Shown: piece after piece, positions 1 through 64,000 of the stretch
Layout of the letters: every line of letters begins with the position of its first letter
Numbering within the stretch: the stretch's first letter is position 1
Source: Oscillospiraceae bacterium
GTDB lineage: Bacteria > Bacillota > Clostridia > Oscillospirales > Ruminococcaceae
Direction: 5' to 3'
Length of the DNA: 64,000 nt
Assembly (NCBI GenBank): GCA_902363145.1
Contig: CABIZB010000007.1
Location: 1-64,000 of the forward strand
Made by a program: the position numbers and the translations under genes
Notes under the pieces: generated by a model
What the model was told of the DNA's origin: nothing
Seen by the model: only the letters and a program-made list of their open reading frames with translations
The model's database searches: none

Positions 1-34
1 CGTACAGAGCTGTGATTTTCTCATTTTTTCTCAT
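1..34 (-). CDS. Serine recombinase, first 11 codons (partial)
   Basis: An ATG at position 34 is preceded at 42-49 by GAAAGGAG on the minus strand, a strong ribosome-binding site. The encoded start, MRKNEKITALY, is the typical beginning of large serine recombinases of clostridial mobile elements, where the stretch leads into the catalytic-serine motif (Y-x-R-L-S). The rest lies outside the window, so domain content and catalytic residues cannot be checked. It presumably integrates the element that interrupts virD4. The start is in frame with the upstream virD4 remnant. Confidence 0.6.
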   Translation of the reverse strand, partial: MRKNEKITALY

Positions 35-118
35 AACTTGCGCTCCTTTCTTTGATTTTGGGTTGTGTGTTCTAAGAGACTTCCCAACCGCTTGATTAAG
101 AAGTCTTTTAGAGCATAC
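1..118 (-). mobile_element. Edge of a second mobile element inserted in virD4
   Basis: The reading frame of the coupling-protein gene leaves the VirD4 family at about position 119 and runs without a stop into a ribosome-binding site and the start of a serine recombinase. In intact relatives as I recall them, the LAAG motif is followed by a KTAKSI-type segment; here it is followed by unrelated residues. The simplest reading is that a recombinase-carrying element integrated into virD4. Only its first ~118 bases are in the window, so cargo and far end cannot be seen. Confidence 0.6.
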
Positions 119-1090
119 AACACCCGCCGCAAGTTTGTATTTTTTGTACTGCTTGACTGCAAAATGTTCCGGGTCTTTTTCTTCCAGACGTTCAAACATG
201 AGGTCAACCGGGTTCTGGAAGTCCTCGTCGTCCTCGCGGGCTTCCGACGCATTTATCATTTCAAGCAGCGTCGTGAAGTTCTTCTCGTCCTCCGGGGCTT
301 CATACCAGATATAGCCGATTAGTGCGGTATAGTAGAGCTTTTCCGCTTTCACCCAGAAATCCTCGCCGGATTTTTCCCCGTCGCCTTTGGTGTTGGCGAT
401 AATGGTATTGACTAACTTCAAAATGTCCTTTTCGCTCCGCAGATAGGCAAAGGGGTTGTATTTCATGGATTTTTTGAAGTTAATCGTATTTAGCACTTTG
501 ATACGGTATTTGTACCGCTGCAACATTTTTCCGGTTTCCAAAATCAGTGTTCCTTTCGGGTCAGTGACGATATACGACGTTGGAAAATCCTTTGACGTAC
601 ATTGCATGAGCGACGGTTTCACAAAGAACCGGGTCTTGCCGCTGCCGGAACCGCCGATTACAAGGATATTTTTGTTTCTTGCGTATTTCGGCTGCTTCGG
701 GCGGCTGTTCATGGTGAGCCGTTCCGTCTGCGTTAAGGGGATATTATTCTCAAATACCGGGTCTGTGTATGGCTTTATATCGTCAGCCCCGCCCCAACGC
801 GCCGAACCGTATTCTGTCCCGCGGCGGTATTTCTTCGCGTTCTTGCCTTTGGTGTAGATAATCAGCCGAACAATGACCGCCCCCGCAATGCCTAAAGCTA
901 AGTCTGCCGGGTGGAAGCTCGGCGCGATACTGGAAAAGGCGGCGGTAAAACCGTCCCCAAGATGTAGCAGCTTTGCGCTTGCGTCCGCGCCGGGGGAGAG
1001 CCGGACAGCCGCGCCCGCTTTATCAAAGAGCCAGACAAAGAGCAGATACGGGAGATTTAAGATAAGCAGCTTCTTGATTTCCGGCTTCAT
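119..1090 (-). pseudogene. VirD4/TraG-type coupling protein, truncated by insertion
   Basis: Coupling proteins of this family are membrane ATPases that bring the relaxase-DNA complex to the conjugation pore. The start ATG at 1090 overlaps the pcfB stop (ATGA). N-terminal hydrophobic segments lie at about residues 7-22 and 62-80. The Walker A motif GGSGSGKTRFF is near residue 147, followed by a YIVTDPKG strand. About 324 residues remain, roughly half of the usual ~600. The Walker B and C-terminal all-alpha region are missing after LAAG, where the frame fuses to the incoming element. The protein should be inactive unless the second element excises. Confidence 0.75.
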
Positions 1091-1563
1091 AGCGATACCT
1101 CCCTGTCCTTGTTCTTGACCTTTGCCCGTTCCGCGTTTCTGCCCTGTGCAGCTTCTTTGAGGGTAGAGAGCAGCTTTCGGATTGAGGGCTTTTTCTCCTG
1201 TGTCAGCTTTTTTGCGGAAAATTCCTTAAAGGCTGCGGTCAGCACGTCCGCGTCCCGCCCCTTGAAGAAAACCAGATAGCGGGGCGGGCTTTCCGTCGCG
1301 TCCTTTTTCAGCGCAAAGTCGATACCGTACTTTTTCGCCGTACTCTCAAAGGCTTTGATATTGCCCTCGGTAATCTCAATGTTGGAAACGCCCGCGTTCT
1401 GCTTCATAAGCTGCTTTAAGCTCTGCTTGCCCTGTGGCGGTTTGGAAAGCTGCTTTTTTCCCTTTGACAGTATGGCTTTCATTGCCTTTTGGAGCGTCTG
1501 GGCGGTCAGCTTCCCGGTCTTGATGTAAAGGGCTATGGTCTTTTCGTTTACTTCGTCCTGCAA
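1087..1563 (-). CDS. PcfB/DUF3801 family conjugation protein
   Basis: This 158-residue basic protein matches the PcfB (DUF3801) family, small cytoplasmic proteins encoded directly upstream of VirD4-type coupling proteins in Gram-positive conjugative elements. The family name comes from pCF10, where PcfB belongs to the transfer gene set. Visible features are a Lys/Gln-rich central helix region, a YLVFFKGRDADVL strand-helix segment near residues 95-110, and a highly charged tail. Its stop overlaps the virD4 start by four bases, indicating translational coupling. No catalytic motif is visible. Confidence 0.8.
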   Translation of the reverse strand: MQDEVNEKTIALYIKTGKLTAQTLQKAMKAILSKGKKQLSKPPQGKQSLKQLMKQNAGVSNIEITEGNIKAFESTAKKYGIDFALKKDATESPPRYLVFFKGRDADVLTAAFKEFSAKKLTQEKKPSIRKLLSTLKEAAQGRNAERAKVKNKDREVSL

Positions 1564-1604
1564 TTTGTCGCGTCCTCCTTTCGCGTTTCTTTATGGGGCG
1601 GCGG

Positions 1605-1826
1605 TCAGATACGCACCCGCAGCCCGTTCAAGTCCTCGGCTCTGATACCCACAAGATACCAGTTGTCGCCGTACTCAATCCGGGTCGGCTTCCACTTGCC
1701 CCGCACGAATACGTCAAAACATTCTCCACAATGCAGCCCGCCATAGTAGCTGTTTAAGTCAAAGCGAATGTCGTAACGGTCGGTGCGCTCGTCAAATACC
1801 AATGCTCCTGTCATTTTCTGTGCCAT
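1605..1826 (-). CDS. DUF5348 family small protein
   Basis: This 73-residue protein starts at MAQKMTGALVFD, chosen because an AGGAGG-type ribosome-binding site sits just upstream; the longer possible start at 1874 overlaps the previous gene. The sequence has the pattern of DUF5348 proteins, which sit in the same place in Tn1549-like elements: a Y-D-I-R-F-D-L segment, a G-L-H-C-G-E-C-F cysteine pair and an aromatic-rich second half. Function is unknown. It lies between the replication initiator and pcfB, so it probably belongs to the transfer/replication module. Confidence 0.7.
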   Translation of the reverse strand: MAQKMTGALVFDERTDRYDIRFDLNSYYGGLHCGECFDVFVRGKWKPTRIEYGDNWYLVGIRAEDLNGLRVRI

Positions 1827-1849
1827 AATAAAATCCTCCTTTTGTTGTT

Positions 1850-2833
1850 TTACAGGCTTTCGCCCGGTTTGCATGAATAATAGTCCGGGTCGCCGTACTG
1901 CGGCTTCTTCGGTGACAGTGCGCCGCTTGCCATGTCATGGGCGACAAGGGAAGTGTAATAATTGCCGATAGTGGACGGGGCGTTGAAAAGGGCTGCTTTC
2001 AGATATTGCTTGATGTTGCGGATTTTCGTTGTGTTCTCCCGCATACAGTCAAGCACAAAGCGGATATGCTCGCCGTCCAGTTTCATAAACTTTGACTTCA
2101 CAAGCTCTGCCGGGTAGTCGTCCCCCGCAATCCGTACCCGCTTTCTGGCGGTGCATACGGTTTCAAGCATGAGGTCTACAATCTCGTCAAGCCTGTCACT
2201 GTCAAACTTCATGTCCTGTTTGAGAATGTGGTAGTCGATATTGTCCTTGATGATTTCCCGGTATATATCAACTGCGCTCTGTGCTGCCGCTTCCGTTCCT
2301 TTCCGTTCCGGCGGCGTAGCCGCTTCTCTGCAAGGAGAGGGGTTAGGGGAAAGGATAGGAATGGAATGGGTACTTTGTTCATCAGTAATTATTTTTTCTT
2401 TTTTTGGTAAGTCAGTTCTTTGTATATCTTTATTTAATTGCGTTGGATTTTCCAACGTAGGTTTTTCCAATGTAGGTTTTTCCTGTGTTGGATTATCCAA
2501 TGTTGGATTTTCCAATGTAGGTAAATCCGGCGTAGGCGGCTGCGGCTGCTCGAATATCACATAGTCCGCGCCCCGCAAGCGTCCTTTCTCGTCGCGCTCC
2601 CTTGAACGGACGATATACCCGGCGCGTTCAAGCTCCTTAATGGCTTCGCGGATAGCGTCTATCTTCTCCCGGTTGATAAGGGATAAGCCTTTCAAGGTGT
2701 AGTCCCAATCTTCGGGGAGTGACAGCATTTGCGACAACAGCCCCTTTGCCTTTAGGGAAAGCTCCTTGTTGCGTAGGTGGTGGTTGCTCATTACGGTGTA
2801 GCCCTTGTTCCGTTCCACTCTGAAAACTGCCAT
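1850..2833 (-). CDS. Replication initiator-like protein with DUF6017 domain
   Basis: This 327-residue protein has an N-terminal winged-helix domain (about residues 1-100, RepA_N-like, with NHHLRNKELSLKAKGLLS and a second helix-turn-helix around INREKIDAIREAI), a low-complexity Pro/Thr linker (about 105-150), and a C-terminal DUF6017 domain (about 190-310, ending in a RNIKQYLKAALFNAP-type segment). Proteins of this kind are the first genes of clostridial conjugative elements and are thought to initiate autonomous replication of the excised circle. The start follows an AAAGGAG ribosome-binding site. The linker carries a tandem repeat. Confidence 0.8.
   Translation of the reverse strand: MAVFRVERNKGYTVMSNHHLRNKELSLKAKGLLSQMLSLPEDWDYTLKGLSLINREKIDAIREAIKELERAGYIVRSRERDEKGRLRGADYVIFEQPQPPTPDLPTLENPTLDNPTQEKPTLEKPTLENPTQLNKDIQRTDLPKKEKIITDEQSTHSIPILSPNPSPCREAATPPERKGTEAAAQSAVDIYREIIKDNIDYHILKQDMKFDSDRLDEIVDLMLETVCTARKRVRIAGDDYPAELVKSKFMKLDGEHIRFVLDCMRENTTKIRNIKQYLKAALFNAPSTIGNYYTSLVAHDMASGALSPKKPQYGDPDYYSCKPGESL
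2440..2530 (-). repeat. 15-bp tandem repeat in the initiator linker
   Basis: Successive 15-base units of the type CCAATGTAGGTTTTT encode a repeated pentapeptide, Pro-Thr-(Leu/Gln)-(Glu/Asp)-(Asn/Lys), about six times. The units are diverged but in register. The repeat lies in the flexible linker between the DNA-binding and DUF6017 domains, so copy number could vary without breaking the frame. Confidence 0.75.
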
Positions 2834-3067
2834 AGTTCATAACTCCTTTGCTTTGGATTTGTTACGCAGTAGAAGCGCGGTTTCGGGGGATAAGGTATAA
2901 ATCCCTTTCCGCACCAGATACGCGCCCGGAAAACCGCTTGTAGCAAGGCTTTTTCTGCCCCTACTGCGTAACAAAGGGCATGAAAAAAGCGGCGTTCCTG
3001 TTCTCCCATGTAGAGAGTAAGAAACGCCGCTTCTGCGTCGTATTCAGTTTTTAGTACAATACCCTGC
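2834..3067. other. Non-coding end region of the conjugative element with inverted repeats
   Basis: Upstream of the replication initiator lies a region with two perfect inverted repeats. The first is a 12-bp pair (2861-2872 with 2961-2972, GTTACGCAGTAG) enclosing GC-rich smaller dyads. The second is a 10-bp pair (2987-2996 with 3023-3032, AAGCGGCGTT). A 72-codon open frame crosses it on the minus strand, but the dyads explain the sequence better than coding. It could hold an origin, a control site or the element end; I cannot tell which. Confidence 0.5.
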
Positions 3068-3136
3068 TTGTCCGTCGCTCGAAAAACCTTGATTTTCCAG
3101 TGTTTTCAAAAGTATCGTTATCTAACGTCAGCTTTT

Positions 3137-4573
3137 AACAGACCTGATTTTAAGGCAATGATCGCTGAATGTGAATCAAAAAAAATCAGCACAATAATCG
3201 TTAAAGATATGTCACGTTTAGGTCGTAACTATCTTATGGTCGGTTATTATACTGAAATTTATTTTCCTGAAAATAATATTCACTTCATTGCTATAAATGA
3301 TGATGTCGATTCGGTAAAGGGTGACAACGAATTCACACCATTCAGAAATATTATGAATGAATGGTACGTCAAGGACACGAGCAAAAAAGTAAAGTCTGTC
3401 ATTCATAATAAAGGAATGTCGGGAGAGAGAATTTGCAACAATGTTATTTATGGATACAAACATAATCCCGATAATCCAAAGGAATGGATCGTTGATGAAG
3501 AAGCTGCTCAGAATGTCAGGACAATCTTCCAACTGTTTCTGAACGGAAAGGGAACTTCTCAGATAGCAAAGTATCTTCATTCCGAGAAAATTCTTGTTCC
3601 GTCTGTTTACGCAAGGGAACATGGAAAAATCTCTGCAAGGGCAACTCCTGCCGATCCTTGCCTTTGGGACAGCAAAACCATTAGGGAAATGCTCAAACGC
3701 CAAGAGTATGTAGGAGATACGGTCAATTTCAAAACAAAAAAAGTATCGTATAAGAGCAAGAAAAAAATATATTTGGATAAAAGTGAATATGTTATTTTTC
3801 CTGATACGCAAGAACCGATTATTGACCGTGACACATACGAACGTGTTCAAAAAATAATGGAGAGCAGAAAAAAAGTGCCGATAGTCAGAGAGCCTGATCC
3901 TTTAGGCGGCTATATTTTTTGTGCTGACTGCGGCAGCAGAATGTACATTACAAGAAGTACAGTTTTTCCGAAAAAGAATTGCTATCATTGCGGCAGATAT
4001 AAACGTTCATCGGAACTTTGCTCATCTCATTACATAAGAGAATGTGTTATCAATCAGCTAATACTGAATGAGCTCCAAAAAGTTTTTTCTATCGTCAAAA
4101 ATGATAGAGAAAGATTCTTGAATGTTGCCATTCAAAGCTATGCGAACAGAACATCTTATGATGTGAAAAAACTTCGCAAAGACAAGCAGCTCTGTGAGCA
4201 AAGAATACAGGAACTTGATGTTCTTATCAAGAAAATTTTTGAGCAGTCTGTTCTTGGAACTCTGAGCAAGGAACGCTTAGCAACTTTAGCCGCCGGATAT
4301 GAAAGCGAGCAAGCAGAAATAAAAAATAAGCTGTCTGCAATATCGAAAGAAATCGAAATCACAGACAGCAAACAGCTTAATGCTGACAGATTCATTGCTA
4401 TTGTAGATAAATACACAAACATTGATTCCCTTACTCCTGAAATCATGTCGGAGTTCATCGACAAAGTGTTGGTGCATAAACCAATATACGATGGGAATAA
4501 CAAAAGACATCAGACCATTGAAATTTATTTCAATGGAATAGGTGCATTCGACTACGATAGCTGCAATTCATAA
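3137..4573 (+). pseudogene. Large serine recombinase lacking its catalytic N-terminus
   Basis: From NRPDFKAMI onward the sequence follows large serine recombinases: end of the resolvase domain (IIVKDMSRLGRNYL, FIAINDDVDS, FRNIMNEWYVKDTS), Recombinase domain with GYKHNP-type motif, zinc ribbon (CADCGSRM with a second Cys pair in CYHCG), coiled coil and C-terminal DUF4368-like segment. The first ~60-70 residues, including the catalytic serine and the first arginine motif, are absent. They are replaced by unrelated codons (open frame from 3068), at the boundary with the conjugative element. It cannot perform strand exchange. The low GC content differs from the element to its left. Confidence 0.8.
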
Positions 4574-4604
4574 GCAGTGGCTTCGTAGAGTGACTTCAAC
4601 ACCT

Positions 4605-4680
4605 CTTGACCCCCGCAAGCCTTTCGGGAAAAAGGCTTGACCTAAACCCTTTGCCTTGTGCTTATTTGTGCTGACTTTTT
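4605..4680 (+). repeat. Modular intergenic repeat, short copy D
   Basis: This segment after the recombinase shares the GCCTTTCGGGAAAAAGGC hairpin (about 4619-4636) and the motif that follows it, of the form GAC-C-T-AAACCCTTTGCC then TTGTGCTTATTTGTG, with the copy at 15260-15355. The last part is also shared with the copy at 57305-57622. It is the 3' module of a dispersed repeat family. Confidence 0.7.
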
Positions 4681-4705
4681 CATTTGCTTCACGCCCTTTG
4701 GGACG

Positions 4706-4738
4706 AAAAAAAGGCTGATGCGTTTGCACCAGCCTTTT
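4706..4738 (-). terminator. Rho-independent terminator of glgP
   Basis: Arms AAAAGGCTG (4709-4717) and CAGCCTTTT (4730-4738) form a hairpin; read on the minus strand it is followed by a run of seven U. It lies just past the glycogen phosphorylase stop. Confidence 0.85.
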
Positions 4739-4756
4739 CTTATATAAAGCTTATTC

Positions 4757-7156
4757 TTACTTGGTAAGCTTCCAGATGTTCTTTGCGTACTCGTCAACAG
4801 CACGGTCAGCAGAGAACACACCTGCACCTGCAATGTTGTAAAGGGACATATTGTTCCACTTTGCAGGATCCTTGTAGCACTCGGAAGCATACTGCTGTGC
4901 GGACTGATATGCGTCAAAGTCTGCCAGAACCATGTAGGGATCCTTGTACTTGAGGGTGTTTGCAACTTCCTCAAATGTGCAGCCGTTGATGCCCCTGTAC
5001 ATCTTGTTGAGTGCCTTGCGGATAACCTCGTTGTTGTTTACGTACTCTTCGGGACGGTAGCCCTGTGCCTTCTTTGCAAGGACTTCTTCTGTGGTCATAC
5101 CGAAGATGAAGATGTTGTTCTTGCCTACCTGCTCCTTGATCTCAACGTTTGCGCCGTCAAGTGTACCAAGGGTAAGAGCACCGTTGAGCATGAGCTTCAT
5201 GTTACCTGTACCCGATGCCTCTGTACCTGCCAGAGAGATCTGCTCGGAAACCTCTGCTGCGGGCATGAGCAGCTCGGAAAGTGTTACACGGTAATCTTCA
5301 AGGAAGAATACCTGAAGCTTCTTGCTGATAACAGGGTTCTTCTTGATCTCCTCGCCCAGTGCCCAGATCATCTTGATGATCTGCTTTGCAAGATAGTAGC
5401 CGGGAGCTGCCTTAGCTGCAAATACGTAGGTCTTGGGCTGGAACTCCATGTTGGGGTCCTCCAGGAGAGCGTTGTACTCTGCAATGATATTGAGAGCGTT
5501 GAGGTTCTGTCTCTTATATTCGTGGAGACGCTTTACCTGAACGTCAAAGATTGCATCGGTGTTAAGAACAGTACCGTAGTTCTGCTTAACGAACTTTGCA
5601 AATCTCTTCTTGTTTTCCAGCTTGATCTTAGCCAGCTGCTCAAGCACCTGCTTGTCGCCGTCGTACTTGGCAAACTTGGAAAGCTCCGCTGCGTTCTTCT
5701 TGAAGCCGGGACCGATGGTATCGGTAAGGAGCTGGGTAAGTCCGGGGTTGGACTGGAGCAGCCATCTTCTGTATGCGATACCGTTGGTAACGTTCTGGAA
5801 CTTATGAGGAGTGTAGCTGTACTCGTTCTTGAATACATCTTCCTTGATGATCTCGGAGTGAAGCTTGGAAACGCCGTTTACGCAGTGAGAAGCGCATACG
5901 CACAGGAGTGCCATGTGGATCTGGTTGTTCTGGATAATGGACATTCTGGAAACCTTGTTTCCGTCGCCAAGGCGCTCCATAAGCTCTTCGCAGTAACGGC
6001 GGTTGATCTCGCAGATAATGTCGAAGATACGGGGAGTGATCTGGCGGACAAGGTTAACGTCCCACTTCTCCAGAGCTTCAGCCATAACGGTGTGGTTGGT
6101 GTAAGCGAAGGTGTTGGTAACGATGTACCAGCTCTTGTCCCAGCTGTAGCCGCAGTCATCGAGGAGAACACGCATAAGCTCGGGGATAGCAAGAGTGGGG
6201 TGAGTATCGTTGATGTGGATAGCTACCTTCTCGTGGAGATTATCGAGGGTGCCGTAAACGCTCATATGGCGGTTTACGATATCGCCGATGGAAGCTGCGC
6301 ACATAAAGTACTGCTGACGGTATCTGAGGCTCTTGCCCTCGAGGTGGTTATCGTTGGGGTAAAGTACCTTGGAGATAGCCTGTGCAACAGTGTTCTGGCT
6401 GAGAGCCTTAGCGTAGTCGCCCTGATTGAACATAGCCATATCAAAGGAAGGAGCCTTCGCCTTCCACAGTCTCAGAACGGAAACGCCATCGCTGTCGTAG
6501 CCGGGAACATACATATCGTAAGGAACAGCAACAACGGTGCTGTAGTTCTTGTAGGAAACGTGGTGGTACTGCTGATCCCAGTATTCCTGAAGCTCGCCGT
6601 CGAAATGAACTTCGATGGACTTATCGGTCTTGGGAACAAGCCAGCTCTCGCCGCCGGGAAGCCAGTTATCGGGAAGCTCTGTCTGCCAGCCGTCCTCTAT
6701 CTTCTGCTTGAAGATACCGTACTCATAGCAGATGGAGTAGCCCATTGCAGGATAGCCGTCGGTAGCAAGACCGTCAAGGTAGCAGGCAGCAAGTCTGCCC
6801 AGGCCGCCGTTTCCGAGACCTGCATCAGGCTCGTAATCGTAGATACGGTCAATGTTAACGTCCCACTTCTTGAGGATATCAGTTACCATATCGTTTATTT
6901 CAAGGTTATAAAGGCTTGTCTTGAGAGAACGTCCCATAAGGAACTCCATGGAAAGGTAGTATATTTCCTTCTTTCCTGCGGAATGTACCTGATTGCTGAA
7001 CTTTCTTCTCTTTTCTCTCAGCAGTCCTACAACGACTGCGGAAAGTGCCTTGTAGATCTGATTATCGGAAGCGTCGATAGGAGTGACATTTGCTTCGTTC
7101 TGAAGCTCCTGACGGAGTCTCTCCTCAAAATCTTCCTTATTGATTATTGGCGTCAT
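4757..7156 (-). CDS. glgP: Glycogen/starch phosphorylase
   Basis: At 799 residues this is a full-length family GT35 phosphorylase. It releases glucose-1-phosphate from alpha-1,4-glucans using pyridoxal phosphate in the cytoplasm. Seen in the sequence: N-terminal EIYYLSMEFLMGR, the DAGLGNGGLGRLAACYLD motif near residue 110, HINDTHPTLAIPELMR, VKRLHEYKRQ, and the cofactor lysine in EASGTGNMK near residue 650. The AAGGGG ribosome-binding site fits the chosen start. A promoter (7335-7363) and a LacI-type palindrome (7408-7423) upstream suggest sugar-responsive control. It is transcribed alone, with its own terminator. Confidence 0.95.
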   Translation of the reverse strand: MTPIINKEDFEERLRQELQNEANVTPIDASDNQIYKALSAVVVGLLREKRRKFSNQVHSAGKKEIYYLSMEFLMGRSLKTSLYNLEINDMVTDILKKWDVNIDRIYDYEPDAGLGNGGLGRLAACYLDGLATDGYPAMGYSICYEYGIFKQKIEDGWQTELPDNWLPGGESWLVPKTDKSIEVHFDGELQEYWDQQYHHVSYKNYSTVVAVPYDMYVPGYDSDGVSVLRLWKAKAPSFDMAMFNQGDYAKALSQNTVAQAISKVLYPNDNHLEGKSLRYRQQYFMCAASIGDIVNRHMSVYGTLDNLHEKVAIHINDTHPTLAIPELMRVLLDDCGYSWDKSWYIVTNTFAYTNHTVMAEALEKWDVNLVRQITPRIFDIICEINRRYCEELMERLGDGNKVSRMSIIQNNQIHMALLCVCASHCVNGVSKLHSEIIKEDVFKNEYSYTPHKFQNVTNGIAYRRWLLQSNPGLTQLLTDTIGPGFKKNAAELSKFAKYDGDKQVLEQLAKIKLENKKRFAKFVKQNYGTVLNTDAIFDVQVKRLHEYKRQNLNALNIIAEYNALLEDPNMEFQPKTYVFAAKAAPGYYLAKQIIKMIWALGEEIKKNPVISKKLQVFFLEDYRVTLSELLMPAAEVSEQISLAGTEASGTGNMKLMLNGALTLGTLDGANVEIKEQVGKNNIFIFGMTTEEVLAKKAQGYRPEEYVNNNEVIRKALNKMYRGINGCTFEEVANTLKYKDPYMVLADFDAYQSAQQYASECYKDPAKWNNMSLYNIAGAGVFSADRAVDEYAKNIWKLTK

Positions 7157-7334
7157 GATTTTTTCCCCTTCTTTTGAATAATTTTCAGCAGCCTTGAATG
7201 AATATCAGCTATAGATATCGACAGCTGCCATAACTGCTCAGAAACAATGCTGCACAGAAAGAATACCCACAGATGCCTGCGCAGCCCGTATGCGTATCCA
7301 CGCAAGGAAAAATAAGCAAAATATGCCTATCTAA

Positions 7335-7363
7335 ATTATAAAATACAGATGAACTTTTTTCAA
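7335..7363 (-). promoter_or_regulatory. Probable glgP promoter
   Basis: On the minus strand a -35 TTGAAA (7358-7363) and a -10 TATAAT (7335-7340) are separated by 17 bases. A second, weaker candidate (-10 at 7369-7374) lies just upstream. The leader to the glgP start is about 170 bases, with no recognised riboswitch. Confidence 0.65.
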
Positions 7364-7407
7364 TAGGTATTATATACAAATATTTTCTACCGCCGCAACG
7401 ATAACTT

Positions 7408-7423
7408 GATTAAACGTTTAATC
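7408..7423. promoter_or_regulatory. LacI-family-type operator palindrome
   Basis: GATTAAACGTTTAATC is a perfect 16-bp palindrome with the central CG and flanking A/T typical of LacI/GalR-family operators. It sits about 45 bp upstream of the main glgP -35 element. A closely similar palindrome lies upstream of fliA (31277-31292). Confidence 0.6.
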
Positions 7424-7440
7424 TTACCGCATATGACCGA

Positions 7441-7476
7441 AAAAAGCCGAACAGAAGCGATATCCTGCCCGGCTTT
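7441..7476 (-). terminator. Terminator of the 7482-8531 gene
   Basis: Arms AAAGCCG (7443-7449) and CGGCTTT (7470-7476) form a hairpin followed on the minus strand by U residues, directly after the stop codon at 7482. Confidence 0.7.
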
Positions 7477-7481
7477 GTAAG

Positions 7482-8531
7482 TTATTCCGTTACGTTTGCG
7501 GCTGTGTCGGAGATGTCGGTATCCTCTTCATACTCGGCATATTCATCGGGCAGAGGCTCGGGGTCGGGAACAGCTTCAAGCTCCAGACCATCTGCACGGT
7601 GCTCGGAAAGGAAATTGCGCCAGAAATCAACGGCATAGTCAAAATTAGTCTGCATCTTCTCTTCGCTCATGCCCATGGTCTTTACAGGCTTTCTGAAAGA
7701 AACATACAGGTCGGTGTCGTCAACAGTATCGCAGCCCAGCAGCTCCATAAAATCGGTGCCTGCAAGGCGGTAGCCTATCTCCTCGGCATAAGGGTCATCG
7801 GGGAACAGCTCACGGCAGTCCGCAAAAACGCCGTCCAGTATGTCAAGCTCCTGATATGACTCCTTGTCGCCTATGACCATGACCATATTGCCCGACTGGA
7901 ACTCGCCGATAAGCTTTGTGCGGTCGCTCTGGGCAAGATAAGCCGTTGCCATGTCATTATCCTCATAGCCTGCGGGGATATAGTACAGACGGACAAGCTT
8001 TTCACCGTTGCCATTAACGTCCTCGCCGTACTGGCTCCACAGGGGAGTGAGCTGACCCGAATAATAGCTCATATCATAATCGGAAGCGATGTACATGGCG
8101 GAAATATCGGGGCGCTCACGGGTAACAAGGTCCTGTATAAGGAACGCCGCCAGACCGATAAAAAGCGCCCCCACAATAAGATATGCCTTGTTGTGATAGA
8201 TAAAGTTCGTGAACTTTTCCCATGCGGAGTATTTCTTCTCGGGAACTTTTTCCTTGGGGATATCCTCTTCGGAGATAACGCCCTGTTTCAGCTTTATAAG
8301 CTCCAACCTTTCCTTTCGGAGCTTTTCCTCATATGCCTTGCGGCGCTGCTCCTCACGCTTTGCACGTTCCTCATTCTGACGTGCTTCCTCTTCAAGCTCT
8401 TTGCGTCTTTCCTCTGCGTCTATCTCACGGACAGTCTGCATAAAGGACTTGGGCTTCTGCTTTTTGCCGCTTGCTTCTTTGTTTTCGGCTTCTGCGCCGT
8501 TCAGCTCATTTTCTTTTTTTTCGTTATCCAT
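7482..8531 (-). CDS. Membrane-anchored protein with charged coiled coil, unknown function
   Basis: I do not recognise this 349-residue protein. Residues 1-105 are very rich in Glu, Lys and Arg and form a likely cytoplasmic coiled coil (ERRKELEEEARQNEERAKR). One membrane segment follows (about residues 117-135, AYLIVGALFIGLAAFLIQDL), then an extracellular domain of about 200 residues, and an acidic tail (EYAEYEEDTD). There is no lipobox or cleavable signal, so it is a type II membrane protein. The AGGGTG ribosome-binding site supports the start. It is flanked by terminators and forms a single-gene unit. Confidence 0.75.
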   Translation of the reverse strand: MDNEKKENELNGAEAENKEASGKKQKPKSFMQTVREIDAEERRKELEEEARQNEERAKREEQRRKAYEEKLRKERLELIKLKQGVISEEDIPKEKVPEKKYSAWEKFTNFIYHNKAYLIVGALFIGLAAFLIQDLVTRERPDISAMYIASDYDMSYYSGQLTPLWSQYGEDVNGNGEKLVRLYYIPAGYEDNDMATAYLAQSDRTKLIGEFQSGNMVMVIGDKESYQELDILDGVFADCRELFPDDPYAEEIGYRLAGTDFMELLGCDTVDDTDLYVSFRKPVKTMGMSEEKMQTNFDYAVDFWRNFLSEHRADGLELEAVPDPEPLPDEYAEYEEDTDISDTAANVTE

Positions 8532-8574
8532 CTTATCACCCTGTAAATTTTATAAAAGACTTTATAAATTTTAT

Positions 8575-8604
8575 AAAAAAGGGGACAGCAAACACACTGT
8601 CCCC
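8575..8604 (-). terminator. Terminator of galE
   Basis: Perfect arms GGGGACAG (8581-8588) and CTGTCCCC (8597-8604); on the minus strand a run of six U follows. It lies about 70 bases after the galE stop. Confidence 0.85.
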
Positions 8605-8675
8605 TTATGTTCTTTTATTCTATTATAAGCCTTTGCAAGAGATGTGTCAAGGGTGATTTTGTAAACAGTAATATA

Positions 8676-9683
8676 TCAAAGTCCCTCGGGATTGTTCTTG
8701 ATAAATCTCCAGCTGTCCTCGCACATTTCCTCAATGCCTCTTTCAGCTCTCCAGCCAAGCTCCTTTGCTGCCTTTTCGGGGTCTGCATAGCACTCGGCGA
8801 TATCGCCTGCACGTCTGGGCTTGATAACATAAGGAATGTTTACGCCGCTTGCCTTGATGAACGCATTGACAACATCAAGAACGGAATATCCCTTGCCTGT
8901 GCCAAGGTTCCAGATTCCCACGCCTGTCATGGAGCGAACCTTCTGTATAGCCTTTACATGACCAAGCGCCAGGTCAACAACATGAATATAGTCTCTTACG
9001 CCTGTGCCGTCGTGGGTGGGATAATCGTTGCCGAATACGCCAAGCTCAGGAAGCTTGCCCACTGCCACCTGCTGGATATAGGGCATAAGGTTGTTGGGGA
9101 TACCGTTGGGGTTCTCGCCAAGCTTGCCGCTCTTGTGGGCGCCGATGGGGTTAAAGTATCTGAGGAGAGCTATGCTCCACTCGTTGTCGGAGGTGTAGAT
9201 ATCCTTTAAAATGCCCTCTATCATAAGCTTTGTGGAGCCGTAGGGGTTAGTGGTGGAAAGAGGAAAGTCCTCTCTGATAGGCACGCTCTTGGGGGAGCCG
9301 TAAACAGTTGCGGAGGAACTGAAAACTATTCTCTTGCAGCCGTGGTTCCTCATAACATCGCATAGGATAAGTGTGCCTGTGATGTTGTTGTGATAATATT
9401 CGATAGGCTTTCTTACGGACTCGCCTACTGCCTTGAGGCCTGCAAAATGGATAACGGAATCTATCTTGTTTTCCTCAAACACCTTTTCAACAGCAGCTCG
9501 GTCAAGAAGGTCTGCATTGTATGACTTGAAATCCTTGCCTGTAAGCTCCTTTACGATCTCAAGAGCCCTGGGTTTTGAGTTGCAGAAGTTATCGAGGACA
9601 ACTATCTCCTCGCCTGCATTGAGAAGCTCCACACAGGTGTGTGAGCCGATATATCCTGCGCCGCCTGTTACCAGAATTGCCAT
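8676..9683 (-). CDS. galE: UDP-glucose 4-epimerase
   Basis: The 335-residue protein is a short-chain dehydrogenase-type epimerase interconverting UDP-glucose and UDP-galactose with bound NAD. The N-terminal [11 protein letters not shown] nucleotide-binding loop (residues 7-17), the [13 protein letters not shown] segment and the catalytic Ser-Ser-Ala-Thr-Val-Tyr plus YGSTK motif (near residue 150) are all present, as is the [13 protein letters not shown] substrate loop. Length and motifs match GalE throughout. An AAAGGAAG ribosome-binding site precedes the ATG. The gene is monocistronic and supplies galactose units for catabolism or envelope polysaccharides. Confidence 0.95.
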
Positions 9684-9799
9684 AATAAAACTTCCTTTCT
9701 GTATTGGTGGTTTTCGCTTTTGTTATCTTGTAACCTCATTATATCATCATAAGCCGCCGATTGCAATAAAAAATAATATCATTTATATGGATTATAGTA

Positions 9800-10624
9800 T
9801 CATTTTTTAGACTGCCTGTATTCCGAGGGAGATATGCCCACGGCTTTTCGGAATGCTCTGGAAAAATACATTCCGTCCTCATATCCTGCGGAGCGTGCCA
9901 CTGCACCTATGGAAAGGTCTGTGGAAGCAAGCAGATTTTTCGCTCTGCTCATACGGCAGCGGATAAGGTATTCCGCAGGAGTTATGCCCAGCTCCGACTT
10001 AAAGAGCCTGAAAAGGGTTATTCGGGTGATATCCGCCGCATCGGCGATATCGTCCGCAGAAATGGGCAGAGGATAATTTGTCTCGATAAACGCCTTTGCC
10101 GCCTCCAGCCTGCGCAGATTCCTGTTCTCACGCAGCTGCGCCGAGGTGGATTTTTTTATGAGCAGCGATAAGAGAATATAAAGCCTGCCCGTAAGCTCCA
10201 CGTTCTCAAAAAGCTCCTTTGCCGGGCAGGACAGGATATTCTCCATAGCCGCAGCCACGTCCGCACCGCAGCCGTGCATAACGGGAGACGAAGCGGAAAA
10301 GTCCGTTTTGCCAAGGATAGCATCAGCATCGGAACCTCCGAAATTCACCCAGTAATATTCCCACGGGTCGTCATTGTCCGCAAAATATTCTATCTCGGTA
10401 AGGGGACGGATAAGGAAAACATCGCCTGCGGAAAGGGAAAAGCTGCCCTCGGGAGTGATGTAAGTGCCCTTTCCCGAAACGATAAAATGAAGTATGAACT
10501 GCTCTCTTACACCCTTGCCCCACCGCTGGGAGGGTTCGCATTTCTGATGTCCCGAGTATGTGACCGTCAGCGAAATGCTCTCCCCGGGAACGGCTCTCAC
10601 GGTATGCTTGAATGCCCCTGACAT
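9800..10624 (-). CDS. AraC-family transcriptional regulator (cupin sensor)
   Basis: The 274-residue form starting at MSGAFKHTV is preferred because GGAAAGGGG precedes it at a suitable distance; a longer start at 10687 has no such site. An N-terminal cupin-like sensor (about residues 15-140, with ITPEGSFSLSAGDVFLIRP) is followed by two helix-turn-helix repeats at the C-terminus (ISADDIADAADITRITLFRLFK and LSIGAVARSAGYEDGMYFSR, the second ending in the family signature FRKAVGISPSEYR). Such proteins usually sense sugars. It faces galE tail-on and ttcA divergently; target genes are not evident. Confidence 0.85.
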   Translation of the reverse strand: MSGAFKHTVRAVPGESISLTVTYSGHQKCEPSQRWGKGVREQFILHFIVSGKGTYITPEGSFSLSAGDVFLIRPLTEIEYFADNDDPWEYYWVNFGGSDADAILGKTDFSASSPVMHGCGADVAAAMENILSCPAKELFENVELTGRLYILLSLLIKKSTSAQLRENRNLRRLEAAKAFIETNYPLPISADDIADAADITRITLFRLFKSELGITPAEYLIRCRMSRAKNLLASTDLSIGAVARSAGYEDGMYFSRAFRKAVGISPSEYRQSKK

Positions 10625-10690
10625 ATTACAGCCCCTTTCCTTATTGTTAGGACTATTATAACATATGCCCATGGATTTTACAAGCACATA

Positions 10691-10961
10691 ATACTAATCT
10701 TCATAAGAAATGTGTGCGGATTTTCGAGCATAATTTTGTTGCAGAGTAGGCAAAAATCCGCAGGCGGGCTTTCGCCCGGCAAGGATTTTTAATACTAAGC
10801 ACCAATTAAAAACTATACAAAAAATTGAGCATAATCTTGCGTATATGGATTATGCGATGATTTTTTGTCTATAGTTTTATTGGTGATTAGTATAACGCAG
10901 TCTGCGGCAAAATTTGCCGAAAAGACGTGCGCATATGCTTGTGAAGACGGGTTCTTAGTAT
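10691..10961. repeat. Outer imperfect inverted-repeat element
   Basis: The two ends, both beginning ATACTAA when read inward, resemble each other over about 60 bases (TCTTCA-AAG-ATGTG-GC then TTTTCG-GCA-AATTTTG-GCAGA). This is an imperfect palindrome of about 271 bp into which a 102-bp palindromic element (10792-10893) appears to have inserted. No coding capacity is visible. Both ends share the TTAGTAT terminus with the smaller family. Confidence 0.55.
10792..10893. repeat. MITE-like palindromic element, copy 1
   Basis: A 102-bp imperfect palindrome with termini ATACTAAGCACCAAT and ATTGGTGATTAGTAT. Near-identical copies lie at 21095-21196 and 51901-52002 and a shorter one at 56439-56526. Each end carries an outward promoter-like pair, TTGTCT or TTGTAT, then 17 bases, then TAGTAT. 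It lies between the divergent araC-type gene and ttcA. Confidence 0.85.
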
Positions 10962-10976
10962 AAGGCTCTGTTTTTC

Positions 10977-11005
10977 TTGATTTGCTCCGCCTGTTATGCT
11001 ATAAT
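10977..11005 (+). promoter_or_regulatory. ttcA promoter
   Basis: TTGATT (10977-10982) and TATAAT (11000-11005) with a 17-base spacer, 25 bases before the ttcA start codon. Confidence 0.8.
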
Positions 11006-11029
11006 ATCACATAGAAAGAGGTGCGGATA

Positions 11030-11788
11030 ATGCAGAAAATGCTTGGATATATGAGAAAGACTATTCAGGAGTTTGACATGATACAGGACGGCGACAGGAT
11101 CGCCGTAGGCGTTTCGGGCGGCAAGGACAGCCTTGTGCTGCTTAAAGGGCTTATCGAGCTGAGGCGGTTCATCGGCATCGATTACGATGTGGTCGCCATT
11201 ACCCTTGACCCACGCTTCGGCGGCGTGGAGGGGGACTACAGCAGCGTGGCTCAGATGTGCAGCGAGGCGGGAGTTGAATACCGCCTTATCCCCACGGACA
11301 TCGGGCAGATAGTTTTTGATATCCGCAAAGAGCTGAACCCCTGCAGCCTGTGCGCAAAGCTCCGCCGGGGCGCTCTCCATAACGCCGCTAAGGACGCAGG
11401 CTGCAACAAGATAGCGCTGGGTCATCACTTTGACGATGCGGTGGAGACCTTTATGATGAACCTGCTGAACGAGGGCCGTATAGGCTGCTTTTCTCCCGTT
11501 ACTCACCTTGCCCGCTGCGGACTGGTGCAGATACGCCCCATGGTCATGGCTCCCGAAAAGGAGGTAATACGTGCAGCAAGGCGGCTTGACCTTAATGTGG
11601 TAAAATCAAAATGTCCCGCTGACGGTCACACCTCCCGCCAGAGAACAAAGGAGCTTCTGGCAGAGCTTGAAAAGACCAACAAGGGCGTTACCGAGCGCAT
11701 TTTCGGTGCCATGCGCCGTGGAAAGATAGACGGCTGGGCAGGAAAAAGCTTTGAAAATTACGAGAATAATATAAAGGATAAGGAGTGA
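11030..11788 (+). CDS. ttcA: TtcA-family tRNA thiolation protein (2-thiocytidine type)
   Basis: This 252-residue PP-loop ATPase carries SGGKDS at residues 29-34 and a Cys-Ser-Leu-Cys motif near residue 110, the cysteine pair that holds an iron-sulphur cluster in TtcA. Later come LGHHFDDAVETFMMN and a KCPADGHTSRQRTKELL segment with a further cysteine. The family adenylates and thiolates a tRNA base; C32 is the known TtcA target, but Firmicute homologues are less studied. ATG 11030 is preferred over GTG 11021 because AGAGGTG serves as its ribosome-binding site. It leads a short operon with the next gene 4 bases after its stop. Confidence 0.85.
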   Translation: MQKMLGYMRKTIQEFDMIQDGDRIAVGVSGGKDSLVLLKGLIELRRFIGIDYDVVAITLDPRFGGVEGDYSSVAQMCSEAGVEYRLIPTDIGQIVFDIRKELNPCSLCAKLRRGALHNAAKDAGCNKIALGHHFDDAVETFMMNLLNEGRIGCFSPVTHLARCGLVQIRPMVMAPEKEVIRAARRLDLNVVKSKCPADGHTSRQRTKELLAELEKTNKGVTERIFGAMRRGKIDGWAGKSFENYENNIKDKE

Positions 11789-11792
11789 TGAT

Positions 11793-12785
11793 ATGAAAAT
11801 ACATTATTTTCAGCGATACCACTCAAAAGAGAATGTTGCTACTGCCAATACAATGCTTTTGCTTTCTCGACTGTACTCGTATTCCTCAGACAAATTTTTC
11901 AGTTTTTTAAAATCACAGTATTTTTCCGACAGCTTTGAACCTGAAATTTCATTTACGCTCCAGAAGAAAAATAATGAAAGCATTCCCGATGCTATCATAT
12001 CTCAGGAAAGCTTTAAAATAGTTGTGGAGACTAAAATGTCTGACTGGTTTCACACCGACCAGCTTATCCATCACCTTGGCTCATTCTCAAACGAAAAATA
12101 CAAAGTGCTGCTCACCCTTGCACCTGTTCTAATGAATGATAAGACCAAAAGTGAATTTGAAACTGAGCTTGCTGAATATAACAGAGCAAACTCCTGCTGC
12201 ATCATGCACATAAACACCACCTTTGAAGAGCTTGCAAACGCTGTCAGCGACGTAATTGACGACAGGGATTATGATATGCAGAGCGTTCTCGAGGATTACA
12301 TTGATTACTGCAACACCGACAAGCTGATAATTTCTTCCGACTCATGGAAATATGTAAGAATGCAGCTTTCCAACGCAACCTTTGAATATAATTTCGTCCA
12401 CAATATGTATTGGGTCAGAAGCAGCGTAAATTTCAGGAGCACAGATTATATCGGATTATACCGAAACAAAAGTATGTGCGCAATAGGCAAAATATCTTCA
12501 ATAATCATTTTCTCACCTGATGATGATGAAAAATTTGCGGTTCAAAAGGGAAAGCTCACAGAAGAACAAAAAGCACTTATTTTTGATGCAGCTGCCAAAT
12601 ATTCTATAACTGAACCGCACCGAATTTATTTTGTTGAAAAATACTTCCAGACAGATTTCAGAAAAATTACGCAGGGCGCACCAATGGGCGGACGTGTTTT
12701 TGACCTTACACAAATACTTGGAACCACAGAACTTCCCAATACCGAGAAGATAGCGGAGCAACTCAAGAAAAAGACATGGAACTGA
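11793..12785 (+). CDS. Probable PD-(D/E)XK-fold protein of unknown function
   Basis: I do not know the specific function of this 330-residue protein. Around residues 62-85 it reads as a PD-(D/E)XK nuclease core: SIPDAII, then a beta strand ending in VVETK (Pro-Asp ... Glu-x-Lys), followed by a helix with Gln (TDQLIHHLGSF). The remainder is mixed alpha/beta without clear motifs; no signal peptide or membrane segment is seen. Base composition is more AT-rich than ttcA and nnr, suggesting later acquisition. It starts 4 bases after ttcA and ends 21 bases before nnr. A restriction-like or defence nuclease role is possible but only inferred. Confidence 0.6.
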   Translation: MKIHYFQRYHSKENVATANTMLLLSRLYSYSSDKFFSFLKSQYFSDSFEPEISFTLQKKNNESIPDAIISQESFKIVVETKMSDWFHTDQLIHHLGSFSNEKYKVLLTLAPVLMNDKTKSEFETELAEYNRANSCCIMHINTTFEELANAVSDVIDDRDYDMQSVLEDYIDYCNTDKLIISSDSWKYVRMQLSNATFEYNFVHNMYWVRSSVNFRSTDYIGLYRNKSMCAIGKISSIIIFSPDDDEKFAVQKGKLTEEQKALIFDAAAKYSITEPHRIYFVEKYFQTDFRKITQGAPMGGRVFDLTQILGTTELPNTEKIAEQLKKKTWN

Positions 12786-12806
12786 TTTGTAAAGGAGTAA
12801 GCTAAA

Positions 12807-14381
12807 ATGGCAAATATGTACCTCGCCACCCCCTCACAAATGAAAGCCGCCGAGGCAAATGCCGTTGCCTCAGGCAAGACCTACATCGGGCTGATGGAAA
12901 ATGCAGGCGCCGCCGCTGTCCAAGAACTTTGCAGGTGTGTTGATATAAATGCTGACAGCCGTGTGCTCATAATATGCGGCAGAGGCAACAACGGCGGTGA
13001 CGGCTTTGTTATGGCACGTCTCATTGCAGATATGGACGCCCGGGTTTTTGTTACCCTGCCCTGCGGCGCTCCCAAAAGCGGCATTGCGCTGGAGGAATAC
13101 GCAAGGATAGCCCACAGCAAAATAACATTCCTCGACACGGACGATGAACGGATATCCGACAGATATGACGCTGTTGTTGACGCAGTTTTCGGCACAGGCT
13201 TCCACGGAGAGCTTTCCGCCGATATTATCAGCCTGTTTTCAAGAATATCAAAGGACAGCTTTATCCTTGCGGCAGATATCCCCTCGGGGGCTGACAGCGT
13301 AACGGGAAAAGTATCGGCAGGAACGCTTATGTGCGGTCTTACCATCACATTCGGCGCTCCAAAGATAGGCATGACCCTTTTGCCCGCACAAATAAACTGC
13401 GGTAAAATAATTGTCCGTGAGATAGGCATTACCGAAAGCTGCTTTGAAAATACGGGCGCTCCCATTATGATGACCGATGCTATGGCGGAGAAATGCGTTC
13501 CCGCAAGGGGACAAAGCTGCCACAAGGGAACTTTCGGCAGGCTGCTTATAATCGCAGGCTCGGAAAATATGAGCGGTGCGGCTGCCATGAACCTGAAAGC
13601 TGCCCTCAGGAGCGGTGCGGGGCTGGTAAAGCTGGCTTCCGTCCCCGCTGTTATCGGCCGTGCGGCGGCAGGAATATACGAAGCCACTTTCTGCACTCTT
13701 TCGGCAAACGAAAGCGGAGCCATATCCTCGGACGGGCTGACAAAATTATGCTCAGCTGCCGAAAATATGACCGTCATTGCCATGGGCAGCGGTCTTTCCT
13801 GCTGCGATGACACCAAAGAGCTGGTACGTGGAATGATAAGCTTCTGCGGCGAAAAAAATATTCCCCTCATTCTTGATGCCGATGGTCTAAACTGCATCGC
13901 CGACAGCATAGATATTATCAGAAATGCAAACTGCAAAGCTGTGCTTACTCCGCACGTCGGCGAGCTTGGCCGCCTGCTGGGTATGACTGCTGCCGAGGTA
14001 ATGGCAGACAGGCTTTCCGCCGCTGCGGCTCTCAGTGAGAAAACAGGCGCTGTGGTAGTTGCCAAGGGCGTTCCCACATATATCGTCTCCCCCAAAAAGC
14101 GCTGTGCTTCCTACAGCGGCAACGGCGGACTTTCCAGAGGAGGCAGCGGAGATGTGCTCACGGGCATCATCTCAGGCATATGCTCCATGAACCGTGGGGA
14201 AAGGCTGTATGAGTGCGTGTGCGCCGCAGTGCATATTTTCGGCATTGCCGCCGATATGGCTGCCGAAAAGCTTTCCATGAGCGGAATGCTGCCCACGGAC
14301 GTTATCGCACAGCTTCCTTTTGCGTTCAAGCAAATACGTCCCGAAAAAATGTGCCGATTCAGTGCCGAATACCGCAGGTAG
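12807..14381 (+). CDS. nnr: Bifunctional NAD(P)H-hydrate epimerase / ADP-dependent dehydratase
   Basis: The 524-residue fusion repairs hydrated NAD(P)H. The N-terminal YjeF_N domain (about 1-215) epimerises the hydrate and shows ENAGAAAVQEL, GRGNNGGDGFVMARL and AVFGTGFHG. The C-terminal YjeF_C domain (about 225-510) dehydrates S-NAD(P)HX with ADP and shows KGTFGRLLIIAGS, LDADGLNCI, LTPHVGELGRL and the GGSGDVLTGIISG phosphate loop. Length agrees with the bacterial fusion enzyme. An AAGGAG site precedes the start. It follows the PD-(D/E)XK gene closely, probably in one transcript. Confidence 0.93.
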   Translation: MANMYLATPSQMKAAEANAVASGKTYIGLMENAGAAAVQELCRCVDINADSRVLIICGRGNNGGDGFVMARLIADMDARVFVTLPCGAPKSGIALEEYARIAHSKITFLDTDDERISDRYDAVVDAVFGTGFHGELSADIISLFSRISKDSFILAADIPSGADSVTGKVSAGTLMCGLTITFGAPKIGMTLLPAQINCGKIIVREIGITESCFENTGAPIMMTDAMAEKCVPARGQSCHKGTFGRLLIIAGSENMSGAAAMNLKAALRSGAGLVKLASVPAVIGRAAAGIYEATFCTLSANESGAISSDGLTKLCSAAENMTVIAMGSGLSCCDDTKELVRGMISFCGEKNIPLILDADGLNCIADSIDIIRNANCKAVLTPHVGELGRLLGMTAAEVMADRLSAAAALSEKTGAVVVAKGVPTYIVSPKKRCASYSGNGGLSRGGSGDVLTGIISGICSMNRGERLYECVCAAVHIFGIAADMAAEKLSMSGMLPTDVIAQLPFAFKQIRPEKMCRFSAEYRR

Positions 14382-14444
14382 CGAGCAGCGATACGTATCA
14401 CGGCTCGGAAGGGGACGAAATCCAACCGTGAAAGGAATGGGTAT

Positions 14445-15248
14445 ATGAAAAAGCTCATGGGTATGATAACTGTTATGATGTGCGTTACAGCCACAGGCTG
14501 TTCGGCAGCGGAGGTGCTTTCCTCGCCACCGCAGCCGCAGATAACAGGCGGCTTCACCGCCGACTGCTCTGTGACTGCCTACATAATCCCCCCGGGGGAG
14601 AATGCGGAAAGAGAAACGGAATTTACCTTTTCGGGGCAGACAAAGCGGCTGGGAAGCGGCTTCTGGAGCATGGAGATAACCTCTCCCGAGACCATAGCGG
14701 GGCTTACCGTATCTTCGGCGGACGATGTTCTCACCTCGCATCTGGGCGATCTTACCTTTGATGTTCAGACCTCATCTCTGCCCGATTCATCTCCCCTGAC
14801 GGCTTTTTTCTCCGCCATGGACAATGCGGCGGCTCAGCTGGAGAGCACTTCTCTTTCAGCGGGGGAAGACGGCGGCTGGGTATATTCGGGTGACGGCTGC
14901 ACTATCATTTTTGACAGCTGCGGAGTTCCCGTATCGCTGGCAACAGGTCAGCCCAAAATGACCGTAAGCTTCTCAAATTTCACCGCAGGGGAGATATCTG
15001 AAACTCCTTTGGAAACAACTTCCACAACAATCGGTGAAACGGAAGTTCAAACAACGACTGAGACAGTGGCTGAAACAACTGCTGTTACAACAGCTATCAC
15101 AACATCTGTATCAACCGGACTTTCAACAACTGCTGTTGAAAGTGTCACGGAAGCCACCGTTTCAACCGCACAGACAACTCATACCGAAGCACATGAACCT
15201 GCTGAGACTACTGTTCCCACATCGGCTGAAACAAGCGTGAATACATAA
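14445..15248 (+). CDS. Secreted lipoprotein with Thr-rich C-terminal tail
   Basis: I do not recognise this 267-residue protein. The signal sequence ends in a lipobox (TATGCS, Cys at residue 19), so it should be anchored to the outer face of the membrane. Residues 20-190 form a globular domain with a repeated beta-rich pattern (EFTFSGQTKRLGSGFWSMEI, TVSFSNF), somewhat like LolA/YdhA-type lipoprotein folds. Residues 190-267 are an unstructured Thr/Glu/Ser tail typical of Ruminococcus cell-surface linkers. An AAAGGA site precedes the ATG, 63 bases after the nnr stop; co-transcription is likely. Confidence 0.75.
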   Translation: MKKLMGMITVMMCVTATGCSAAEVLSSPPQPQITGGFTADCSVTAYIIPPGENAERETEFTFSGQTKRLGSGFWSMEITSPETIAGLTVSSADDVLTSHLGDLTFDVQTSSLPDSSPLTAFFSAMDNAAAQLESTSLSAGEDGGWVYSGDGCTIIFDSCGVPVSLATGQPKMTVSFSNFTAGEISETPLETTSTTIGETEVQTTTETVAETTAVTTAITTSVSTGLSTTAVESVTEATVSTAQTTHTEAHEPAETTVPTSAETSVNT

Positions 15249-15259
15249 AATTCTTTCTT

Positions 15260-15355
15260 GTGCTTGTGACTTATGTTGATTTGTCCGTACCTGCGCCTTT
15301 CGGGAAAAAGGCTTGACCCAAACCCTTTACCTTTGCGCTTATTTGTGCGGATTTG
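15260..15355 (+). repeat. Modular intergenic repeat, short copy C
   Basis: Directly after the lipoprotein gene this copy joins the 5' module of the family (TTGTCCGTACCTGCGCC) directly to the 3' module (GCCTTTCGGGAAAAAGGC hairpin, then AAACCCTTTACC and TGCGCTTATTTGTG). It looks like an internal deletion of the long form found at 46794-47163 and 57305-57622. Confidence 0.75.
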
Positions 15356-15374
15356 CCATTATACTTCACTATAT

Positions 15375-15414
15375 AAAAAATGAGCTGCTGCATCTTTGTG
15401 CAACAGCTCATTTT
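15375..15414. terminator. Bidirectional terminator between convergent lipoprotein genes
   Basis: Arms AAAATGAGCTG (15377-15387) and CAGCTCATTTT (15404-15414) with A and T runs on both sides serve both convergent genes. The core hairpin sequence recurs after pheT (21209-21242). Confidence 0.85.
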
Positions 15415-15416
15415 GC

Positions 15417-16151
15417 TTATTCAATTATCTCATCATCCGGATCGGTGATAGGCTCGGGGCTTTTTTCCTCGGGCTTTTTCTTTGACTTTACAGCCACGAC
15501 TGCAATAACTGCGATTATAACGACAACTGCCGCCGCAGTTCCCGCAATGAGAGGAATATTTACCTCCTGCGATACCGCAGAGCAAACTGTCTCGGCGCAG
15601 GGGCTTATTTCAAAGGTTATCACGCCGTCATCGCCCACAGTTCCGCCTGTGCAGGACTTAACCTTGCCGGGGAGCTTCATTGTGAAGCCGATTTTGAACA
15701 TTGAGTTTGCCATTTCCTCATACTGAGCTGCGTCCTCGCCCTCTTCTGCCATTTCCTCGCCAAGCAGGTTTGCAAACACGCCGTTAAAGGTATAGGTGCG
15801 CACAAAGGGATTGCCGCTCTTTACAACGGAGAACTCATTGAAAATGGTGTCGCCCTGCTCGCTGGGATTGGTCATATCCTCGGCAAGCTCGTCGTATGTG
15901 GCATAATCGCTGGTATATTCATAGCCCAGATACTCGTCGCCGTCGATGGTAAAGGTCTGTATTTCGTGCTCGGTACCTTCAAACATCTCATCGCTGTAAT
16001 AATCCTTCTGAACGGCATATCTGCCCACCGCATTTGCTGTTCCGTCGGGATTTACCGTAATGTCGATGCCGATGTGCATACAGCCTGTCATAAACAGCGC
16101 CATTGCTGCGGAGCATACTGCCGCCGCTGCTTTTTTAAATGATCTTTTCAT
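15417..16151 (-). CDS. LppM-like lipoprotein with C-terminal membrane anchor
   Basis: The protein (244 residues from MKRSFKK; a start four codons earlier at 16163 is also possible) has a lipoprotein signal with Cys in MTGCMHIGID. It has a domain resembling LppM lipoproteins (DITVNPDGTANAVGRYAV near the start) and a C-terminal membrane helix (about residues 200-222, LIAGTAAAVVVIIAVIAVVAV), followed by a Lys/Glu/Pro-rich tail. Two anchors bracketing one domain suggests a cell-surface protein with its tail inside. Function is unknown. It converges on the preceding lipoprotein and shares its terminator. Confidence 0.75.
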   Translation of the reverse strand: MKRSFKKAAAAVCSAAMALFMTGCMHIGIDITVNPDGTANAVGRYAVQKDYYSDEMFEGTEHEIQTFTIDGDEYLGYEYTSDYATYDELAEDMTNPSEQGDTIFNEFSVVKSGNPFVRTYTFNGVFANLLGEEMAEEGEDAAQYEEMANSMFKIGFTMKLPGKVKSCTGGTVGDDGVITFEISPCAETVCSAVSQEVNIPLIAGTAAAVVVIIAVIAVVAVKSKKKPEEKSPEPITDPDDEIIE

Positions 16152-16263
16152 ATTTACCCCCATATTTCTCCCATTTTTCTCTTAAAAGATTGATAATCTT
16201 ATAACAATATTTTATCACATATTGTTATAAATTTCAACATTTATTTCAAATTTAACATTTTGT

Positions 16264-17280
16264 TTATATATCTTCCAGACTGAGCGTTGCTATGGCATTA
16301 AGGCTCTCGTCCCCACGCTTGCCTGCCATATAATCATAATAGCCCTGACAGGATATCATTGCACCGTTGTCGCCGCAAAGGTAAAGGGGAGGCATATAAA
16401 CGGAAAATCCACGCTTTTTGCACTCCTTTTCCAGCAGTCCTCTTACGCCTGAGTTTGCGGAAACTCCGCCTGCAAGGGCAACTGTCTTATAGCCCAGCGC
16501 CTTTGCCGCTGCGATAGTCCTGCTGACAAGCATTTCGGAAGCCGTTTTCTGGAATGATGCCGCAAGGCTGTTCTTGTCAAGCTCCTCGCCCTTTTGCTCG
16601 GCGTTGTGGGCAAGGTTTATGACTGCCGTTTTAAGGCCGCTGAACGAAAAATCGAACTCGCTGCCCGTTACCCTTGGTATTGGCAGATGATATTTGTTGG
16701 GGTCGCCCAGCTGTGCTGCCTTATCCACATGAACTCCGCCGGGGTACGGATATCCCAGAACTCTTGCGCACTTATCAAACGCCTCTCCTGCCGCATCGTC
16801 TCTTGTCCTGCCGATTACCCTGAACTTGGTATAGCTCAGCACCTCGACTATATGGGAATGACCGCCGCTTGCCACAAGGCACAGATATGGCGGCTCCAAC
16901 TCGGGGTGGGCGATGTAGTTTGTGGCAATATGCCCTGCAATATGATGAACGGGGATAAGGGGCTTGTCAAGCGCCATTGCCAGTCCCTTTGCAAAGCTTG
17001 TTCCCACCAGCAGCGCTCCGATAAGTCCCGGGGCATATGTTACCGCAATGCCGTCAAGGTCATCAAGGGTGCAGTGAGCCTCGTCCAGCGCCATGCGCAC
17101 CGTATCAAGGATATTTTCGCAGTGCCGCCTTGAAGCTATCTCGGGCACAACTCCGCCGAACTTTTTGTGCTCCTCCACCTGTGAAGCCACGATATTTGAA
17201 AGAATAGTGCGTCCGTCCAGCGAAACGGAAGCAGCTGTTTCGTCACATGAGGACTCTATTCCTAAGATCTTAACACTCAT
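16264..17280 (-). CDS. tsaD: tRNA N6-threonylcarbamoyladenosine synthase subunit TsaD
   Basis: The 338-residue protein transfers the threonylcarbamoyl group to A37 of ANN-decoding tRNAs. It begins with ILGIESSCDETAASV, has the metal-binding His-x-x-x-His (H113 and H117 in VHHIAGH), SGGHSHI and LAGGVSANSGVR, as in the Kae1/TsaD family. Its start overlaps the rimI stop by 11 bases, so translation is coupled. TsaB, usually nearby, is not in the window, and neither are TsaE or TsaC. Confidence 0.95.
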   Translation of the reverse strand: MSVKILGIESSCDETAASVSLDGRTILSNIVASQVEEHKKFGGVVPEIASRRHCENILDTVRMALDEAHCTLDDLDGIAVTYAPGLIGALLVGTSFAKGLAMALDKPLIPVHHIAGHIATNYIAHPELEPPYLCLVASGGHSHIVEVLSYTKFRVIGRTRDDAAGEAFDKCARVLGYPYPGGVHVDKAAQLGDPNKYHLPIPRVTGSEFDFSFSGLKTAVINLAHNAEQKGEELDKNSLAASFQKTASEMLVSRTIAAAKALGYKTVALAGGVSANSGVRGLLEKECKKRGFSVYMPPLYLCGDNGAMISCQGYYDYMAGKRGDESLNAIATLSLEDI

Positions 17281-17722
17281 CCTGATCCCTCTCTATCCTG
17301 CGTATCATAACGATTCCGTTCTCCTTGGGGTCGGAGTAGAAATTCTTCCTGATACCAACGCTTTCAAAGCCGTTTTTCTCGTATATTGCAATGGCGGGGG
17401 CGTTGGACTCACGCACTTCCAGCGCTATCTCCTCCGCCGTGTCGGGCAAAGCGCATATGAACGCTTCAAGCAGACTGTCTCCGATGCCCTTTCTGCGCAT
17501 TTGGGGGCTTACGGCAAAATTTTCGATATATCCCTGATGACCGTCGCAGTTGCCGATGATATATCCCGCAATTTTTCCGTTCTCCTCAGCGGCAAGGATA
17601 ATCTCCGCCTGTGAACCGACAGAGCTTTCAAACGCCGCCTCCGACCATGGGTCAGTGAAGCATTCCTTTTCGATTTCCGCCATCTGACCGATATACTTTT
17701 TTTCAGCTCTGATAATGTTCAT
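17270..17722 (-). CDS. rimI: Ribosomal protein S18 alanine N-acetyltransferase
   Basis: The 150-residue GNAT acetyltransferase acetylates the N-terminal alanine of ribosomal protein S18 in well-studied species. The acetyl-CoA loop RRKGIG lies at residues 76-81, preceded by the YIENFAVSP strand, with NAPAIAIYEKNGFESVG near the C-terminus. The start at MNIIRAEKK is chosen because AAAGGA precedes it; the open frame continues upstream to 17815 without a good site and overlaps dusB. The rimI-tsaD pairing is widely conserved in Firmicutes. Confidence 0.9.
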   Translation of the reverse strand: MNIIRAEKKYIGQMAEIEKECFTDPWSEAAFESSVGSQAEIILAAEENGKIAGYIIGNCDGHQGYIENFAVSPQMRRKGIGDSLLEAFICALPDTAEEIALEVRESNAPAIAIYEKNGFESVGIRKNFYSDPKENGIVMIRRIERDQDEC

Positions 17723-17808
17723 ATTACCATTTCCTTTTTTACTGCATGAAGATATGTGAGCCGTGTGCCGATATTTTTCAAAAGCAGAAATTGTTCTGCA
17801 AGAACATA

Positions 17809-18795
17809 TCAGCAAATACCTTCTGCTTTGCGAATTTCTTCAATAAGTGCTTTTAAGTCTGCAAGGGAAGCAAGACTGCCGCATCGGCTGCGATAGGAAG
17901 CCGCTCCCTTTATGCCCTTGAGATAGAAGGCACATTCCCGTCGGGCTTCCGCCATGGCAGTATGCTCACCCTTGAAGCTCACCGCAAGCTCCGTCTGATG
18001 ATACATAGCTTCCAGACGTTCTTCCAGCGTAGGCTCGGGGGGGATAATACCATTTTCAAAATAGCTTTCTATCTGGGAAAATATCCACGGATTGCCGTAG
18101 CTTCCCCTGCCAACCATAACAAGGTCGCAGCCTGTCCGGCGGTACATATCGGCAGCACTTTCGGCGCAGTCGATATCGCCATTGCCGATAACGGGAATTT
18201 TTACAGCCGCCTTGACCTGCCTTATAATATCACGGTCGGCTTTGCCGTGGTACATCTGAGTTTTTGTCCTGCCGTGAACGGTAAGCCCCATTGCCCCCGC
18301 CGCTTCCATAGCCTTTGCAAACTCGGGAGCGTTTATGGAATTTTCGTCCCAGCCCGAGCGGAACTTCACCGTAACAGGCACATTGCTTGCGGCAACAACT
18401 GCCTTTGTAATGGCATATGCCCTGTCAATATCCTTCATAAGGGCGCTTCCGCTGCCGTTTCCTGCAATTTTGGGAACAGGACAGCCCATATTGATATCAA
18501 GGATATCGGGCTTGTATTTCATAAGCATCGCCGCCGCTCTGGCGCAGAAATCAGGCTCCTCGCCGAATATCTGCAAGGCATACGGGCGTTCCCTGTCGTC
18601 AACGGTGCAAAGCTCTTCGGTCTTGCGGTCGCTGTAGCAAAGCCCCTTGGCGGATATCATTTCGGAGACCATGTATGCCGCTCCGTGCTCCTTGCACACC
18701 AGCCGATAAGCCCTGTCCGCCACCGATGCCATTGGCGCAAGTGCGGCAGTCTGCTTTATCTCCACGTCTCCTATTTTAATGGTCTTTATTTCCAT
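17809..18795 (-). CDS. dusB: tRNA-dihydrouridine synthase
   Basis: This 328-residue FMN enzyme reduces specific uridines in tRNA D-loops. It shows the N-terminal LAPMASVADRAYR, the catalytic cysteine C105 in NMGCPVPKIAGNGSG, TVKFRSGW, GLTVHGRT and VMVGRGSYGNPWIF, all standard for the DusB branch. The gene lies 86 bases upstream of rimI on the same strand, giving a small tRNA/ribosome-modification cluster with rimI and tsaD. Confidence 0.92.
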   Translation of the reverse strand: MEIKTIKIGDVEIKQTAALAPMASVADRAYRLVCKEHGAAYMVSEMISAKGLCYSDRKTEELCTVDDRERPYALQIFGEEPDFCARAAAMLMKYKPDILDINMGCPVPKIAGNGSGSALMKDIDRAYAITKAVVAASNVPVTVKFRSGWDENSINAPEFAKAMEAAGAMGLTVHGRTKTQMYHGKADRDIIRQVKAAVKIPVIGNGDIDCAESAADMYRRTGCDLVMVGRGSYGNPWIFSQIESYFENGIIPPEPTLEERLEAMYHQTELAVSFKGEHTAMAEARRECAFYLKGIKGAASYRSRCGSLASLADLKALIEEIRKAEGIC

Positions 18796-18818
18796 GACAA
18801 AACTCTTTCAACACAAAA

Positions 18819-19991
18819 TCATTTATTTTCTGACATTCCTGCCTGCAAATTGCGGGCAAGGTAAGCCTTTGTCACAAGGGTCTCGTTACCGTCGGCAAAC
18901 AGTGTTATCTGCCTGCCGTTGGAGATAAGGATACCCTCATCGCACAGGGAGTAGTCAAGCACGCCCTTTTTCAGCACGGTCTCGGTGCCGTCAGCCTCAC
19001 GCTTCACAAGCACTCGGCTCAGGGGCATAAAGCCCGAAAGCTCGCCATCCTTTGCGTCCTCAGCCTTGGCTATCTCCTTGGCTTTTATAACATTTCCGTC
19101 AATGATGATGTCCTTGGCGCTGCGTTCCTTGGTCTTTTCATTGTTCGGCAGACCCGAGCCGCCGCTTTTGAGTGGTTCGCCGCCCCATATGGTGCACATA
19201 AAGTTCAGCCAGCCGAAAAGTCCTTTCAGCAGCCTTACGGGGAAGAAAAGCACGTCGGTGAACTTGATACCGTCCCTGCTCTTTTCGCCGCCGTAGGGCT
19301 GGCGTATGTAGTAGATATTGCCGTATTTATCATCTTTTATCTTGTAATAGTCATACTTTGGGTCGGTGAGAAACTCCTCCATCTCACGGGTAACAGTGTC
19401 AAGATATGCGCCGCTTCTGGGAGAAATGCCGCCGATAACGCCGTTTGCATCTCTGCCGTAGCCTGCGGTGGAAAAATATATCCTGCCCTTGTTAAAGCGG
19501 CTCCAGTAAGGGTCTTCCTCAATGGTGTCGCCGTCGGTGAACTCCTCATATGCGGAAGAAGGCGGCTCCATCACGCCGATATGCAGGTGCATTGAGCTGC
19601 CAATGCTCACCGCCAGCTTGCCGTCAAGGAAATCAAATGCGCCGAAGCTTATGTCGTTGCCCGAAAGTATAAGCCCCTCGTTCATGTCCGTGCGGTCAGT
19701 GCTGCGGCGGTAAAGGGAAGAAGAGCCGTCCAGCTGAATGCCGTAGATAAGCTCTCCGTCTTTGTCGCCGCAGCAGGCAAGCCCCGTTATTCTCGCAGGC
19801 ATTTCGATAGTCTCCGCTTTCATTGCAGTGCCTGTGAACATTGCACCCGAGCCTGTGGTCTTCCACTCGCTTCTCCTGCGAATACTGTCAAGGGTCTCCT
19901 TGTATTTTATAACACGCCCGCAGGGAATTTCGGTCTTGTTTGAGTTTTCAAAGCTGTAAATTTTGTTTTCAGAGGTGTAGATGATATTCAT
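18819..19991 (-). CDS. Uncharacterised protein, probable beta-propeller
   Basis: I do not recognise this 390-residue protein. It has no signal peptide or clear membrane helix; one hydrophobic stretch (FPVRLLKGLFGWLNFMCTIW, around residues 250-270) could associate with the membrane. The sequence alternates short beta-strand blocks with Asp/Gly turns (FDFLDGKLAVSIGSS, KGRIYFSTAGYGRD, DKYGNIYYIRQ), as in TolB-like propellers. It lies 23 bases upstream of dusB on the same strand, suggesting one transcript, and downstream of prmA. Confidence 0.65.
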   Translation of the reverse strand: MNIIYTSENKIYSFENSNKTEIPCGRVIKYKETLDSIRRRSEWKTTGSGAMFTGTAMKAETIEMPARITGLACCGDKDGELIYGIQLDGSSSLYRRSTDRTDMNEGLILSGNDISFGAFDFLDGKLAVSIGSSMHLHIGVMEPPSSAYEEFTDGDTIEEDPYWSRFNKGRIYFSTAGYGRDANGVIGGISPRSGAYLDTVTREMEEFLTDPKYDYYKIKDDKYGNIYYIRQPYGGEKSRDGIKFTDVLFFPVRLLKGLFGWLNFMCTIWGGEPLKSGGSGLPNNEKTKERSAKDIIIDGNVIKAKEIAKAEDAKDGELSGFMPLSRVLVKREADGTETVLKKGVLDYSLCDEGILISNGRQITLFADGNETLVTKAYLARNLQAGMSENK

Positions 19992-20032
19992 ATCGGTCAG
20001 CCTTTCCGCAAAGTATTCTGTCTGATAAGCAA

Positions 20033-20995
20033 TTATTTTACAAATGAAGCCGCAGCCCAGCCGCCCGATTCCCTAAGCTCTGTGCGCTTGAAGCCTGCCT
20101 TTTCCATAGCAGCCATTACCTCGTCGCAGCGCTCGATGATGATTCCCGAAATGATCACGGTTCCCATGGGAACCAGGAAGTCGCCGAACAGGGGAGCCAT
20201 GGCAATAAGCACGTCCGCAACGATATTTGCAGTGATAAGGTTATATCCGCCGCCTATCTTTTTGCGAAGCTCCTCATCGCCGATAATGTTGCCCGCATAG
20301 GTAACGTACTTATCGGGAGTGATGTGGTTCTTTTCCGCATTCTGCTTTGCGATCTTCACGCTGTTAAGGTCGATATCAACAGCGCAGGCATTGTCCGCAC
20401 CAAGCAGAAGAGCCGCAATGGAAAGGATACCGCTTCCGCAGCCAAGGTCAAGCACCTTGTCATTCTCGTGAAGTGTTTTTTCAAGCAGTTCAAGGCAAAG
20501 CTGAGTTGTGTTGTGCTGACCTGTTCCGAAGGAGGACTCGGGATCTATTTCAAGAACAGTCCTGTCGGTCTCCTCCAGAGGCTCCCAGGAGGGCTTTACA
20601 ACAAGCTTATCGCCCACTTTAAGGGGCTTGAAATACTGCTTCCAGTTGTTAGCCCAGTCCTCTTCACGGACGTTGGAAAGCTCACAGACAAGGCGTCCGA
20701 ACTTCTTTTCGGTATCAAGAGCGGCAAGCTCAGCCATCTCGCTCCTTACCATAGCCAGCATATCTGCACCCTGAGAATTATCCGCAAGATAGAATGTTAC
20801 GCAGGTCTCGCAGTTTTTCAGGTTCATAAGGTCATCGTCGATATAATCCCAGTTGCCTGTTTTGTCGTTGAGGAAGTCCTCAAAATCCTTAGCATCCTTT
20901 ATAGCAAAGCCTGTAACGCCTACGCCAAGCAGTCTGCCGCAGACAGGCTCGATACCTTCGGTGGTGGTATAAACATTTACTTCTGTCCAGTTCAT
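20033..20995 (-). CDS. prmA: Ribosomal protein L11 methyltransferase
   Basis: The 320-residue protein trimethylates ribosomal protein L11 with S-adenosylmethionine. It has the N-terminal substrate-recognition domain (WTEVNVYTT, ANNWKQYFKPLKVG) and the class I methyltransferase core (LDLGCGSGILSIAAL near residue 180, AVDIDLNSV, ITANIVADVLI). A GGAGGA site precedes the start. Its substrate gene rplK is in the same window at 48855. A palindromic element (21095-21196) sits upstream and could supply or modulate its promoter. rsmE, a frequent neighbour of prmA, is located elsewhere here. Confidence 0.95.
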   Translation of the reverse strand: MNWTEVNVYTTTEGIEPVCGRLLGVGVTGFAIKDAKDFEDFLNDKTGNWDYIDDDLMNLKNCETCVTFYLADNSQGADMLAMVRSEMAELAALDTEKKFGRLVCELSNVREEDWANNWKQYFKPLKVGDKLVVKPSWEPLEETDRTVLEIDPESSFGTGQHNTTQLCLELLEKTLHENDKVLDLGCGSGILSIAALLLGADNACAVDIDLNSVKIAKQNAEKNHITPDKYVTYAGNIIGDEELRKKIGGGYNLITANIVADVLIAMAPLFGDFLVPMGTVIISGIIIERCDEVMAAMEKAGFKRTELRESGGWAAASFVK

Positions 20996-21094
20996 ATTAA
21001 ATTCCTCCGTGTATTTATTTACGCATTGCTCCTTTTATTATAGTACAAATCCGTCTTTTTTGCAATAGAAAGTGAAAAATAAACATATGCTATA

Positions 21095-21196
21095 ATACTA
21101 ATCACCAATAAAACTATAGACAAAAAATCATCGCATAATCCATATACGCAAGATTATGCTCGATTTTTTGTATAGTTTTTAATTGGTTCTTAGTAT
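21095..21196. repeat. MITE-like palindromic element, copy 2
   Basis: A 102-bp imperfect palindrome running from ATACTAATCACC to the TAGTAT end; almost identical to the copy at 51901-52002. Its left end read on the minus strand offers TTGTCT, 17 bases, TAGTAT pointing at prmA. Confidence 0.88.
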
Positions 21197-21208
21197 AAAA
21201 AATAATAC

Positions 21209-21242
21209 AAAAGAGCTGCTGCATCTTGTGCAACAGCTCTTT
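21209..21242 (-). terminator. Terminator of the phe operon
   Basis: Arms AAAAGAGCTG and CAGCTCTTT around a 15-base interior; same core hairpin as the terminator at 15375-15414. It lies just after the pheT stop. Confidence 0.8.
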
Positions 21243-21263
21243 CGGATATGCTGTGATCATTTA

Positions 21264-23678
21264 TCAGCTTCTTATCTCAGCGCCCAGCTCGGAAAGCTTC
21301 TTCAGTGCCTTCTTGACAGCTGCGTCAGCCTGTTCGTCGGTAAGGGTACCGTCGTGAGAACGCATTACAATACTGAATGCGGCGGACTTCTTGCCGTCGG
21401 CTATCTGCTTGCCCTTGTAGATATCGAAGAGCTTTACGCTTTCAAGTATCTTGCCAACGCCCTCGGAAATTGCCTTTTCAAGGTGAGCAACGGGGATATC
21501 CTCATCGCATACAACTGCAAGGTCACGGGTGGTAGCGGGGTACTTGGGCAGGGGCTTATATACCTTCTGAATGGAAGCGGCCATCATCTCGGGGAGATTG
21601 AGCTTTGCGGCATATGCCTTTACGCCGATGCCGTAGTTTTCGAGAGTTTCGGGGTGAAGCTCGCCGAAGATACCGATGGCAACGCCGTCCTTGAATACCT
21701 CTGCGCATCTGCCGGGGTGGAATGCGGGAGCTTCGCCGAAGTTCTCGGAGGTTCCCTTGCAAGGCTCATACTCAGCGCCTACGATTCCCAGTGTGTCAAG
21801 GAGCTTTTCGATAATGCCCTTCATGCTGTAGAAATCGTACTGTGCGCCGTACATACCGAAGCACATTCTTGCAGGCTCCTCAGGCAGTTCGCCGCCCTTG
21901 GGGAGATATTCGTTGCCCATTTCAAAGAGGCAAACGCTTGCGTTTCTGTTATTGTAGTTGGAAGCCATTATCTCGCACATGGAGGGCAGGAGAGATGTTC
22001 TCATAACAGAGGTATCCTCGCCCAGAGGGTTTGTGATAACAACAGTGTTTCTAAGCTTGCTGTCCTTGGGAAGTCTTATCTTGTCGAAATACTTGGGGGA
22101 GATAAAGGAGAATGTGGTTATCTCGTAAGCGCCCAGAGCAACGGCAGTATTCATTGCCTTTCTGGTGAACTTCTGTGCAGGGGTCAGCTCACCGCTGGCA
22201 ATACCTCTGATAATGGTCTGAGGGATATTGTTGTAGCCGTAAAGACGTGCTATCTCTTCTGCAAGGTCGTTCTTGTACTCGATATCTATTCTGTAAGCGG
22301 GAGCATATGCCCAGCCGTCCTTAACTTCAATTTCAAGCTTCTTGAGGTATTTTATCATATCCTCCTCGGAAATATCTGTGCCAAGGAAGTTGTTTATCCA
22401 CTTTGCGTCAAAGGGAGCCTTTTTCTGAGTGTCCTTGTGGGTATCGCAGTCAATAAGCTCGGTAACGATCTCGCCGCAGCCCAGCTCTTCAACCAGCTCC
22501 AGCGCTCTCTTGATGGCAGGCATACACATTCTGGGGTCAAGACCCTTTTCAAAACGTGCGGAAGCGTCTGTTCTCATGCCCAGAGCCTTTGCAGCAGTTC
22601 TTACGCTTGCGCCGTCAAAGCACGCAGCCTCGAATACAACGTCAGTTGTGTCGTCCATGATCCCGCTGTATTCGCCGCCCATAACGCCTGCAACGGCAAC
22701 GGGCTTCTTGCTGTCGGCAATTACCAGCATCTTGGGGGAAAGCTCTCTCTCAACGCCGTCAAGAGTGGTTATCTTCTCGCCCTCTGCGGCATTTCTGATG
22801 TTGATGGAGCCGCCCTCGATGTAGCGGATATCAAATGCGTGCATGGGGTGACCGTATTCCAGCATTACAAAGTTTGTGATATCAACAAAGTTGTTGATGG
22901 GGCGAACGCCGCTGGCACGAAGTCTTTCTCTCATCCACAGGGGAGAGGGGCCTATCTTTACGTTCTTTACAACGCCTGCGATATAGCGTGAGCAAAGCTC
23001 GGTGTTCTCGATATTTACTTTGAGATAATCGGCAGCAGTTCCGCCGATGCCTTTTATCTCAGGCTCCTTGATGTTAAGGGGAAGATCAAAGGTAGCGGCA
23101 GTCTCTCTTGCAAGGCCCAGAACGGACATACAGTCGGGGCGGTTTGAGGTTATCTCAAACTCAACTGTGGTATCGCCGAAGTCGATAGCCTCGTGGATAT
23201 CCATACCGGGATAAAGAGCCTTTTCGGTCTCCTGCTTTAAGATGAAAATGCCGTCAGCAATGGCATAGGGGAAGTCGTGGGTAGTAAGACCCAGCTCGCC
23301 CAGTGAGCAGAGCATACCATTGGAAGCAACGCCTCTCAGCTTGCCCTTCTTTATCTTAACGCCTCCGGGAAGTGTGGAACCGTCCAGCGCAGCGGGAACG
23401 AAATCGCCAACGTTATTTTCTCTGATATTGGGTGCGCCTGTAACGATCTGAACAGGCTCAGCCTCGCCCACATCTACCTGGCATACAACAAGGTGGTCGG
23501 AATTTTCGTGGGGCTTAACGTCCAGTATCTTTCCCACAACGACCTTGGATATCTCGCTGCCCTCAGTTTCGTAGCTTTCTACCTTGGAGCCGCTCATTGT
23601 GATGCCCTGGCAGAAATCCTTTATGCTCATGTCTCCGATATCAACATAATCGGAGAGCCATTTCATTGAAAGATCCAT
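21264..23678 (-). CDS. pheT: Phenylalanine-tRNA ligase beta subunit
   Basis: At 804 residues this is a full-length beta subunit of the alpha2-beta2 enzyme that charges tRNA-Phe. Visible domains are the N-terminal EMAP-like tRNA-binding fold (about 40-150, VVVGKILDVKPHENSDHLVVCQVDVG), the B3/B4 editing region (ITSNRPDCMSVLGLARE; RPINNFVDITNFVMLEYGHPMHAFD), B5, a catalytic-like core (NPLGEDTSVMRTSLLPSM), and the C-terminal ferredoxin-fold anticodon-binding domain (YPATTRDLAVVCDEDIPVAHL). It is last in the operon behind a Phe T-box and is separated from pheS by an unrelated membrane protein gene. Confidence 0.96.
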   Translation of the reverse strand: MDLSMKWLSDYVDIGDMSIKDFCQGITMSGSKVESYETEGSEISKVVVGKILDVKPHENSDHLVVCQVDVGEAEPVQIVTGAPNIRENNVGDFVPAALDGSTLPGGVKIKKGKLRGVASNGMLCSLGELGLTTHDFPYAIADGIFILKQETEKALYPGMDIHEAIDFGDTTVEFEITSNRPDCMSVLGLARETAATFDLPLNIKEPEIKGIGGTAADYLKVNIENTELCSRYIAGVVKNVKIGPSPLWMRERLRASGVRPINNFVDITNFVMLEYGHPMHAFDIRYIEGGSINIRNAAEGEKITTLDGVERELSPKMLVIADSKKPVAVAGVMGGEYSGIMDDTTDVVFEAACFDGASVRTAAKALGMRTDASARFEKGLDPRMCMPAIKRALELVEELGCGEIVTELIDCDTHKDTQKKAPFDAKWINNFLGTDISEEDMIKYLKKLEIEVKDGWAYAPAYRIDIEYKNDLAEEIARLYGYNNIPQTIIRGIASGELTPAQKFTRKAMNTAVALGAYEITTFSFISPKYFDKIRLPKDSKLRNTVVITNPLGEDTSVMRTSLLPSMCEIMASNYNNRNASVCLFEMGNEYLPKGGELPEEPARMCFGMYGAQYDFYSMKGIIEKLLDTLGIVGAEYEPCKGTSENFGEAPAFHPGRCAEVFKDGVAIGIFGELHPETLENYGIGVKAYAAKLNLPEMMAASIQKVYKPLPKYPATTRDLAVVCDEDIPVAHLEKAISEGVGKILESVKLFDIYKGKQIADGKKSAAFSIVMRSHDGTLTDEQADAAVKKALKKLSELGAEIRS

Positions 23679-23693
23679 TTATATATTTCCTCC

Positions 23694-24305
23694 TCATTTT
23701 TTTCTGATAACGATAATGCTTCCTGCCTTTAAAGTATTATAATACTCTTCCATATCCGCTTTCTGATAATTCACACGGAATTTAAGCTCCGCATTGGGGC
23801 ATTTCTCTGAAAGCAGCTTATAAAAGCTTTCGTCCATATTTCCCAGTCCCACGGGAACATATATCCTGCCGAAGCTTCTTGTTCTGAAAGTCATATTTGT
23901 GGCAGAGGGTGAACCGACATATGTGTTTGTGATGATCTCCATTATCTCGTAGTAGGGAAGTATAAGCCCCTCCTTTGAGAAGAGATATTCTGAGGTCAGT
24001 GCGAAAACTCTGTACCACTCACAACGTTCAAGCTCTGCTGCAATTTTTTCGGCAGATGCTTCCGATATCGCTTCAAGCTGTCTTTTCATCGACCTGCTCT
24101 GAATAAAATTCATCGTGATAAGAGCCACGGTGGTCACAACGGAAATTATCCGCCAGACCACGCTGTAATCCCTGCCGTCAAGGAACCTGAGCAGCGGGAT
24201 AAGTATAAGCGTATAGACTATGCTCAGAATATTCCACAAACGCTGCTTAAATTTAAAGCGCTTTTTGTACTGCCCGAACAGGCTGTTTTTGTCGGCACTG
24301 TCCAT
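23694..24305 (-). CDS. Two-helix membrane protein inserted between pheS and pheT
   Basis: I do not recognise this 203-residue protein. After a basic N-terminus come two membrane helices (about residues 25-42 and 50-68), then a soluble domain of about 130 residues starting with a likely coiled coil (RQLEAISEASAEKIAAELERCE). The arrangement recalls SLATT-type proteins, but no family signature is certain. It begins 4 bases after the pheS stop and ends 15 bases before pheT, so it is under T-box control with both synthetase subunits. Confidence 0.7.
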   Translation of the reverse strand: MDSADKNSLFGQYKKRFKFKQRLWNILSIVYTLILIPLLRFLDGRDYSVVWRIISVVTTVALITMNFIQSRSMKRQLEAISEASAEKIAAELERCEWYRVFALTSEYLFSKEGLILPYYEIMEIITNTYVGSPSATNMTFRTRSFGRIYVPVGLGNMDESFYKLLSEKCPNAELKFRVNYQKADMEEYYNTLKAGSIIVIRKK

Positions 24306-24309
24306 TTTA

Positions 24310-25329
24310 TCAGAACTGAGACAAGAATCTCATATCATTCTCGTAAAGCATTCTCATATCGTTGATATTGTATCTGCCCATGGTAATACGCTCAAGGCCG
24401 ATACCGAAAGCAAAGCCGCTGTAAACCTCGGGGTCGATGCCGCAGCCTCTGAGGACTTCGGGGTGAACCATGCCTGAGCCCAGAAGCTCAACATATCCCT
24501 CGCCCTTGCACATTGAGCAGCCCTTTCCGCCGCAGTTGAAGCAAACAAGGTCAACCTCTGCGGAGGGTTCGGTGTAGGGGAAGTGGTGGGGACGGAGACG
24601 TATCTTGGCGTCCTTGCCGTAAAGCTTCTTCATAAGCAGGTCAAGTGTGCCGTACAGGTCGCCGAGAGTTACGCCCTTGTCGATAACAAGTCCCTCTATC
24701 TGGTGGAAAAGAGGAGAATGTGTAGCGTCAACTGCGTCGGAACGGTAAACACGGCCGGGGGAGATTATTCTGATAGGAGGCTTTCTCTGCTCCATGGTAC
24801 GTATCTGTACGCTGGAGGTCTGAGTTCTGAGAACCACATTGTCGTTGATGTAGAAAGTATCCTGTGTATCTCTTGCAGGGTGATGCTTAGGCATATTGAG
24901 CGCCTCAAAGCAGTAATGGTCGGTCTCGACCTCGGGGCCGTCAACAATATCAAAGCCCATGCCAAGGAATATTTCCTTTACTTCTTCAAGCACTGCTGTG
25001 AGGGGGTGAAGTCTGCCAATTTCGGGAGCCTTGCCGGGGAGAGTAACGTCGATGGTCTCCGCAGCCATTTTATTTGCAGCTGCCTCAGATTTGAGAGCCT
25101 CTGCCTTTTCTGTGATCTTAGCCTCGATCTCGCTTCTTACCTTGTTTGCAAGCTGACCGATAATGGGTCTTTCCTCTGCGGAAAGTCCGCCCATCTGCTT
25201 GAGTATGGCGGTAAGCTCGCCCTTTTTGCCGAGAAACTTAACTCTCAGCTCTTCCATTACCTTAAGGTCGCCGCATTCGGACAGCTCTTTCTGAGCTGAT
25301 GCCAGAATCTGCTCTAACTGCTGTTTCAT
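24310..25329 (-). CDS. pheS: Phenylalanine-tRNA ligase alpha subunit
   Basis: The 339-residue alpha subunit carries the catalytic site. It has an N-terminal coiled coil (about 1-85), class II motif 2 ([21 protein letters not shown] split around [13 protein letters not shown]), the [10 protein letters not shown] segment and motif 3 ([13 protein letters not shown]). A CFNCGG...CSMC cysteine cluster lies near residue 270. The AAAGGATCG site precedes the ATG. It is the first gene after the T-box leader. Confidence 0.96.
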
Positions 25330-25399
25330 TCAGTTCGATCCTTTCTTTTTATATGATTTTAATTGTTTTGCTGTACTTTTTTGCTGCTTTAACAACAAA

Positions 25400-25696
25400 A
25401 AATCCCGTCCTGCATTGCCGCAAAGGCTTATGACAGGACGGGATATATTATCCCAAACCACCCGTACATAATAAGGACAAGCATCCTCTCCGCCGTAACG
25501 GGGCTTTTCCGTCCGCTCCTACTGTGATTTCAGAGCAGCCACTCACGGATGAAATTCATCGGAAGCAAACGCAAAGGAAGCTTTCAGCCCAAGGCTCCCA
25601 TTCTCTGAAAATGCGTATGCAGACCTTGTAAAAGGCTCTGCAAGCTGCCGCTTACTGTGTCCGGTCGGCGTGTTTTGTGTACAGCTATTCAAATAC
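25400..25696 (-). promoter_or_regulatory. T-box leader specific for tRNA-Phe
   Basis: On the minus strand the leader contains the stem I AGAGA and GCTGAAAG motifs, a specifier loop with a TTC (Phe) codon at 25551-25553 followed by A, the CGTTACGGC segment and a T-box GGGTGGT at 25452-25463. The TGGT matches the ACCA end of tRNA-Phe. A strong terminator (arms 25402-25412 and 25434-25444, then U run) follows. Uncharged tRNA-Phe should stabilise the antiterminator and allow pheS-orf-pheT transcription. Confidence 0.85.
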
Positions 25697-25702
25697 ATCT
25701 TT

Positions 25703-25731
25703 ATTATACACGTATTTTTCCCAAATTGCAA
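25703..25731 (-). promoter_or_regulatory. Promoter of the phe operon
   Basis: TTGCAA (25726-25731) and TATAAT (25703-25708) with a 17-base spacer on the minus strand, immediately before the T-box leader. Confidence 0.8.
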
Positions 25732-25755
25732 GGGCTTTTTGAGATTTTTACAATT

Positions 25756-26163
25756 TTATTTTTCATCATCAAAGACTGCCTTTTGCAGCTCCTTTATATG
25801 CTCAATGGGAAAGGGCGGCTCTGCAATGGGGCGCATGGCTATCGACATCAGCTTCACGGGATTGTCGTCAGCGGCAATTCGGTTGGAGCTGAGCTTTCCG
25901 CAGCGGCGGCAGCGATGTATCAGCGCCCACTCGCCGTTTTTGCGCACCCACACTCCCACTGCGTCCATTATACCTCCGCAGTCGGAGGCTCTGTCTCCGG
26001 GCTCGTCATCGACGTGCAGACTGGAAAGGCAGTTGGGGCAGTGGTTGCGGTGGTCGGTTCCCGCTCCCTGAGGGGAGCATATCCAGCCGCATACCTTGCA
26101 GGTAAAGGTCTCATTGCAGGCTTCGTGTCGGTAGTCCTTGTGATTTTTAGAATTATGCTTCAT
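25756..26163 (-). CDS. RNHCP domain protein (zinc-ribbon)
   Basis: This 135-residue protein contains the RNHCP motif that names its family at residues 39-43, within three cysteine pairs (C22/C25, C42/C45, C85/C88) plus scattered His, consistent with zinc binding. The family is found in Firmicutes and Actinobacteria and has no established function; a nucleic-acid-binding role is a guess from the zinc ribbons. A GGAGGAAAT site precedes the start. It lies between the phe T-box and the GH26 gene with its own 5' region containing a structured segment. Confidence 0.8.
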   Translation of the reverse strand: MKHNSKNHKDYRHEACNETFTCKVCGWICSPQGAGTDHRNHCPNCLSSLHVDDEPGDRASDCGGIMDAVGVWVRKNGEWALIHRCRRCGKLSSNRIAADDNPVKLMSIAMRPIAEPPFPIEHIKELQKAVFDDEK

Positions 26164-26318
26164 ATTTCCTCCAAAAGATTATCCTTTGGGAGGCGTATGA
26201 CGTATGCTGTTAAGTAACAGTTCTGAGATTTACAGTCAAGCCTCCCGGCCTGCTGCTATATCCATTGTAATATTCGTCAAACAAATTTCCTTTCTATTCG
26301 GCATAATGCCGTTTGATT
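26164..26318 (-). other. Structured leader between GH26 and RNHCP genes
   Basis: The region can fold into a long stem with GGGAGGC (near 26189-26195) pairing to GCCTCCC (near 26247-26253). A small perfect hairpin CTGTTA/TAACAG lies inside. It may terminate the GH26 transcript or act as a leader; no known riboswitch motif is recognised. Confidence 0.4.
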
Positions 26319-27962
26319 TTAGTCAAGAGGATAATTCTGAAGGTCGGGCAGCTCATCAAGAGTAAGAACTCTTTCGTGGTTGTATGCCTTTGTGAGCAGC
26401 TCGACTGTGGTGTATTCATCGTTGATAACAACGCCCAGCTTCATGGTAAAAGGATCGCTCCAAGTGCCCCAGAAAAGCCATCTTGCATTGTCGTTGAACA
26501 CCTTGTCGGGATCCATTACGCAGCCGTTTTCGGTGAGGGCGATAAGCTTGGTCTTGGTTCCGTAGTTTGTTGCCATATCGTCAAAACGTCCGCTCTGGGA
26601 GGAGTCAACGTGGTTGCCTGCGTAGATATCCCAGCCGTTGATATCAACGGTCTCATCACCGGGGTACCATGCAGGGTCCTGACCGTTCCATACCCAGATA
26701 AGGTTTGTAAGGTTATGCTCGTTGGTCATCTTGTCGTACATTACGTTCCAGAGCTTCTTGTAGCTTTCAGGCTCGCAGTTGCCCCACCAGAACCAGCCGC
26801 CTGCCGCCTCGTGGAGAGGTCTCCAGAGAACGGGAACGCCTGCGTCACGGAGACGTGCCAGCTCGTTTGCCATGTTGTCGATATCGTCCATAAGCAGCTG
26901 ATATGCAGCGTCGTCCTCGCCGTTCATTATCTTGTCAAGGTCAAGCTTGGAGCCTTCCTTGTAGAAAGAGCTGTACCAGGGCTGATCGCCTGCATTTACG
27001 GCATAGTCCTCGGGAGTGGTCCAGTGCCAGCAGAGCTGAACTATTCCGCCTGCATTCTTGTACCAGTCGTATGCGTATTCAACGGTCTTTGACTCAGCGC
27101 CGTGAGCCTTGCTGCCAAGGCTGTAGTTGCCCATATCAAGTCCCAGAACTGCAAAGGTCTTGCCTGTCTTTGCGGTTATCTTTTCATACTCGGAGGAAGC
27201 ACGGCCCTCATCGGCATACTGTCCCGCAAGGGAATATTTGCCGTAGATATCGCAGAGAAACTTGTAAAGTCTCTTTGTATTTTCATCGGCATTGGGATTT
27301 ACAAGAGTGGGTTCAACCTTGTATGTATCCTCGGTAATGGGAGTTGCCGCAGCGGTAAGGATAAGGCAGTCGATATCCACATATCCCCAGCTGGGGGTAA
27401 TGGTTATCTCATGAGTACCCTTGTCAAGATAGATGTAGCTCAGAAGTGTGTCGCCGAACTCAGCAGGGGAATTGGTAGTGATATCGCCCACCTTCATGCC
27501 GTCAACGAGAACGTTGTTTACTCTGCCCTCGCTGCCCATGGTAAGGAAGTTCATATCATAAAATCCGCTGTACTCGATATCGGCAGTCATGGTGAGAGCA
27601 TCGCCCTCAACGTTTACGCCATTGACGTACGCACCGCCAGATGCGTCGGGGAAGTCATTTGCCTTGGCATTTCCCTCCAGCTTTCCGCTCTCAGCCTCAA
27701 CGGTCAGAGAGAAGTCAGCAGGAACGTCCGACTTGGTAAGAGGATAGTCGGAAAGGTCAAGGTTAGTGTTATATTCCGTTCTTATCTCGCCGAAAACAGC
27801 CTTTATGCCATCGTCGTTTGAGGCTGCATCGGACACGGAAACTGCCGATGTTTCAGCCGCACTTTCGCTGTCCTCACCGTTCTGCGCATCGCCGCAGGCT
27901 GCAAGAGAGCAGCACATTGCCGCTGCGGATATGAGCGCAATAGTCTTTTTAAGCTTGGTCAT
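26319..27962 (-). CDS. GH26 beta-mannanase lipoprotein with N-terminal CBM
   Basis: The 547-residue enzyme should cleave beta-1,4-mannans at the cell surface. A lipoprotein signal (CSLAACGDA, Cys at residue 23) is followed by an acidic Ser/Ala linker and a carbohydrate-binding module of the CBM6/35 kind (about 85-205, FSLTVEAESGKLEG). The GH26 barrel (about 225-547) has the acid/base glutamate E385 in RPLHEAAGGWFWWG and the nucleophile E478 in ALTENG. Mannan attack fits a fibre-degrading lifestyle. A related GH26 beta-1,3-xylanase activity cannot be excluded. Confidence 0.9.
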   Translation of the reverse strand: MTKLKKTIALISAAAMCCSLAACGDAQNGEDSESAAETSAVSVSDAASNDDGIKAVFGEIRTEYNTNLDLSDYPLTKSDVPADFSLTVEAESGKLEGNAKANDFPDASGGAYVNGVNVEGDALTMTADIEYSGFYDMNFLTMGSEGRVNNVLVDGMKVGDITTNSPAEFGDTLLSYIYLDKGTHEITITPSWGYVDIDCLILTAAATPITEDTYKVEPTLVNPNADENTKRLYKFLCDIYGKYSLAGQYADEGRASSEYEKITAKTGKTFAVLGLDMGNYSLGSKAHGAESKTVEYAYDWYKNAGGIVQLCWHWTTPEDYAVNAGDQPWYSSFYKEGSKLDLDKIMNGEDDAAYQLLMDDIDNMANELARLRDAGVPVLWRPLHEAAGGWFWWGNCEPESYKKLWNVMYDKMTNEHNLTNLIWVWNGQDPAWYPGDETVDINGWDIYAGNHVDSSQSGRFDDMATNYGTKTKLIALTENGCVMDPDKVFNDNARWLFWGTWSDPFTMKLGVVINDEYTTVELLTKAYNHERVLTLDELPDLQNYPLD

Positions 27963-27965
27963 ATT

Positions 27966-29123
27966 TTATTTCCTTTCAAAAACGATTTTTCCGTTTATCA
28001 TAGTCATGCAAACGTTAGTCATTATCTCAAACGGGTCGCCGTCCAGCAGAATAAGGTCAGCGTCCTTGCCAACGGTAACAGAGCCTGTTCTGTCAGCAAA
28101 TCCGCCCAGCTCTGCAGCGGTTATGGTCAGCCCTTTGAGAGCCTCATTTTTAGGCATACCGTACTTGCAGCAGTAAGCCGCACCTGCGGTAAGGAAGTTG
28201 ATGGGCGTTTCGGGGTGATCGGTGCAGATGGCGGTCTTTACCCCGGCAGCGCACAATTTTCCTGCATTTTCAAGGCTTGCATGGGCAAGCTCGGGCTTTC
28301 CACGGTCGCAGATGATAGGCCCCACCACAGCCTCCGCATGAGCTTCGCCCAGCAGGTCGGCTATAAGATGCCCCTCGGTGCAGTGAATGAGCAGCGGCTT
28401 CAAGCCGAACTCCTTGCATATCCTGAGAGCGGTCATGATATCGTCTGCACGGTGGCAGTGGATATGCGCCTTGACTTCTCCCTTTAATAATGGTATAAGA
28501 GCTTCGCACTTGATATCATAATCGGGCAGATCCTCAGGCTCCTCTGCACGCTCGGTGAGCACCATATATCTGCGTGCCTTTTCCAGCGCCTCACGGATAA
28601 GAGCGGCTGTTGCCATTCTTGTCTGGGGAGCGTCGTCACGCTCGGTGTAATAGGACTTGGGGTTCTCACCCAGAGCAAATTTTATGCCCACTGTGCCTAT
28701 GAGCGCTTCATCAAGGCACCTTGCGGCAGTTTTGAGCGCAACCATATCTCCGCCTACGGGATTAAGGGAGCCAACGCCTGTTACAACGCTTGTAACGCCT
28801 GCGCTGACCGCATCGGCAAAATAGCCGTCCATGAAATTAAGCCCATCAACAGCTCTCAGCTGGGGCATAACAGGGTCGCTGCCCTCGTTTACGTCAATGC
28901 CCTCTTCCCCTGCGCCGTCGCCGATAAAGCCCATATGGGTGTGGATATCAATAAATCCGGGCATAAGGAGCTTTCCCTCTGCGTCGATATCGGACTTTCT
29001 GACGTGCTGCGGCATACCCTTGCCTACTTCGGCGATCTTGCCGTTTTCCACAAGAACATATCCGCAGCCGATCTCGTCCCCGTCCATGGGGAGAATACGG
29101 GCGTTATAAATATACATACTCAT
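27966..29123 (-). CDS. Amidohydrolase-superfamily metal-dependent hydrolase
   Basis: The 385-residue protein belongs to the imidazolonepropionase/dihydroorotase-like amidohydrolases. Visible metal-site elements are IDIHTHMG (His-x-His, near residue 65), GIKFALGEN (possible bridging Lys), AHIHCH (His), LLIHCTEGH (His) and AICTDHPETP (Asp). The C-terminal GSVTVGKDADLILLDGDPFE and INGKIVF close the composite beta-sandwich. The substrate is unknown. The start at 29123 is chosen because its ATG overlaps by one base the stop of the small membrane-protein gene upstream (TGATG), implying coupled translation. GH26 follows 4 bases after its stop. Confidence 0.85.
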   Translation of the reverse strand: MSMYIYNARILPMDGDEIGCGYVLVENGKIAEVGKGMPQHVRKSDIDAEGKLLMPGFIDIHTHMGFIGDGAGEEGIDVNEGSDPVMPQLRAVDGLNFMDGYFADAVSAGVTSVVTGVGSLNPVGGDMVALKTAARCLDEALIGTVGIKFALGENPKSYYTERDDAPQTRMATAALIREALEKARRYMVLTERAEEPEDLPDYDIKCEALIPLLKGEVKAHIHCHRADDIMTALRICKEFGLKPLLIHCTEGHLIADLLGEAHAEAVVGPIICDRGKPELAHASLENAGKLCAAGVKTAICTDHPETPINFLTAGAAYCCKYGMPKNEALKGLTITAAELGGFADRTGSVTVGKDADLILLDGDPFEIMTNVCMTMINGKIVFERK

Positions 29124-29302
29124 CAGCTCAGTCCGCACTCGTCATAATCCTTCCAGCGCTCGTTGTAATTCCTGTTGCTTATCATTCTGTAAGCAATATA
29201 TCCTGCGGAAACAAGGAACAGGAACAGAGCAGCCACCACAGGAGCGGCAGTGCGTATCATTATACGGGCATTATCAAGTCTGGGATCCTTTTTCTTATCC
29301 AT
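29123..29302 (-). CDS. Small membrane protein coupled to the amidohydrolase
   Basis: This 59-residue protein begins MDKKKDPRLD and has one long hydrophobic stretch (about residues 19-36, AAPVVAALFLFLVSAGYI) and a charged, aromatic C-terminus (NYNERWKDYDECGLS). AAGGAGA precedes the ATG by a suitable distance. Its TGA shares a base with the ATG of the amidohydrolase. With GH26 after that, the three genes form a tight minus-strand operon. Function is unknown; it could tether or assist the partner proteins at the membrane. Confidence 0.7.
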   Translation of the reverse strand: MDKKKDPRLDNARIMIRTAAPVVAALFLFLVSAGYIAYRMISNRNYNERWKDYDECGLS

Positions 29303-29784
29303 AATGAAGTCTCCTTATATTTATATTGTAATAGTATATCTGCGGGTGTCATACCTGCGGGTATGCAAAATGCAGCAATACATCATGATACTATTATATA
29401 CTGTTGCGGAATTTTTTTCAAGTAAATATGCTGATTTTTTTGCTCAGAAGCCCTTACAGAGCCATATAGAGCCAAAATCAGCATATTGCACAAAAACTTA
29501 TTTATCATCTGGCGCATTTGTGCGTTTTGTTGAATATCAGTCGCAGATACGGTATATAAACATGCACAAAGCGATTAACAAATGTGATATTGTTTACTAA
29601 AGTACCCTTATACTTGGCGTATTATAGCCTTTTTGAAATGCAAATTCTTTGATTTATGATAAATGCCCAAAAAATCGGGTCAAATGTTCATGTTACAACA
29701 AAGGAAGCCTGAAAAATCGAGGTTTGTGTGAATATTTTCTACAATTATTAAGCAAACTGCACAAATCTGCGCTTTGATTTTACT
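29303..29784. other. AT-rich intergenic region, no gene seen
   Basis: Between the divergent small-membrane-protein and 3D-domain genes I see no convincing coding frame, RNA gene or repeat. The left part should hold the promoter for the minus-strand operon. Confidence 0.5.
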
Positions 29785-29813
29785 TTGACACTTTCAAGAA
29801 ATTACGCTATAAT
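29785..29813 (+). promoter_or_regulatory. Promoter of the 3D-domain protein gene
   Basis: Consensus-like TTGACA (29785-29790) and TATAAT (29808-29813) with a 17-base spacer. Confidence 0.85.
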
Positions 29814-29819
29814 TACAAG

Positions 29820-30003
29820 TGTAATTGGTTTTGTAACCGTTTTGAAACTTTTTGAAAGTATGATATGTTTAATCAGTTGGGAAATTCCGTGCAGTCAGTC
29901 CAGCGGATAGAGAGTTTTAAACTTTCTGTAAAGTCCGACTTGAAATCTCACAAAGGTGGTAATCTTCGGCGCCCGGCAAGCGCCAGTATTAAGGAGCTTT
30001 TTT
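29820..30003 (+). promoter_or_regulatory. Long structured leader of the 3D-domain gene
   Basis: The transcript should begin near 29820, leaving about 180 untranslated bases with several dyads (GAGAGTTT/AAACTTTC near 29910-29927; GGCGC/GCGCC just before the AAGGAGC ribosome-binding site). I looked for ydaO (c-di-AMP), c-di-GMP, cobalamin and ykoK-type motifs and did not find them. Confidence 0.45.
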
Positions 30004-31062
30004 ATGAACGATAATTCTAAGATAACAGCGGAAGGACAGACAAAGATAAGATCTTCCGTAAAGAAATATATAGCAGCAGGCATGACCGCAGCAGTATTTG
30101 CACTCTGCACCGTTATCGGCGCAGCAGGAGCAGGCGAGCCTGAGACCGTTGATTTTGAAACAGATATTATCCCCACTGAAACAGTTGCAGCTCAGACTGA
30201 GATCGCTGACGAGCCTGCTGAGGATATTGAGGTTTCCGAGACACTTACCGCTCAGGTAGCGGCTTTCCCCTCGGAAAAGAATATTAGCACAGATGAAGAT
30301 GCAGTAAGCACATCGGCAGATGAATCTACCGAAATTACTTCCGGTGAAGTTGATTCTGACATAGCAGAGACCGAGGCAGTTACCACTTCCGAAGAAACTG
30401 CTGACACAGATTCCGATGATCTTGATGAAGAGATATTTGATGATGAGGACTCGGAAGCTCCCACAGGCTCTTTTGTTTCCACAGAGGGCGCAAAGGCAAG
30501 CGTTCCGGCAGTTTCCGCAAAGTCAAGCCCCAAGTCCCATAAGGCTGACAAGGCAGAGGTAAAGATAGTAGTTCCCGAGATGTCCTCCGAAGCTCCTATC
30601 CAGCCCGAAACCGAAGCTGTTACAACAGTTTCCGAAGATATCGCAGTTTCCGAAGATATCGCAGTTACAGAGGAAGCCTTTGCAGATGCTCCCGCAGCAG
30701 TAAATGCAGTTTCCAGATTTGAAGTTCCCGACTGGCTCACACTGGACGAAAACGGTGTTCCCACTGAATATGTTGATACTATCAGCGGAAAGTCCTGCGC
30801 ATACACCGCAGACCCCGGAGCGCTTATGTCCACAGGCAAGGCAGTTTTCCAGGGCTATGTGGCAGTTGACCCCAACATTATCCCCTACGGCTCCGAGCTT
30901 TACATAGTTGCGGACGACGGCGAGGTTTACGGCTACGCCATCGCAGCAGACACAGGCTATTCCGTAAGACAGGGTCACATAGTCGTTGACCTATTCATGG
31001 ACGAGTACAACGACTGCATTCAGTGGGGCGCAAAGAACGTTACCATTTATGTTCTCAAGTAA
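30004..31062 (+). CDS. Secreted protein with C-terminal 3D domain
   Basis: The 352-residue protein starts at MNDNSKITAE (AAGGAGC precedes it). It has a membrane-spanning signal (about residues 24-44, AAGMTAAVFALCTVIGAAGAG) and a 190-residue acidic, Thr/Ser/Glu-rich linker. The C-terminal 3D domain (about 265-352) contains KSCAYTADPGALMSTGK and the aspartates of AADTGYSVRQG and VVDLFMDE. The 3D domain is the double-psi barrel shared with RpfB and Clostridial lytic proteins and is thought to act on peptidoglycan. The linker holds a small in-frame duplication (SEDIAV twice). Confidence 0.85.
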   Translation: MNDNSKITAEGQTKIRSSVKKYIAAGMTAAVFALCTVIGAAGAGEPETVDFETDIIPTETVAAQTEIADEPAEDIEVSETLTAQVAAFPSEKNISTDEDAVSTSADESTEITSGEVDSDIAETEAVTTSEETADTDSDDLDEEIFDDEDSEAPTGSFVSTEGAKASVPAVSAKSSPKSHKADKAEVKIVVPEMSSEAPIQPETEAVTTVSEDIAVSEDIAVTEEAFADAPAAVNAVSRFEVPDWLTLDENGVPTEYVDTISGKSCAYTADPGALMSTGKAVFQGYVAVDPNIIPYGSELYIVADDGEVYGYAIAADTGYSVRQGHIVVDLFMDEYNDCIQWGAKNVTIYVLK

Positions 31063-31068
31063 AAATAC

Positions 31069-31100
31069 ATACCGCATTCCGCAAGGTCTGCGGTATTTTT
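31069..31100 (+). terminator. Terminator of the 3D-domain gene
   Basis: Arms ATACCGCA (31069-31076) and TGCGGTAT (31089-31096) followed by a T run. Confidence 0.85.
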
Positions 31101-31276
31101 ATAGAAGATAAATATACTTATAGTATTATTGTAAGCATATTATACTAAATTATAATTTGTATAATTAAAAAATCTCAATACATATAGTATATTATACAAA
31201 CAATTATATATTGCATCTTTTATCCGATTTGTATATTAAGATTTATCCGCATATATGGTATTGTGCAAAACAAACA
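31101..31276. other. Very AT-rich intergenic stretch
   Basis: About 175 bases of very AT-rich sequence upstream of fliA with many short TATA-like repeats; no gene or recognised RNA is seen. Confidence 0.5.
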
Positions 31277-31292
31277 ATTTAAACGTTTAAAT
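31277..31292. promoter_or_regulatory. LacI-family-type operator palindrome upstream of fliA
   Basis: ATTTAAACGTTTAAAT is a perfect 16-bp palindrome sharing the TTAAACGTTTAA core with the glgP-upstream site at 7408-7423. It lies about 60 bp upstream of the fliA -10 element. Confidence 0.55.
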
Positions 31293-31329
31293 ATCTAAAT
31301 CCAACGCCTGCCCTTTTCCCAAAAGCCTG

Positions 31330-31358
31330 TAGAAATATTTTAAAAGTTATGCTATAAT
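31330..31358 (+). promoter_or_regulatory. fliA promoter candidate
   Basis: A TATAAT at 31353-31358 lies 35 bases before the fliA start; the matching -35 (TAGAAA region near 31330) is poor, which would fit activator-dependent expression. Confidence 0.5.
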
Positions 31359-31393
31359 GTTTTATATAGGTATTTCGGGAATGGAGGGATAAT

Positions 31394-32143
31394 ATGCGTA
31401 CAGACGATATGTCGGAGCTTTTCTGCACCTATCGCCGCACAGGTGACAAGGCAGTGCGCAACGAAATTGTTATGCAAAGTATGCACATTGTGCGGTATGC
31501 AGTTATCTCCACCAGAAATATGTTCCTGCGCTTCACGGACGAGGATGATATATCAAATGAAGCGGTGCTGGCGCTCATATCCGCCGCCGAGTCATTTGTG
31601 CCCGAAAAGAATGTTCGGTTTGAGACCTATGCCTCCATCAAGGTGAGGGGGGCTATAATAGACTATATCCGCCGCATGGACAGCGTGCCCAGAGGGGTGC
31701 GCCGCTTTGCAAAGGAATATGACAATGCCTTTTCCCTGCTCTACGCTCAGCTTGACCGTGAGCCTACAAGGGAAGAACTGGCGCATCATATGGGAATGAC
31801 AGTGGAAAAGCTGGACAGCTATGCGCTGAAGGCTGCCGCCTCCCATACACTTTCCTTTGAAGAGCTGCTGTTCAGCGGCTTTGAAGCTCCGAATGACCAA
31901 AAGGACGGTTTCAGCGAGGCCGAACGCCGACTTATGCTGGAGGAGCGCAGAAAGCTCCTTGCTCAGGCAATAGAACAGCTGAGCGACAAGGAGCGGACAG
32001 TCATAACACTTTATTATTACGAAAAACTGAGGTACTCGGAAATAGCGGACGTGCTTAAAATATCGGAATCAAGAGTCTGTCAGATACATTCAAAGGCTGT
32101 TGAAAAGCTGAGAAAAAGTATGGCGGAATATCTGGAGCAATAA
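31394..32143 (+). CDS. fliA: FliA/WhiG-type sigma factor (sigma-28)
   Basis: The 249-residue protein has sigma region 2 (about 30-95, DEDDISNEAVLALISAAESF and FETYASIKVRGAIIDYIRRMDSVPR, the hallmark of the FliA/WhiG branch), region 3 (about 120-150, LDREPTREELAHHMGM) and region 4 (about 195-245, LSDKERTVITLYYYEKLRYSEIADVLKISESRVCQIHSKAVEKLR). In motile bacteria it transcribes flagellar and chemotaxis genes. cheD follows 32 bases downstream, reproducing the cheD-sigD neighbourhood of Bacillus, though no other flagellar gene is in the window. A GGAGG-type site precedes the ATG. Confidence 0.92.
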   Translation: MRTDDMSELFCTYRRTGDKAVRNEIVMQSMHIVRYAVISTRNMFLRFTDEDDISNEAVLALISAAESFVPEKNVRFETYASIKVRGAIIDYIRRMDSVPRGVRRFAKEYDNAFSLLYAQLDREPTREELAHHMGMTVEKLDSYALKAAASHTLSFEELLFSGFEAPNDQKDGFSEAERRLMLEERRKLLAQAIEQLSDKERTVITLYYYEKLRYSEIADVLKISESRVCQIHSKAVEKLRKSMAEYLEQ

Positions 32144-32175
32144 CAAAACTTATAACACAAAAGGTGGTGCAGGTA

Positions 32176-32649
32176 ATGGTCAACGTTGGCATAGCAGATC
32201 TGAATGTGGTGAAATATCCCGATGTGCTGGCTACCTATGCCCTTGGCTCCTGCGTTGGCATCTGCCTTTATGACCACAAGGCGAAAATTGCGGGAATGGC
32301 CCACATAATGCTCCCCAGCAGCGCCGAGTCTCAGACGGGAAATGACAATATGCGCCGATATGCCGACACGGGCGTTGCGGAGCTTATCAGGAAAATGTGC
32401 AGCTACGGGGCAAAAAAGCGCCGCATCACCGCAAAAATAGCAGGCGGGGCGCAGATGTTCAGCGGCGACTCAGATGTTTTCAGCGTCGGCGAACGGAATG
32501 TTGCGGCAGTAAAGCAGGCGCTCCAAAGCAGCAAGATACCCATTGTGGCAGAGCAGACGGGTCTTGACTTCGGACGGACGGTCTTTTTCTACTCCGAGGA
32601 CGGCACTATGGAAGTAAGAGCGCCCTCCCGCCCTGCAATAAAGGTTTGA
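32176..32649 (+). CDS. cheD: Chemoreceptor glutamine deamidase CheD
   Basis: CheD deamidates glutamines of methyl-accepting chemotaxis proteins and, in Firmicutes, partners CheC. The 157-residue protein keeps the catalytic set known from Thermotoga CheD: Thr20, Cys26 in LGSCVG and His43 in AHIMLPSS; the AKIAGGAQMF segment is also typical. ATG 32176 is preferred to upstream GTG codons because AAGGTGGTG acts as ribosome-binding site. It follows fliA in an apparent operon and is followed 15 bases later by an AraC-type regulator. Confidence 0.93.
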   Translation: MVNVGIADLNVVKYPDVLATYALGSCVGICLYDHKAKIAGMAHIMLPSSAESQTGNDNMRRYADTGVAELIRKMCSYGAKKRRITAKIAGGAQMFSGDSDVFSVGERNVAAVKQALQSSKIPIVAEQTGLDFGRTVFFYSEDGTMEVRAPSRPAIKV

Positions 32650-32664
32650 CAAGGGGGCATTTGA

Positions 32665-33447
32665 ATGAAAATAGGCTCCATAGGATATAACTATTCCCAC
32701 AGCGATAACTTTGTCATGGACCGCCCCGGCGGAAACGGCTGTCGGCTATTTCTGCTCATCAAGGAGCCGTCCATTTTCATCATAGACGGCACCGAGCACA
32801 AGGTCAAGGAAAATTCCTTTGTAATGTTTTCCCCTGCCGTGCCGTGCAGATATTACGGTCAGGGCAGCGTTTACACCGATGACTGGATATATTTCGATTT
32901 TGAAGAGGGGGACGAGGAGCGCTTTTCGGAGCTTGGCATTGTCCCCGACAAAATATTCTACCTTGGAAATATTGAGGAGCTGTCTCAGCTTGTGCGGCTG
33001 ATGGCATATGAGCATTACTCCCACGAGCCGTATCACGAGGAGATAGAACGCAGATTTACGGAAATATTCCTGCTGAAGCTTGGCAGGCTCATAAGCACCT
33101 CCAACCGCCACTCACAGATATATGCGGACAAGAGCAGCAGCTTTATCCGCCTGAGAAGCCGCCTTTACTCCATGCCCGACATTGCCGACGACGTGGATAA
33201 AATGGCTGCGGAGATGAACATGAGCCGCTCGGGCTTCCAGCACGCCTACAAGAAGATATTCGGCGTGGGCGTAAAGCAGGACATAATAAACGGCAGGCTG
33301 GAGCTGGCAAAGCGCCTGCTCATATCCACCACCCTCAGCGTAAAGGAAATAGCCGAGCGGTGCGGATATTCCAGCGAATACAGCTTTATGCGCCAGTTCA
33401 AGGAGCGCTGCGGTCAGACTCCCACTCAGTTCAGGAGCTGTCTGTGA
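32665..33447 (+). CDS. AraC-family transcriptional regulator
   Basis: The 260-residue protein has an N-terminal cupin-like sensor (about residues 20-150; IIDGTEHKVKENSFVMFSPAVPC) and a C-terminal pair of helix-turn-helix motifs (MAAEMNMSRSGFQHAYKKIFG; LSVKEIAERCGYSSEYSFMRQFKERCGQTPTQFR). It starts 15 bases after cheD, preceded by AAGGGGG, so it probably shares the fliA-cheD transcript. Ligand and targets are unknown. Confidence 0.88.
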   Translation: MKIGSIGYNYSHSDNFVMDRPGGNGCRLFLLIKEPSIFIIDGTEHKVKENSFVMFSPAVPCRYYGQGSVYTDDWIYFDFEEGDEERFSELGIVPDKIFYLGNIEELSQLVRLMAYEHYSHEPYHEEIERRFTEIFLLKLGRLISTSNRHSQIYADKSSSFIRLRSRLYSMPDIADDVDKMAAEMNMSRSGFQHAYKKIFGVGVKQDIINGRLELAKRLLISTTLSVKEIAERCGYSSEYSFMRQFKERCGQTPTQFRSCL

Positions 33448-33507
33448 CGTTTTGTTGGCAGATCCCGCATTTTGCGGTAAAAAATTCACACCGACCCATT
33501 TTTCGCC

Positions 33508-33536
33508 TTGACAGAACAACCATTATTGGGTATAAT
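33508..33536 (+). promoter_or_regulatory. tRNA-Arg promoter
   Basis: TTGACA (33508-33513), 17-base spacer, TATAAT (33531-33536), 13 bases before the tRNA. Confidence 0.9.
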
Positions 33537-33549
33537 AATATATGGTTTC

Positions 33550-33626
33550 CTGTCCGTAGCTCAACTGGATAGAGCGTCAGACTCCGACTCTGAAGGCTGT
33601 GGGTTCGACCCCCGTCGGGCAGACCA
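33550..33626 (+). tRNA. tRNA-Arg (anticodon CCG)
   Basis: A full cloverleaf is seen: acceptor CTGTCCG/CGGGCAG, D-stem GCTC/GAGC, anticodon stem TCAGA/TCTGA around loop CTCCGAC (anticodon CCG, decoding CGG), and T-arm with TTCGA. Discriminator A and an encoded CCA end follow at 33623-33626. Confidence 0.95.
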
Positions 33627-33632
33627 CGTATT

Positions 33633-33669
33633 ATAGCCGTTTGCGAGCATTCGCAGGCGGCTATTTTTT
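33633..33669 (+). terminator. Terminator of tRNA-Arg
   Basis: Arms ATAGCCG (33633-33639) and CGGCTAT (33658-33664) with an inner TGCGA/TCGCA stem, then a T run. Confidence 0.85.
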
Positions 33670-33806
33670 ATCAGCGTACAACATTTGTACAACAATATGC
33701 TGCATTTTACGGTTTGGGTGTTATCATTTCAATAGCTTATCATCTGCAATATACCCGCCCAATGCTGTATCTGATAATTGTAATATCGTCTCTTGCCGCT
33801 TATTGG

Positions 33807-33835
33807 TTGAAATCTCAGAACAGGCATAGTATAAT
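33807..33835 (+). promoter_or_regulatory. Promoter of the efflux-gene leader
   Basis: TTGAAA (33807-33812), 17-base spacer, TATAAT (33830-33835), followed by the leader-peptide ribosome-binding site at 33851-33858. Confidence 0.85.
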
Positions 33836-33864
33836 AAATGTAACCATATAAAGGGGGGATAACA

Positions 33865-33903
33865 ATGATGCTTTGTATTTACACAGCTCCATGCAAGGAA
33901 TGA
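33865..33903 (+). CDS. Leader peptide of the efflux gene (12 residues)
   Basis: The short frame MMLCIYTAPCKE ends in TGA and has an exceptionally strong ribosome-binding site, AAAGGGGGG, 6 bases before its first ATG. It begins about 23 bases after the expected transcription start, and its last codons overlap the 5' arm of two alternative hairpins upstream of the MFS gene. This is the layout of drug-inducible attenuators such as those of erm and mef genes. The peptide itself matches none that I know. Confidence 0.65.
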   Translation: MMLCIYTAPCKE

Positions 33904-33975
33904 CGAATTGCATGGAGGAATGATCCGCCGTCATGCCTTGCATCTGACTGAAATAAATCAGAAAAAGGAGCAAGG
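33887..33975 (+). promoter_or_regulatory. Attenuator: mutually exclusive hairpins before the MFS gene
   Basis: Segment 33887-33896 (CTCCATGCAA) pairs perfectly with 33908-33917 (TTGCATGGAG). The overlapping segment 33891-33905 can instead pair with 33929-33943 at 14 of 15 positions. If the first hairpin forms, CCTTGC (33936-33941) is free to pair with GCAAGG (33970-33975), which overlaps the end of the MFS ribosome-binding site AAGGAG. Ribosome position on the leader peptide should decide among these folds. Confidence 0.65.
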
Positions 33976-33979
33976 TAAT

Positions 33980-35248
33980 ATGAAAACCTTAAAGGAACTT
34001 AAAAATTTTATAATTCTCTGGCTCACTCAGTCGTTTTCGGCGCTGGGAAGCTCTATGACAAGCTTTGCGCTTGTGATATGGCTTTACAGCGACAGCGGTT
34101 CGGCGCTGACCACCTCGCTGCTGACGGTATGCTCATATGCGCCGTATGTTTTGATGAGCATTTTTGCAGGTGCGGTAAGCGACAAATGGAACAAGAAAGC
34201 GATCATGCTTATCTGCGACAGCTTTGCTGCGGTCTGCACTGTCATAACTCTTATACTGCTGAAAACGGACAGCCTTGCCGTATGGCACCTGTACATTCTC
34301 AACGCCCTGAACGGCTTGATGAATTCGATCCAATCGCCTGCTTCGGACGTGGCTGTCACGCTGCTCACACCCGAAAAGCATTATCAGAAAACAAGCGGTA
34401 TGCGCTCATTTTCAAACTCGCTTGTGTCCATTCTTACGCCTGTTCTGGCAGCTGCTGTGATGTCGTTTGCAGGAATTGAAGCTGTCATTGCCTTTGACCT
34501 TATCACCTTCGCCGCAGCATTTCTTGTCCTGATGTTTTTTATCAGAATACCGCATGTCGCCCGGGACTCCGACAGCAAGGAAACGATTTTGCAGTCGGCA
34601 AAAAGCGGACTTTCCTATTTGAAAGGAAATCAGGGTATCCTCTGGCTTATCCTGTTTTTATCGGCGATCAACCTGATAGCATCAATGTACAGTGCGGCAC
34701 TTCCTGCGCTTATTATTTCAAAAGCAGGCGAGACGGCATACGGTATCGTAAACAGCTGTGTCGGCGTGGCAACACTTCTCGGAAGCGTTGCGGCAACCGT
34801 ATTTCCAAAGCCAAAGAGCAGGATCAATGTTATCTGCAACTGCCTGCTCATCTCCATGAGCACGGAAAATTTCCTGCTTGCTTTCGGAGATAACACCGTC
34901 ATATGGTGTATCGGTGCATTTCTCGGCTGGGGCATTATCCCGCTGATGAGCGCAAATTATGACGTTATTTTCAGGAGCAACGTGCCTAAGCAAATGCAGG
35001 GGCGGGTCTATTCTGTCAGAAATACTCTGCAGTTTTTCACCATTCCCGTCGGTTATTTCCTTGGCGGCTTTCTGGTGGATAATGTCTTTGAGCCGCTTAT
35101 GGAAAATACGCAAAGCGGCTTGCTCAAAGGCATTTTCGGCAGTGGAAAAGGCTCGGGTGCGGCAATGCTGTTTTTCTTTATGGCTGTATCGGGTGTTATT
35201 GTTTGCCTGATTTTCCGCAGGATAAAGGCACTGAGGGAGCTTGAATAA
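33980..35248 (+). CDS. MFS efflux transporter (macrolide-efflux-like)
   Basis: The 422-residue protein has about 12 membrane helices and resembles MefA/MdtG-type drug-proton antiporters: FALVIWLYSDSGSALTTSLL in the first two helices, then the loop motif AGAVSDKWNKKAIML (motif A, G-x-x-x-D-x-x-x-K/R), and a central cytoplasmic loop near residue 190. It should export a drug from the cytoplasm; the substrate is unknown. The start at 33980 has AAGGAG 9 bases upstream; in-frame starts at 33920 and earlier lie inside the attenuator. A ruined AraC/GyrI regulator follows. Confidence 0.88.
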   Translation: MKTLKELKNFIILWLTQSFSALGSSMTSFALVIWLYSDSGSALTTSLLTVCSYAPYVLMSIFAGAVSDKWNKKAIMLICDSFAAVCTVITLILLKTDSLAVWHLYILNALNGLMNSIQSPASDVAVTLLTPEKHYQKTSGMRSFSNSLVSILTPVLAAAVMSFAGIEAVIAFDLITFAAAFLVLMFFIRIPHVARDSDSKETILQSAKSGLSYLKGNQGILWLILFLSAINLIASMYSAALPALIISKAGETAYGIVNSCVGVATLLGSVAATVFPKPKSRINVICNCLLISMSTENFLLAFGDNTVIWCIGAFLGWGIIPLMSANYDVIFRSNVPKQMQGRVYSVRNTLQFFTIPVGYFLGGFLVDNVFEPLMENTQSGLLKGIFGSGKGSGAAMLFFFMAVSGVIVCLIFRRIKALRELE

Positions 35249-35345
35249 GATTATTTACATATACCCCGCCACAAAAAGCACAAAAAGTCGGGCATAACAA
35301 TCCCTCACGATGTATAATATCATCAGAGGGTAAGGAGGAGACATC

Positions 35346-35860
35346 ATGAACATATGGGAAGGGATACAGAATGCCATAAGGTACATCGAGGACAACCTTA
35401 CCGAGGAGCTTGACATTGCCGATATCGCCGCAAAGGCGAATTTCAGCGGATATTTTCCGTGCTGTGCGGCTTTACGCTGGGAGAATATATCCGCAGCCGC
35501 AGGCTCAGTATGGAAGGCTCCTACAGTGAGATACCGAAGTTCTGGCAGGAGCATATGTCGGACAGCGGCATTGTCATCGGTATGTACGGCATCTGCCTTG
35601 ACAGCGATTTGAAGCATTTCGACTATCTCATTGCAGATAACTATGACCCCCGGCAGGAAGTCCCCGAGGGATACGAGACAAAGCAGATACCCGCACCCAA
35701 GGCACTCCGGGACGTGAACACAAGGATATGGAACGAATGGCTCCCCAACTGCACCGAGTACAGGCTGGGCGGCAATTACGACATTGAAATGTACACCGCT
35801 CCCACGGAAGACCCTGCCAAGACCTACAGCGAAATATGGATACCTGTTGTTAAGGCATAA
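35346..35860 (+). pseudogene. AraC/GyrI-type effector-binding regulator, frameshifted and deleted
   Basis: The first ~37 codons (MNIWEGIQNAIRYIEDNLTE) encode the start of an AraC helix-turn-helix domain. The continuation, FTLGEYIRSRRLS, is in another frame from about 35459 with the AFHFQR segment missing. The next residues jump to the C-terminal half of a GyrI-like effector-binding domain (EGSYSEIPKFWQEH to IWIPVV), skipping about 100 residues. Intact family members are about 290 residues. It cannot be functional as written. It follows the MFS gene, whose regulator it may once have been. Confidence 0.8.
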
Positions 35861-35862
35861 GA

Positions 35863-35903
35863 ATACCCCCTGTTTCTCTTTTGAAGCAGGGGGTATTTAT
35901 TTT
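35863..35903 (+). terminator. Terminator after the AraC/GyrI pseudogene
   Basis: Perfect 10-bp arms ATACCCCCTG (35863-35872) and CAGGGGGTAT (35887-35896) followed by a T-rich run. Confidence 0.85.
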
Positions 35904-35941
35904 AGGGATAATTCATTCTGCGCACTGCACTGTCAAACAAA

Positions 35942-38668
35942 TTATTTTCTTACCGCACCGACTATTGCCTTTCTGATAAGGTCAACGGGGATAATGGAAA
36001 CCGCCATCACAAGCACTACTATCCACTCGGTAAGGTTAAGCCCATAGCAATCCAGCACCGCTCCGCCAAGGTATGTCATAAGCACCTGCACCACGGTGAT
36101 GATGCCAAGAATTTTAAGGAAGCCCTTGTTTCTGCCGATGTTATCCATAAGGTTCATTTTCTCCGTTCTTGCGTTGAAAGCGTTGAACACCGCCGCAAAG
36201 ATGAAGAAGCAGAAATAGCCTGTGAGGAGATAATTTGTGCTGTCCTCAGCATTTCCCACTGTGTATTCACGGAAGAAGTTTGCCATAAATCCGTCTGTTC
36301 TGAATGTGTCATTTGAGGGGTCAATGCCGGTTATGAGCATCACAAGGCTCAGGACGAATATCCACAGCGCACCTGTGATTATCTCAGACCACATATACTT
36401 GTTTACGATAGGTTCCTTTCGGGACTTGGGCTTTTCAGCCATATAACGGTGAAGTGCAGGCTCGCCTCCGAATGCCAGAGCTGCCAATGTATCCATTACA
36501 AGGTTTATCCAGAGTATCTGAGTGATCGAAAGGGGATTTTCCATGCCGAGCAGGGGACAGATAAAGGAAATAACCACCGCTGCAACGTTGATGGTCAGCT
36601 GGAAGATGATAAACTTTCTTATTGAGTTGAAGATAGTTCTGCCGTAAAGGATAGCCTTGTCAATGGAGTTGAAATTGTCGTCCAGGATAACAATGTCGGA
36701 GGCTTCCTTTGCGACCTCGGTGCCGCCACCCATTGCAAAGCCAACGTCCGCTTTTTTAAGTGCAGGGGAGTCGTTAACGCCGTCGCCTGTCATACCTGCA
36801 ACAAGGTCAAGCTCCTGAGCTATGCGCACAAGCCTTGACTTATCGGAGGGCAGTGCTCTTGCAATTACACGGATATTTTTCAGCTTGTCCTTGACCTCAT
36901 CATCGGTGAGCTTTGCCAGTTCGTCGGAGGTAAGCACAATGTCTGTCTTTTCATTGGTAAGCAGTCCTGCGTCCTTGGCAATAGCCACCGCAGTATCCTT
37001 TCTGTCGCCTGTTATCATGACAACCTGAACGCCTGCGCCCTGAACTTCCTTGATGGCTGTAACGGACTCGGGACGTACCTCGTCTCTTATGCCCAGTATT
37101 CCCACCAGAGTCCAGCTGCCCTCGGGGAGCCTGTCGCTGTCAGGCTCGATGCTGTCATCGGATATTGCCAGCGCCAGCACACGTATAGCACGGGAAGCCA
37201 GCTCGTTTATAGCCTCCTCCACGGCAGTGCTGCCTGCAAGCTCTATCCTGCTTCCGTCGGGAGCAAGGTAGTATGTGCATTTTGCAAGGAGCTTTTCAGG
37301 TGCGCCCTTTATAAGAGTGCCCTTGAAATCGTCGCTCTCAACAGTTGCGGCGGAGTATTTATTGTCGCTGTTAAAGGGGATAGAAGCATACTTTGTCATT
37401 CCGCAGGAGGGCGCTCCCGCAGCAAATGCCAGCACAGCTCTTTCGGTGGCGTTTCCGCCGATGACCCTTGCGTCGCTGCCTGTGCCGTTTATCATGGCTG
37501 TGGTATTTTCGGTAATGCAGGCTGTAAGCATCTGACCCAGCTTGTCGGGGACTTCCGCACAGGTCTTGTATCTTCTGCCCTTGCCGTCAACGAACACAAC
37601 AGCTTCCAGCTGACCTTTTGTAATAGTACCGGTCTTGTCGCTGAAAAGAATGTTAAGGCTTCCTGCTGTTTCAATTCCCGCTATCTTGCGGACAAGCACG
37701 TTATCTTTGAGCATCTTGCCCATGTTAAGAGCGGAAACAATGGCTATCATAAGGGGCAGACCCTCGGGAACTGCCATTACGATGATTATTACCGCAAGAA
37801 TAAGTGCGTCCAGCAGGTCGGTGATGATGCTTGCGGCACCTGTTGCAAAATATGCGCCGAAGCTGCCTGCAAGGACTATTCTGTGGATAAGGAGTGCAAC
37901 GGCAATGGCAATGCCGCCAATATATCCGAACTTGGAAATGCCGTTTGCCAGGTCGCCCAGCTTTACTTTAAGGGGCGACTCTCTGTCGTCCTCCTGCTGA
38001 AGCTCGCCTGCGATCTTTCCGTAAACGGTCTTATCGCCGACGGTGGTGGCTTTCATTACGGCGTTGCCAGAACATACAACAGTTCCCCTGAACACCTTGT
38101 ATTCGTTGAGAAAGTCCAGCGCCTCGCCCTCAGGCTCGGTGTAATCCTCGGGCTGGGTTATTTTCTTAGCTTCCGCAGCCTCGCCGTTGATAACGGACTG
38201 ATCTACCTTGATATCGCCGTCGGCAAGGATACCGTCAGCAGGTATCTTGTCGCCTGACTGAAGCATGATAAGGTCGCCCGCAACGATATCGTCAATGGGT
38301 ATCTCTTCCACGCTGCCGTTTCTGTAAACCTTGCAAAGTATCTTTGAAGCCTCTTCCTGAAGCTTCTGGAAAGCGTTCTCGTTTCTGTACTCGGAGAATG
38401 TGGATACCAGCGTTGCAATGACTATCGCCGTCGCAATGCCGATAGGCTCGTACCATTCCACCTCAGCATCAACCACGCCCATTTTTCCGAGAATGAAAAT
38501 AATGACGTTGATGCCAAGTGCCACACAGAGAATTTTTATCATGGGGTCGCCGAAATTTGCCTTGAGCTTGTCCCAGAAGGTCTCAGTCTCCACTTCCGAA
38601 AGGCGGTTGCTGCCGTTCAGCTTTCTGGATTCCTCGACTTCCTTGTCGGTAAGTCCGTTGAATTTCAT
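35942..38668 (-). CDS. Calcium-transporting P-type ATPase (P2, PMCA-like)
   Basis: At 908 residues this is a full-length P2-type cation pump. It has the N-terminal cation-ATPase domain, M4 motif VPEGLPLMI, phosphorylation site SDKTGTITKGQ (Asp near residue 345), KGAPE nucleotide-binding motif, MTGDGVNDSPALKKADVG hinge and the C-terminal helices with NLVMDTLAALAFG. The P-E-G-L-P and N-x-x-x-D motifs fit calcium export from the cytoplasm. It has a consensus promoter at 38764-38792 and is transcribed alone. Confidence 0.93.
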   Translation of the reverse strand: MKFNGLTDKEVEESRKLNGSNRLSEVETETFWDKLKANFGDPMIKILCVALGINVIIFILGKMGVVDAEVEWYEPIGIATAIVIATLVSTFSEYRNENAFQKLQEEASKILCKVYRNGSVEEIPIDDIVAGDLIMLQSGDKIPADGILADGDIKVDQSVINGEAAEAKKITQPEDYTEPEGEALDFLNEYKVFRGTVVCSGNAVMKATTVGDKTVYGKIAGELQQEDDRESPLKVKLGDLANGISKFGYIGGIAIAVALLIHRIVLAGSFGAYFATGAASIITDLLDALILAVIIIVMAVPEGLPLMIAIVSALNMGKMLKDNVLVRKIAGIETAGSLNILFSDKTGTITKGQLEAVVFVDGKGRRYKTCAEVPDKLGQMLTACITENTTAMINGTGSDARVIGGNATERAVLAFAAGAPSCGMTKYASIPFNSDNKYSAATVESDDFKGTLIKGAPEKLLAKCTYYLAPDGSRIELAGSTAVEEAINELASRAIRVLALAISDDSIEPDSDRLPEGSWTLVGILGIRDEVRPESVTAIKEVQGAGVQVVMITGDRKDTAVAIAKDAGLLTNEKTDIVLTSDELAKLTDDEVKDKLKNIRVIARALPSDKSRLVRIAQELDLVAGMTGDGVNDSPALKKADVGFAMGGGTEVAKEASDIVILDDNFNSIDKAILYGRTIFNSIRKFIIFQLTINVAAVVISFICPLLGMENPLSITQILWINLVMDTLAALAFGGEPALHRYMAEKPKSRKEPIVNKYMWSEIITGALWIFVLSLVMLITGIDPSNDTFRTDGFMANFFREYTVGNAEDSTNYLLTGYFCFFIFAAVFNAFNARTEKMNLMDNIGRNKGFLKILGIITVVQVLMTYLGGAVLDCYGLNLTEWIVVLVMAVSIIPVDLIRKAIVGAVRK

Positions 38669-38763
38669 AACATATCTCCTTGTTTTAGATGTTATTATAT
38701 TATATAAGTAAACAGGAACCTCCGAAATGAAGATCCCTGTAATTTTCTGTGCTGAATGTGGTA

Positions 38764-38792
38764 ATTATACCATTTTATGATTTTTATGTCAA
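38764..38792 (-). promoter_or_regulatory. Promoter of the P-type ATPase gene
   Basis: On the minus strand TTGACA (38787-38792), 17-base spacer, TATAAT (38764-38769). The roughly 90-base leader contains a modest hairpin at 38709-38737 (ACAGG/CCTGT); no yybP-ykoY manganese motif is seen. Confidence 0.85.
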
Positions 38793-38834
38793 TAACTTTT
38801 CCCTTTTTCTAACCTTATTTTAACCTTTGAATGG

Positions 38835-38867
38835 CAAAAAAATACGGACGGCTTTTACACCGTCCGT
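38835..38867 (-). terminator. Terminator of the sigma/propeller operon
   Basis: Perfect arms ACGGACGG (38844-38851) and CCGTCCGT (38860-38867), with a U run on the minus strand. Confidence 0.88.
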
Positions 38868-38880
38868 TTGCTGTTTTTTA

Positions 38881-40827
38881 TCAGAATACAAATGTATCCG
38901 CAACGGTCATATCATCAAGATCAACGGAAACCATTCGTCCGCTGCCGATGATATAAAGCACTCCGTCAGTAACAACAGCTCTTTCAAAAGTGTAGCTGTC
39001 ATCAATGTCGTTGTACTCGAAAACGCCCTTCTGAGTGAAGCCGTTCTCATCGTATCCGAACACGAAGTACTGGTTCTTCACGCCGAACTCGTTGACGCTG
39101 GAAACGGGGATACCGACTATTTTGTTGTCGGTGTCGATAAGCATTGCCTTCTTGTCGCTTAGGGCAGGGGACTGCACCTTGGGGAACCGGGCAAACACTG
39201 TTTCGCTTATCTTCTCGCCGCTGTCTGCGCTGTAAAGCTCCAGTCTGAGACCGTTATATCCGCCGTTTTCGTCCTCACAGGCGGTTATGCCTGCCATAAG
39301 TCCGTCGGAAAGCTTGCTGACATAGGGTGCGATGAAGCACTTTGTCTCAGCATTTTCCACAGGAGCACTCTGGTCAAGGTCAACCACGAGAGAAGCATCT
39401 GTGCGGTTATTTTCAATAAGACTTGCATAATTGCCGTCAAACTTGACGGAGCCGATTATCACACCGGGAAGAAGTCCCTCTGCCTTGGAGATCACTGCAA
39501 GTGAGCTGTCAAGCGTGTAGATATCGGTAACTGCCATTCCGTTTTCGTCAAAGCTGCGGCAGGCGATCCTGAAACCACCCTCGCTCTCTGCCATGCTGTA
39601 CCTGCTGATAAGCTCGCCCTCAACAGTTCCCGAAGCTTTGTAGGAAAGACCGCTTTCAGAAATTGCAAAGGAGGTAACAGCTGTGTAGGACTTGCCGTCC
39701 TTAGTGCCCGAAAATGCCACATAAAGGGTATCATCGGAGCAGAAAGCATTTGCATTGCTGCCCAGAACAGCCTTTACGGAAATGTTCACAGGCTCGCTGC
39801 ACTTGACGGAGGAAATGATAGTGTAATCGGTATTGTTCGCTCCCTGGGGAACTGTGATATCCTCGGCGGCAACGTAGTGCTTTTCGCCATCGATATAGTA
39901 GCCGGGAACGTAATTATCAAGGTCAGCATTCTCGTCAAGGGGCGCTCCTCTGTAGTTGGAGTATCCCGTTACGAGGTACAGAACGCCGTTATCATCTATC
40001 CTTGCGGAGTTGTATTCGCCGTTCTGCTTATATGTTTTGATATGAGTAAGCGAGTCGGAGGAAATTGTGTATATATCTATGACCACATTTGTATGGTCTC
40101 TGCCGTCCTCAGACTTGTCACCGGAAGCTTTTTCTTCGCTTACAAGCACAAGAGAATTACCTCTTACATACATCTCAAAGGGAGGATTTTCGGTGGTTAT
40201 CTCCTGTTTTACCGCCATATTGTCCTTTGAAACAACGTAGAGAGTTCCGCCGCAGATATAGTAGATAGAGCTGTCATCGCTCTTCACGATATCGGCATCT
40301 GAAAAATCAGAGCACACGGCATCAATATTCTTGCGTGGGGTATCCTCAGCGGGCGCTTCCGTAATAGCGGGATTTGTTTCGGTGGCAGCGGGCACATCGG
40401 TGATTGCAGTGTCATCGGTGATAATTTCCACACCGTCGCCATTCTCGGCAGCGGCAGTTTCGCTGTTGGCTTCCGAATTAAGGTAAATTCCCGTGTAAAT
40501 GCTGTACAGTTCATCATAAGACTGTACCTGAACAGCCTCGTAGTTGATCTCGCTTTCGATATCAACAGGCTTTGCGGTCTGCTGGCGAACAGCGGCAAAT
40601 CCGCCTGCCAGAGCTATGCACGCAGCAGCTGCGGCGATAGTACGCATAATAATAGTACGGTTCGTTTTCTTTGCCGTGATCTTTTCGGAACGGTCAATGT
40701 CTGCGCTTGTATTTTTCTGTGCGCTGCGGTCTGCGTTCCTGAGCATTGCTTCAATATTCACGGGCAGCAGTTCCTCGGGAATATCAATGCTTTCAACGGC
40801 TTTTCTGAGATCCTTTTCAAAGCTCAT
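38881..40827 (-). CDS. Membrane-anchored beta-propeller protein, probable anti-sigma partner
   Basis: The 648-residue protein has a cytoplasmic N-terminus of about 58 residues, one membrane helix (about 60-78, IIMRTIAAAAACIALAGGF), an acidic Thr/Glu-rich spacer, and a large extracellular beta-propeller domain of the secreted Beta_propel family (about 190-640; IVKSDDSSIYYICGGTLYVVS, LTGYSNYRGAP-like turns). It starts 27 bases after an ECF sigma factor, the usual position for an anti-sigma factor. The short N-terminal region would be the sigma-binding part; no zinc-type HxxxCxxC motif is visible. Confidence 0.8.
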   Translation of the reverse strand: MSFEKDLRKAVESIDIPEELLPVNIEAMLRNADRSAQKNTSADIDRSEKITAKKTNRTIIMRTIAAAAACIALAGGFAAVRQQTAKPVDIESEINYEAVQVQSYDELYSIYTGIYLNSEANSETAAAENGDGVEIITDDTAITDVPAATETNPAITEAPAEDTPRKNIDAVCSDFSDADIVKSDDSSIYYICGGTLYVVSKDNMAVKQEITTENPPFEMYVRGNSLVLVSEEKASGDKSEDGRDHTNVVIDIYTISSDSLTHIKTYKQNGEYNSARIDDNGVLYLVTGYSNYRGAPLDENADLDNYVPGYYIDGEKHYVAAEDITVPQGANNTDYTIISSVKCSEPVNISVKAVLGSNANAFCSDDTLYVAFSGTKDGKSYTAVTSFAISESGLSYKASGTVEGELISRYSMAESEGGFRIACRSFDENGMAVTDIYTLDSSLAVISKAEGLLPGVIIGSVKFDGNYASLIENNRTDASLVVDLDQSAPVENAETKCFIAPYVSKLSDGLMAGITACEDENGGYNGLRLELYSADSGEKISETVFARFPKVQSPALSDKKAMLIDTDNKIVGIPVSSVNEFGVKNQYFVFGYDENGFTQKGVFEYNDIDDSYTFERAVVTDGVLYIIGSGRMVSVDLDDMTVADTFVF

Positions 40828-40854
40828 GCTTCCGGCCTCCTTTCTTCAAAAAAT

Positions 40855-41382
40855 CTAAGTCAGCAGCTGTTTCAGTCTGGCTTTCGCCCTTGCTACCTTT
40901 GAACGAACGGTGTTTGCATTTGTTCCGAACATTCTGGCAATCTCTTCGCTTTTATAGCCTGAAACAACACTGAGTGACAGCACCATACGTTCCTCTTCGC
41001 TGAGCTGCTTAAAGCCATCCATTACCTCTATGCTGCCGAAATCTATTTCTTTACTTACAGCAGCCTCTTCGGCATCGCTGAGATCGTCCACATCTTCCCG
41101 GAAATTGTTTATCTCTTTATATTCCTTGCGCTTGTTTTTTATCTTTACCGTAAGGATCTTTATTATCCAGGCTTTGAATGCTTTTTCGTCCCTCAGCTTT
41201 GATATGGAGGTGTAAGCTTCCAGCACCGTGTCGCTAACCACATCGGAAGCATCGTGTTGATTGTTCAGGTTCAGCAGAGCGATCCGGTACAGATCCTTGT
41301 AAACAAGGGAATAAAGTTCGGCAAACGCTCCGGCATCTCCCGCCTGTGCACGTCTTACAGAGGCGGTAAAGTCCAAGCTCAT
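40855..41382 (-). CDS. ECF-type RNA polymerase sigma factor
   Basis: The 175-residue protein contains sigma region 2 (about 15-80, DAGAFAELYSLVYKDLYRIALLNL and AFKAWIIKILTVKIKNKRK) and region 4 (about 115-170, LSEEERMVLSLSVVSGYKSEEIARMFGTNANTVRSKVARAKARLK), without region 3, as in extracytoplasmic-function sigma factors. Together with the downstream membrane propeller protein it forms a likely signal-transduction unit responding to an envelope cue. Its own promoter is not obvious in the AT-rich upstream region. Confidence 0.93.
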   Translation of the reverse strand: MSLDFTASVRRAQAGDAGAFAELYSLVYKDLYRIALLNLNNQHDASDVVSDTVLEAYTSISKLRDEKAFKAWIIKILTVKIKNKRKEYKEINNFREDVDDLSDAEEAAVSKEIDFGSIEVMDGFKQLSEEERMVLSLSVVSGYKSEEIARMFGTNANTVRSKVARAKARLKQLLT

Positions 41383-41794
41383 TGTATTGAATCACCTCGC
41401 ACCCGCTTTTGCAGCAAAGCGGATTGATATGATCTCGTACCGAGTTTATATATATGCTCGCTCTTCTGAGCCCTGTCATATATATAGTGCAGATCTGCGT
41501 GCGTTTTGTTGCAGAGAATTTTTATGTTTGGATATTCTCACAATCCACCACTGCATCAGATTTGATTTTTACTACACTTTGCACAATTTCGGCAGAGATC
41601 CGACAGAATTTTGCTTATTGGAAATATATCTTAGGCAAATAATGATCTTCATTTATGATCTGCGGCAATGCTATAAAAGCCGCAGAATCCGACCCGTTAT
41701 ACTTGGGCAATATATAGTTTATTTTACCCCAGATACGCTGTTATGTCAATATATATGATGTAAATTATTTGGAAGATGATGGAAATAGGGAGCA
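41383..41794. other. Intergenic region upstream of the ECF sigma gene
   Basis: About 410 bases without a convincing gene. It must hold the promoter of the sigma operon (minus strand), possibly autoregulated; I see no strong sigma-70 pair. Confidence 0.45.
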
Positions 41795-41823
41795 TTAACG
41801 GATTTTGCCGAAAATGGTATAAT
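41795..41823 (+). promoter_or_regulatory. Promoter of the 36-residue peptide gene
   Basis: TTAACG (41795-41800), 17-base spacer, TATAAT (41818-41823). Confidence 0.65.
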
Positions 41824-41875
41824 TATTTTGCTGCCTTACTCCTATCCGCTTAACCGCTGAGATGAGGTGATAGCG

Positions 41876-41986
41876 GTGGACATATTCACTTTTACTATTT
41901 CGTTTCTTATTTCCGTTGAAGCAGGTGTTGTCGGCAATTATTTGTATGACAGCATCGGCAATTGGCTGGACGGAAATAAGAAGTAA
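41876..41986 (+). CDS. 36-residue hydrophobic peptide, possible type I toxin-like
   Basis: The frame starts with GTG after AGGTGATAGC and encodes a peptide beginning MDIFTFTISF, with one membrane-sized hydrophobic segment (residues 3-23) and a charged end (WLDGNKK). It has its own promoter and ends 17 bases before a perfect 21-bp hairpin. Short peptides of this pattern (M-x-I-x-T-F...KWLDxxK) followed by strong GC-rich hairpins are, as I recall, common and unannotated in Clostridia. Membrane toxin, signalling peptide and regulatory small protein are all possible; the function is inferred only. Confidence 0.55.
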   Translation: MDIFTFTISFLISVEAGVVGNYLYDSIGNWLDGNKK

Positions 41987-42003
41987 AACAAAAAGGCAGT
42001 CAG

Positions 42004-42052
42004 CACAAAAGAACGCCCTCGGAGGTCGCAACTCCGAGGGCGTTCTTTTGTG
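42004..42052. terminator. 21-bp perfect hairpin, bidirectional terminator
   Basis: Arms 42004-42024 and 42032-42052 are perfect complements around a 7-base loop, with core GAACGCCCTCGGAG. Runs of A and T inside the arm ends allow termination both for the peptide gene and for transcripts from the right. Its unusual stability sets it apart from other terminators here. Confidence 0.85.
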
Positions 42053-42187
42053 ATCCGAATGGAACACTCATTTCTTTTCGTGATAATTATACCACGTACA
42101 TATATTTTTTTCAAGCAATAAAAAATTATTCCGCAGGCAAAGCAAGCAAAAAAAGAAAACCGTTTCAACTATTGTCGAAACGGTTGT

Positions 42188-42264
<77 letters not shown>

Positions 42265-42296
42265 ATATTTTAAGCACTTTACCTGAGTGCTTAATT

Positions 42297-42325
42297 ATTA
42301 TAGCACAATAATGCTCACTTGTCAA
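42297..42325 (-). promoter_or_regulatory. tRNA-fMet promoter
   Basis: Minus strand TTGACA (42320-42325), 17-base spacer, TATAAT (42297-42302). Confidence 0.9.
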
Positions 42326-42402
42326 TACCTTTTTGAAAAAAATTTTTCAACGCAAAAAATACCATATACTATATAAATATGCGCCCTGTTTGACTTTGCT
42401 CC

Positions 42403-43275
42403 TCAGCCGCCGTAGCAGATATGTTCGCTGCGGTCTATCCTGTGTTCTATGCTCATTTCTCCGAAGCCGAAAAGGGCATAAAAGGGCTTGATGTTGTCGC
42501 CGCCGCTTACGATGCCGTTTTCCACACTCAGGTCGGATATCCATGTGCAGTCCACATAATACCACTGACCGTCCAGCGCAACAGCGTTCCATGTGTGATT
42601 TGCGGGAGCTTCCGCCAGCTGCGCTCTGCTGTAGCCCTCGCTGGAGGAGCCGCCTTTAAGGTAAAGGCAATATATCCCCTGGCTGTGGCACAGCGCCGAA
42701 TAAAAATTGGCAAAGCCGCCGCAGGTGGTTTTCATTCCGTTGTTCAGTATGGCCTCAAGAGATATTATGCTCAGATCTGCGGAATTATGCGCCGCATCAT
42801 GATCATATGCGATATTCTGCCCCGTCCACATCGCAAGGGCATATGCCTTGCTGTAATCATCGGTGCAGCCGTCGCATACGGAATCGGATATGGCTTTTAT
42901 CTGCATCATTATCTCAGCCGCAGTTTCATCATCGCCGCTTTCGGTGATATAGAGCCTGCAAAGCTCGGGGGCGGGGACTGTGGGGTTAAGGGCAAGGTAC
43001 TCGTTTATGTCGATAACGCTCTCGATAGGCTCAAAAGTGCCGTATGGCGTGGTATATTCGCTTTTGTCGTTTATGACCTGAGCAGGAGCATATGCCGCAA
43101 AGCACTTTTCCTTTGCCCTTGTCTGCTTTGCCTCATAGACCGCTTCACGGTCGGAAGGATACACCTCGGGGGTTCTGTTTACATAAACAATGGCAGCAGA
43201 AATGGCTGCGGCTGTGAGAAGCAGCGCAATAACAGCAATTATTAAGTTAAGATCGCTTTTTTTGATCTGCTTCAT
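42403..43275 (-). CDS. Membrane-anchored transglutaminase-like protein
   Basis: The 290-residue protein has an N-terminal membrane anchor (about residues 10-31) and an extracellular transglutaminase-like cysteine-protease fold. The catalytic triad is visible: Cys185 in TTCGGFANFYSALC, His227 in ANHTWNAV and Asp242 in WYYVDCTW. Such proteins often act on peptidoglycan or surface proteins; the substrate is unknown. The gene is alone on the minus strand upstream of tRNA-fMet. Confidence 0.85.
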   Translation of the reverse strand: MKQIKKSDLNLIIAVIALLLTAAAISAAIVYVNRTPEVYPSDREAVYEAKQTRAKEKCFAAYAPAQVINDKSEYTTPYGTFEPIESVIDINEYLALNPTVPAPELCRLYITESGDDETAAEIMMQIKAISDSVCDGCTDDYSKAYALAMWTGQNIAYDHDAAHNSADLSIISLEAILNNGMKTTCGGFANFYSALCHSQGIYCLYLKGGSSSEGYSRAQLAEAPANHTWNAVALDGQWYYVDCTWISDLSVENGIVSGGDNIKPFYALFGFGEMSIEHRIDRSEHICYGG

Positions 43276-43539
43276 TTTTCAGCCTTTCTGCATAATTTCA
43301 TTTGCTATACTAAGGATCTGTCATAAGTTGCAATAATTTTTGATAAATACCTATGATTATTCTACACGGCAAATATTATTTCAATATGAATATGCTGAGT
43401 AGTTTTTGGAAAATTAAGCTTAACAAGCCTATTTCCTGCGCTGATGCACAAAATATCATCTTTCGGGAACAAATAAGCTATTGTACATATATGCTTTTTA
43501 AGTTATAATTATAGCAATGTAAATTTTCTTCCGCACCCC
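43276..43539. other. AT-rich intergenic region
   Basis: Divergent region between the transglutaminase-like and dxs-like genes. No gene or RNA is recognised; it carries promoters for both sides, that for dxs being the dyad-containing site at 43540-43570. Confidence 0.45.
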
Positions 43540-43570
43540 TTGACTTAAAGTCGGCTTTAAGTATTACAAT
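43540..43570 (+). promoter_or_regulatory. dxs-like gene promoter with dyad in a 19-bp spacer
   Basis: TTGACT (43540-43545) and TACAAT (43565-43570) are 19 bases apart, and a perfect dyad ACTTAAAG-TCGG-CTTTAAGT (43543-43562) fills the spacer. Long spacers with a central dyad are characteristic of MerR-family operators, though a simple repressor site is equally possible. Confidence 0.55.
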
Positions 43571-43635
43571 ATTATACAAGGGCATGATATATCGTGCTGT
43601 ACTATAACAATGTAATTTAAACAGGAGGAAAATTT

Positions 43636-45387
43636 ATGCTGCTTGAAAAGATCAACAAACCTTCGGATATCAAAACCTTTACCGCTGACGAGCTTAACAC
43701 CCTTGCGGGCGAGATGAGAGATGCACTTCTCTTCAAACTCAGCAGGCACGGCGGTCACTGCGGCCCCAATCTGGGCATGGTGGAAGCTGTAATTGCTCTG
43801 CACTATGTTTTCGACTCACCTGTTGATAAAATGGTGTTCGATGTGTCTCACCAGAGCTATTGCCACAAGATGCTCACAGGAAGAAAGGACGCTTTCCTTT
43901 ACGCTGACCATCTGGACGATGTTTCGGGATATACCGAGCCTTCCGAGAGCGAGCACGACTTCTTTACTATCGGTCACACCTCCACTTCTATAAGCCTGGC
44001 AAGCGGTCTTGCAAAAGCCCGTGACCTTAAAGGTGAAAAGGGCAATGTTATCGCAGTTATCGGCGACGGCTCACTCAGCGGCGGAGAGGCTATGGAAGGT
44101 CTCGACTTTGCAGGCGAGATGAAGGGCAATTTCATCATCGTTGTAAATGACAATGATATGTCCATTGCCGAAAATCACGGTGGTATCTACAAAAACCTCA
44201 GGCTGCTGAGAGAAACCAAGGGAAAGAGCGAATGCAATCTTTTCCGTGCAATGGGTCTTGACTATGTTTTCGTTGAGAACGGCAATGACATTCCCTCGCT
44301 TATTGATGCGTTCAGATGCGTTAAGGACAGCACAATTCCTGTTGTAGTCCACATCGTTACCGAAAAGGGCAGAGGATACGCTCCCGCTGTGGCAAACAAG
44401 GAGCAGTGGCACTGGTGTATGCCCTTTGACCCCGAGACAGGCAAGCCCCTTTTCACCGCTGACGGTGAGGATTACGGCACAATAACCGCTGACTTCCTTA
44501 TGAAGAAGATGAAAGCGGACAAGTCCGTATGCGCCATAACCTCGGGCACTCCCATGGTAATGGGCTTTGATGCCCAAAAGCGCAAAGAGGCAGGCAGCCA
44601 GTTCATCGACGTGGGCATTGCCGAGGAGCACGCCGTTGCTCTTGCATCGGGAATTGCCGCAAACGGCGGAAAGCCCTTCTACGGCGTTTACAGCTCATTC
44701 GTTCAGCGCACCTATGACCAGATGTCCCAGGACCTCTGCATCAACAACAATTCTGCTGCTATTGCAGTGTTTGCTGCTTCCGTTTACGGAATGAACGATG
44801 TAACTCACCTTGGAATTTTTGATATCCCAATGCTGTCAAATATCCCGAACCTTGTATATCTTGCTCCCGTTACCAAGGAAGATTATCTTGCCATGATAGA
44901 CTGGGCTGTTGAACAGAACGAACACCCCGTTGCAGTCCGTGTTCCCGCAAGCGTTATCTCCGACGGAAAGCCTGTAGCAAAGAATTTCAGCAAGCTCAAC
45001 AAGTATGAAGTCACCGAGCAGGGCAGCAGTGTGGCAATAATCGCACTGGGCAGCTTCTACGGTCTCGGTCAGCAGGCAGCAAAGGCTATTGAGAGCAGAA
45101 CAGGCAAAAAGCCCACTCTCATAAATCCCTATTTTATCACAGGCACAGACGATGAACTGCTGGAAAAGCTGAAAGCAGACCACTCCGTTGTTATCACTCT
45201 GGAGGACGGTATCCTGAACGGCGGCTTCGGCGAGAAGATCGCACGCTTCTACGGCAATTCAGATATGAAGGTGCTGTGCTACGGCCTCAGGAAAGAATTT
45301 CTCGACAGATATGACGCAGGTGAGGTAATGAAAGCAAACCGCCTCACTCCCGATCAGATCGCCGAGGACGTTATAAATACACTTTAA
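43636..45387 (+). CDS. dxs: 1-Deoxy-D-xylulose-5-phosphate synthase-like enzyme
   Basis: The 583-residue thiamine-diphosphate enzyme has the Dxs architecture: GGHCGPNLGMVEAVIALHYVFD near residue 40, FDVSHQSYCHKMLTGR, TIGHTSTSIS, the cofactor motif from GDGSLSGGEAMEGLD (143) to ND (171), then the transketolase pyrimidine domain (VGIAEEHAVALASGIAANG). It is some 40 residues shorter than textbook Dxs and divergent in the first motifs. Such variants are widely annotated as Dxs in Firmicutes, but another ketol-transferring activity is possible. GGAGG precedes the start. Confidence 0.75.
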   Translation: MLLEKINKPSDIKTFTADELNTLAGEMRDALLFKLSRHGGHCGPNLGMVEAVIALHYVFDSPVDKMVFDVSHQSYCHKMLTGRKDAFLYADHLDDVSGYTEPSESEHDFFTIGHTSTSISLASGLAKARDLKGEKGNVIAVIGDGSLSGGEAMEGLDFAGEMKGNFIIVVNDNDMSIAENHGGIYKNLRLLRETKGKSECNLFRAMGLDYVFVENGNDIPSLIDAFRCVKDSTIPVVVHIVTEKGRGYAPAVANKEQWHWCMPFDPETGKPLFTADGEDYGTITADFLMKKMKADKSVCAITSGTPMVMGFDAQKRKEAGSQFIDVGIAEEHAVALASGIAANGGKPFYGVYSSFVQRTYDQMSQDLCINNNSAAIAVFAASVYGMNDVTHLGIFDIPMLSNIPNLVYLAPVTKEDYLAMIDWAVEQNEHPVAVRVPASVISDGKPVAKNFSKLNKYEVTEQGSSVAIIALGSFYGLGQQAAKAIESRTGKKPTLINPYFITGTDDELLEKLKADHSVVITLEDGILNGGFGEKIARFYGNSDMKVLCYGLRKEFLDRYDAGEVMKANRLTPDQIAEDVINTL

Positions 45388-45436
45388 AATTCAGTATGGC
45401 GGAGTAACCGTCCTGCTGACGAAAGGACGGTTTCTT

Positions 45437-46774
45437 ATGTCAAATCCATACCTTCCCAAGTGGGAATATATCCCCGACGGCGAGCCGAGAGTTTTCGGCG
45501 ACCGCATATACGTTTACGGCTCCCACGACAACGCAGGCTCGGACAGCTTCTGCGACTATGTGCTCAAATGCTGGAGCGCTCCCCTTAACGATCTGTCAAA
45601 ATGGACATGCCACGGCGAGATATTCCGCACAAAAGCCGAGAAAGACCGTCCTGCCAATACCGACTGGACAGGGGAGAACAATCAGCTTTTTGCTCCCGAT
45701 GTCGTGGAAAAGGACGGCAAGTACTATTTATATGCCTATATCATCAACGCCACAGGCTGCGTAGGCGTAAGCGACCGTCCCGAGGGGCCTTTCAAGCTCC
45801 TGAGCAAATATAAATACACCGTTCCCGATGAGATATGCTGTAACGGCTGGTTCATCGACCCGGGCGTGCTTGTTGACGACGACGGCAGAGTATATATCTA
45901 CTGTGGCTTTGAACGCTCCTTTATGGCGGAAGTTTCCCAGAATATGTACGAGATAAGCGGCGATACCGTTATCGAGCACATTATCCCCATAGTTCCCGAC
46001 AATGAGCATGGCTTTGCGGAAAAGGAAAGCCTGTTCTTTGAGGCCTGCTCGCCGAGAAAAATAAACGGCACATATTATCTCATCTATTCACCAAAGCAGG
46101 GAAGCCGCCTTGCATATGCCACCTCCGATAAACCCACAGGCCCGTTCACATACCGTGGCTATATCGTGGATAACGGCGTTGACTACCCGGGCGGAAACGA
46201 CCACGGCTCCGTTGCCTGCATAAACGGTCAGTGGTACATATTCTACCACAGAATGACCAACGGCACTATAATGTCAAGGCGTGGCTGCGTGGAAAGAATC
46301 GAAATTCTCCCCGACGGCACTATCCCGCCCGTGGAAATGACCTCTCTCGGATTTGAAGAGGCACTCAATCCTTATGAGATAACTCCCGCTGATATTGCCT
46401 GCGTACTTAAAGGCGGCTCAACCATCATCGAAAAGAATGTGTTTGAGAGGGTCATAATCAATATCACAGACGGCTGCGAAATAGGCTACAAATATTATGA
46501 TTTCGGCGATGACTTTACGGGAAAAAATATGGAATTTTCAGCTGATATCATCGGCTGCGGCTGTGACTGCACCGTTCACATCTTTGCGGACGACGAGGAG
46601 ATAGGCTCCTTTGATGTGGGCAGAAACGGCGGAATCATCACCTGCCCCGTAAAATGCGTAACGGGAAGGCACGCTGTATATTTAAAGGTATCATCACCCT
46701 ACAGCGGCTGGACAGGGGAGTATTTCAAGGCAAGAGATCTGTTCAATCTCCGCTCATTTGTGTTCATGAAATAG
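45437..46774 (+). CDS. GH43 glycosidase with C-terminal CBM6-like domain
   Basis: The 445-residue enzyme has a five-bladed GH43 propeller (about 1-300) with candidate catalytic residues: Asp14 in YIPDGEP, Asp in WFIDPGVLVDDDG, and the acid Glu in LFFEACSPRK. A CBM6-type module follows (about 330-445, KYYDFGDDFTGKNMEFSADI; LKVSSPYSGWTGEYF). No signal peptide is present, so it should work inside the cell on imported arabino- or xylo-oligosaccharides. It lies 49 bases after dxs with its own AAAGGA site, and may be co-transcribed. Confidence 0.88.
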   Translation: MSNPYLPKWEYIPDGEPRVFGDRIYVYGSHDNAGSDSFCDYVLKCWSAPLNDLSKWTCHGEIFRTKAEKDRPANTDWTGENNQLFAPDVVEKDGKYYLYAYIINATGCVGVSDRPEGPFKLLSKYKYTVPDEICCNGWFIDPGVLVDDDGRVYIYCGFERSFMAEVSQNMYEISGDTVIEHIIPIVPDNEHGFAEKESLFFEACSPRKINGTYYLIYSPKQGSRLAYATSDKPTGPFTYRGYIVDNGVDYPGGNDHGSVACINGQWYIFYHRMTNGTIMSRRGCVERIEILPDGTIPPVEMTSLGFEEALNPYEITPADIACVLKGGSTIIEKNVFERVIINITDGCEIGYKYYDFGDDFTGKNMEFSADIIGCGCDCTVHIFADDEEIGSFDVGRNGGIITCPVKCVTGRHAVYLKVSSPYSGWTGEYFKARDLFNLRSFVFMK

Positions 46775-46793
46775 AAGCTCAGCAGACTATTAA

Positions 46794-47163
46794 AAGAGCC
46801 GGCACAAATAAACACAAAGGTAAAAAGTTTAGTCCACCTTTTCAAAGGTGGCAGGGGTCAAGGGGGCGGCGCCACCTTGTCGCCCTTGCCGCAGTGGTAA
46901 ACTACGTTTACCTACGAAATCCGTTCGTTTGCGGTAAGAATAATCAAACCGACAGCGGACAAATAAGAAAATCCATAAAGCCGCCTGCACCGAAAATTCA
47001 AAGTCTCACAAATGATAATAATATCTCAAATAAACTAAAAACTTTATTATGCAGGCGGCTTGAAACTGAGAGATGTTCCGTCAGGAACGGCGATTTCAGT
47101 TTCCGCCGATAGGCGCAGGTACGGACATATCTGCATACCATTTTAATCTGTCCGTACCTAATG
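46794..47163 (-). repeat. Modular intergenic repeat, long copy A
   Basis: Read on the minus strand: GTCCGTACCTGCGCC; then a GAAACTGA/TCAGTTTC stem (47062-47069, 47096-47103) enclosing a GTTCC/GGAAC hairpin; then AAGCCGCCTGCA/TGCAGGCGGCTT arms (46977-46989, 47050-47061); then a GC-rich segment with CCACCTTTGAAAAGGTGG; then AAACTTTTTACC and TTTATTTGTG. The order matches the copy at 57305-57622. Confidence 0.8.
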
Positions 47164-47619
47164 CAAAGGAGACACCACCAGGTGGGAAGTATTAACCAAA
47201 GGTTAATTAAACTAAAGCAAGGGCAAAAAACGGCTTTCCCCTTCCCCCTGATGGTTTCTCCGTGCATTTGCAAAAGGCAAGCACTCACTCTTCCTTACAC
47301 CCCTATTCCCATCCGTTTTTTATCCCCCTACATTTTGCTTGCCGCCGTGTCCGAACCCCGTTCATCTATTTGCACTCACTTATATAGCCACGTTTACGGA
47401 CTTTGCTTCACCCCGTTCTTTTATTTGCTGTTCTTTTTTTATATGAGAGCAATTTTATAAATGTGTGCTTTTACCGCCGTGTATTTCATTTGTGGATTGG
47501 CTGACAGTTTTTTCTCAACATCGACCTAAAGATATACTATATAAAATACAAAATAACATGACATGAAAAAATTCCCGTGGATTTTGTCCCACAAGCGGGG
47601 GAAAATTTGAAAAAAGGGC
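47164..47619. other. Pyrimidine-rich intergenic region
   Basis: About 450 bases with long C/T-rich tracts (for example 47240-47260) and two loosely similar segments around CCCCGTTC (47355 and 47412). No convincing gene, RNA or terminator beyond repeat A is recognised. Confidence 0.4.
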
Positions 47620-47648
47620 TTGACAAAACGATTTCTATATGTTATGAT
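47620..47648 (+). promoter_or_regulatory. Promoter of the rpmG-secE-nusG-rplK-rplA operon
   Basis: TTGACA (47620-47625), 17-base spacer, TATGAT (47643-47648); the leader to rpmG is about 125 bases. Confidence 0.85.
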
Positions 47649-47781
47649 AAAAATACCTCTTTATGGGGTTTATTTTTTTGCGCTTATTTTTGGCGCACCC
47701 CCATGGACGGGCATTCCGTCAGAGAGGGAGGCAGTGGAAAGAATTTGTCTTTCCTAAACAGTATTAACAGGAGGTGCCGAT

Positions 47782-47931
47782 ATGAGAGTAAAGGTAACAT
47801 TGGCTTGCACAGAGTGCAAACAGCGCAACTACAACACAAAGAAAAACAAGAAGAACGATCCCGACAGACTTGAGATGAACAAGTACTGCAAGTTCTGCAA
47901 GAAGCATACTCTTCACAGAGAAACTAAGTAA
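47782..47931 (+). CDS. rpmG: Ribosomal protein L33
   Basis: This 49-residue protein has [17 protein letters not shown] and the second pair [12 protein letters not shown]. It is a large-subunit ribosomal protein of the zinc-binding (C+) type, with cysteines at residues 9, 12, 36 and 39. AGGAGGTG precedes the ATG. It is the first gene of the operon, in the usual Firmicute order before secE and nusG. Confidence 0.97.
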
Positions 47932-47944
47932 GGGGCTGATTTGA

Positions 47945-48211
47945 ATGGCAGATAAGAAGTCCGCAGCAAAAGCAGAAACCAAGCCTGCCAAGAAGCCTCA
48001 GGCAAAAACAGTCAAAAAGCCTAACAAAGTTGTAAAGTACTTTAAGGATCTCAAGAGTGAGTTCAAGAAGGTCGTTTGGCCTTCCAAGAAAACTGTCGTT
48101 AACAACACCTCAGTCGTTCTTGTTGCAATGATATTCAGCGGTCTGGCTATCTGGGGAATCGACTCAGCATTCGCAGCCGCACTCAAGGGTCTTCTTAATC
48201 TGGTAGGCTGA
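47945..48211 (+). CDS. secE: Preprotein translocase subunit SecE
   Basis: The 88-residue protein has a Lys/Ala-rich N-terminus, the conserved amphipathic KYFKDLKSEFKKVVWPSKK segment (about 33-50), and one membrane helix (about 57-85). It clamps SecY in the membrane translocon. It starts 13 bases after rpmG, with AGGGGCTGATTTG as upstream site. Confidence 0.95.
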   Translation: MADKKSAAKAETKPAKKPQAKTVKKPNKVVKYFKDLKSEFKKVVWPSKKTVVNNTSVVLVAMIFSGLAIWGIDSAFAAALKGLLNLVG

Positions 48212-48258
48212 TTTTCTGAAAACGGTTTTCAAAAATACTACAAAGGATGGTTGAAAAT

Positions 48259-48795
48259 ATGTCAGAGGCAGCAAAATGGTACGTTATTCACACCTACTCG
48301 GGATACGAAAACAAGGTTGCTCAGACGATCCTTAAGGTTGTGGAAAACCGTAAGCTTCACGATCTCATTCCCGAAGTCAGAGTTCCTACCGAAATGGTAA
48401 TGGAAAAGAATGACAAGGACGAAATGCGTGAGGTGGAGCGCAAAATTTTCCCCGGCTATGTTCTGGTGAAAATGATCCTTACCGATGACAGCTGGTATGT
48501 TGTAAGAAATACACGAGGCGTTACGGGCTTTGTCGGCCCCGGAAGCAAGCCTGTTCCTCTCAGCGAGAAAGAGGTTGCGGCTCTCGGCGTAGATCACGGC
48601 GTAAAGGCTGCAGAGGCAGATTTCAAGATCGGAGACAGGGTGAAGATCACCACGGGTCCTATGGAGGGCTTTATCGGAGAGGTAAAGGCTATCAGCTCCG
48701 AGGACAACACCGTAGATGTTTCCGTTTCAATGTTCGGAAGAGAAACTCTTGCTACACTGGATATTTCCCAGGTCAGGGTTTCGGACGAATTCTAA
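48259..48795 (+). CDS. nusG: Transcription termination/antitermination protein NusG
   Basis: The 178-residue protein has an NGN domain (AAKWYVIHTYSGYENKVAQ; FPGYVLVKM; WYVVRNTRGVTGFVG) and a C-terminal KOW domain (FKIGDRVKITTGPMEGFIGEV). It binds RNA polymerase and modulates pausing and coupling. ATG 48259 is preferred over 48247 because AAAGGATGG then acts as ribosome-binding site. Confidence 0.96.
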   Translation: MSEAAKWYVIHTYSGYENKVAQTILKVVENRKLHDLIPEVRVPTEMVMEKNDKDEMREVERKIFPGYVLVKMILTDDSWYVVRNTRGVTGFVGPGSKPVPLSEKEVAALGVDHGVKAAEADFKIGDRVKITTGPMEGFIGEVKAISSEDNTVDVSVSMFGRETLATLDISQVRVSDEF

Positions 48796-48854
48796 TTTAA
48801 AAGTTCTGGTCCGTATGGATATCATGCGGCATACGATTTATGGAGGTGTGCATT

Positions 48855-49280
48855 ATGGCACAGAAAGTAGTTGGCTTAATCAAGCTTCAGATCGCAGCAG
48901 GTAAGGCTACACCTGCTCCCCCTGTTGGCCCTGCACTCGGTCAGCACGGTGTAAATATCATGGCATTCACCAAGGAATTCAATGAGAGAACCAAGAACGA
49001 TATCGGTCTTATCATTCCTGTAGTTATCACAGTTTATGCAGACCGTTCCTTCTCCTTCATTACTAAGACTCCTCCGGCTGCTGTTCTCATCAAGAAGGCA
49101 ATCAACCTTCAGAGCGGTTCCGGCGTTCCCAACAAGACCAAGGTCGGCAAGATCACCAAGGAGCAGATCAGAAAGATCGCTGAGACCAAGATGCCTGACC
49201 TCAACGCTGCTAACATTGACAGCGCAATGAGCATGATCGCAGGTACTGCACGCTCCATGGGCGTAGAGGTTGTTGACTGA
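48855..49280 (+). CDS. rplK: Ribosomal protein L11
   Basis: The 141-residue protein has the full L11 pattern: [27 protein letters not shown], the [11 protein letters not shown] linker and the rRNA-binding C-terminal domain ([29 protein letters not shown]). GGAGGTG precedes ATG 48855. The methylating enzyme PrmA is encoded at 20033-20995. Confidence 0.97.
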
Positions 49281-49342
49281 GTTAAGCTTGAGTAAAGTGG
49301 GAGGATATTTCCGATTGACCACTGATAGGAGGAAAATAAATA

Positions 49343-50038
49343 ATGAAACACGGTAAGAAATATATTGAAAGCGCAAAGCTTGTTGACAGAAACAAGCTCT
49401 ACGAAAGCAATGAAGCTCTTGACCTCGCTTGCAAGGCTGCTAAGGCTAAGTTTGACGAGACCATCGAAGTTCACGTTCGTCTCGGCGTTGACTCCCGTCA
49501 CGCTGACCAGCAGGTTAGAGGCGCAGTTGTTCTTCCCAACGGTACCGGTAAGAACGTAAGAGTATGCGTATTCTGCAAGGAAGACAAGTACGAGGCTGCT
49601 AAGGCTGCAGGCGCTGAGTTCGTTGGCGGTCAGGATCTCGTTGATAAGATCATGAAGGAAAACTGGATGGATTTCGACGTTGTAATCGCATCCCCCGATA
49701 TGATGGGTCTTGTAGGCCGTCTCGGTAAGGTTCTCGGTCCCCGTGGACTCATGCCTAACCCCAAGGCCGGTACAGTTGCTCCCGACGTTGCAAAGGCTGT
49801 AACTGAGGCTAAGGCAGGTAAGATCGAGTACCGTCTCGACAAGACCAACATCATTCACTGCCCCATCGGCAAGGCATCTTTCGGTGCTGAAAAGCTCACC
49901 GAGAACTTTGAGACTCTTCTCGAAGCTATCGTTAAGGCTAAGCCCGCTGCTGCAAAGGGTACTTACATCAAGTCCTGCACAGTTGCTTCCACTATGGGCG
50001 TAGGCGTTCCCGTTTCTACTTCTAAGTATGGTGTCTGA
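49343..50038 (+). CDS. rplA: Ribosomal protein L1
   Basis: The 231-residue protein forms the L1 stalk. It shows [26 protein letters not shown] start, [44 protein letters not shown] and the C-terminal [21 protein letters not shown] precedes the ATG. The operon ends here with a terminator; rplJ-rplL, commonly next, are not in the window. Confidence 0.97.
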
Positions 50039-50058
50039 TTTATTCAGAAAATAATTTC

Positions 50059-50091
50059 AAAAGCCGTCTGATTTTTTCAGGCGGCTTTTTT
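50059..50091 (+). terminator. Terminator of the ribosomal operon
   Basis: Arms AAAGCCGTCTG and CAGGCGGCTTT (one G-U pair) around a T-rich loop, followed by a T run. Confidence 0.85.
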
Positions 50092-50257
50092 ACTGCCCTT
50101 TTCACGGAAATAACATTCATTTTACAGCCATATCACACAGCCTGCAAACAACTGATGATTTACGTTGATTTTACTGTATTTTCTCCTGAGTATGATAGAT
50201 ACAAAATCCGTTTGGATATATAATAGGCTCATAAACCAATACAAAGGAGTAAAATAA

Positions 50258-51841
50258 ATGAAAACTATCGCTAAAAGACTGTCCGCAGCGGCGGCAGCAC
50301 TGGTCATCGCAGCAGGTTCCGTTTACACAGGCGTATGTCTTACTCAGAACGGCACCGTATCGGCAGCAGAAACAACAGCTGCATCTTCCGCCTACAAGGG
50401 TAAAAAGCCCAAGTACATCTTCATGTTCATCGGCGACGGAATGAGCTATCCTCAGATCCAGGTAACACAGGACTACTATTCGGCAATGCGTGACGACAAC
50501 AACAACGATATCCTCGAGGCAAATTCGTATCTTAACTTCACCCACTTTGAAGCAGCAGGCTCTGCGGTCACATACGATTCATCTTCCTTCTGCCCCGATT
50601 CCGCTTCCACCGCAACTTCTCTTTCCACAGGCTACAAGACCTACAGCGGAACAATAAACATGGACGAGACCTATACCACATCTTATGAAACTATCGCTGA
50701 AAAGCTTAAGGATCAGATGGGCTACAAGGTGGGCATCGTTTCCAGCGTTAACCTTAACCATGCAACTCCTGCCGCATACTATGCACATCAGGCAAGCAGA
50801 AACAGCTACTATGAGATCGGCCTGGAGCTTATTGATTCCGATTTTGACTACTTTGCAGGCGGCGGACTCAAGCAGGCAGACGGTAAGAACGGCGACCGGA
50901 AGAATCTTTACGACCTTGCTAAAAAGAATGGCTACAACGTTATCATGACACAGGACGAGGCTGAAAAGCTCACTGCAAAGGACGGCAAGGCTATCATCAT
51001 CGGCGAAACTCTGGCAGACTCCGACGCACTTTCCTATGCAAATGACCGCAAGACTGACGAATGGGCACTTTCCGATTACGTTGAAAAGGGCATCGAGGTT
51101 CTTGACAACGACAAGGGCTTCTTTATGATGGTAGAAGGCGGAAAGATCGACTGGGCTTGCCACGCAAATGACGCAGGCTCCACCATTGCCGACACAGTTG
51201 CTCTCGGCGGTGCGGTAAACAAGGCTATCGAATTCTACAATCAGCACCCCGATGAGACCCTTATCGTTGTAACAGGCGACCACGAAACAGGCGGTCTTAC
51301 CATCGGCTACGCAGGCACAAACTACGATACATTCCTTACAAACCTCAAAAACCAGAAGCTTTCCTACGCTAAGTTTGACAGCGACTATGTTGCAAAGTAC
51401 AAGGAAAACAACACAAGCTTTGAAGATGTAATGAAGGATATCACCCGTCTCTTCGGTCTTAAAGCTCCCGCAGGCTCCGCTGAAAGAGAAGTTCAGAAGG
51501 ACAGCGCCGACAAGCACCCCGAATCCAACAATGACGGTACTCTTGAGCTTACCGAGTATGAATATCAACTCCTCAAAGACGCTTACACCGCTACAATGAC
51601 AAGAACAGGCGATGAAGAGCTGAGCCAGGCAGAATATGTTCTCTACGGCTCCTACGAGCCCCTCAGCGTTACTATCACGCATCTGCTCAACAACAAGTCA
51701 GGCGTAAACTTCGCTTCATATGCACACACAGGCCTCCCCGTAGGAGTATTCGCACAGGGCGCAGGCAGCGAGCTGTTCAACGGCTACTATGACAACACCG
51801 ACATCTACAACAAGCTTGCAGAGCTTACAAACGTCAAGTAA
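50258..51841 (+). CDS. Secreted alkaline phosphatase
   Basis: The 527-residue protein has a signal peptide (residues 1 to about 37) and an alkaline phosphatase domain. Visible are metal Asp60 in FIGDGMS, nucleophile Ser115 in CPDSASTATS, EGGKIDWACHANDAG with Asp/His ligands and VVTGDHETGGL near residue 345. It releases phosphate from organic esters outside the cell. A 90-residue region near the C-terminus (SAEREVQKDSADKHPESNN) is specific to this subfamily. It is transcribed alone; no clear Pho box is identified upstream. Confidence 0.92.
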   Translation: MKTIAKRLSAAAAALVIAAGSVYTGVCLTQNGTVSAAETTAASSAYKGKKPKYIFMFIGDGMSYPQIQVTQDYYSAMRDDNNNDILEANSYLNFTHFEAAGSAVTYDSSSFCPDSASTATSLSTGYKTYSGTINMDETYTTSYETIAEKLKDQMGYKVGIVSSVNLNHATPAAYYAHQASRNSYYEIGLELIDSDFDYFAGGGLKQADGKNGDRKNLYDLAKKNGYNVIMTQDEAEKLTAKDGKAIIIGETLADSDALSYANDRKTDEWALSDYVEKGIEVLDNDKGFFMMVEGGKIDWACHANDAGSTIADTVALGGAVNKAIEFYNQHPDETLIVVTGDHETGGLTIGYAGTNYDTFLTNLKNQKLSYAKFDSDYVAKYKENNTSFEDVMKDITRLFGLKAPAGSAEREVQKDSADKHPESNNDGTLELTEYEYQLLKDAYTATMTRTGDEELSQAEYVLYGSYEPLSVTITHLLNNKSGVNFASYAHTGLPVGVFAQGAGSELFNGYYDNTDIYNKLAELTNVK

Positions 51842-51900
51842 TAACAACGCCATAAGTCTTACTTCTTCATAATTGCTTCCCCTCCTTAATATATGTTATG

Positions 51901-52002
51901 ATACTAATCACCAATAAAACTATAGACAAAAAATCATCACATAATCCATATACGCAAGATTATGCTCGATTTTTTGTATAGTTTTTAATTGGTGCTTAGT
52001 AT
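51901..52002. repeat. MITE-like palindromic element, copy 3
   Basis: 102 bp, differing from copy 2 by only a few bases over its length. Its right end offers TTGTAT, 17 bases, TAGTAT pointing at the yibE/F gene, which has no other obvious promoter. Confidence 0.88.
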
Positions 52003-52071
52003 GATATGATCTTATTTAAAAGGCGGAGCCTGAAAGGGTTTCGCCTTATCTTTAATAATAAAGAGGAAAAC

Positions 52072-53211
52072 ATGAAAAACAAATTAAAGGAAATAATGCC
52101 CGTTATCGCAGGGCTTATCGTAATACTTATTCTGATAATCATTCCCACGGGCTTTGAGGGCGCTCAGATATTCAAAGGCACCGAACGTGTTCCCGCAAAG
52201 GTACTTTCAACAGATAACTCACAAATTGTTGATAACGGACTTATCAGAACAGGCGAACAGAGCTGCTCCGTAGAAGTGCTCAAAGGAAAATTCAAGAGAG
52301 CAGTTATAGGCAGCGCCGTTAATATGCTGACAGGCTCCTGTGAAAATGACAAGATTTTTGCTGAGGGGGACAAGGCACTTATCATCATCAGCTACAGGGA
52401 CAGCGAGATACTCTCCGCTGCAATGATAGACCACTACAGGCTCAATTATGAGATTATTCTTGCTGTGATATTTGGCGCTCTGCTCATAATCACCGCAGGA
52501 AAAACAGGCTTCCGCTCCCTGCTTTCCTTTATAATCACTATACTTGCAGTGTGGAAAGCAGTTGTTCCATTGTATCTCAAAGGCATTGACCCCATAGTCA
52601 GCGGTGCGGTGTTCATCACACTGCTTTCCGTAATAATAATCGCCATGGTCTATGGCTTTGACAGGCGGTGCTTTGCGGCAACTGCTGGAGTAATGTCGGG
52701 CGTGATGGTCGCGCTGGTATTCGGTGCAGTGTTCACCAACATTTTCAAGATACACGGCGCAGTAATGTCAATGTCCGAAAGTCTGCTGTACTGCGGATAC
52801 GGCAATCTGAACCTCACAAGCATATTTACCGCCAGCATTTTCATCGGCTCCTCGGGAGCTATGATGGACCTTGCTGTGGATATAACTTCGGCTATGTACG
52901 AGATAACTCAGAAAAAGCCCGACATAACCGCCAAGGAGCTTATCCTTTCGGGTATGAACATAGGCAGGGCTGCCATGGGAACTATAAGCACAACCCTGCT
53001 GCTGGCTTACACGGGAAGCTGCATTGCTATGCTCATGGTATTTATGGCGCAGGGCACTCCTCTTGTGAATATCCTCAACTACAAATACGTTGCGGCTGAG
53101 ATAGTCCACACCGTTGCAGGAAGCATTGGTCTTACGGCAGTTGCTCCCCTTACGGCAGTGCTTGGCGGAACTGTTCTGACCTACGGAACAAAAGCTGCAA
53201 AAAGCGAATAG
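52072..53211 (+). CDS. YibE/F family membrane protein
   Basis: The 379-residue protein has a first membrane helix (about 10-28), an extracellular domain of some 90 residues and a multi-helix membrane domain (about seven helices from residue 125 on). The YibE/F signatures are present, such as IFIGSSGAMMDLAVDITSAMYEI and MGTISTTLLLAYTGSCIAMLM. The family is widespread in Firmicutes and uncharacterised; transport is suspected. ATG 52072 is chosen for its AGAGGA site; an upstream in-frame start at 52006 is less likely. Confidence 0.85.
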   Translation: MKNKLKEIMPVIAGLIVILILIIIPTGFEGAQIFKGTERVPAKVLSTDNSQIVDNGLIRTGEQSCSVEVLKGKFKRAVIGSAVNMLTGSCENDKIFAEGDKALIIISYRDSEILSAAMIDHYRLNYEIILAVIFGALLIITAGKTGFRSLLSFIITILAVWKAVVPLYLKGIDPIVSGAVFITLLSVIIIAMVYGFDRRCFAATAGVMSGVMVALVFGAVFTNIFKIHGAVMSMSESLLYCGYGNLNLTSIFTASIFIGSSGAMMDLAVDITSAMYEITQKKPDITAKELILSGMNIGRAAMGTISTTLLLAYTGSCIAMLMVFMAQGTPLVNILNYKYVAAEIVHTVAGSIGLTAVAPLTAVLGGTVLTYGTKAAKSE

Positions 53212-53251
53212 AAAAAATGCTTCCTTATCAGACGATAGGGAAGCATTTTGT
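53212..53251. terminator. Bidirectional terminator between yibE/F and the Spo0A-like gene
   Basis: Perfect arms AAAATGCTTCC (53214-53224) and GGAAGCATTTT (53239-53249) between convergent genes. Confidence 0.88.
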
Positions 53252-53997
53252 TATACTTTATATTCCGACAGCCTGAGGCAGTCGCTTATAAGTGCGATAA
53301 GCTCGGAATTGGTGGGCTTGTCGCCGTCAAAGCTTATCTTACAGTGAAGCTTGTCCTCAATGAACTTGCTGTCTCCGTTCTGCCTGTCCCATGCGGTGGT
53401 TATGGCATGACGTATGGCTCTCTCCACACGGGTGGGTGTGGTCTGATTGGTCTGGGCAACGGTAGGGTAGAGCCTCTTTGTTATGCTGTCAAGGACGGTC
53501 ATATCCTCGGTAGCGAGCATTACTGCCGAACGCAGATATCTGTAACCCTTTACATTGGGTGGTACTCCCATTTTCTGGATTATCTCCGTAACTGTTCTTT
53601 CAAGGCCGCTTTGGCTGCCTGTCCACAAAGAAGGCTTTTTAGTGTAAGATGCCGTTCTGTGGCCAAAATATTTCTGCAAAAGCTCTTCAAATTCCCATTC
53701 CCTGCGGCAGCAATGGACAAAGCCAAATTCGTCAAATGCAGAAGGTTCAGATGTGATAATAAAACATGGCGCATAATGCTCGATGTTCTTGAAAAAGCAG
53801 AATACCTTTAAAAGTTCATCCTTTCCTATTGATCCGGTATCTGCTGCAAATGCTGAAAGGTCAGAGTTGAGCATCGCTGACGTTATCGAGACAGCGTCAG
53901 GTCGGGTACGGACGCAGCTGTATCCAAGCTCGGTGAGAGTATCATACAGTGAACAGTATTTACTGTCGCAAACTGCTATTTTGTCAAATGAAGACAT
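53251..53997 (-). CDS. Spo0A-like response regulator with degenerate receiver
   Basis: The C-terminal 115 residues of this 248-residue protein match the Spo0A DNA-binding domain: VTEIIQKMGVPPNVKGYRYLRSAV, then LDSITKRLYPTVAQ and TPTRVERAIRHAITTAW and KPTNSELIALISDCLRL. The N-terminal half has the size of a receiver domain but lacks key residues: one acidic-pocket Asp is replaced (VCDS), and the conserved Lys-Pro segment is missing. Asp53 may be the relic phospho-site. Spo0A governs sporulation entry; this could be a diverged paralogue or a lineage-specific Spo0A. Confidence 0.85.
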   Translation of the reverse strand: MSSFDKIAVCDSKYCSLYDTLTELGYSCVRTRPDAVSITSAMLNSDLSAFAADTGSIGKDELLKVFCFFKNIEHYAPCFIITSEPSAFDEFGFVHCCRREWEFEELLQKYFGHRTASYTKKPSLWTGSQSGLERTVTEIIQKMGVPPNVKGYRYLRSAVMLATEDMTVLDSITKRLYPTVAQTNQTTPTRVERAIRHAITTAWDRQNGDSKFIEDKLHCKISFDGDKPTNSELIALISDCLRLSEYKV

Positions 53998-54590
53998 TTT
54001 ATCATCCTTTCGATATTGGCTCCTTTGCCAACATATTTAATGTACATGAATATTGTCTCACTCATCCTTATAATGCGTCTCTATATGTACAATTTACGGC
54101 CGTTAATTTATGACAATATGATAACATTTATTACAATTTCTGTCAACGTGTGCACTAAGCGACAAAAGTCCCTTTTCAATGACTATGGCAGGACAAATTT
54201 ATTTATTATAATAATATTACCGATTTATATTATATAAATATTATTTTTATATAATATATTCTTGATTTCAAATCAATCTTTACGTTATTTGTCTTTGAAT
54301 GGCTATAATACGTCATTTGGCAAGATATGCAGATATGTATCGCAGCAAAAGGCATCAGTCCCCATAAGATAAACTTTTTATAAACACGGCTGTGCAGGTG
54401 TTTTTTTACCGTCAAGACATATTTTTCGGATTAACGATATCTTAACCATCAGGTTTACATTTTCTGTATTCACATTCACTTTTTGATTGATTATCTCTGC
54501 TTTTTATTTTCAGTTAAGTTACAAATACTGCTAAAGGATAAGTTTTACACTGAAATTATTAACAAGTCATTGTTTATTATATTCAAACAC
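53998..54590. other. AT-rich intergenic region, no gene seen
   Basis: Nearly 600 bases upstream of the Spo0A-like gene and downstream of the aminotransferase gene. Very AT-rich from 54190 to 54260. No RNA gene, repeat-family copy or convincing coding frame is seen; it should contain the Spo0A-like promoter. Confidence 0.45.
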
Positions 54591-54617
54591 AAAGGTCGGA
54601 AGCGTGTTCCGACCTTT
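54591..54617 (-). terminator. Terminator of the class V aminotransferase gene
   Basis: Perfect 11-bp arms AAAGGTCGGAA (54591-54601) and TTCCGACCTTT (54607-54617), directly after the stop at 54623. Confidence 0.8.
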
Positions 54618-54622
54618 GATAA

Positions 54623-55774
54623 TTATCTTTTGCTGCAAATGTCTCCGATAGCTCTGCACAGCATATCCGTTTCAACGGTTGTGTTGAAGCATGAGGGGGA
54701 AAACCTGATAGCGCCGTTTGGGAGCGTACCTGCCGCCTTATGGGCAAGACCCGAGCAGTGCAGTCCTCCACGGAGGGCAAAGCCCCTGTCGCTGAGCAGT
54801 GATGTTGCTTCTTCGGGCAAAATGCCGTCCAGATTGAACAGAACTATGGGAAGATATTTTGCCCTGTCACGCCTGTATATCCGCACGCCGTCCAGCCTTT
54901 CAAGTCCTGCTATGAACCTGCTGCAAAGGGCGTTCTCGTGATCGGATATCCTGTCATGACCATACCTGTTTATAAAGTCGATGCCTGCGCCTACGGAAAC
55001 TATGCCCACGGTGTTCACCGTGCCGCTTTCCAGTCCCTCGGGGAGGAATGGGGTCTGCTCCAGCTCAAGGGAAGTGCTGCCCGTTCCGCCCTCCATGATA
55101 TGATAGATAGGGAACTTGCCGTCGGTTATCATAAGTCCTGTGCCGGAGATCCCGAAAAGTCCCTTGTGTCCCGGCATACAAAGGATATTTATATTATCCT
55201 CCTGCATATTTACAGGCAGCACGCCGCAGACCTGTGCGCCGTCCGCTATGAAGCATATGCCATGGCGGCGGCACATCTCTCCGATGCGCCTGAACGGAAG
55301 CAGCTGACCTGTTACGTTGCTGCCCAGAGTACAGACAACGGCAGCTGTTTTTGGCGTGATGAGCCTTTCAAAGTTCATCACGGTAACATCGTCATCGGGG
55401 TGCACCTCGGCAATGCTGTAGGTAAGCCCCCGCTTTGTCATTTCATAAACAGGGCGTGCAACGGAGTTATGCTCTAAGTTTGAGATTATTACGTGAAAAT
55501 CACGCTTTTCCCTGAGAGCCTCCTCCGCAATGCCCTTGACGGCAATATTTATACTATGTGTGCAGTTTAAGGTGAATACCACGTTCTGCGGCTCTGCGCC
55601 GAACATTTGTGCTGCCTTTTCCCTTACGCTGTAAACGGCAGACGAAGCGCTTATGGACAGCTTATGTCCGCTGCGCCCGGGATTTCCGCCGTATCTTACA
55701 ATGGCATCGGCAGCGGCACTTCTTACAGAAGCAGGCTTTGGATAGGTAGTTGCGGCGCTGTCAAAATATATCAC
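54623..55774 (-). CDS. Class V aminotransferase-fold cysteine desulfurase-like protein
   Basis: The 383-residue PLP enzyme begins YFDSAATTYPKP and has NCTHSINIAVKG, SNLEHNSVARP, the cofactor Asp in FIADGAQ, and the Schiff-base Lys in PGHKGLFG (about 205). A Cys lies in the mobile loop (GGLHCSGLAHK, about 335), as in SufS/Csd-type desulfurases. It would mobilise sulphur or selenium from cysteine or selenocysteine. The next gene encodes DUF3343, a putative sulphur/selenium carrier, reinforcing that reading. No iron-sulphur scaffold gene is adjacent. Confidence 0.82.
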   Translation of the reverse strand: MIYFDSAATTYPKPASVRSAAADAIVRYGGNPGRSGHKLSISASSAVYSVREKAAQMFGAEPQNVVFTLNCTHSINIAVKGIAEEALREKRDFHVIISNLEHNSVARPVYEMTKRGLTYSIAEVHPDDDVTVMNFERLITPKTAAVVCTLGSNVTGQLLPFRRIGEMCRRHGICFIADGAQVCGVLPVNMQEDNINILCMPGHKGLFGISGTGLMITDGKFPIYHIMEGGTGSTSLELEQTPFLPEGLESGTVNTVGIVSVGAGIDFINRYGHDRISDHENALCSRFIAGLERLDGVRIYRRDRAKYLPIVLFNLDGILPEEATSLLSDRGFALRGGLHCSGLAHKAAGTLPNGAIRFSPSCFNTTVETDMLCRAIGDICSKR

Positions 55775-55802
55775 ATAAGATCATTCCCTCCGGATAATAT
55801 GT

Positions 55803-56021
55803 TTATTTAACTTCACTTACGGTCTTATAGGGGATCTTGTTATCCTCCATAAGCTTTATAAGCTCAGCTGACGGCGCATCGGTGAGGACGCTGTAGCCGC
55901 AGCCGTGTGCGATATTGGCGGGTGTACGTCTTATCTCTGCGGAATGTCCCGCTTTATTCAGAACAGTCTTTGCCTTGTTTGCAAAGGTCACTGAGGCAAA
56001 GGCTATGATATGCTTCTGCAC
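55803..56021 (-). CDS. DUF3343 protein, putative Se/S carrier
   Basis: This 72-residue protein follows the DUF3343 pattern: FASVTFANKAKTVLNKAGHSAEIRRTPANIAHGCGYSV, with the conserved Gly-Cys-Gly near residue 41. The family is described as putative Se/S carrier-like and often neighbours TusA/YedF-like or class V aminotransferase genes. It is immediately upstream of the aminotransferase gene on the same strand (28-base gap). The GC-G cysteine would be the carrier thiol; this role is inferred. Confidence 0.8.
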   Translation of the reverse strand: MQKHIIAFASVTFANKAKTVLNKAGHSAEIRRTPANIAHGCGYSVLTDAPSAELIKLMEDNKIPYKTVSEVK

Positions 56022-56173
56022 ATTATCACCCTTTCGTGATCAGCTTACCGAGCCGTATATCAATGCCTATACGCAGCTCAGTATAAGTATTATATTCACC
56101 TGACGGGCGAAGTGTCACTGTGAAGCAATATCGGGATTGACCTTTTCCCGTGAATGTGATATTATAAGTATTG

Positions 56174-56401
56174 TCAGGTCTCTACCATTATTTTTCCTGT
56201 GTCTTCGCTTCTGAGGGCTATGACTGCCCCTCGGATAAGATAGGCGGTAGGGTCGCCTGCGGGGCTTCTGTGGAGGCAGATAACTCTCGTCCCCTCGATA
56301 AGTCCCATGTCCATCAGCCTGCGGCGCATACTGCCGCTGCTGTTCATTGCCCTGACCGTGGCTGTTGTGCCCTCGGCAAGGCTGGAAAGTGTTGTATTCA
56401 T
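56174..56401 (-). CDS. feoA: FeoA-family protein
   Basis: The 75-residue protein is an SH3-like FeoA domain (LSSLAEGTTATVRAMNSSG; RRLMDMGLIEGTRVICLHRSPAGDPTAYLIRG). FeoA normally assists the ferrous-iron permease FeoB. feoB is not adjacent in this window: DUF3343 follows downstream, and a palindromic element and divergent rsmE lie upstream. Whether it pairs with a distant FeoB or is a stand-alone regulator-like FeoA cannot be told. Confidence 0.88.
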   Translation of the reverse strand: MNTTLSSLAEGTTATVRAMNSSGSMRRRLMDMGLIEGTRVICLHRSPAGDPTAYLIRGAVIALRSEDTGKIMVET

Positions 56402-56438
56402 AAGTACAAGACCTCTGTTATGTTAGTTATTATATGTT

Positions 56439-56526
56439 ATACTAAGCACCAATTAAAAAATATACAAAAAATCGAGCATGATCTATGCGATGATTTTTTG
56501 TATATAGTCTTATTGGCGATTAGTAT
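56439..56526. repeat. MITE-like palindromic element, copy 4 (short)
   Basis: 88 bp with the same termini (ATACTAAGCACCAAT and ATTGGCGATTAGTAT) but lacking part of the centre. Both ends keep the TTGTAT-17-TAGTAT arrangement, pointing at feoA and rsmE. Confidence 0.85.
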
Positions 56527-56568
56527 TATAATATGTTGAAATATGTTACTGTGTTAATCGGAGGAAAT

Positions 56569-57294
56569 ATGCCAAGATTTTTTATTGATGAGGACGCTCT
56601 CAGGGGCGATGAAATTGTTATCACAGGCGGTGATGCCGTTCACATCGGCAGGTCGCTTAGAATGAAAACAGGCGATGAGATAACCTTTTGCCGCATGGGG
56701 ATTGAATACAAAACTGTCATCGAAAAGATGACTTCCGACGAGGTTTACTGTAAGATAACTGAGCAGTTCCCCTCCTCGTCCGAGCCGAAATTAAGGCTGT
56801 CCTTATATCAGGCTTTGCCAAAGCAGGATAAGGCGGAGCTTATCATTCAGAAATGCACGGAGCTTGGTGCGGCGGAGATAGTTTTCTTTCTCTCCCGCAG
56901 ATGCGTATCACGCCCCGATGAAAAATCCGCACAGAAAAAGCTTATCCGCTGGCAGAAGATCGCCGAGGAAGCCGCAAAGCAGTCCGGCAGGGGAGAGATA
57001 CCTGTTATCAGGGGCATTTTGTCCTTTGATGAAGCTGTAAACTCCTTTGCGGACAAGGATATAAGTCTTTTCTGCTATGAAAACGGCGGACAGAGGCTTT
57101 CGGAGGCTGACATATCCTCTGCCAATACCTGCGGAATTATGATAGGCGCAGAGGGCGGCTTTGACAGGGACGAGGAAGAAAAAGCCTGTGCTGCGGGAGC
57201 AACCCCCATATGGCTCGGCAAGCGCATTCTCCGCTGCGAGACCTGCCCCATTGCGGTGACTGCTATTATTATGAATATTGCTGGGGAAATGTGA
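56569..57294 (+). CDS. rsmE: 16S rRNA m3U1498 methyltransferase RsmE
   Basis: The 241-residue SPOUT methyltransferase has an N-terminal PUA-like domain (FFIDEDALRGDEIVITGGDAVHIGRSLRMK) and the knotted C-terminal site (IGAEGGFDRDEEEKA; LGKRILRCETCPIAV). The start MPRFFI has GGAGGAAAT upstream and is preferred to the longer frame from 56533, which begins just after the palindromic element. prmA, its usual neighbour, is 35 kb away here. Confidence 0.94.
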   Translation: MPRFFIDEDALRGDEIVITGGDAVHIGRSLRMKTGDEITFCRMGIEYKTVIEKMTSDEVYCKITEQFPSSSEPKLRLSLYQALPKQDKAELIIQKCTELGAAEIVFFLSRRCVSRPDEKSAQKKLIRWQKIAEEAAKQSGRGEIPVIRGILSFDEAVNSFADKDISLFCYENGGQRLSEADISSANTCGIMIGAEGGFDRDEEEKACAAGATPIWLGKRILRCETCPIAVTAIIMNIAGEM

Positions 57295-57304
57295 GGTTTG
57301 TTGT

Positions 57305-57622
57305 TTGTGCTGACCTGTAAAAATGTTAATTTGTCCGTACCTGCGCCTTACGGCGGAAACTGAATTGCAATTTCTGCGAAATTGCTCTCAGTTTCAAAGC
57401 CGCCTGCACTTTAAAGATTTTGATTTATTTGAAGTAAACTTCTTACTTTGCTTGATTTTGAATTTTCAATGCAGGCGGCTTTAGACTTTTTCTTTTGTCG
57501 ATTATCAGCTCGATTGTCTTAACCGTCAGCAAACGGATTTCGCTGCTTGCGAACAGCGACCAGATGGCTCTGCCCTCAGTGGACTTCCTAAACCCTTTGC
57601 CTTGTGCTTATTTATAAGGATT
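57305..57622 (+). repeat. Modular intergenic repeat, long copy B
   Basis: TTGTCCGTACCTGCGCC; GAAACTGA/TCAGTTTC stem (57356-57363, 57388-57395) enclosing GCAATTTC/GAAATTGC; AAAGCCGCCTGCA/TGCAGGCGGCTTT arms (57396-57408, 57470-57482); then AAACGGATTTCG and the 3' module CTAAACCCTTTGCC plus TTGTGCTTATTT. It lies directly after rsmE. Confidence 0.8.
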
Positions 57623-57650
57623 TGCTTGTTTTCCTTTTTACCCTTTTAAT

Positions 57651-57692
57651 AAAATAACCGTTTCGGATTTTTTTTGCCGAAACGGTTATTTT
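57651..57692. terminator. Bidirectional terminator between rsmE and GH16
   Basis: Perfect 16-bp arms (57651-57666, 57677-57692; core AACCGTTTCGG) with A and T runs, serving the minus-strand GH16 gene and the plus strand. Confidence 0.9.
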
Positions 57693-57694
57693 TA

Positions 57695-58489
57695 TTATTT
57701 CACTTCTCCATATACCCTTACATAATCCACCTTGATACTGTCGGGCAGATCTTCGGGGCTTGGTGCGCCTGTCCAGCCGCCTGTTTCTGCGGAAACTATG
57801 ACATACAGCGGAACCTCACAAGTTCCTCTTGCTTTCTTTGCGTCTGTACGCCAGCTTTCCTTGCCGTCGATATAATAAACATACTCATCTTCCGTCCAGA
57901 GCAGTCCGAATGTATGATAATTGCCGTCATACACATTTGCGCTGACCACCTGTCCCGATGACTTATGTGCTTTTCCGTAGCCGTCCCAGTTAAGTGTATG
58001 CTGTATCTTTTTTTCATTATGAAACGGTGACTCATAAATGTCTATCTCTGTGCCGTCCTTTCCGCCGTTATTTTCGCTCAGGACGCTGTCGCCCATGAGC
58101 CAGAAGGCTGTCCAATAGCCGGGCTTTGAATTAAGAGTGCATCGCACCTCAAAATACCCGTATGCCTGCTCGAAAAGTCCCTTTGTTTCCACCGCTCCCG
58201 AATTGAAGCGGTCTGTTTCCTCGTCGTAAGACATTTCAAGGACAAGGCTGCCCTCTCCGTCAAGATATGACATTTCATCACACCAATAGTTGTTAAGGTC
58301 CTGCCGTCTCTGCTCGTCTGCCATTTTCCACTTTGATGTATCAAGCTCTGTTCCGTCAAAGTTGTCCTCAAAGGTAATGGCATAATGCCTGCCGTCGATG
58401 AACTTATCGTTTCCGTCAGTACCCAGTCCCACAACGCCTGTTACGGCGGTCTGGACGGCTGTGAGGAACGCAAGAAGCTTTGATGTCAT
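57695..58489 (-). CDS. Secreted GH16 endo-beta-glucanase (lichenase/laminarinase-like)
   Basis: The 264-residue protein has a short hydrophobic N-terminus (MTSKLLAFLTAVQTAVTGVVG) acting as signal or anchor, and a GH16 jelly roll. The catalytic motif is GTEIDIYES, with nucleophile Glu, assisting Asp and acid/base Glu near residues 148-152. YFEVRCTLNSKPGYWTAFWLM and HTFGLLWTEDEYVYYIDG are typical. It should cut mixed-linkage or beta-1,3-glucans. ATG 58489 has GGGAGTG upstream and lies only 4 bases after the mnmG stop codon, so it may be read through from mnmG. Confidence 0.88.
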   Translation of the reverse strand: MTSKLLAFLTAVQTAVTGVVGLGTDGNDKFIDGRHYAITFEDNFDGTELDTSKWKMADEQRRQDLNNYWCDEMSYLDGEGSLVLEMSYDEETDRFNSGAVETKGLFEQAYGYFEVRCTLNSKPGYWTAFWLMGDSVLSENNGGKDGTEIDIYESPFHNEKKIQHTLNWDGYGKAHKSSGQVVSANVYDGNYHTFGLLWTEDEYVYYIDGKESWRTDAKKARGTCEVPLYVIVSAETGGWTGAPSPEDLPDSIKVDYVRVYGEVK

Positions 58490-58493
58490 ATTA

Positions 58494-60392
58494 TCACTCC
58501 CTATCAATTCCGCCTGTTTTTCTGAGCTTGGAGAGCCATATTATAAGCACGCTCACATCGGCAGGGGACACGCCCGAAATTCTGCTTGCCTGACCGATAT
58601 TCTCAGGCTTTACCTTATTGAGCTTTTCTATCGCTTCAAGGCTCAGTCCGCCGATATCCTTGTAATCCACATTATCGGGGAGCTTTTTCTCTTCAAGCTT
58701 TCTTACATGATCTACTTCCATAAGCTGACGGGCAATGTAGCCGTCATACTCTATCCTGAGACCCACCTGCTCCTTTACCTCATATGAAAGCTCAGGGCGT
58801 TCATCGTCAAAGGGTGCAAGGTCGTCATATGATATCTGAGGGCGCTTTATAAGCTCGGACATTTTAAGTCCTGTTGAGATAGCCGCTGTACCCTTGCTCA
58901 TAAGCATTTCATTAAGCTCGGGTGAGGGGCTGACGGATTTTTTCTTTACACGCTTTATCTCCGCTTCTATCTGAGCCTGCTTTTCAAGGAATTTTTCATA
59001 TCTCTCATCGGAGATAAGTCCTACCTCGTGACCGATAGGCGTAAGGCGCTCGTCGGCATTGTCCTGCCTGAGTATGAGTCTGTATTCGCTGCGGCTGGTC
59101 ATCATTCTGTAGGGGTCGGTGCAGCCCTTGATAACAAGGTCATCGATAAGCGTGCCGATGTAGGAAGATGAACGGGGGAGAGATATCTGCTCTCTGCCGT
59201 GGACTGCAAGGGCGGCGTTTATTCCTGCGATAAGTCCCTGTGCGGCAGCTTCTTCATAGCCCGATGTTCCGTTGAACTGACCTGCGCCGTAAAGTCCGCT
59301 TATTTTTTTGAATTCAAGGGTGTGCTTCAGGTCCTGCGGGTCGCAGCAGTCGTATTCGATGGCATATGCGTTTCGCATTACCTCAACGTGCTCCAGTCCC
59401 TTTATGGTGTGCAGAAATTTCAGCTGAACGTCCTCGGGAAGAGAAGAGGACATTCCCTGCAGATAATATTCATCGGTGGTAAGACCCATTGGCTCGATAA
59501 AAAGCTGGTGACGGGGTCTGTCGGGAAAGCGCATTATCTTATCCTCAATAGAGGGGCAATATCTGGGGCCTATGCCGTGTATCCTGCCCGAATAAAGAGG
59601 TGAACGGTGGATATTCTCACGTATAGTCTTGTGGGTCTCATCATTTGTGTAAGCCACATAGCAGGAAACTATATTTTTAAGACCCTCTCTGGGAGTTTCA
59701 AAGGAAAATGGCTGGATATCCTCATCGCCGTCCTGGCGTTCAAGAAGGTCAAAGTTAATGCTTCTCTTATGCACACGGGAGGGTGTGCCTGTCTTGAATC
59801 GCCTGAGATGAACTCCTATCTTTTCAAGGCTTGCGGAAAGATATCTTGCGGGGAGGGTGGCATCAGGCCCGCTTTCGTAGCTCACATCTCCCACATGGAT
59901 AACGCCTTTGAGATATGTTCCCGTTGCGATGATGACCTTTTTCACATTGTACCTTGCGCCAAGGGCTGTGACAATGCCTGTTACTGTGCCGTTCTCAGCC
60001 AGTACCTCTGTTACCTCAGCCTGCTTTATGTACAGATCATCCTGATCCTCGCATACTTTTTTCATATACTCATGGTACTTCACCCTGTCTGCCTGAACAC
60101 GCAGGCTGTGAACGGCAGGGCCTTTTCCACGGTTGAGCATTCTGCTCTGGATAAAGCATTTGTCGGCAGATTTGCCCATCTGACCGCCCAGCGCATCTAT
60201 CTCACGGACAAGATGACCCTTAGCTGTTCCGCCGATAGAGGGGTTGCAGGGCATATTTGCAATGCCGTCAAGGGTGATCGTGAAAAGAGCCGTCTTTACC
60301 CCCAGACGTGCGCAGGCAAGAGCAGCTTCCACTCCCGCATGACCCGCTCCCACAACGGCAACGTCAAAATCATCTACATAGTAATTATCCAT
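58494..60392 (-). CDS. mnmG: tRNA uridine-5-carboxymethylaminomethyl synthase MnmG (GidA)
   Basis: The 632-residue FAD protein works with MnmE to modify the wobble uridine of tRNAs. It has the dinucleotide-binding [14 protein letters not shown] (about 14-27), [51 protein letters not shown] and the C-terminal helical domain. Length is normal. Its partner mnmE is 2 genes upstream on the same strand; cdd sits between them. Confidence 0.96.
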
Positions 60393-60441
60393 ATTTATTC
60401 TTCCAATCCTAAAATTTTCCTGTTGAGCCCTTGAATAAATG

Positions 60442-60834
60442 TCATATCCACCATTCGGGCGTAAGGTCGCCCAAGGTAACTATCCTTTCATTCTCATAGT
60501 CAATCATTATCTCAATGTTCCTGTATTCATCTGGCATGAACTGAGCCATAAGCTCACGGCAGGCACCGCAGGGAGACATTGCTTTTCCGTCCGACCCAAT
60601 AGCAATAACACGCTTTATCTTGTTTTCGCCATTGGTTATCATGTTGAAAATCGCATTTCTTTCGGCACAGATGCCCAGAGTGCAGGCACAGTCAACGCAC
60701 ACGCCTGTATATAGCTTTCCCGAACCTGCTTCGATAGCGGCAGCAACACCGCCTGCTTCCACAATATCGGATATTTTTCTTGGGTCAAGAACTGCCTTTG
60801 CGGCAGAATACATTTCGTTCCATATATTTTCCAT
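60442..60834 (-). CDS. cdd: Cytidine deaminase
   Basis: The 130-residue protein is the tetrameric type of cytidine deaminase with three zinc cysteines: Cys56 and catalytic Glu58 in CAERNAIF, Cys89 and Cys92 in PCGACREL. It converts cytidine or deoxycytidine to uridine forms in pyrimidine salvage. GGAGG precedes the ATG. It lies between mnmG and mnmE on the same strand. Confidence 0.95.
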
Positions 60835-61020
60835 ATCCTACCTCCGATTATAAAAATTTATATTTCAAGTTATTTTATAAATCAATTATCATATGGATAA
60901 TCAATGATACCATATTCATCAAACAATTTGTCAAGTCTTTTATCTAAATAATCTTTCGCTTTTCCAGATAAAAGTAAGTGCGCCTTTTGATAATGCTTTT
61001 TTGAAATCTCTTTTACTGCG

Positions 61021-62403
61021 TTATTTTCCTACACAGAAATGTGAGAATACTTCATTTACAACGGATTCCGTGGTGCGCTCGCCCGTAAGTTCAGTCAAAG
61101 CATTTTCAGCTTCGTCAAGAACAATGTTAACAGCATCAAGAGTAATGCCGCCCTTAACCGCATCAAGCGCTTCGGAAATGCAGCTTATCGCCTTGTCAAG
61201 ACACTGCTTCTGGCGCTCATTTACGGAAAGCTCCTCACATACATTACTATCTGTAATAAATAAATCATACAATACTTCTTGTATTTTATCTGTACCCTCA
61301 CCCTTTGCGGCAGAGATTTCAACAACATTATCAAAATTGTTGAAAACCTCCTGCCTATCAAGAACGCCCTCACAATCGCTTTTGTTTATGCAGGCAATTT
61401 TCTTGGCAGAGGCATTTTTGCAGGCTCTTATAAGGCTCTTGTCATCATCATCAAGAGGAATGCTGTTGTCAAAGACAGCAATGATAAGGTCAGCGGAGGA
61501 AAGCTTTTTCACTGCCTTTTCAATGCCTGCTCCCTCAATGATGTCTTCCGTTTCACGTATTCCCGCAGTGTCGGAAAGGCGCAAGACAATGTCTCCCAGA
61601 CTGACGGACTCTTCAACAATATCCCTTGTGGTGCCTGCAATATCCGTGACAATGCTCCTGTCACAGCCACTGAGCAGATTCATAAGGGTGCTTTTGCCCA
61701 CGTTGGGCTTTCCTGCAATTACCGTGTCTATGCCTGCCTTTAAGATGCGGGTGTTGTCATATGCACGGCGGATTTTTTCAAGCTCGTTTAGGATATCGGA
61801 AAGCTCTGTGCACATATTGTCGTCATCGACCTCGGGAATATCATCTTCGGGGTAATCTATCCATGCGCCGATCTCTCCCAGCAGATGCAACAGCCTTTCG
61901 GAGCAGCCGTGTATCTTTTTGTAAAGCATTCCCTCACGGACGTTGAGCGCACGTCTGTGGGAAGCATTGCCCTCGGCGGATATGATATCCATTACCGCCT
62001 CAGCCTGAGTAAGCGAAAGCTTGCCGTTTATGAACGCTCGCTTTGTAAATTCTCCCCCGGGAGCAGGCACGGCTCCGCAGTCGTATATGGCTCTTAGCAC
62101 CTTTTCGGTGATGAAAATGCCGCCGTGGCATGATATTTCAGCCACATCTTCGCCTGTGTATGACCTTGGCGCTCTGAAAATTGTGATAACTCCGTCGTCC
62201 AGCTCATCGCCATCGGAGGTGTGTATCTTGCCGTATGCGCAGGTGTAGCCCTCCATTTCGGAAGGCTTTTTCTTTGATGAAAGGGGAGTAAATATCCTGT
62301 CAGCAATTTCAAAAGCATTATCCCCCGATATCCTTATGACGGAAATTCCGCCTGCCGCACGGGGAGTTGAAACTGCGGCTACGGTGCTGTCGGAAATTAT
62401 CAT
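61021..62403 (-). CDS. mnmE: tRNA modification GTPase MnmE (TrmE)
   Basis: The 460-residue protein has the folate-binding N-terminal domain (STPRAAGGISVIRISG), the G domain with GKPNVGKSTLMNLL (about 232), DTAGIRETED and NKSD, and the C-terminal FCVGK whose cysteine is catalytically important. With MnmG it installs the cmnm5 group on U34. Its ATG overlaps the stop of the upstream membrane-protein gene (ATGA), so both are translated from one mRNA. Confidence 0.96.
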   Translation of the reverse strand: MIISDSTVAAVSTPRAAGGISVIRISGDNAFEIADRIFTPLSSKKKPSEMEGYTCAYGKIHTSDGDELDDGVITIFRAPRSYTGEDVAEISCHGGIFITEKVLRAIYDCGAVPAPGGEFTKRAFINGKLSLTQAEAVMDIISAEGNASHRRALNVREGMLYKKIHGCSERLLHLLGEIGAWIDYPEDDIPEVDDDNMCTELSDILNELEKIRRAYDNTRILKAGIDTVIAGKPNVGKSTLMNLLSGCDRSIVTDIAGTTRDIVEESVSLGDIVLRLSDTAGIRETEDIIEGAGIEKAVKKLSSADLIIAVFDNSIPLDDDDKSLIRACKNASAKKIACINKSDCEGVLDRQEVFNNFDNVVEISAAKGEGTDKIQEVLYDLFITDSNVCEELSVNERQKQCLDKAISCISEALDAVKGGITLDAVNIVLDEAENALTELTGERTTESVVNEVFSHFCVGK

Positions 62404-63320
62404 GCCCTGTCTTTCCTTTCTGAGGCTCTTTCTCTCAGCTTTGCACGGATATTTTCAAATTCCTTTCTGTACTTTACAGAGTGCATACTTGGGAAAGCCT
62501 TAATCATTCTTTCAACGTTCTTATCGCTGAACGCCACAAGAGCGTCATATCTTGCACGGAGCTTTTCAACAGTTTCGTCCTTCATATCGGTAATATTTTC
62601 CTTGATGTCATTTCTAAGCTCGGCAGCTTTTTCCTCGCCCTCCATCCTCTTGGCATAGATAGCGGCAGCGGCTTCACTGCCCTTGTCAACGGCAGTAAGT
62701 GCGGTATCCGCAAGAGCTTTGCCAAGCTTCTGGGAGCTGTTGTACATTTTCTCCGATATTTCGGAAATCTCTTTCAGTCTCAGGTTCAGCTTATATACAG
62801 CCGCTACGGAATTGGAGCAGTCAATGATTATAAGCACGCCCATAACGCCGATGAAAACAGTTCCCGCAGTTGTGGGAATACTGTCAACCAGCCATTCTAT
62901 CTGCGGCTCTGCGCAGTATTCAACGATAAGGCAGCCCATTCCCCAGAGGATACTGGTTTTAAGGCAGATATACCCCTTGAAATTAAAATGCTCGTCCGAA
63001 TAATCCCACCAGACATTGTGGAATATCATCTTCATGATAACGCCCACAAAAAACTCAAACGCCGTACATATAAGCGACGAACAGATGAACATAAGTATCG
63101 GGATATCCATGAACGGGTGGAGCAGTATGGTTATTATCAGCACACCTAAGCCGTATATGGGGCATATGGGCATACTTAAAAATCCACGGTTTGAATACTC
63201 GCCCATTTTAAGCGCATGGGCGCACACCTCTATTGCCCAACCGATAAACGACCACACAATAAACAAAAGGCACATTTCGTACAGGCTGAAGCCTAAAATA
63301 TCAATTTTCTCGTAAAACAT
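62400..63320 (-). CDS. Membrane protein of the putative ABC-transporter permease (CmpB-like) family
   Basis: The 306-residue protein has about five membrane helices in its first 170 residues (LCLLFIVWSFIGWAIEV-like first helix, GEYSNRGFLSMPICPIYGLG loop, FEFFVGVIMKMIFHNVWWDYS). A long charged coiled coil (about 175-306) follows. The N-terminal half fits the family annotated as putative ABC transporter permease (PF06541), which lacks proof of transport. It overlaps mnmE by four bases. Confidence 0.8.
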   Translation of the reverse strand: MFYEKIDILGFSLYEMCLLFIVWSFIGWAIEVCAHALKMGEYSNRGFLSMPICPIYGLGVLIITILLHPFMDIPILMFICSSLICTAFEFFVGVIMKMIFHNVWWDYSDEHFNFKGYICLKTSILWGMGCLIVEYCAEPQIEWLVDSIPTTAGTVFIGVMGVLIIIDCSNSVAAVYKLNLRLKEISEISEKMYNSSQKLGKALADTALTAVDKGSEAAAAIYAKRMEGEEKAAELRNDIKENITDMKDETVEKLRARYDALVAFSDKNVERMIKAFPSMHSVKYRKEFENIRAKLRERASERKDRA

Positions 63321-63321
63321 A

Positions 63322-63552
63322 TCACTTATTCAGCTTCTCTTTCAGTTCCTTTGCTATCTTTTCGTATTCCAGCTTGTCGATCTCCATGGCTTTTGCTACC
63401 ATCATTTTCTTGGCCGCCTTGAGATTTTCGGCTGTGTATTTGGTATTCATTCTGTCTTTCCACTGCTTTTCGATCTTCTTGTCCTGCTTATTCTTTTCTT
63501 TGATAAGCTCCTTGAATGTGTTAGGTTCTTTTTTCCCGAAAAGTATTCCCAT
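63322..63552 (-). CDS. Small charged coiled-coil protein, unknown function
   Basis: I do not recognise this 76-residue protein. It is mostly helical and rich in Lys and Glu (ELIKEKNKQDKKIEKQWKDRMN; EKIAKELKEKLNK), with no membrane segment. ACAGGAG precedes the ATG, and the stop is one base before the start of the next gene, so it heads an operon with the membrane protein and mnmE. Confidence 0.7.
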   Translation of the reverse strand: MGILFGKKEPNTFKELIKEKNKQDKKIEKQWKDRMNTKYTAENLKAAKKMMVAKAMEIDKLEYEKIAKELKEKLNK

Positions 63553-63581
63553 GTCGATTCTCCTGTCTGATAATATACCGA

Positions 63582-63608
63582 AAAGGGGTAAGAAAAACTT
63601 ACCCCTTT
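63582..63608 (-). terminator. Terminator of gyrA
   Basis: Perfect 11-bp arms AAAGGGGTAAG (63582-63592) and CTTACCCCTTT (63598-63608) just after the gyrA stop. Confidence 0.82.
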
Positions 63609-63614
63609 ATGAAA

Positions 63615-64000
63615 TTATTCTTCAGTATCTTCCTGATCGTCCTCGTCATCATCGGGAGCTTCGTCAATAACGACCTCGTTCTGCTCTTCTGCGGCAGCCT
63701 CAGCCATTTCCTTTTCAAGCTCTTCCTCGGAGGGCTGTTCTATCTTTTCTGTCTCGGCGCTGTCGTCATGCTCGGCACGGGTGAATGCAACCACTTTGTC
63801 CTCGCCGCTTACTCTCATAAGCTTAACGCCCGTTGCATACCTGCCCATGATGCGGATATCGCAGGCACGTATTCTTATGATAACGCCGTCTGTTGCTATC
63901 ATGATAATATCGTCTTCCTCGTCAACTATCTTTATGCCGCATACATAGCCCTTATCATCGGACACCTTGTAGTTGAGCATACCATAGCCGCCTCTGTTCT
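63615..64000 (-). CDS. gyrA: DNA gyrase subunit A, C-terminal end (partial)
   Basis: Only the last ~128 codons are present. The visible part is the final blade of the GyrA beta-pinwheel: NRGGYG, NYKVSDDKGYVCGIKIVDEEDDIIMIATDGVIIR split over two strands, then RIMGRYATGVKLMRV. A very acidic tail follows (EEELEKEMAEAAAEEQNE to the DDDEDD end), as in many Firmicute gyrases. The catalytic domain is outside the window. GyrA with GyrB introduces negative supercoils into DNA. Confidence 0.9.
   Translation of the reverse strand, partial: NRGGYGMLNYKVSDDKGYVCGIKIVDEEDDIIMIATDGVIIRIRACDIRIMGRYATGVKLMRVSGEDKVVAFTRAEHDDSAETEKIEQPSEEELEKEMAEAAAEEQNEVVIDEAPDDDEDDQEDTEE

Follow-up and report, generated by a model that had tools for sequence, protein, structure and literature searches.

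The window analysed here, a stretch of 64,000 nt read on the forward strand, carries a series of regulatory features ahead of a gene for an MFS efflux pump of 422 aa (33980..35248, +; ATG at 33980). The series begins with a sigma-70 type promoter (33807..33835, +) that agrees with the consensus at 11 of 12 positions, its -35 element TTGAAA (33807-33812) and its TATAAT box (33830-33835) being separated by a 17-nt spacer. A leader ribosome-binding site (RBS), AAAGGGGGGA, lies downstream (33850..33859, +; sequence rechecked by script) and is followed by a 12-codon leader ORF, MMLCIYTAPCKE, that ends in TGA (33865..33903, +). Several segments that can pair with one another span the end of this ORF and the region up to the pump. 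Segment A, GCTCCATGCA (33886..33895, +), and segment B, TTGCATGGAG (33908..33917, +), form the 5' and 3' arms of a hairpin, A:B. Segment C, CGTCATGCCTTGCAT (33929..33943, +), is an anti-RBS strand that can pair either with segment D, GGAGCAAGGT (33967..33976, +), which is the RBS of the pump, or with A' (33893..33905, +), a predicted switch strand that comprises codons 10-12, the stop codon and the next bases. Segments A, B, C and D are each indicated by folding, by a swap test of pairing partners and by covariation; C is additionally indicated by folding with forbidden pairs, as is A', for which the swap test and folding with a ribosome footprint also speak. Segment A further contains GCTCC, the complement of a GGAGC at the pump RBS.

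The pump matches TIGR00900 at 175 bits and also matches PF07690, and it reaches 79-113 bits against the NCBIfam models for Mef(B), Mef(C), Mef(A) and Mef(En2), whose curated cut-offs are 675-870. Judged from these matches, it is related to the Mef macrolide efflux proteins and is not a member of that group. Just 3' of the pump, a short ORF (35346-35612) is overlapped in another frame by an ORF with Cass2/GyrI-like domains (35459-35860), and the region 35346-35860 may represent one broken AraC/GyrI-like gene.

A first-pass annotation of this DNA had placed the promoter, the 12-codon leader with its RBS and the pump RBS at these positions, and direct reading together with a script recheck found the coordinates exact. 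It had also noted that the end of the leader can pair either with 33908-33917 or with 33929-33943, and that 33936-33941 is complementary to 33970-33975 at the pump RBS; by script, both complementarities are exact, with 14 of 15 positions matching between 33891-33905 and 33929-33943, and with GCAAGG (33970-33975, beside GGAG at 33967-33970) matching CCTTGC (33936-33941). Folding of the RNA from 33842 to 33990 gives -42.6 kcal/mol, compared with a mean of -28.7 kcal/mol for dinucleotide shuffles (sd 3.45; z -4.0), and none of 200 shuffles was as stable. A scan of the window, as distinct from its relatives, found no terminator-like site between leader and pump (33842-33980). Rfam 15 contained no family matching the element; two tRNAs were the window's only matches at gathering score, and a search of 33780-34010 returned three chance-level matches far below gathering. 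A likeness of the leader start to tet-type leaders found no support, blastn of 33842-33985 giving only E>=1 against plasmids and E>=2 against phages among the matches listed. A literature search of titles and abstract openings, mostly outside subscription journals, returned known attenuators only, none of them describing this leader.

A search of genome contigs with the pump retrieved 15 loci, from metagenome-assembled genomes labelled Ruminococcus, Oscillospiraceae, Lachnospiraceae, Clostridiales and Bacillota. The leader and the pairing segments are present at all 15 and lie at the same distance from the pump at 14; the remaining one (L014) also has the leader and segments A to D, but its B-C and C-D spacers are longer by about 100 and about 140 bases, respectively. 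Because the pump relatives all carry leader and pairing segments, the element is more than a chance arrangement, and the idea thereby passed the test that the first-pass annotation had set for it, namely whether the short frame and the pairing are conserved at homologous loci. A covariance model built from 15 sequences (R1) matched all 10 genomes or records behind the selected loci, 23 of 391 genomes from the class of G006 and 53 of 347 from the family of G001. A second model from 80 sequences (R2) matched 48 of 299 genomes from the family of G006 and 10 of 348 from the phylum; the genome samples overlap, and the low-scoring R2 matches include a second class of loci and at least one false positive (L145, 39 bits), which is a terminator hairpin rather than the element. 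Weak matches at L020, L029 and L030 are doubtful. Genome G631 holds three R1 matches, of which L084 and L099 precede MFS genes; the third (L103), weak at 33.7 bits and situated before a methyltransferase-domain gene, is without a 12-codon leader and counts as false or doubtful. From the 91 R1 loci, L104, L028, L103, L098 and the duplicates L053, L054 and L055 were dropped before anchoring, and L097 before the swap test; in the leader alignment L135 had no anchor, and L150 and L151 were excluded from the leader set.

Across 120 aligned leaders of the main class (class I), the consensus reads M-x-L-C-I-A-x-A-P-C-K-V-stop. The start codon lies exactly seven codons before codon 8 in 100 of them, and in 93 of these 100 the stop falls at codon 13. 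Residue counts per 100 leaders are 83 for L3, 62 for C4, 73 for I5, 40 for A6, 89 for A8, 93 for P9 and 95 for C10, and a purine-rich motif resembling a Shine-Dalgarno (SD) sequence occurs within 16 nt upstream in 96 of 100 aligned leaders. At codons 2-6, none of 500 column shuffles reaches the observed amino-acid identity (n=120); at codon 7, 20 of 500 do. This control leaves the relatedness of the sequences in place. Conservation of codons 8-12 says little about the peptide, because these codons lie in the RNA stem. In the remaining 20 leaders the start codon is mostly shifted, and many keep the distance from L-C-I to the stem (e.g., MLCIATAPCRV), which indicates that what is kept is the position of the motif relative to the hairpin and not the length of the chain. 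The conserved frame, start, stop, SD-like motif and peptide conservation together point to a translated short leader ORF upstream of the pump. At one locus (L086:629-783, +), the stem lies in a shifted frame relative to the leader, MKIARGLLCARF.

The pairings were examined by covariation and by exchanging partners between elements. In an alignment of 80 sequences, itself fitted to the A:B/C:D structure, 97.0% of the cells of A:B and C:D are paired and both-sided changes occur at 12 of 17 pairs, a result matched by none of 500 shuffles. In the swap test, the duplex energy of native partners was compared with the median for partners taken from dissimilar elements (threshold 0.75; 83 elements). 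Native partners were better for A:B in 32 of 32 testable elements (-15.6 vs -8.1 kcal/mol) and for C:D in 77 of 83 (-10.2 vs -4.6 kcal/mol). The same holds in 82 of 83 for A' plus the post-stop bases with the whole of C (-23.6 vs -15.3 kcal/mol) and in all 83 for the stop codon and post-stop bases with the bases before C (-9.8 vs -6.2 kcal/mol); codons 10-12 with the C core alone, better in only 50 of 83, are not separately supported. Among the controls, B:C gave -3.63 vs -3.81 kcal/mol (native better in 30 of 76), B with the bases before C -4.9 vs -4.4 kcal/mol (57 of 83), and the post-stop bases with D -2.5 vs -2.0 kcal/mol (62 of 83). It follows from the swap results that the 3' end of the leader and the bases after it are a real partner of C, and that a B:C pairing of the erm(C) kind is unsupported.

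To model a ribosome on the leader, an unpaired stretch of 30 nt was placed along it and the cost of opening the pump RBS was computed for the 83 elements. The mean cost is 7.2 kcal/mol without a ribosome, falls to 2.5, 2.6 and 2.7 kcal/mol with the leading edge at nt 26, 27 and 28, and is 6.2 kcal/mol at nt 30 and about 10 kcal/mol at nt 36-40. RBS accessibility peaks at edge 26 or 28 in 69 of the 83 elements; three (L063, L067, L091) gain 0.5 kcal/mol or less, and two of the 83 lose. Forbidding A:C raises the cost at nt 27 to 9.8 kcal/mol, with a rise of more than 1 kcal/mol in 80 of 83 elements, whereas with B:C forbidden it stays at 2.6 kcal/mol and rises in only four. The window follows the same course in opening cost (9.8 kcal/mol without a ribosome, 3.3 at nt 27 and 10.9 at nt 36). 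Folding with and without a ribosome footprint had been proposed in the first-pass annotation. One result speaks against opening in the window itself: its equilibrium RBS accessibility is flat at edge 26-28 (0.11-0.12 vs 0.11 without a ribosome) and peaks at 0.26-0.33 when the ribosome sits close to the start codon (edge 4-10). Since C:D stays favoured in the window by about 3.3 kcal/mol, opening there would have to be kinetic. In toeprinting practice, about 15 nt separate the first P-site base from the leading edge. With this reach, an edge at 26-28 would put the P site on codon 4 or 5, and a shorter reach would put it on codon 6. When eight elements were folded singly, the ribosome-free minimum of three contained the pair between the GCTCC of A and the RBS together with A:C. 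Covariation, the swap test and footprint folding thus agree on a sequestered pump RBS and a mutually exclusive alternative pairing.

We consider it quite probable that the element is a ribosome-stalling translational attenuator of the pump, predicted to work like an erm attenuator with another topology and another peptide. Without drug, the leader would be translated and released, A would pair with B and C with D, and the pump RBS would be shut; in an alternative shut state, the GCTCC of A would pair directly with the pump RBS. A ribosome stalled early in the leader, with its P site at about codon 5 and a nascent chain of M-x-L-C-I, would cover the 5' part of A, breaking A:B and masking the anti-RBS GCTCC. 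Codons 10-12, the stop codon and the following bases would stay free to pair with C, so that D would be released and the pump made. A ribosome further along, or one terminating at the stop codon, would cover A' and the RBS would stay shut. Stalling on the leader is what we infer from this arrangement; an antibiotic acting on the 50S subunit would be its likely cause, and the pump would presumably export the stalling drug.

The logic of erm and mef attenuators, which the first-pass annotation had seen in this locus, holds insofar as a conserved leader and competing pairings hide the RBS of a Mef-related pump, and fails for the specific features of either system. The erm(C) switch is a 2:3 pairing, unlike the 1:3 switch predicted here, and peptide and gene are different as well. 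Common to both are a leader ORF, an RBS hidden in a hairpin and an alternative structure, which in erm(C) exposes the RBS upon stalling, as described in PMC5418344 and PMC5118997. A classic ermC-type attenuator, with hairpins 1:2 and 3:4 and a stall at 1 that frees 2 to pair with 3 and so releases 4, would agree with the two hairpins that exist and covary here; its 2:3 pairing corresponds to B:C, however, which is no stronger than its swapped counterpart and can be forbidden without effect on the predicted opening, making this a very unlikely explanation. Attenuators of the cat and cmlA type have a single RBS hairpin that is opened by a stalled ribosome, unlike the four segments found here. 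According to PMC5418344, leader control of these chloramphenicol acetyltransferase or exporter genes acts at the level of translation, a feature that the element would share with such phenicol attenuators, and CatA-like genes follow 6 of 125 elements. For mef(A/E)-mel and msr(D), transcriptional attenuation via a Rho-independent terminator is described, with MTASMRLR as the mef leader (PMC4335068), and MsrDL (MYLIFM) is reported to need L3 and I4 for erythromycin sensing and to stall with codon 6 in the P site (PMC10314930). The short leader before a Mef-type pump and the resemblance of M-x-L-C-I to MsrDL recall these systems; unlike them, the element shows no terminator between 33842 and 33980 in the window, and its peptide differs, neither MTASMRLR nor MYLIFM being found in the window (MMLCIYTAPCKE) or among the 120 aligned leaders. 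Of the features defining erm(C) and mef attenuators that were tested, the element shows none; as far as sequence can tell, it fits the general kind of a ribosome-mediated translational attenuator.

Stalling might also be brought about without a drug-dependent arrest peptide. If the leader sensed amino-acid starvation, the ribosome would halt at scarce Cys codons, and Cys is indeed found at codon 4 in 62 and at codon 10 in 95 of 100 leaders. Codon 10 lies within the stem, however, 38 of 100 leaders have another residue at codon 4, and a ribosome with codon 4 in the A site would have its edge at about nt 22, where opening still costs 5.2 kcal/mol; moreover, the genes that follow encode pumps and a CatA-like enzyme and are not cysteine genes, and we regard this as the least probable of the alternatives. 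Somewhat more credible, while still improbable, is a general sensor of slow early elongation, in which any slowing near the leader start would open the RBS without a specific arrest peptide. Opening needs only a correctly placed ribosome, and the high equilibrium accessibility of the window at edges 4-10 is what such a sensor would lead one to expect; on the other hand, residues 2-6 are conserved as peptide, the distance from L-C-I to the stem is often kept when the start moves, and the 83-element mean opens cheaply only at edges 26-28.

With respect to the inducer, a macrolide is suggested by the Mef-group pump and by the likeness of M-x-L-C-I to MsrDL, and a phenicol by the CatA-like genes and by the preference of chloramphenicol and linezolid for Ala, and less for Ser or Thr, in the penultimate position (PMC8987054). 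In the leaders, however, the residue just before a P site at codon 5 is mostly Cys (62 of 100), followed by Ala (10), Ile (10), Met (6), Gly (4), Thr (2) and Ser (1). By these analogies, neither drug class would be preferred over the other.

The genes that follow 125 class-I loci (tblastn) comprise 112 MFS genes, six CatA-like genes, one MATE pump (L086; TIGR00797), one esterase-like gene (L139) and five cases with none recognised, of which L073 and L154 show remnants resembling MFS fragments or degraded genes and L138 is cut by the contig end. At L139 (1642-1793, -), the leader MKFCIVVTPCKVK precedes an esterase-like protein of 259 aa that weakly matches models of S-formylglutathione hydrolase. 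Scans of five of the six CatA-like proteins gave 202-214 bits against the CatA model (cut-off 270), and the protein at L090 matches solved chloramphenicol acetyltransferases. CatA-like genes do not carry the switch in general: of 39 matches in 291 genomes, 32 were checked (29 new loci, L163, L167 and G281:C20, which is L051) and seven left out, and the element was present in only three (L167, L182, L051). It was absent from all six genes over the CatA cut-off, one of which (L170) gives a weak match of 18.6 bits, and from L164-L166. Opening cost in the CatA-type elements is lowest at edge 25-28 in four of six; L049 has two roughly equal low points, at 28 and 32, and L090 gains next to nothing (3.9 to 3.0 kcal/mol at 22-23). 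A separate stall window for this type was not borne out by the opening costs of the six.

The second class comprises 13 loci among the low-scoring R2 matches (L142, L143, L144, L146-L149, L152, L156, L157, L159-L161) that have a CD3324-family gene downstream, an assignment checked with the N-terminal 60 residues of two proteins against NF040785. In segments A, B and C they are similar to class I, but a short ORF reads A in another frame, running from ..LHA[KE]xV/P.. to a CME-stop at the end of B in 7 of 11 loci examined (L160 and L161 were left out). This reading in a different frame speaks for a function of the segments at the RNA level, and the two classes possibly form a larger family. It seems to us an evenly balanced proposition that all of these loci represent a large, so far unnamed family of ribosome-stall sensors from Clostridia of gut and rumen. 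Its switch strand would be the 3' end of the leader, including the stop codon (1:3), and it would serve as a module before pumps, a CatA-like enzyme, other genes and, in another frame, CD3324-family genes. Related elements occur in many gut bacteria, ahead of pumps and of a few further genes, so that the switch may be a common antibiotic sensor. If so, commensal Clostridia would possess a widespread inducible switch for resistance whose arrest peptide is new and whose topology differs from that of erm(C), and inducible control of this kind would escape screens that read resistance genes only. The predicted stall site is sufficiently narrow for direct toeprinting, and the inducing drug would point to the substrate of the associated uncharacterised pumps.

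The pump query found no relative among viral contigs, and a DNA pattern located an element (leader MFRATAEAPCKV) with the start of an MFS gene on an IMG/VR contig (L162:1139-1295, -), in a neighbourhood of phage-like genes and a recombinase-like ORF; this is perhaps the host flank of a prophage. A diverged element of 44 bits (L098:635-791, +), with the leader MRLAIVKALYKVI, stands before a gene for a 185-aa protein that matches neither Pfam nor NCBIfam models.
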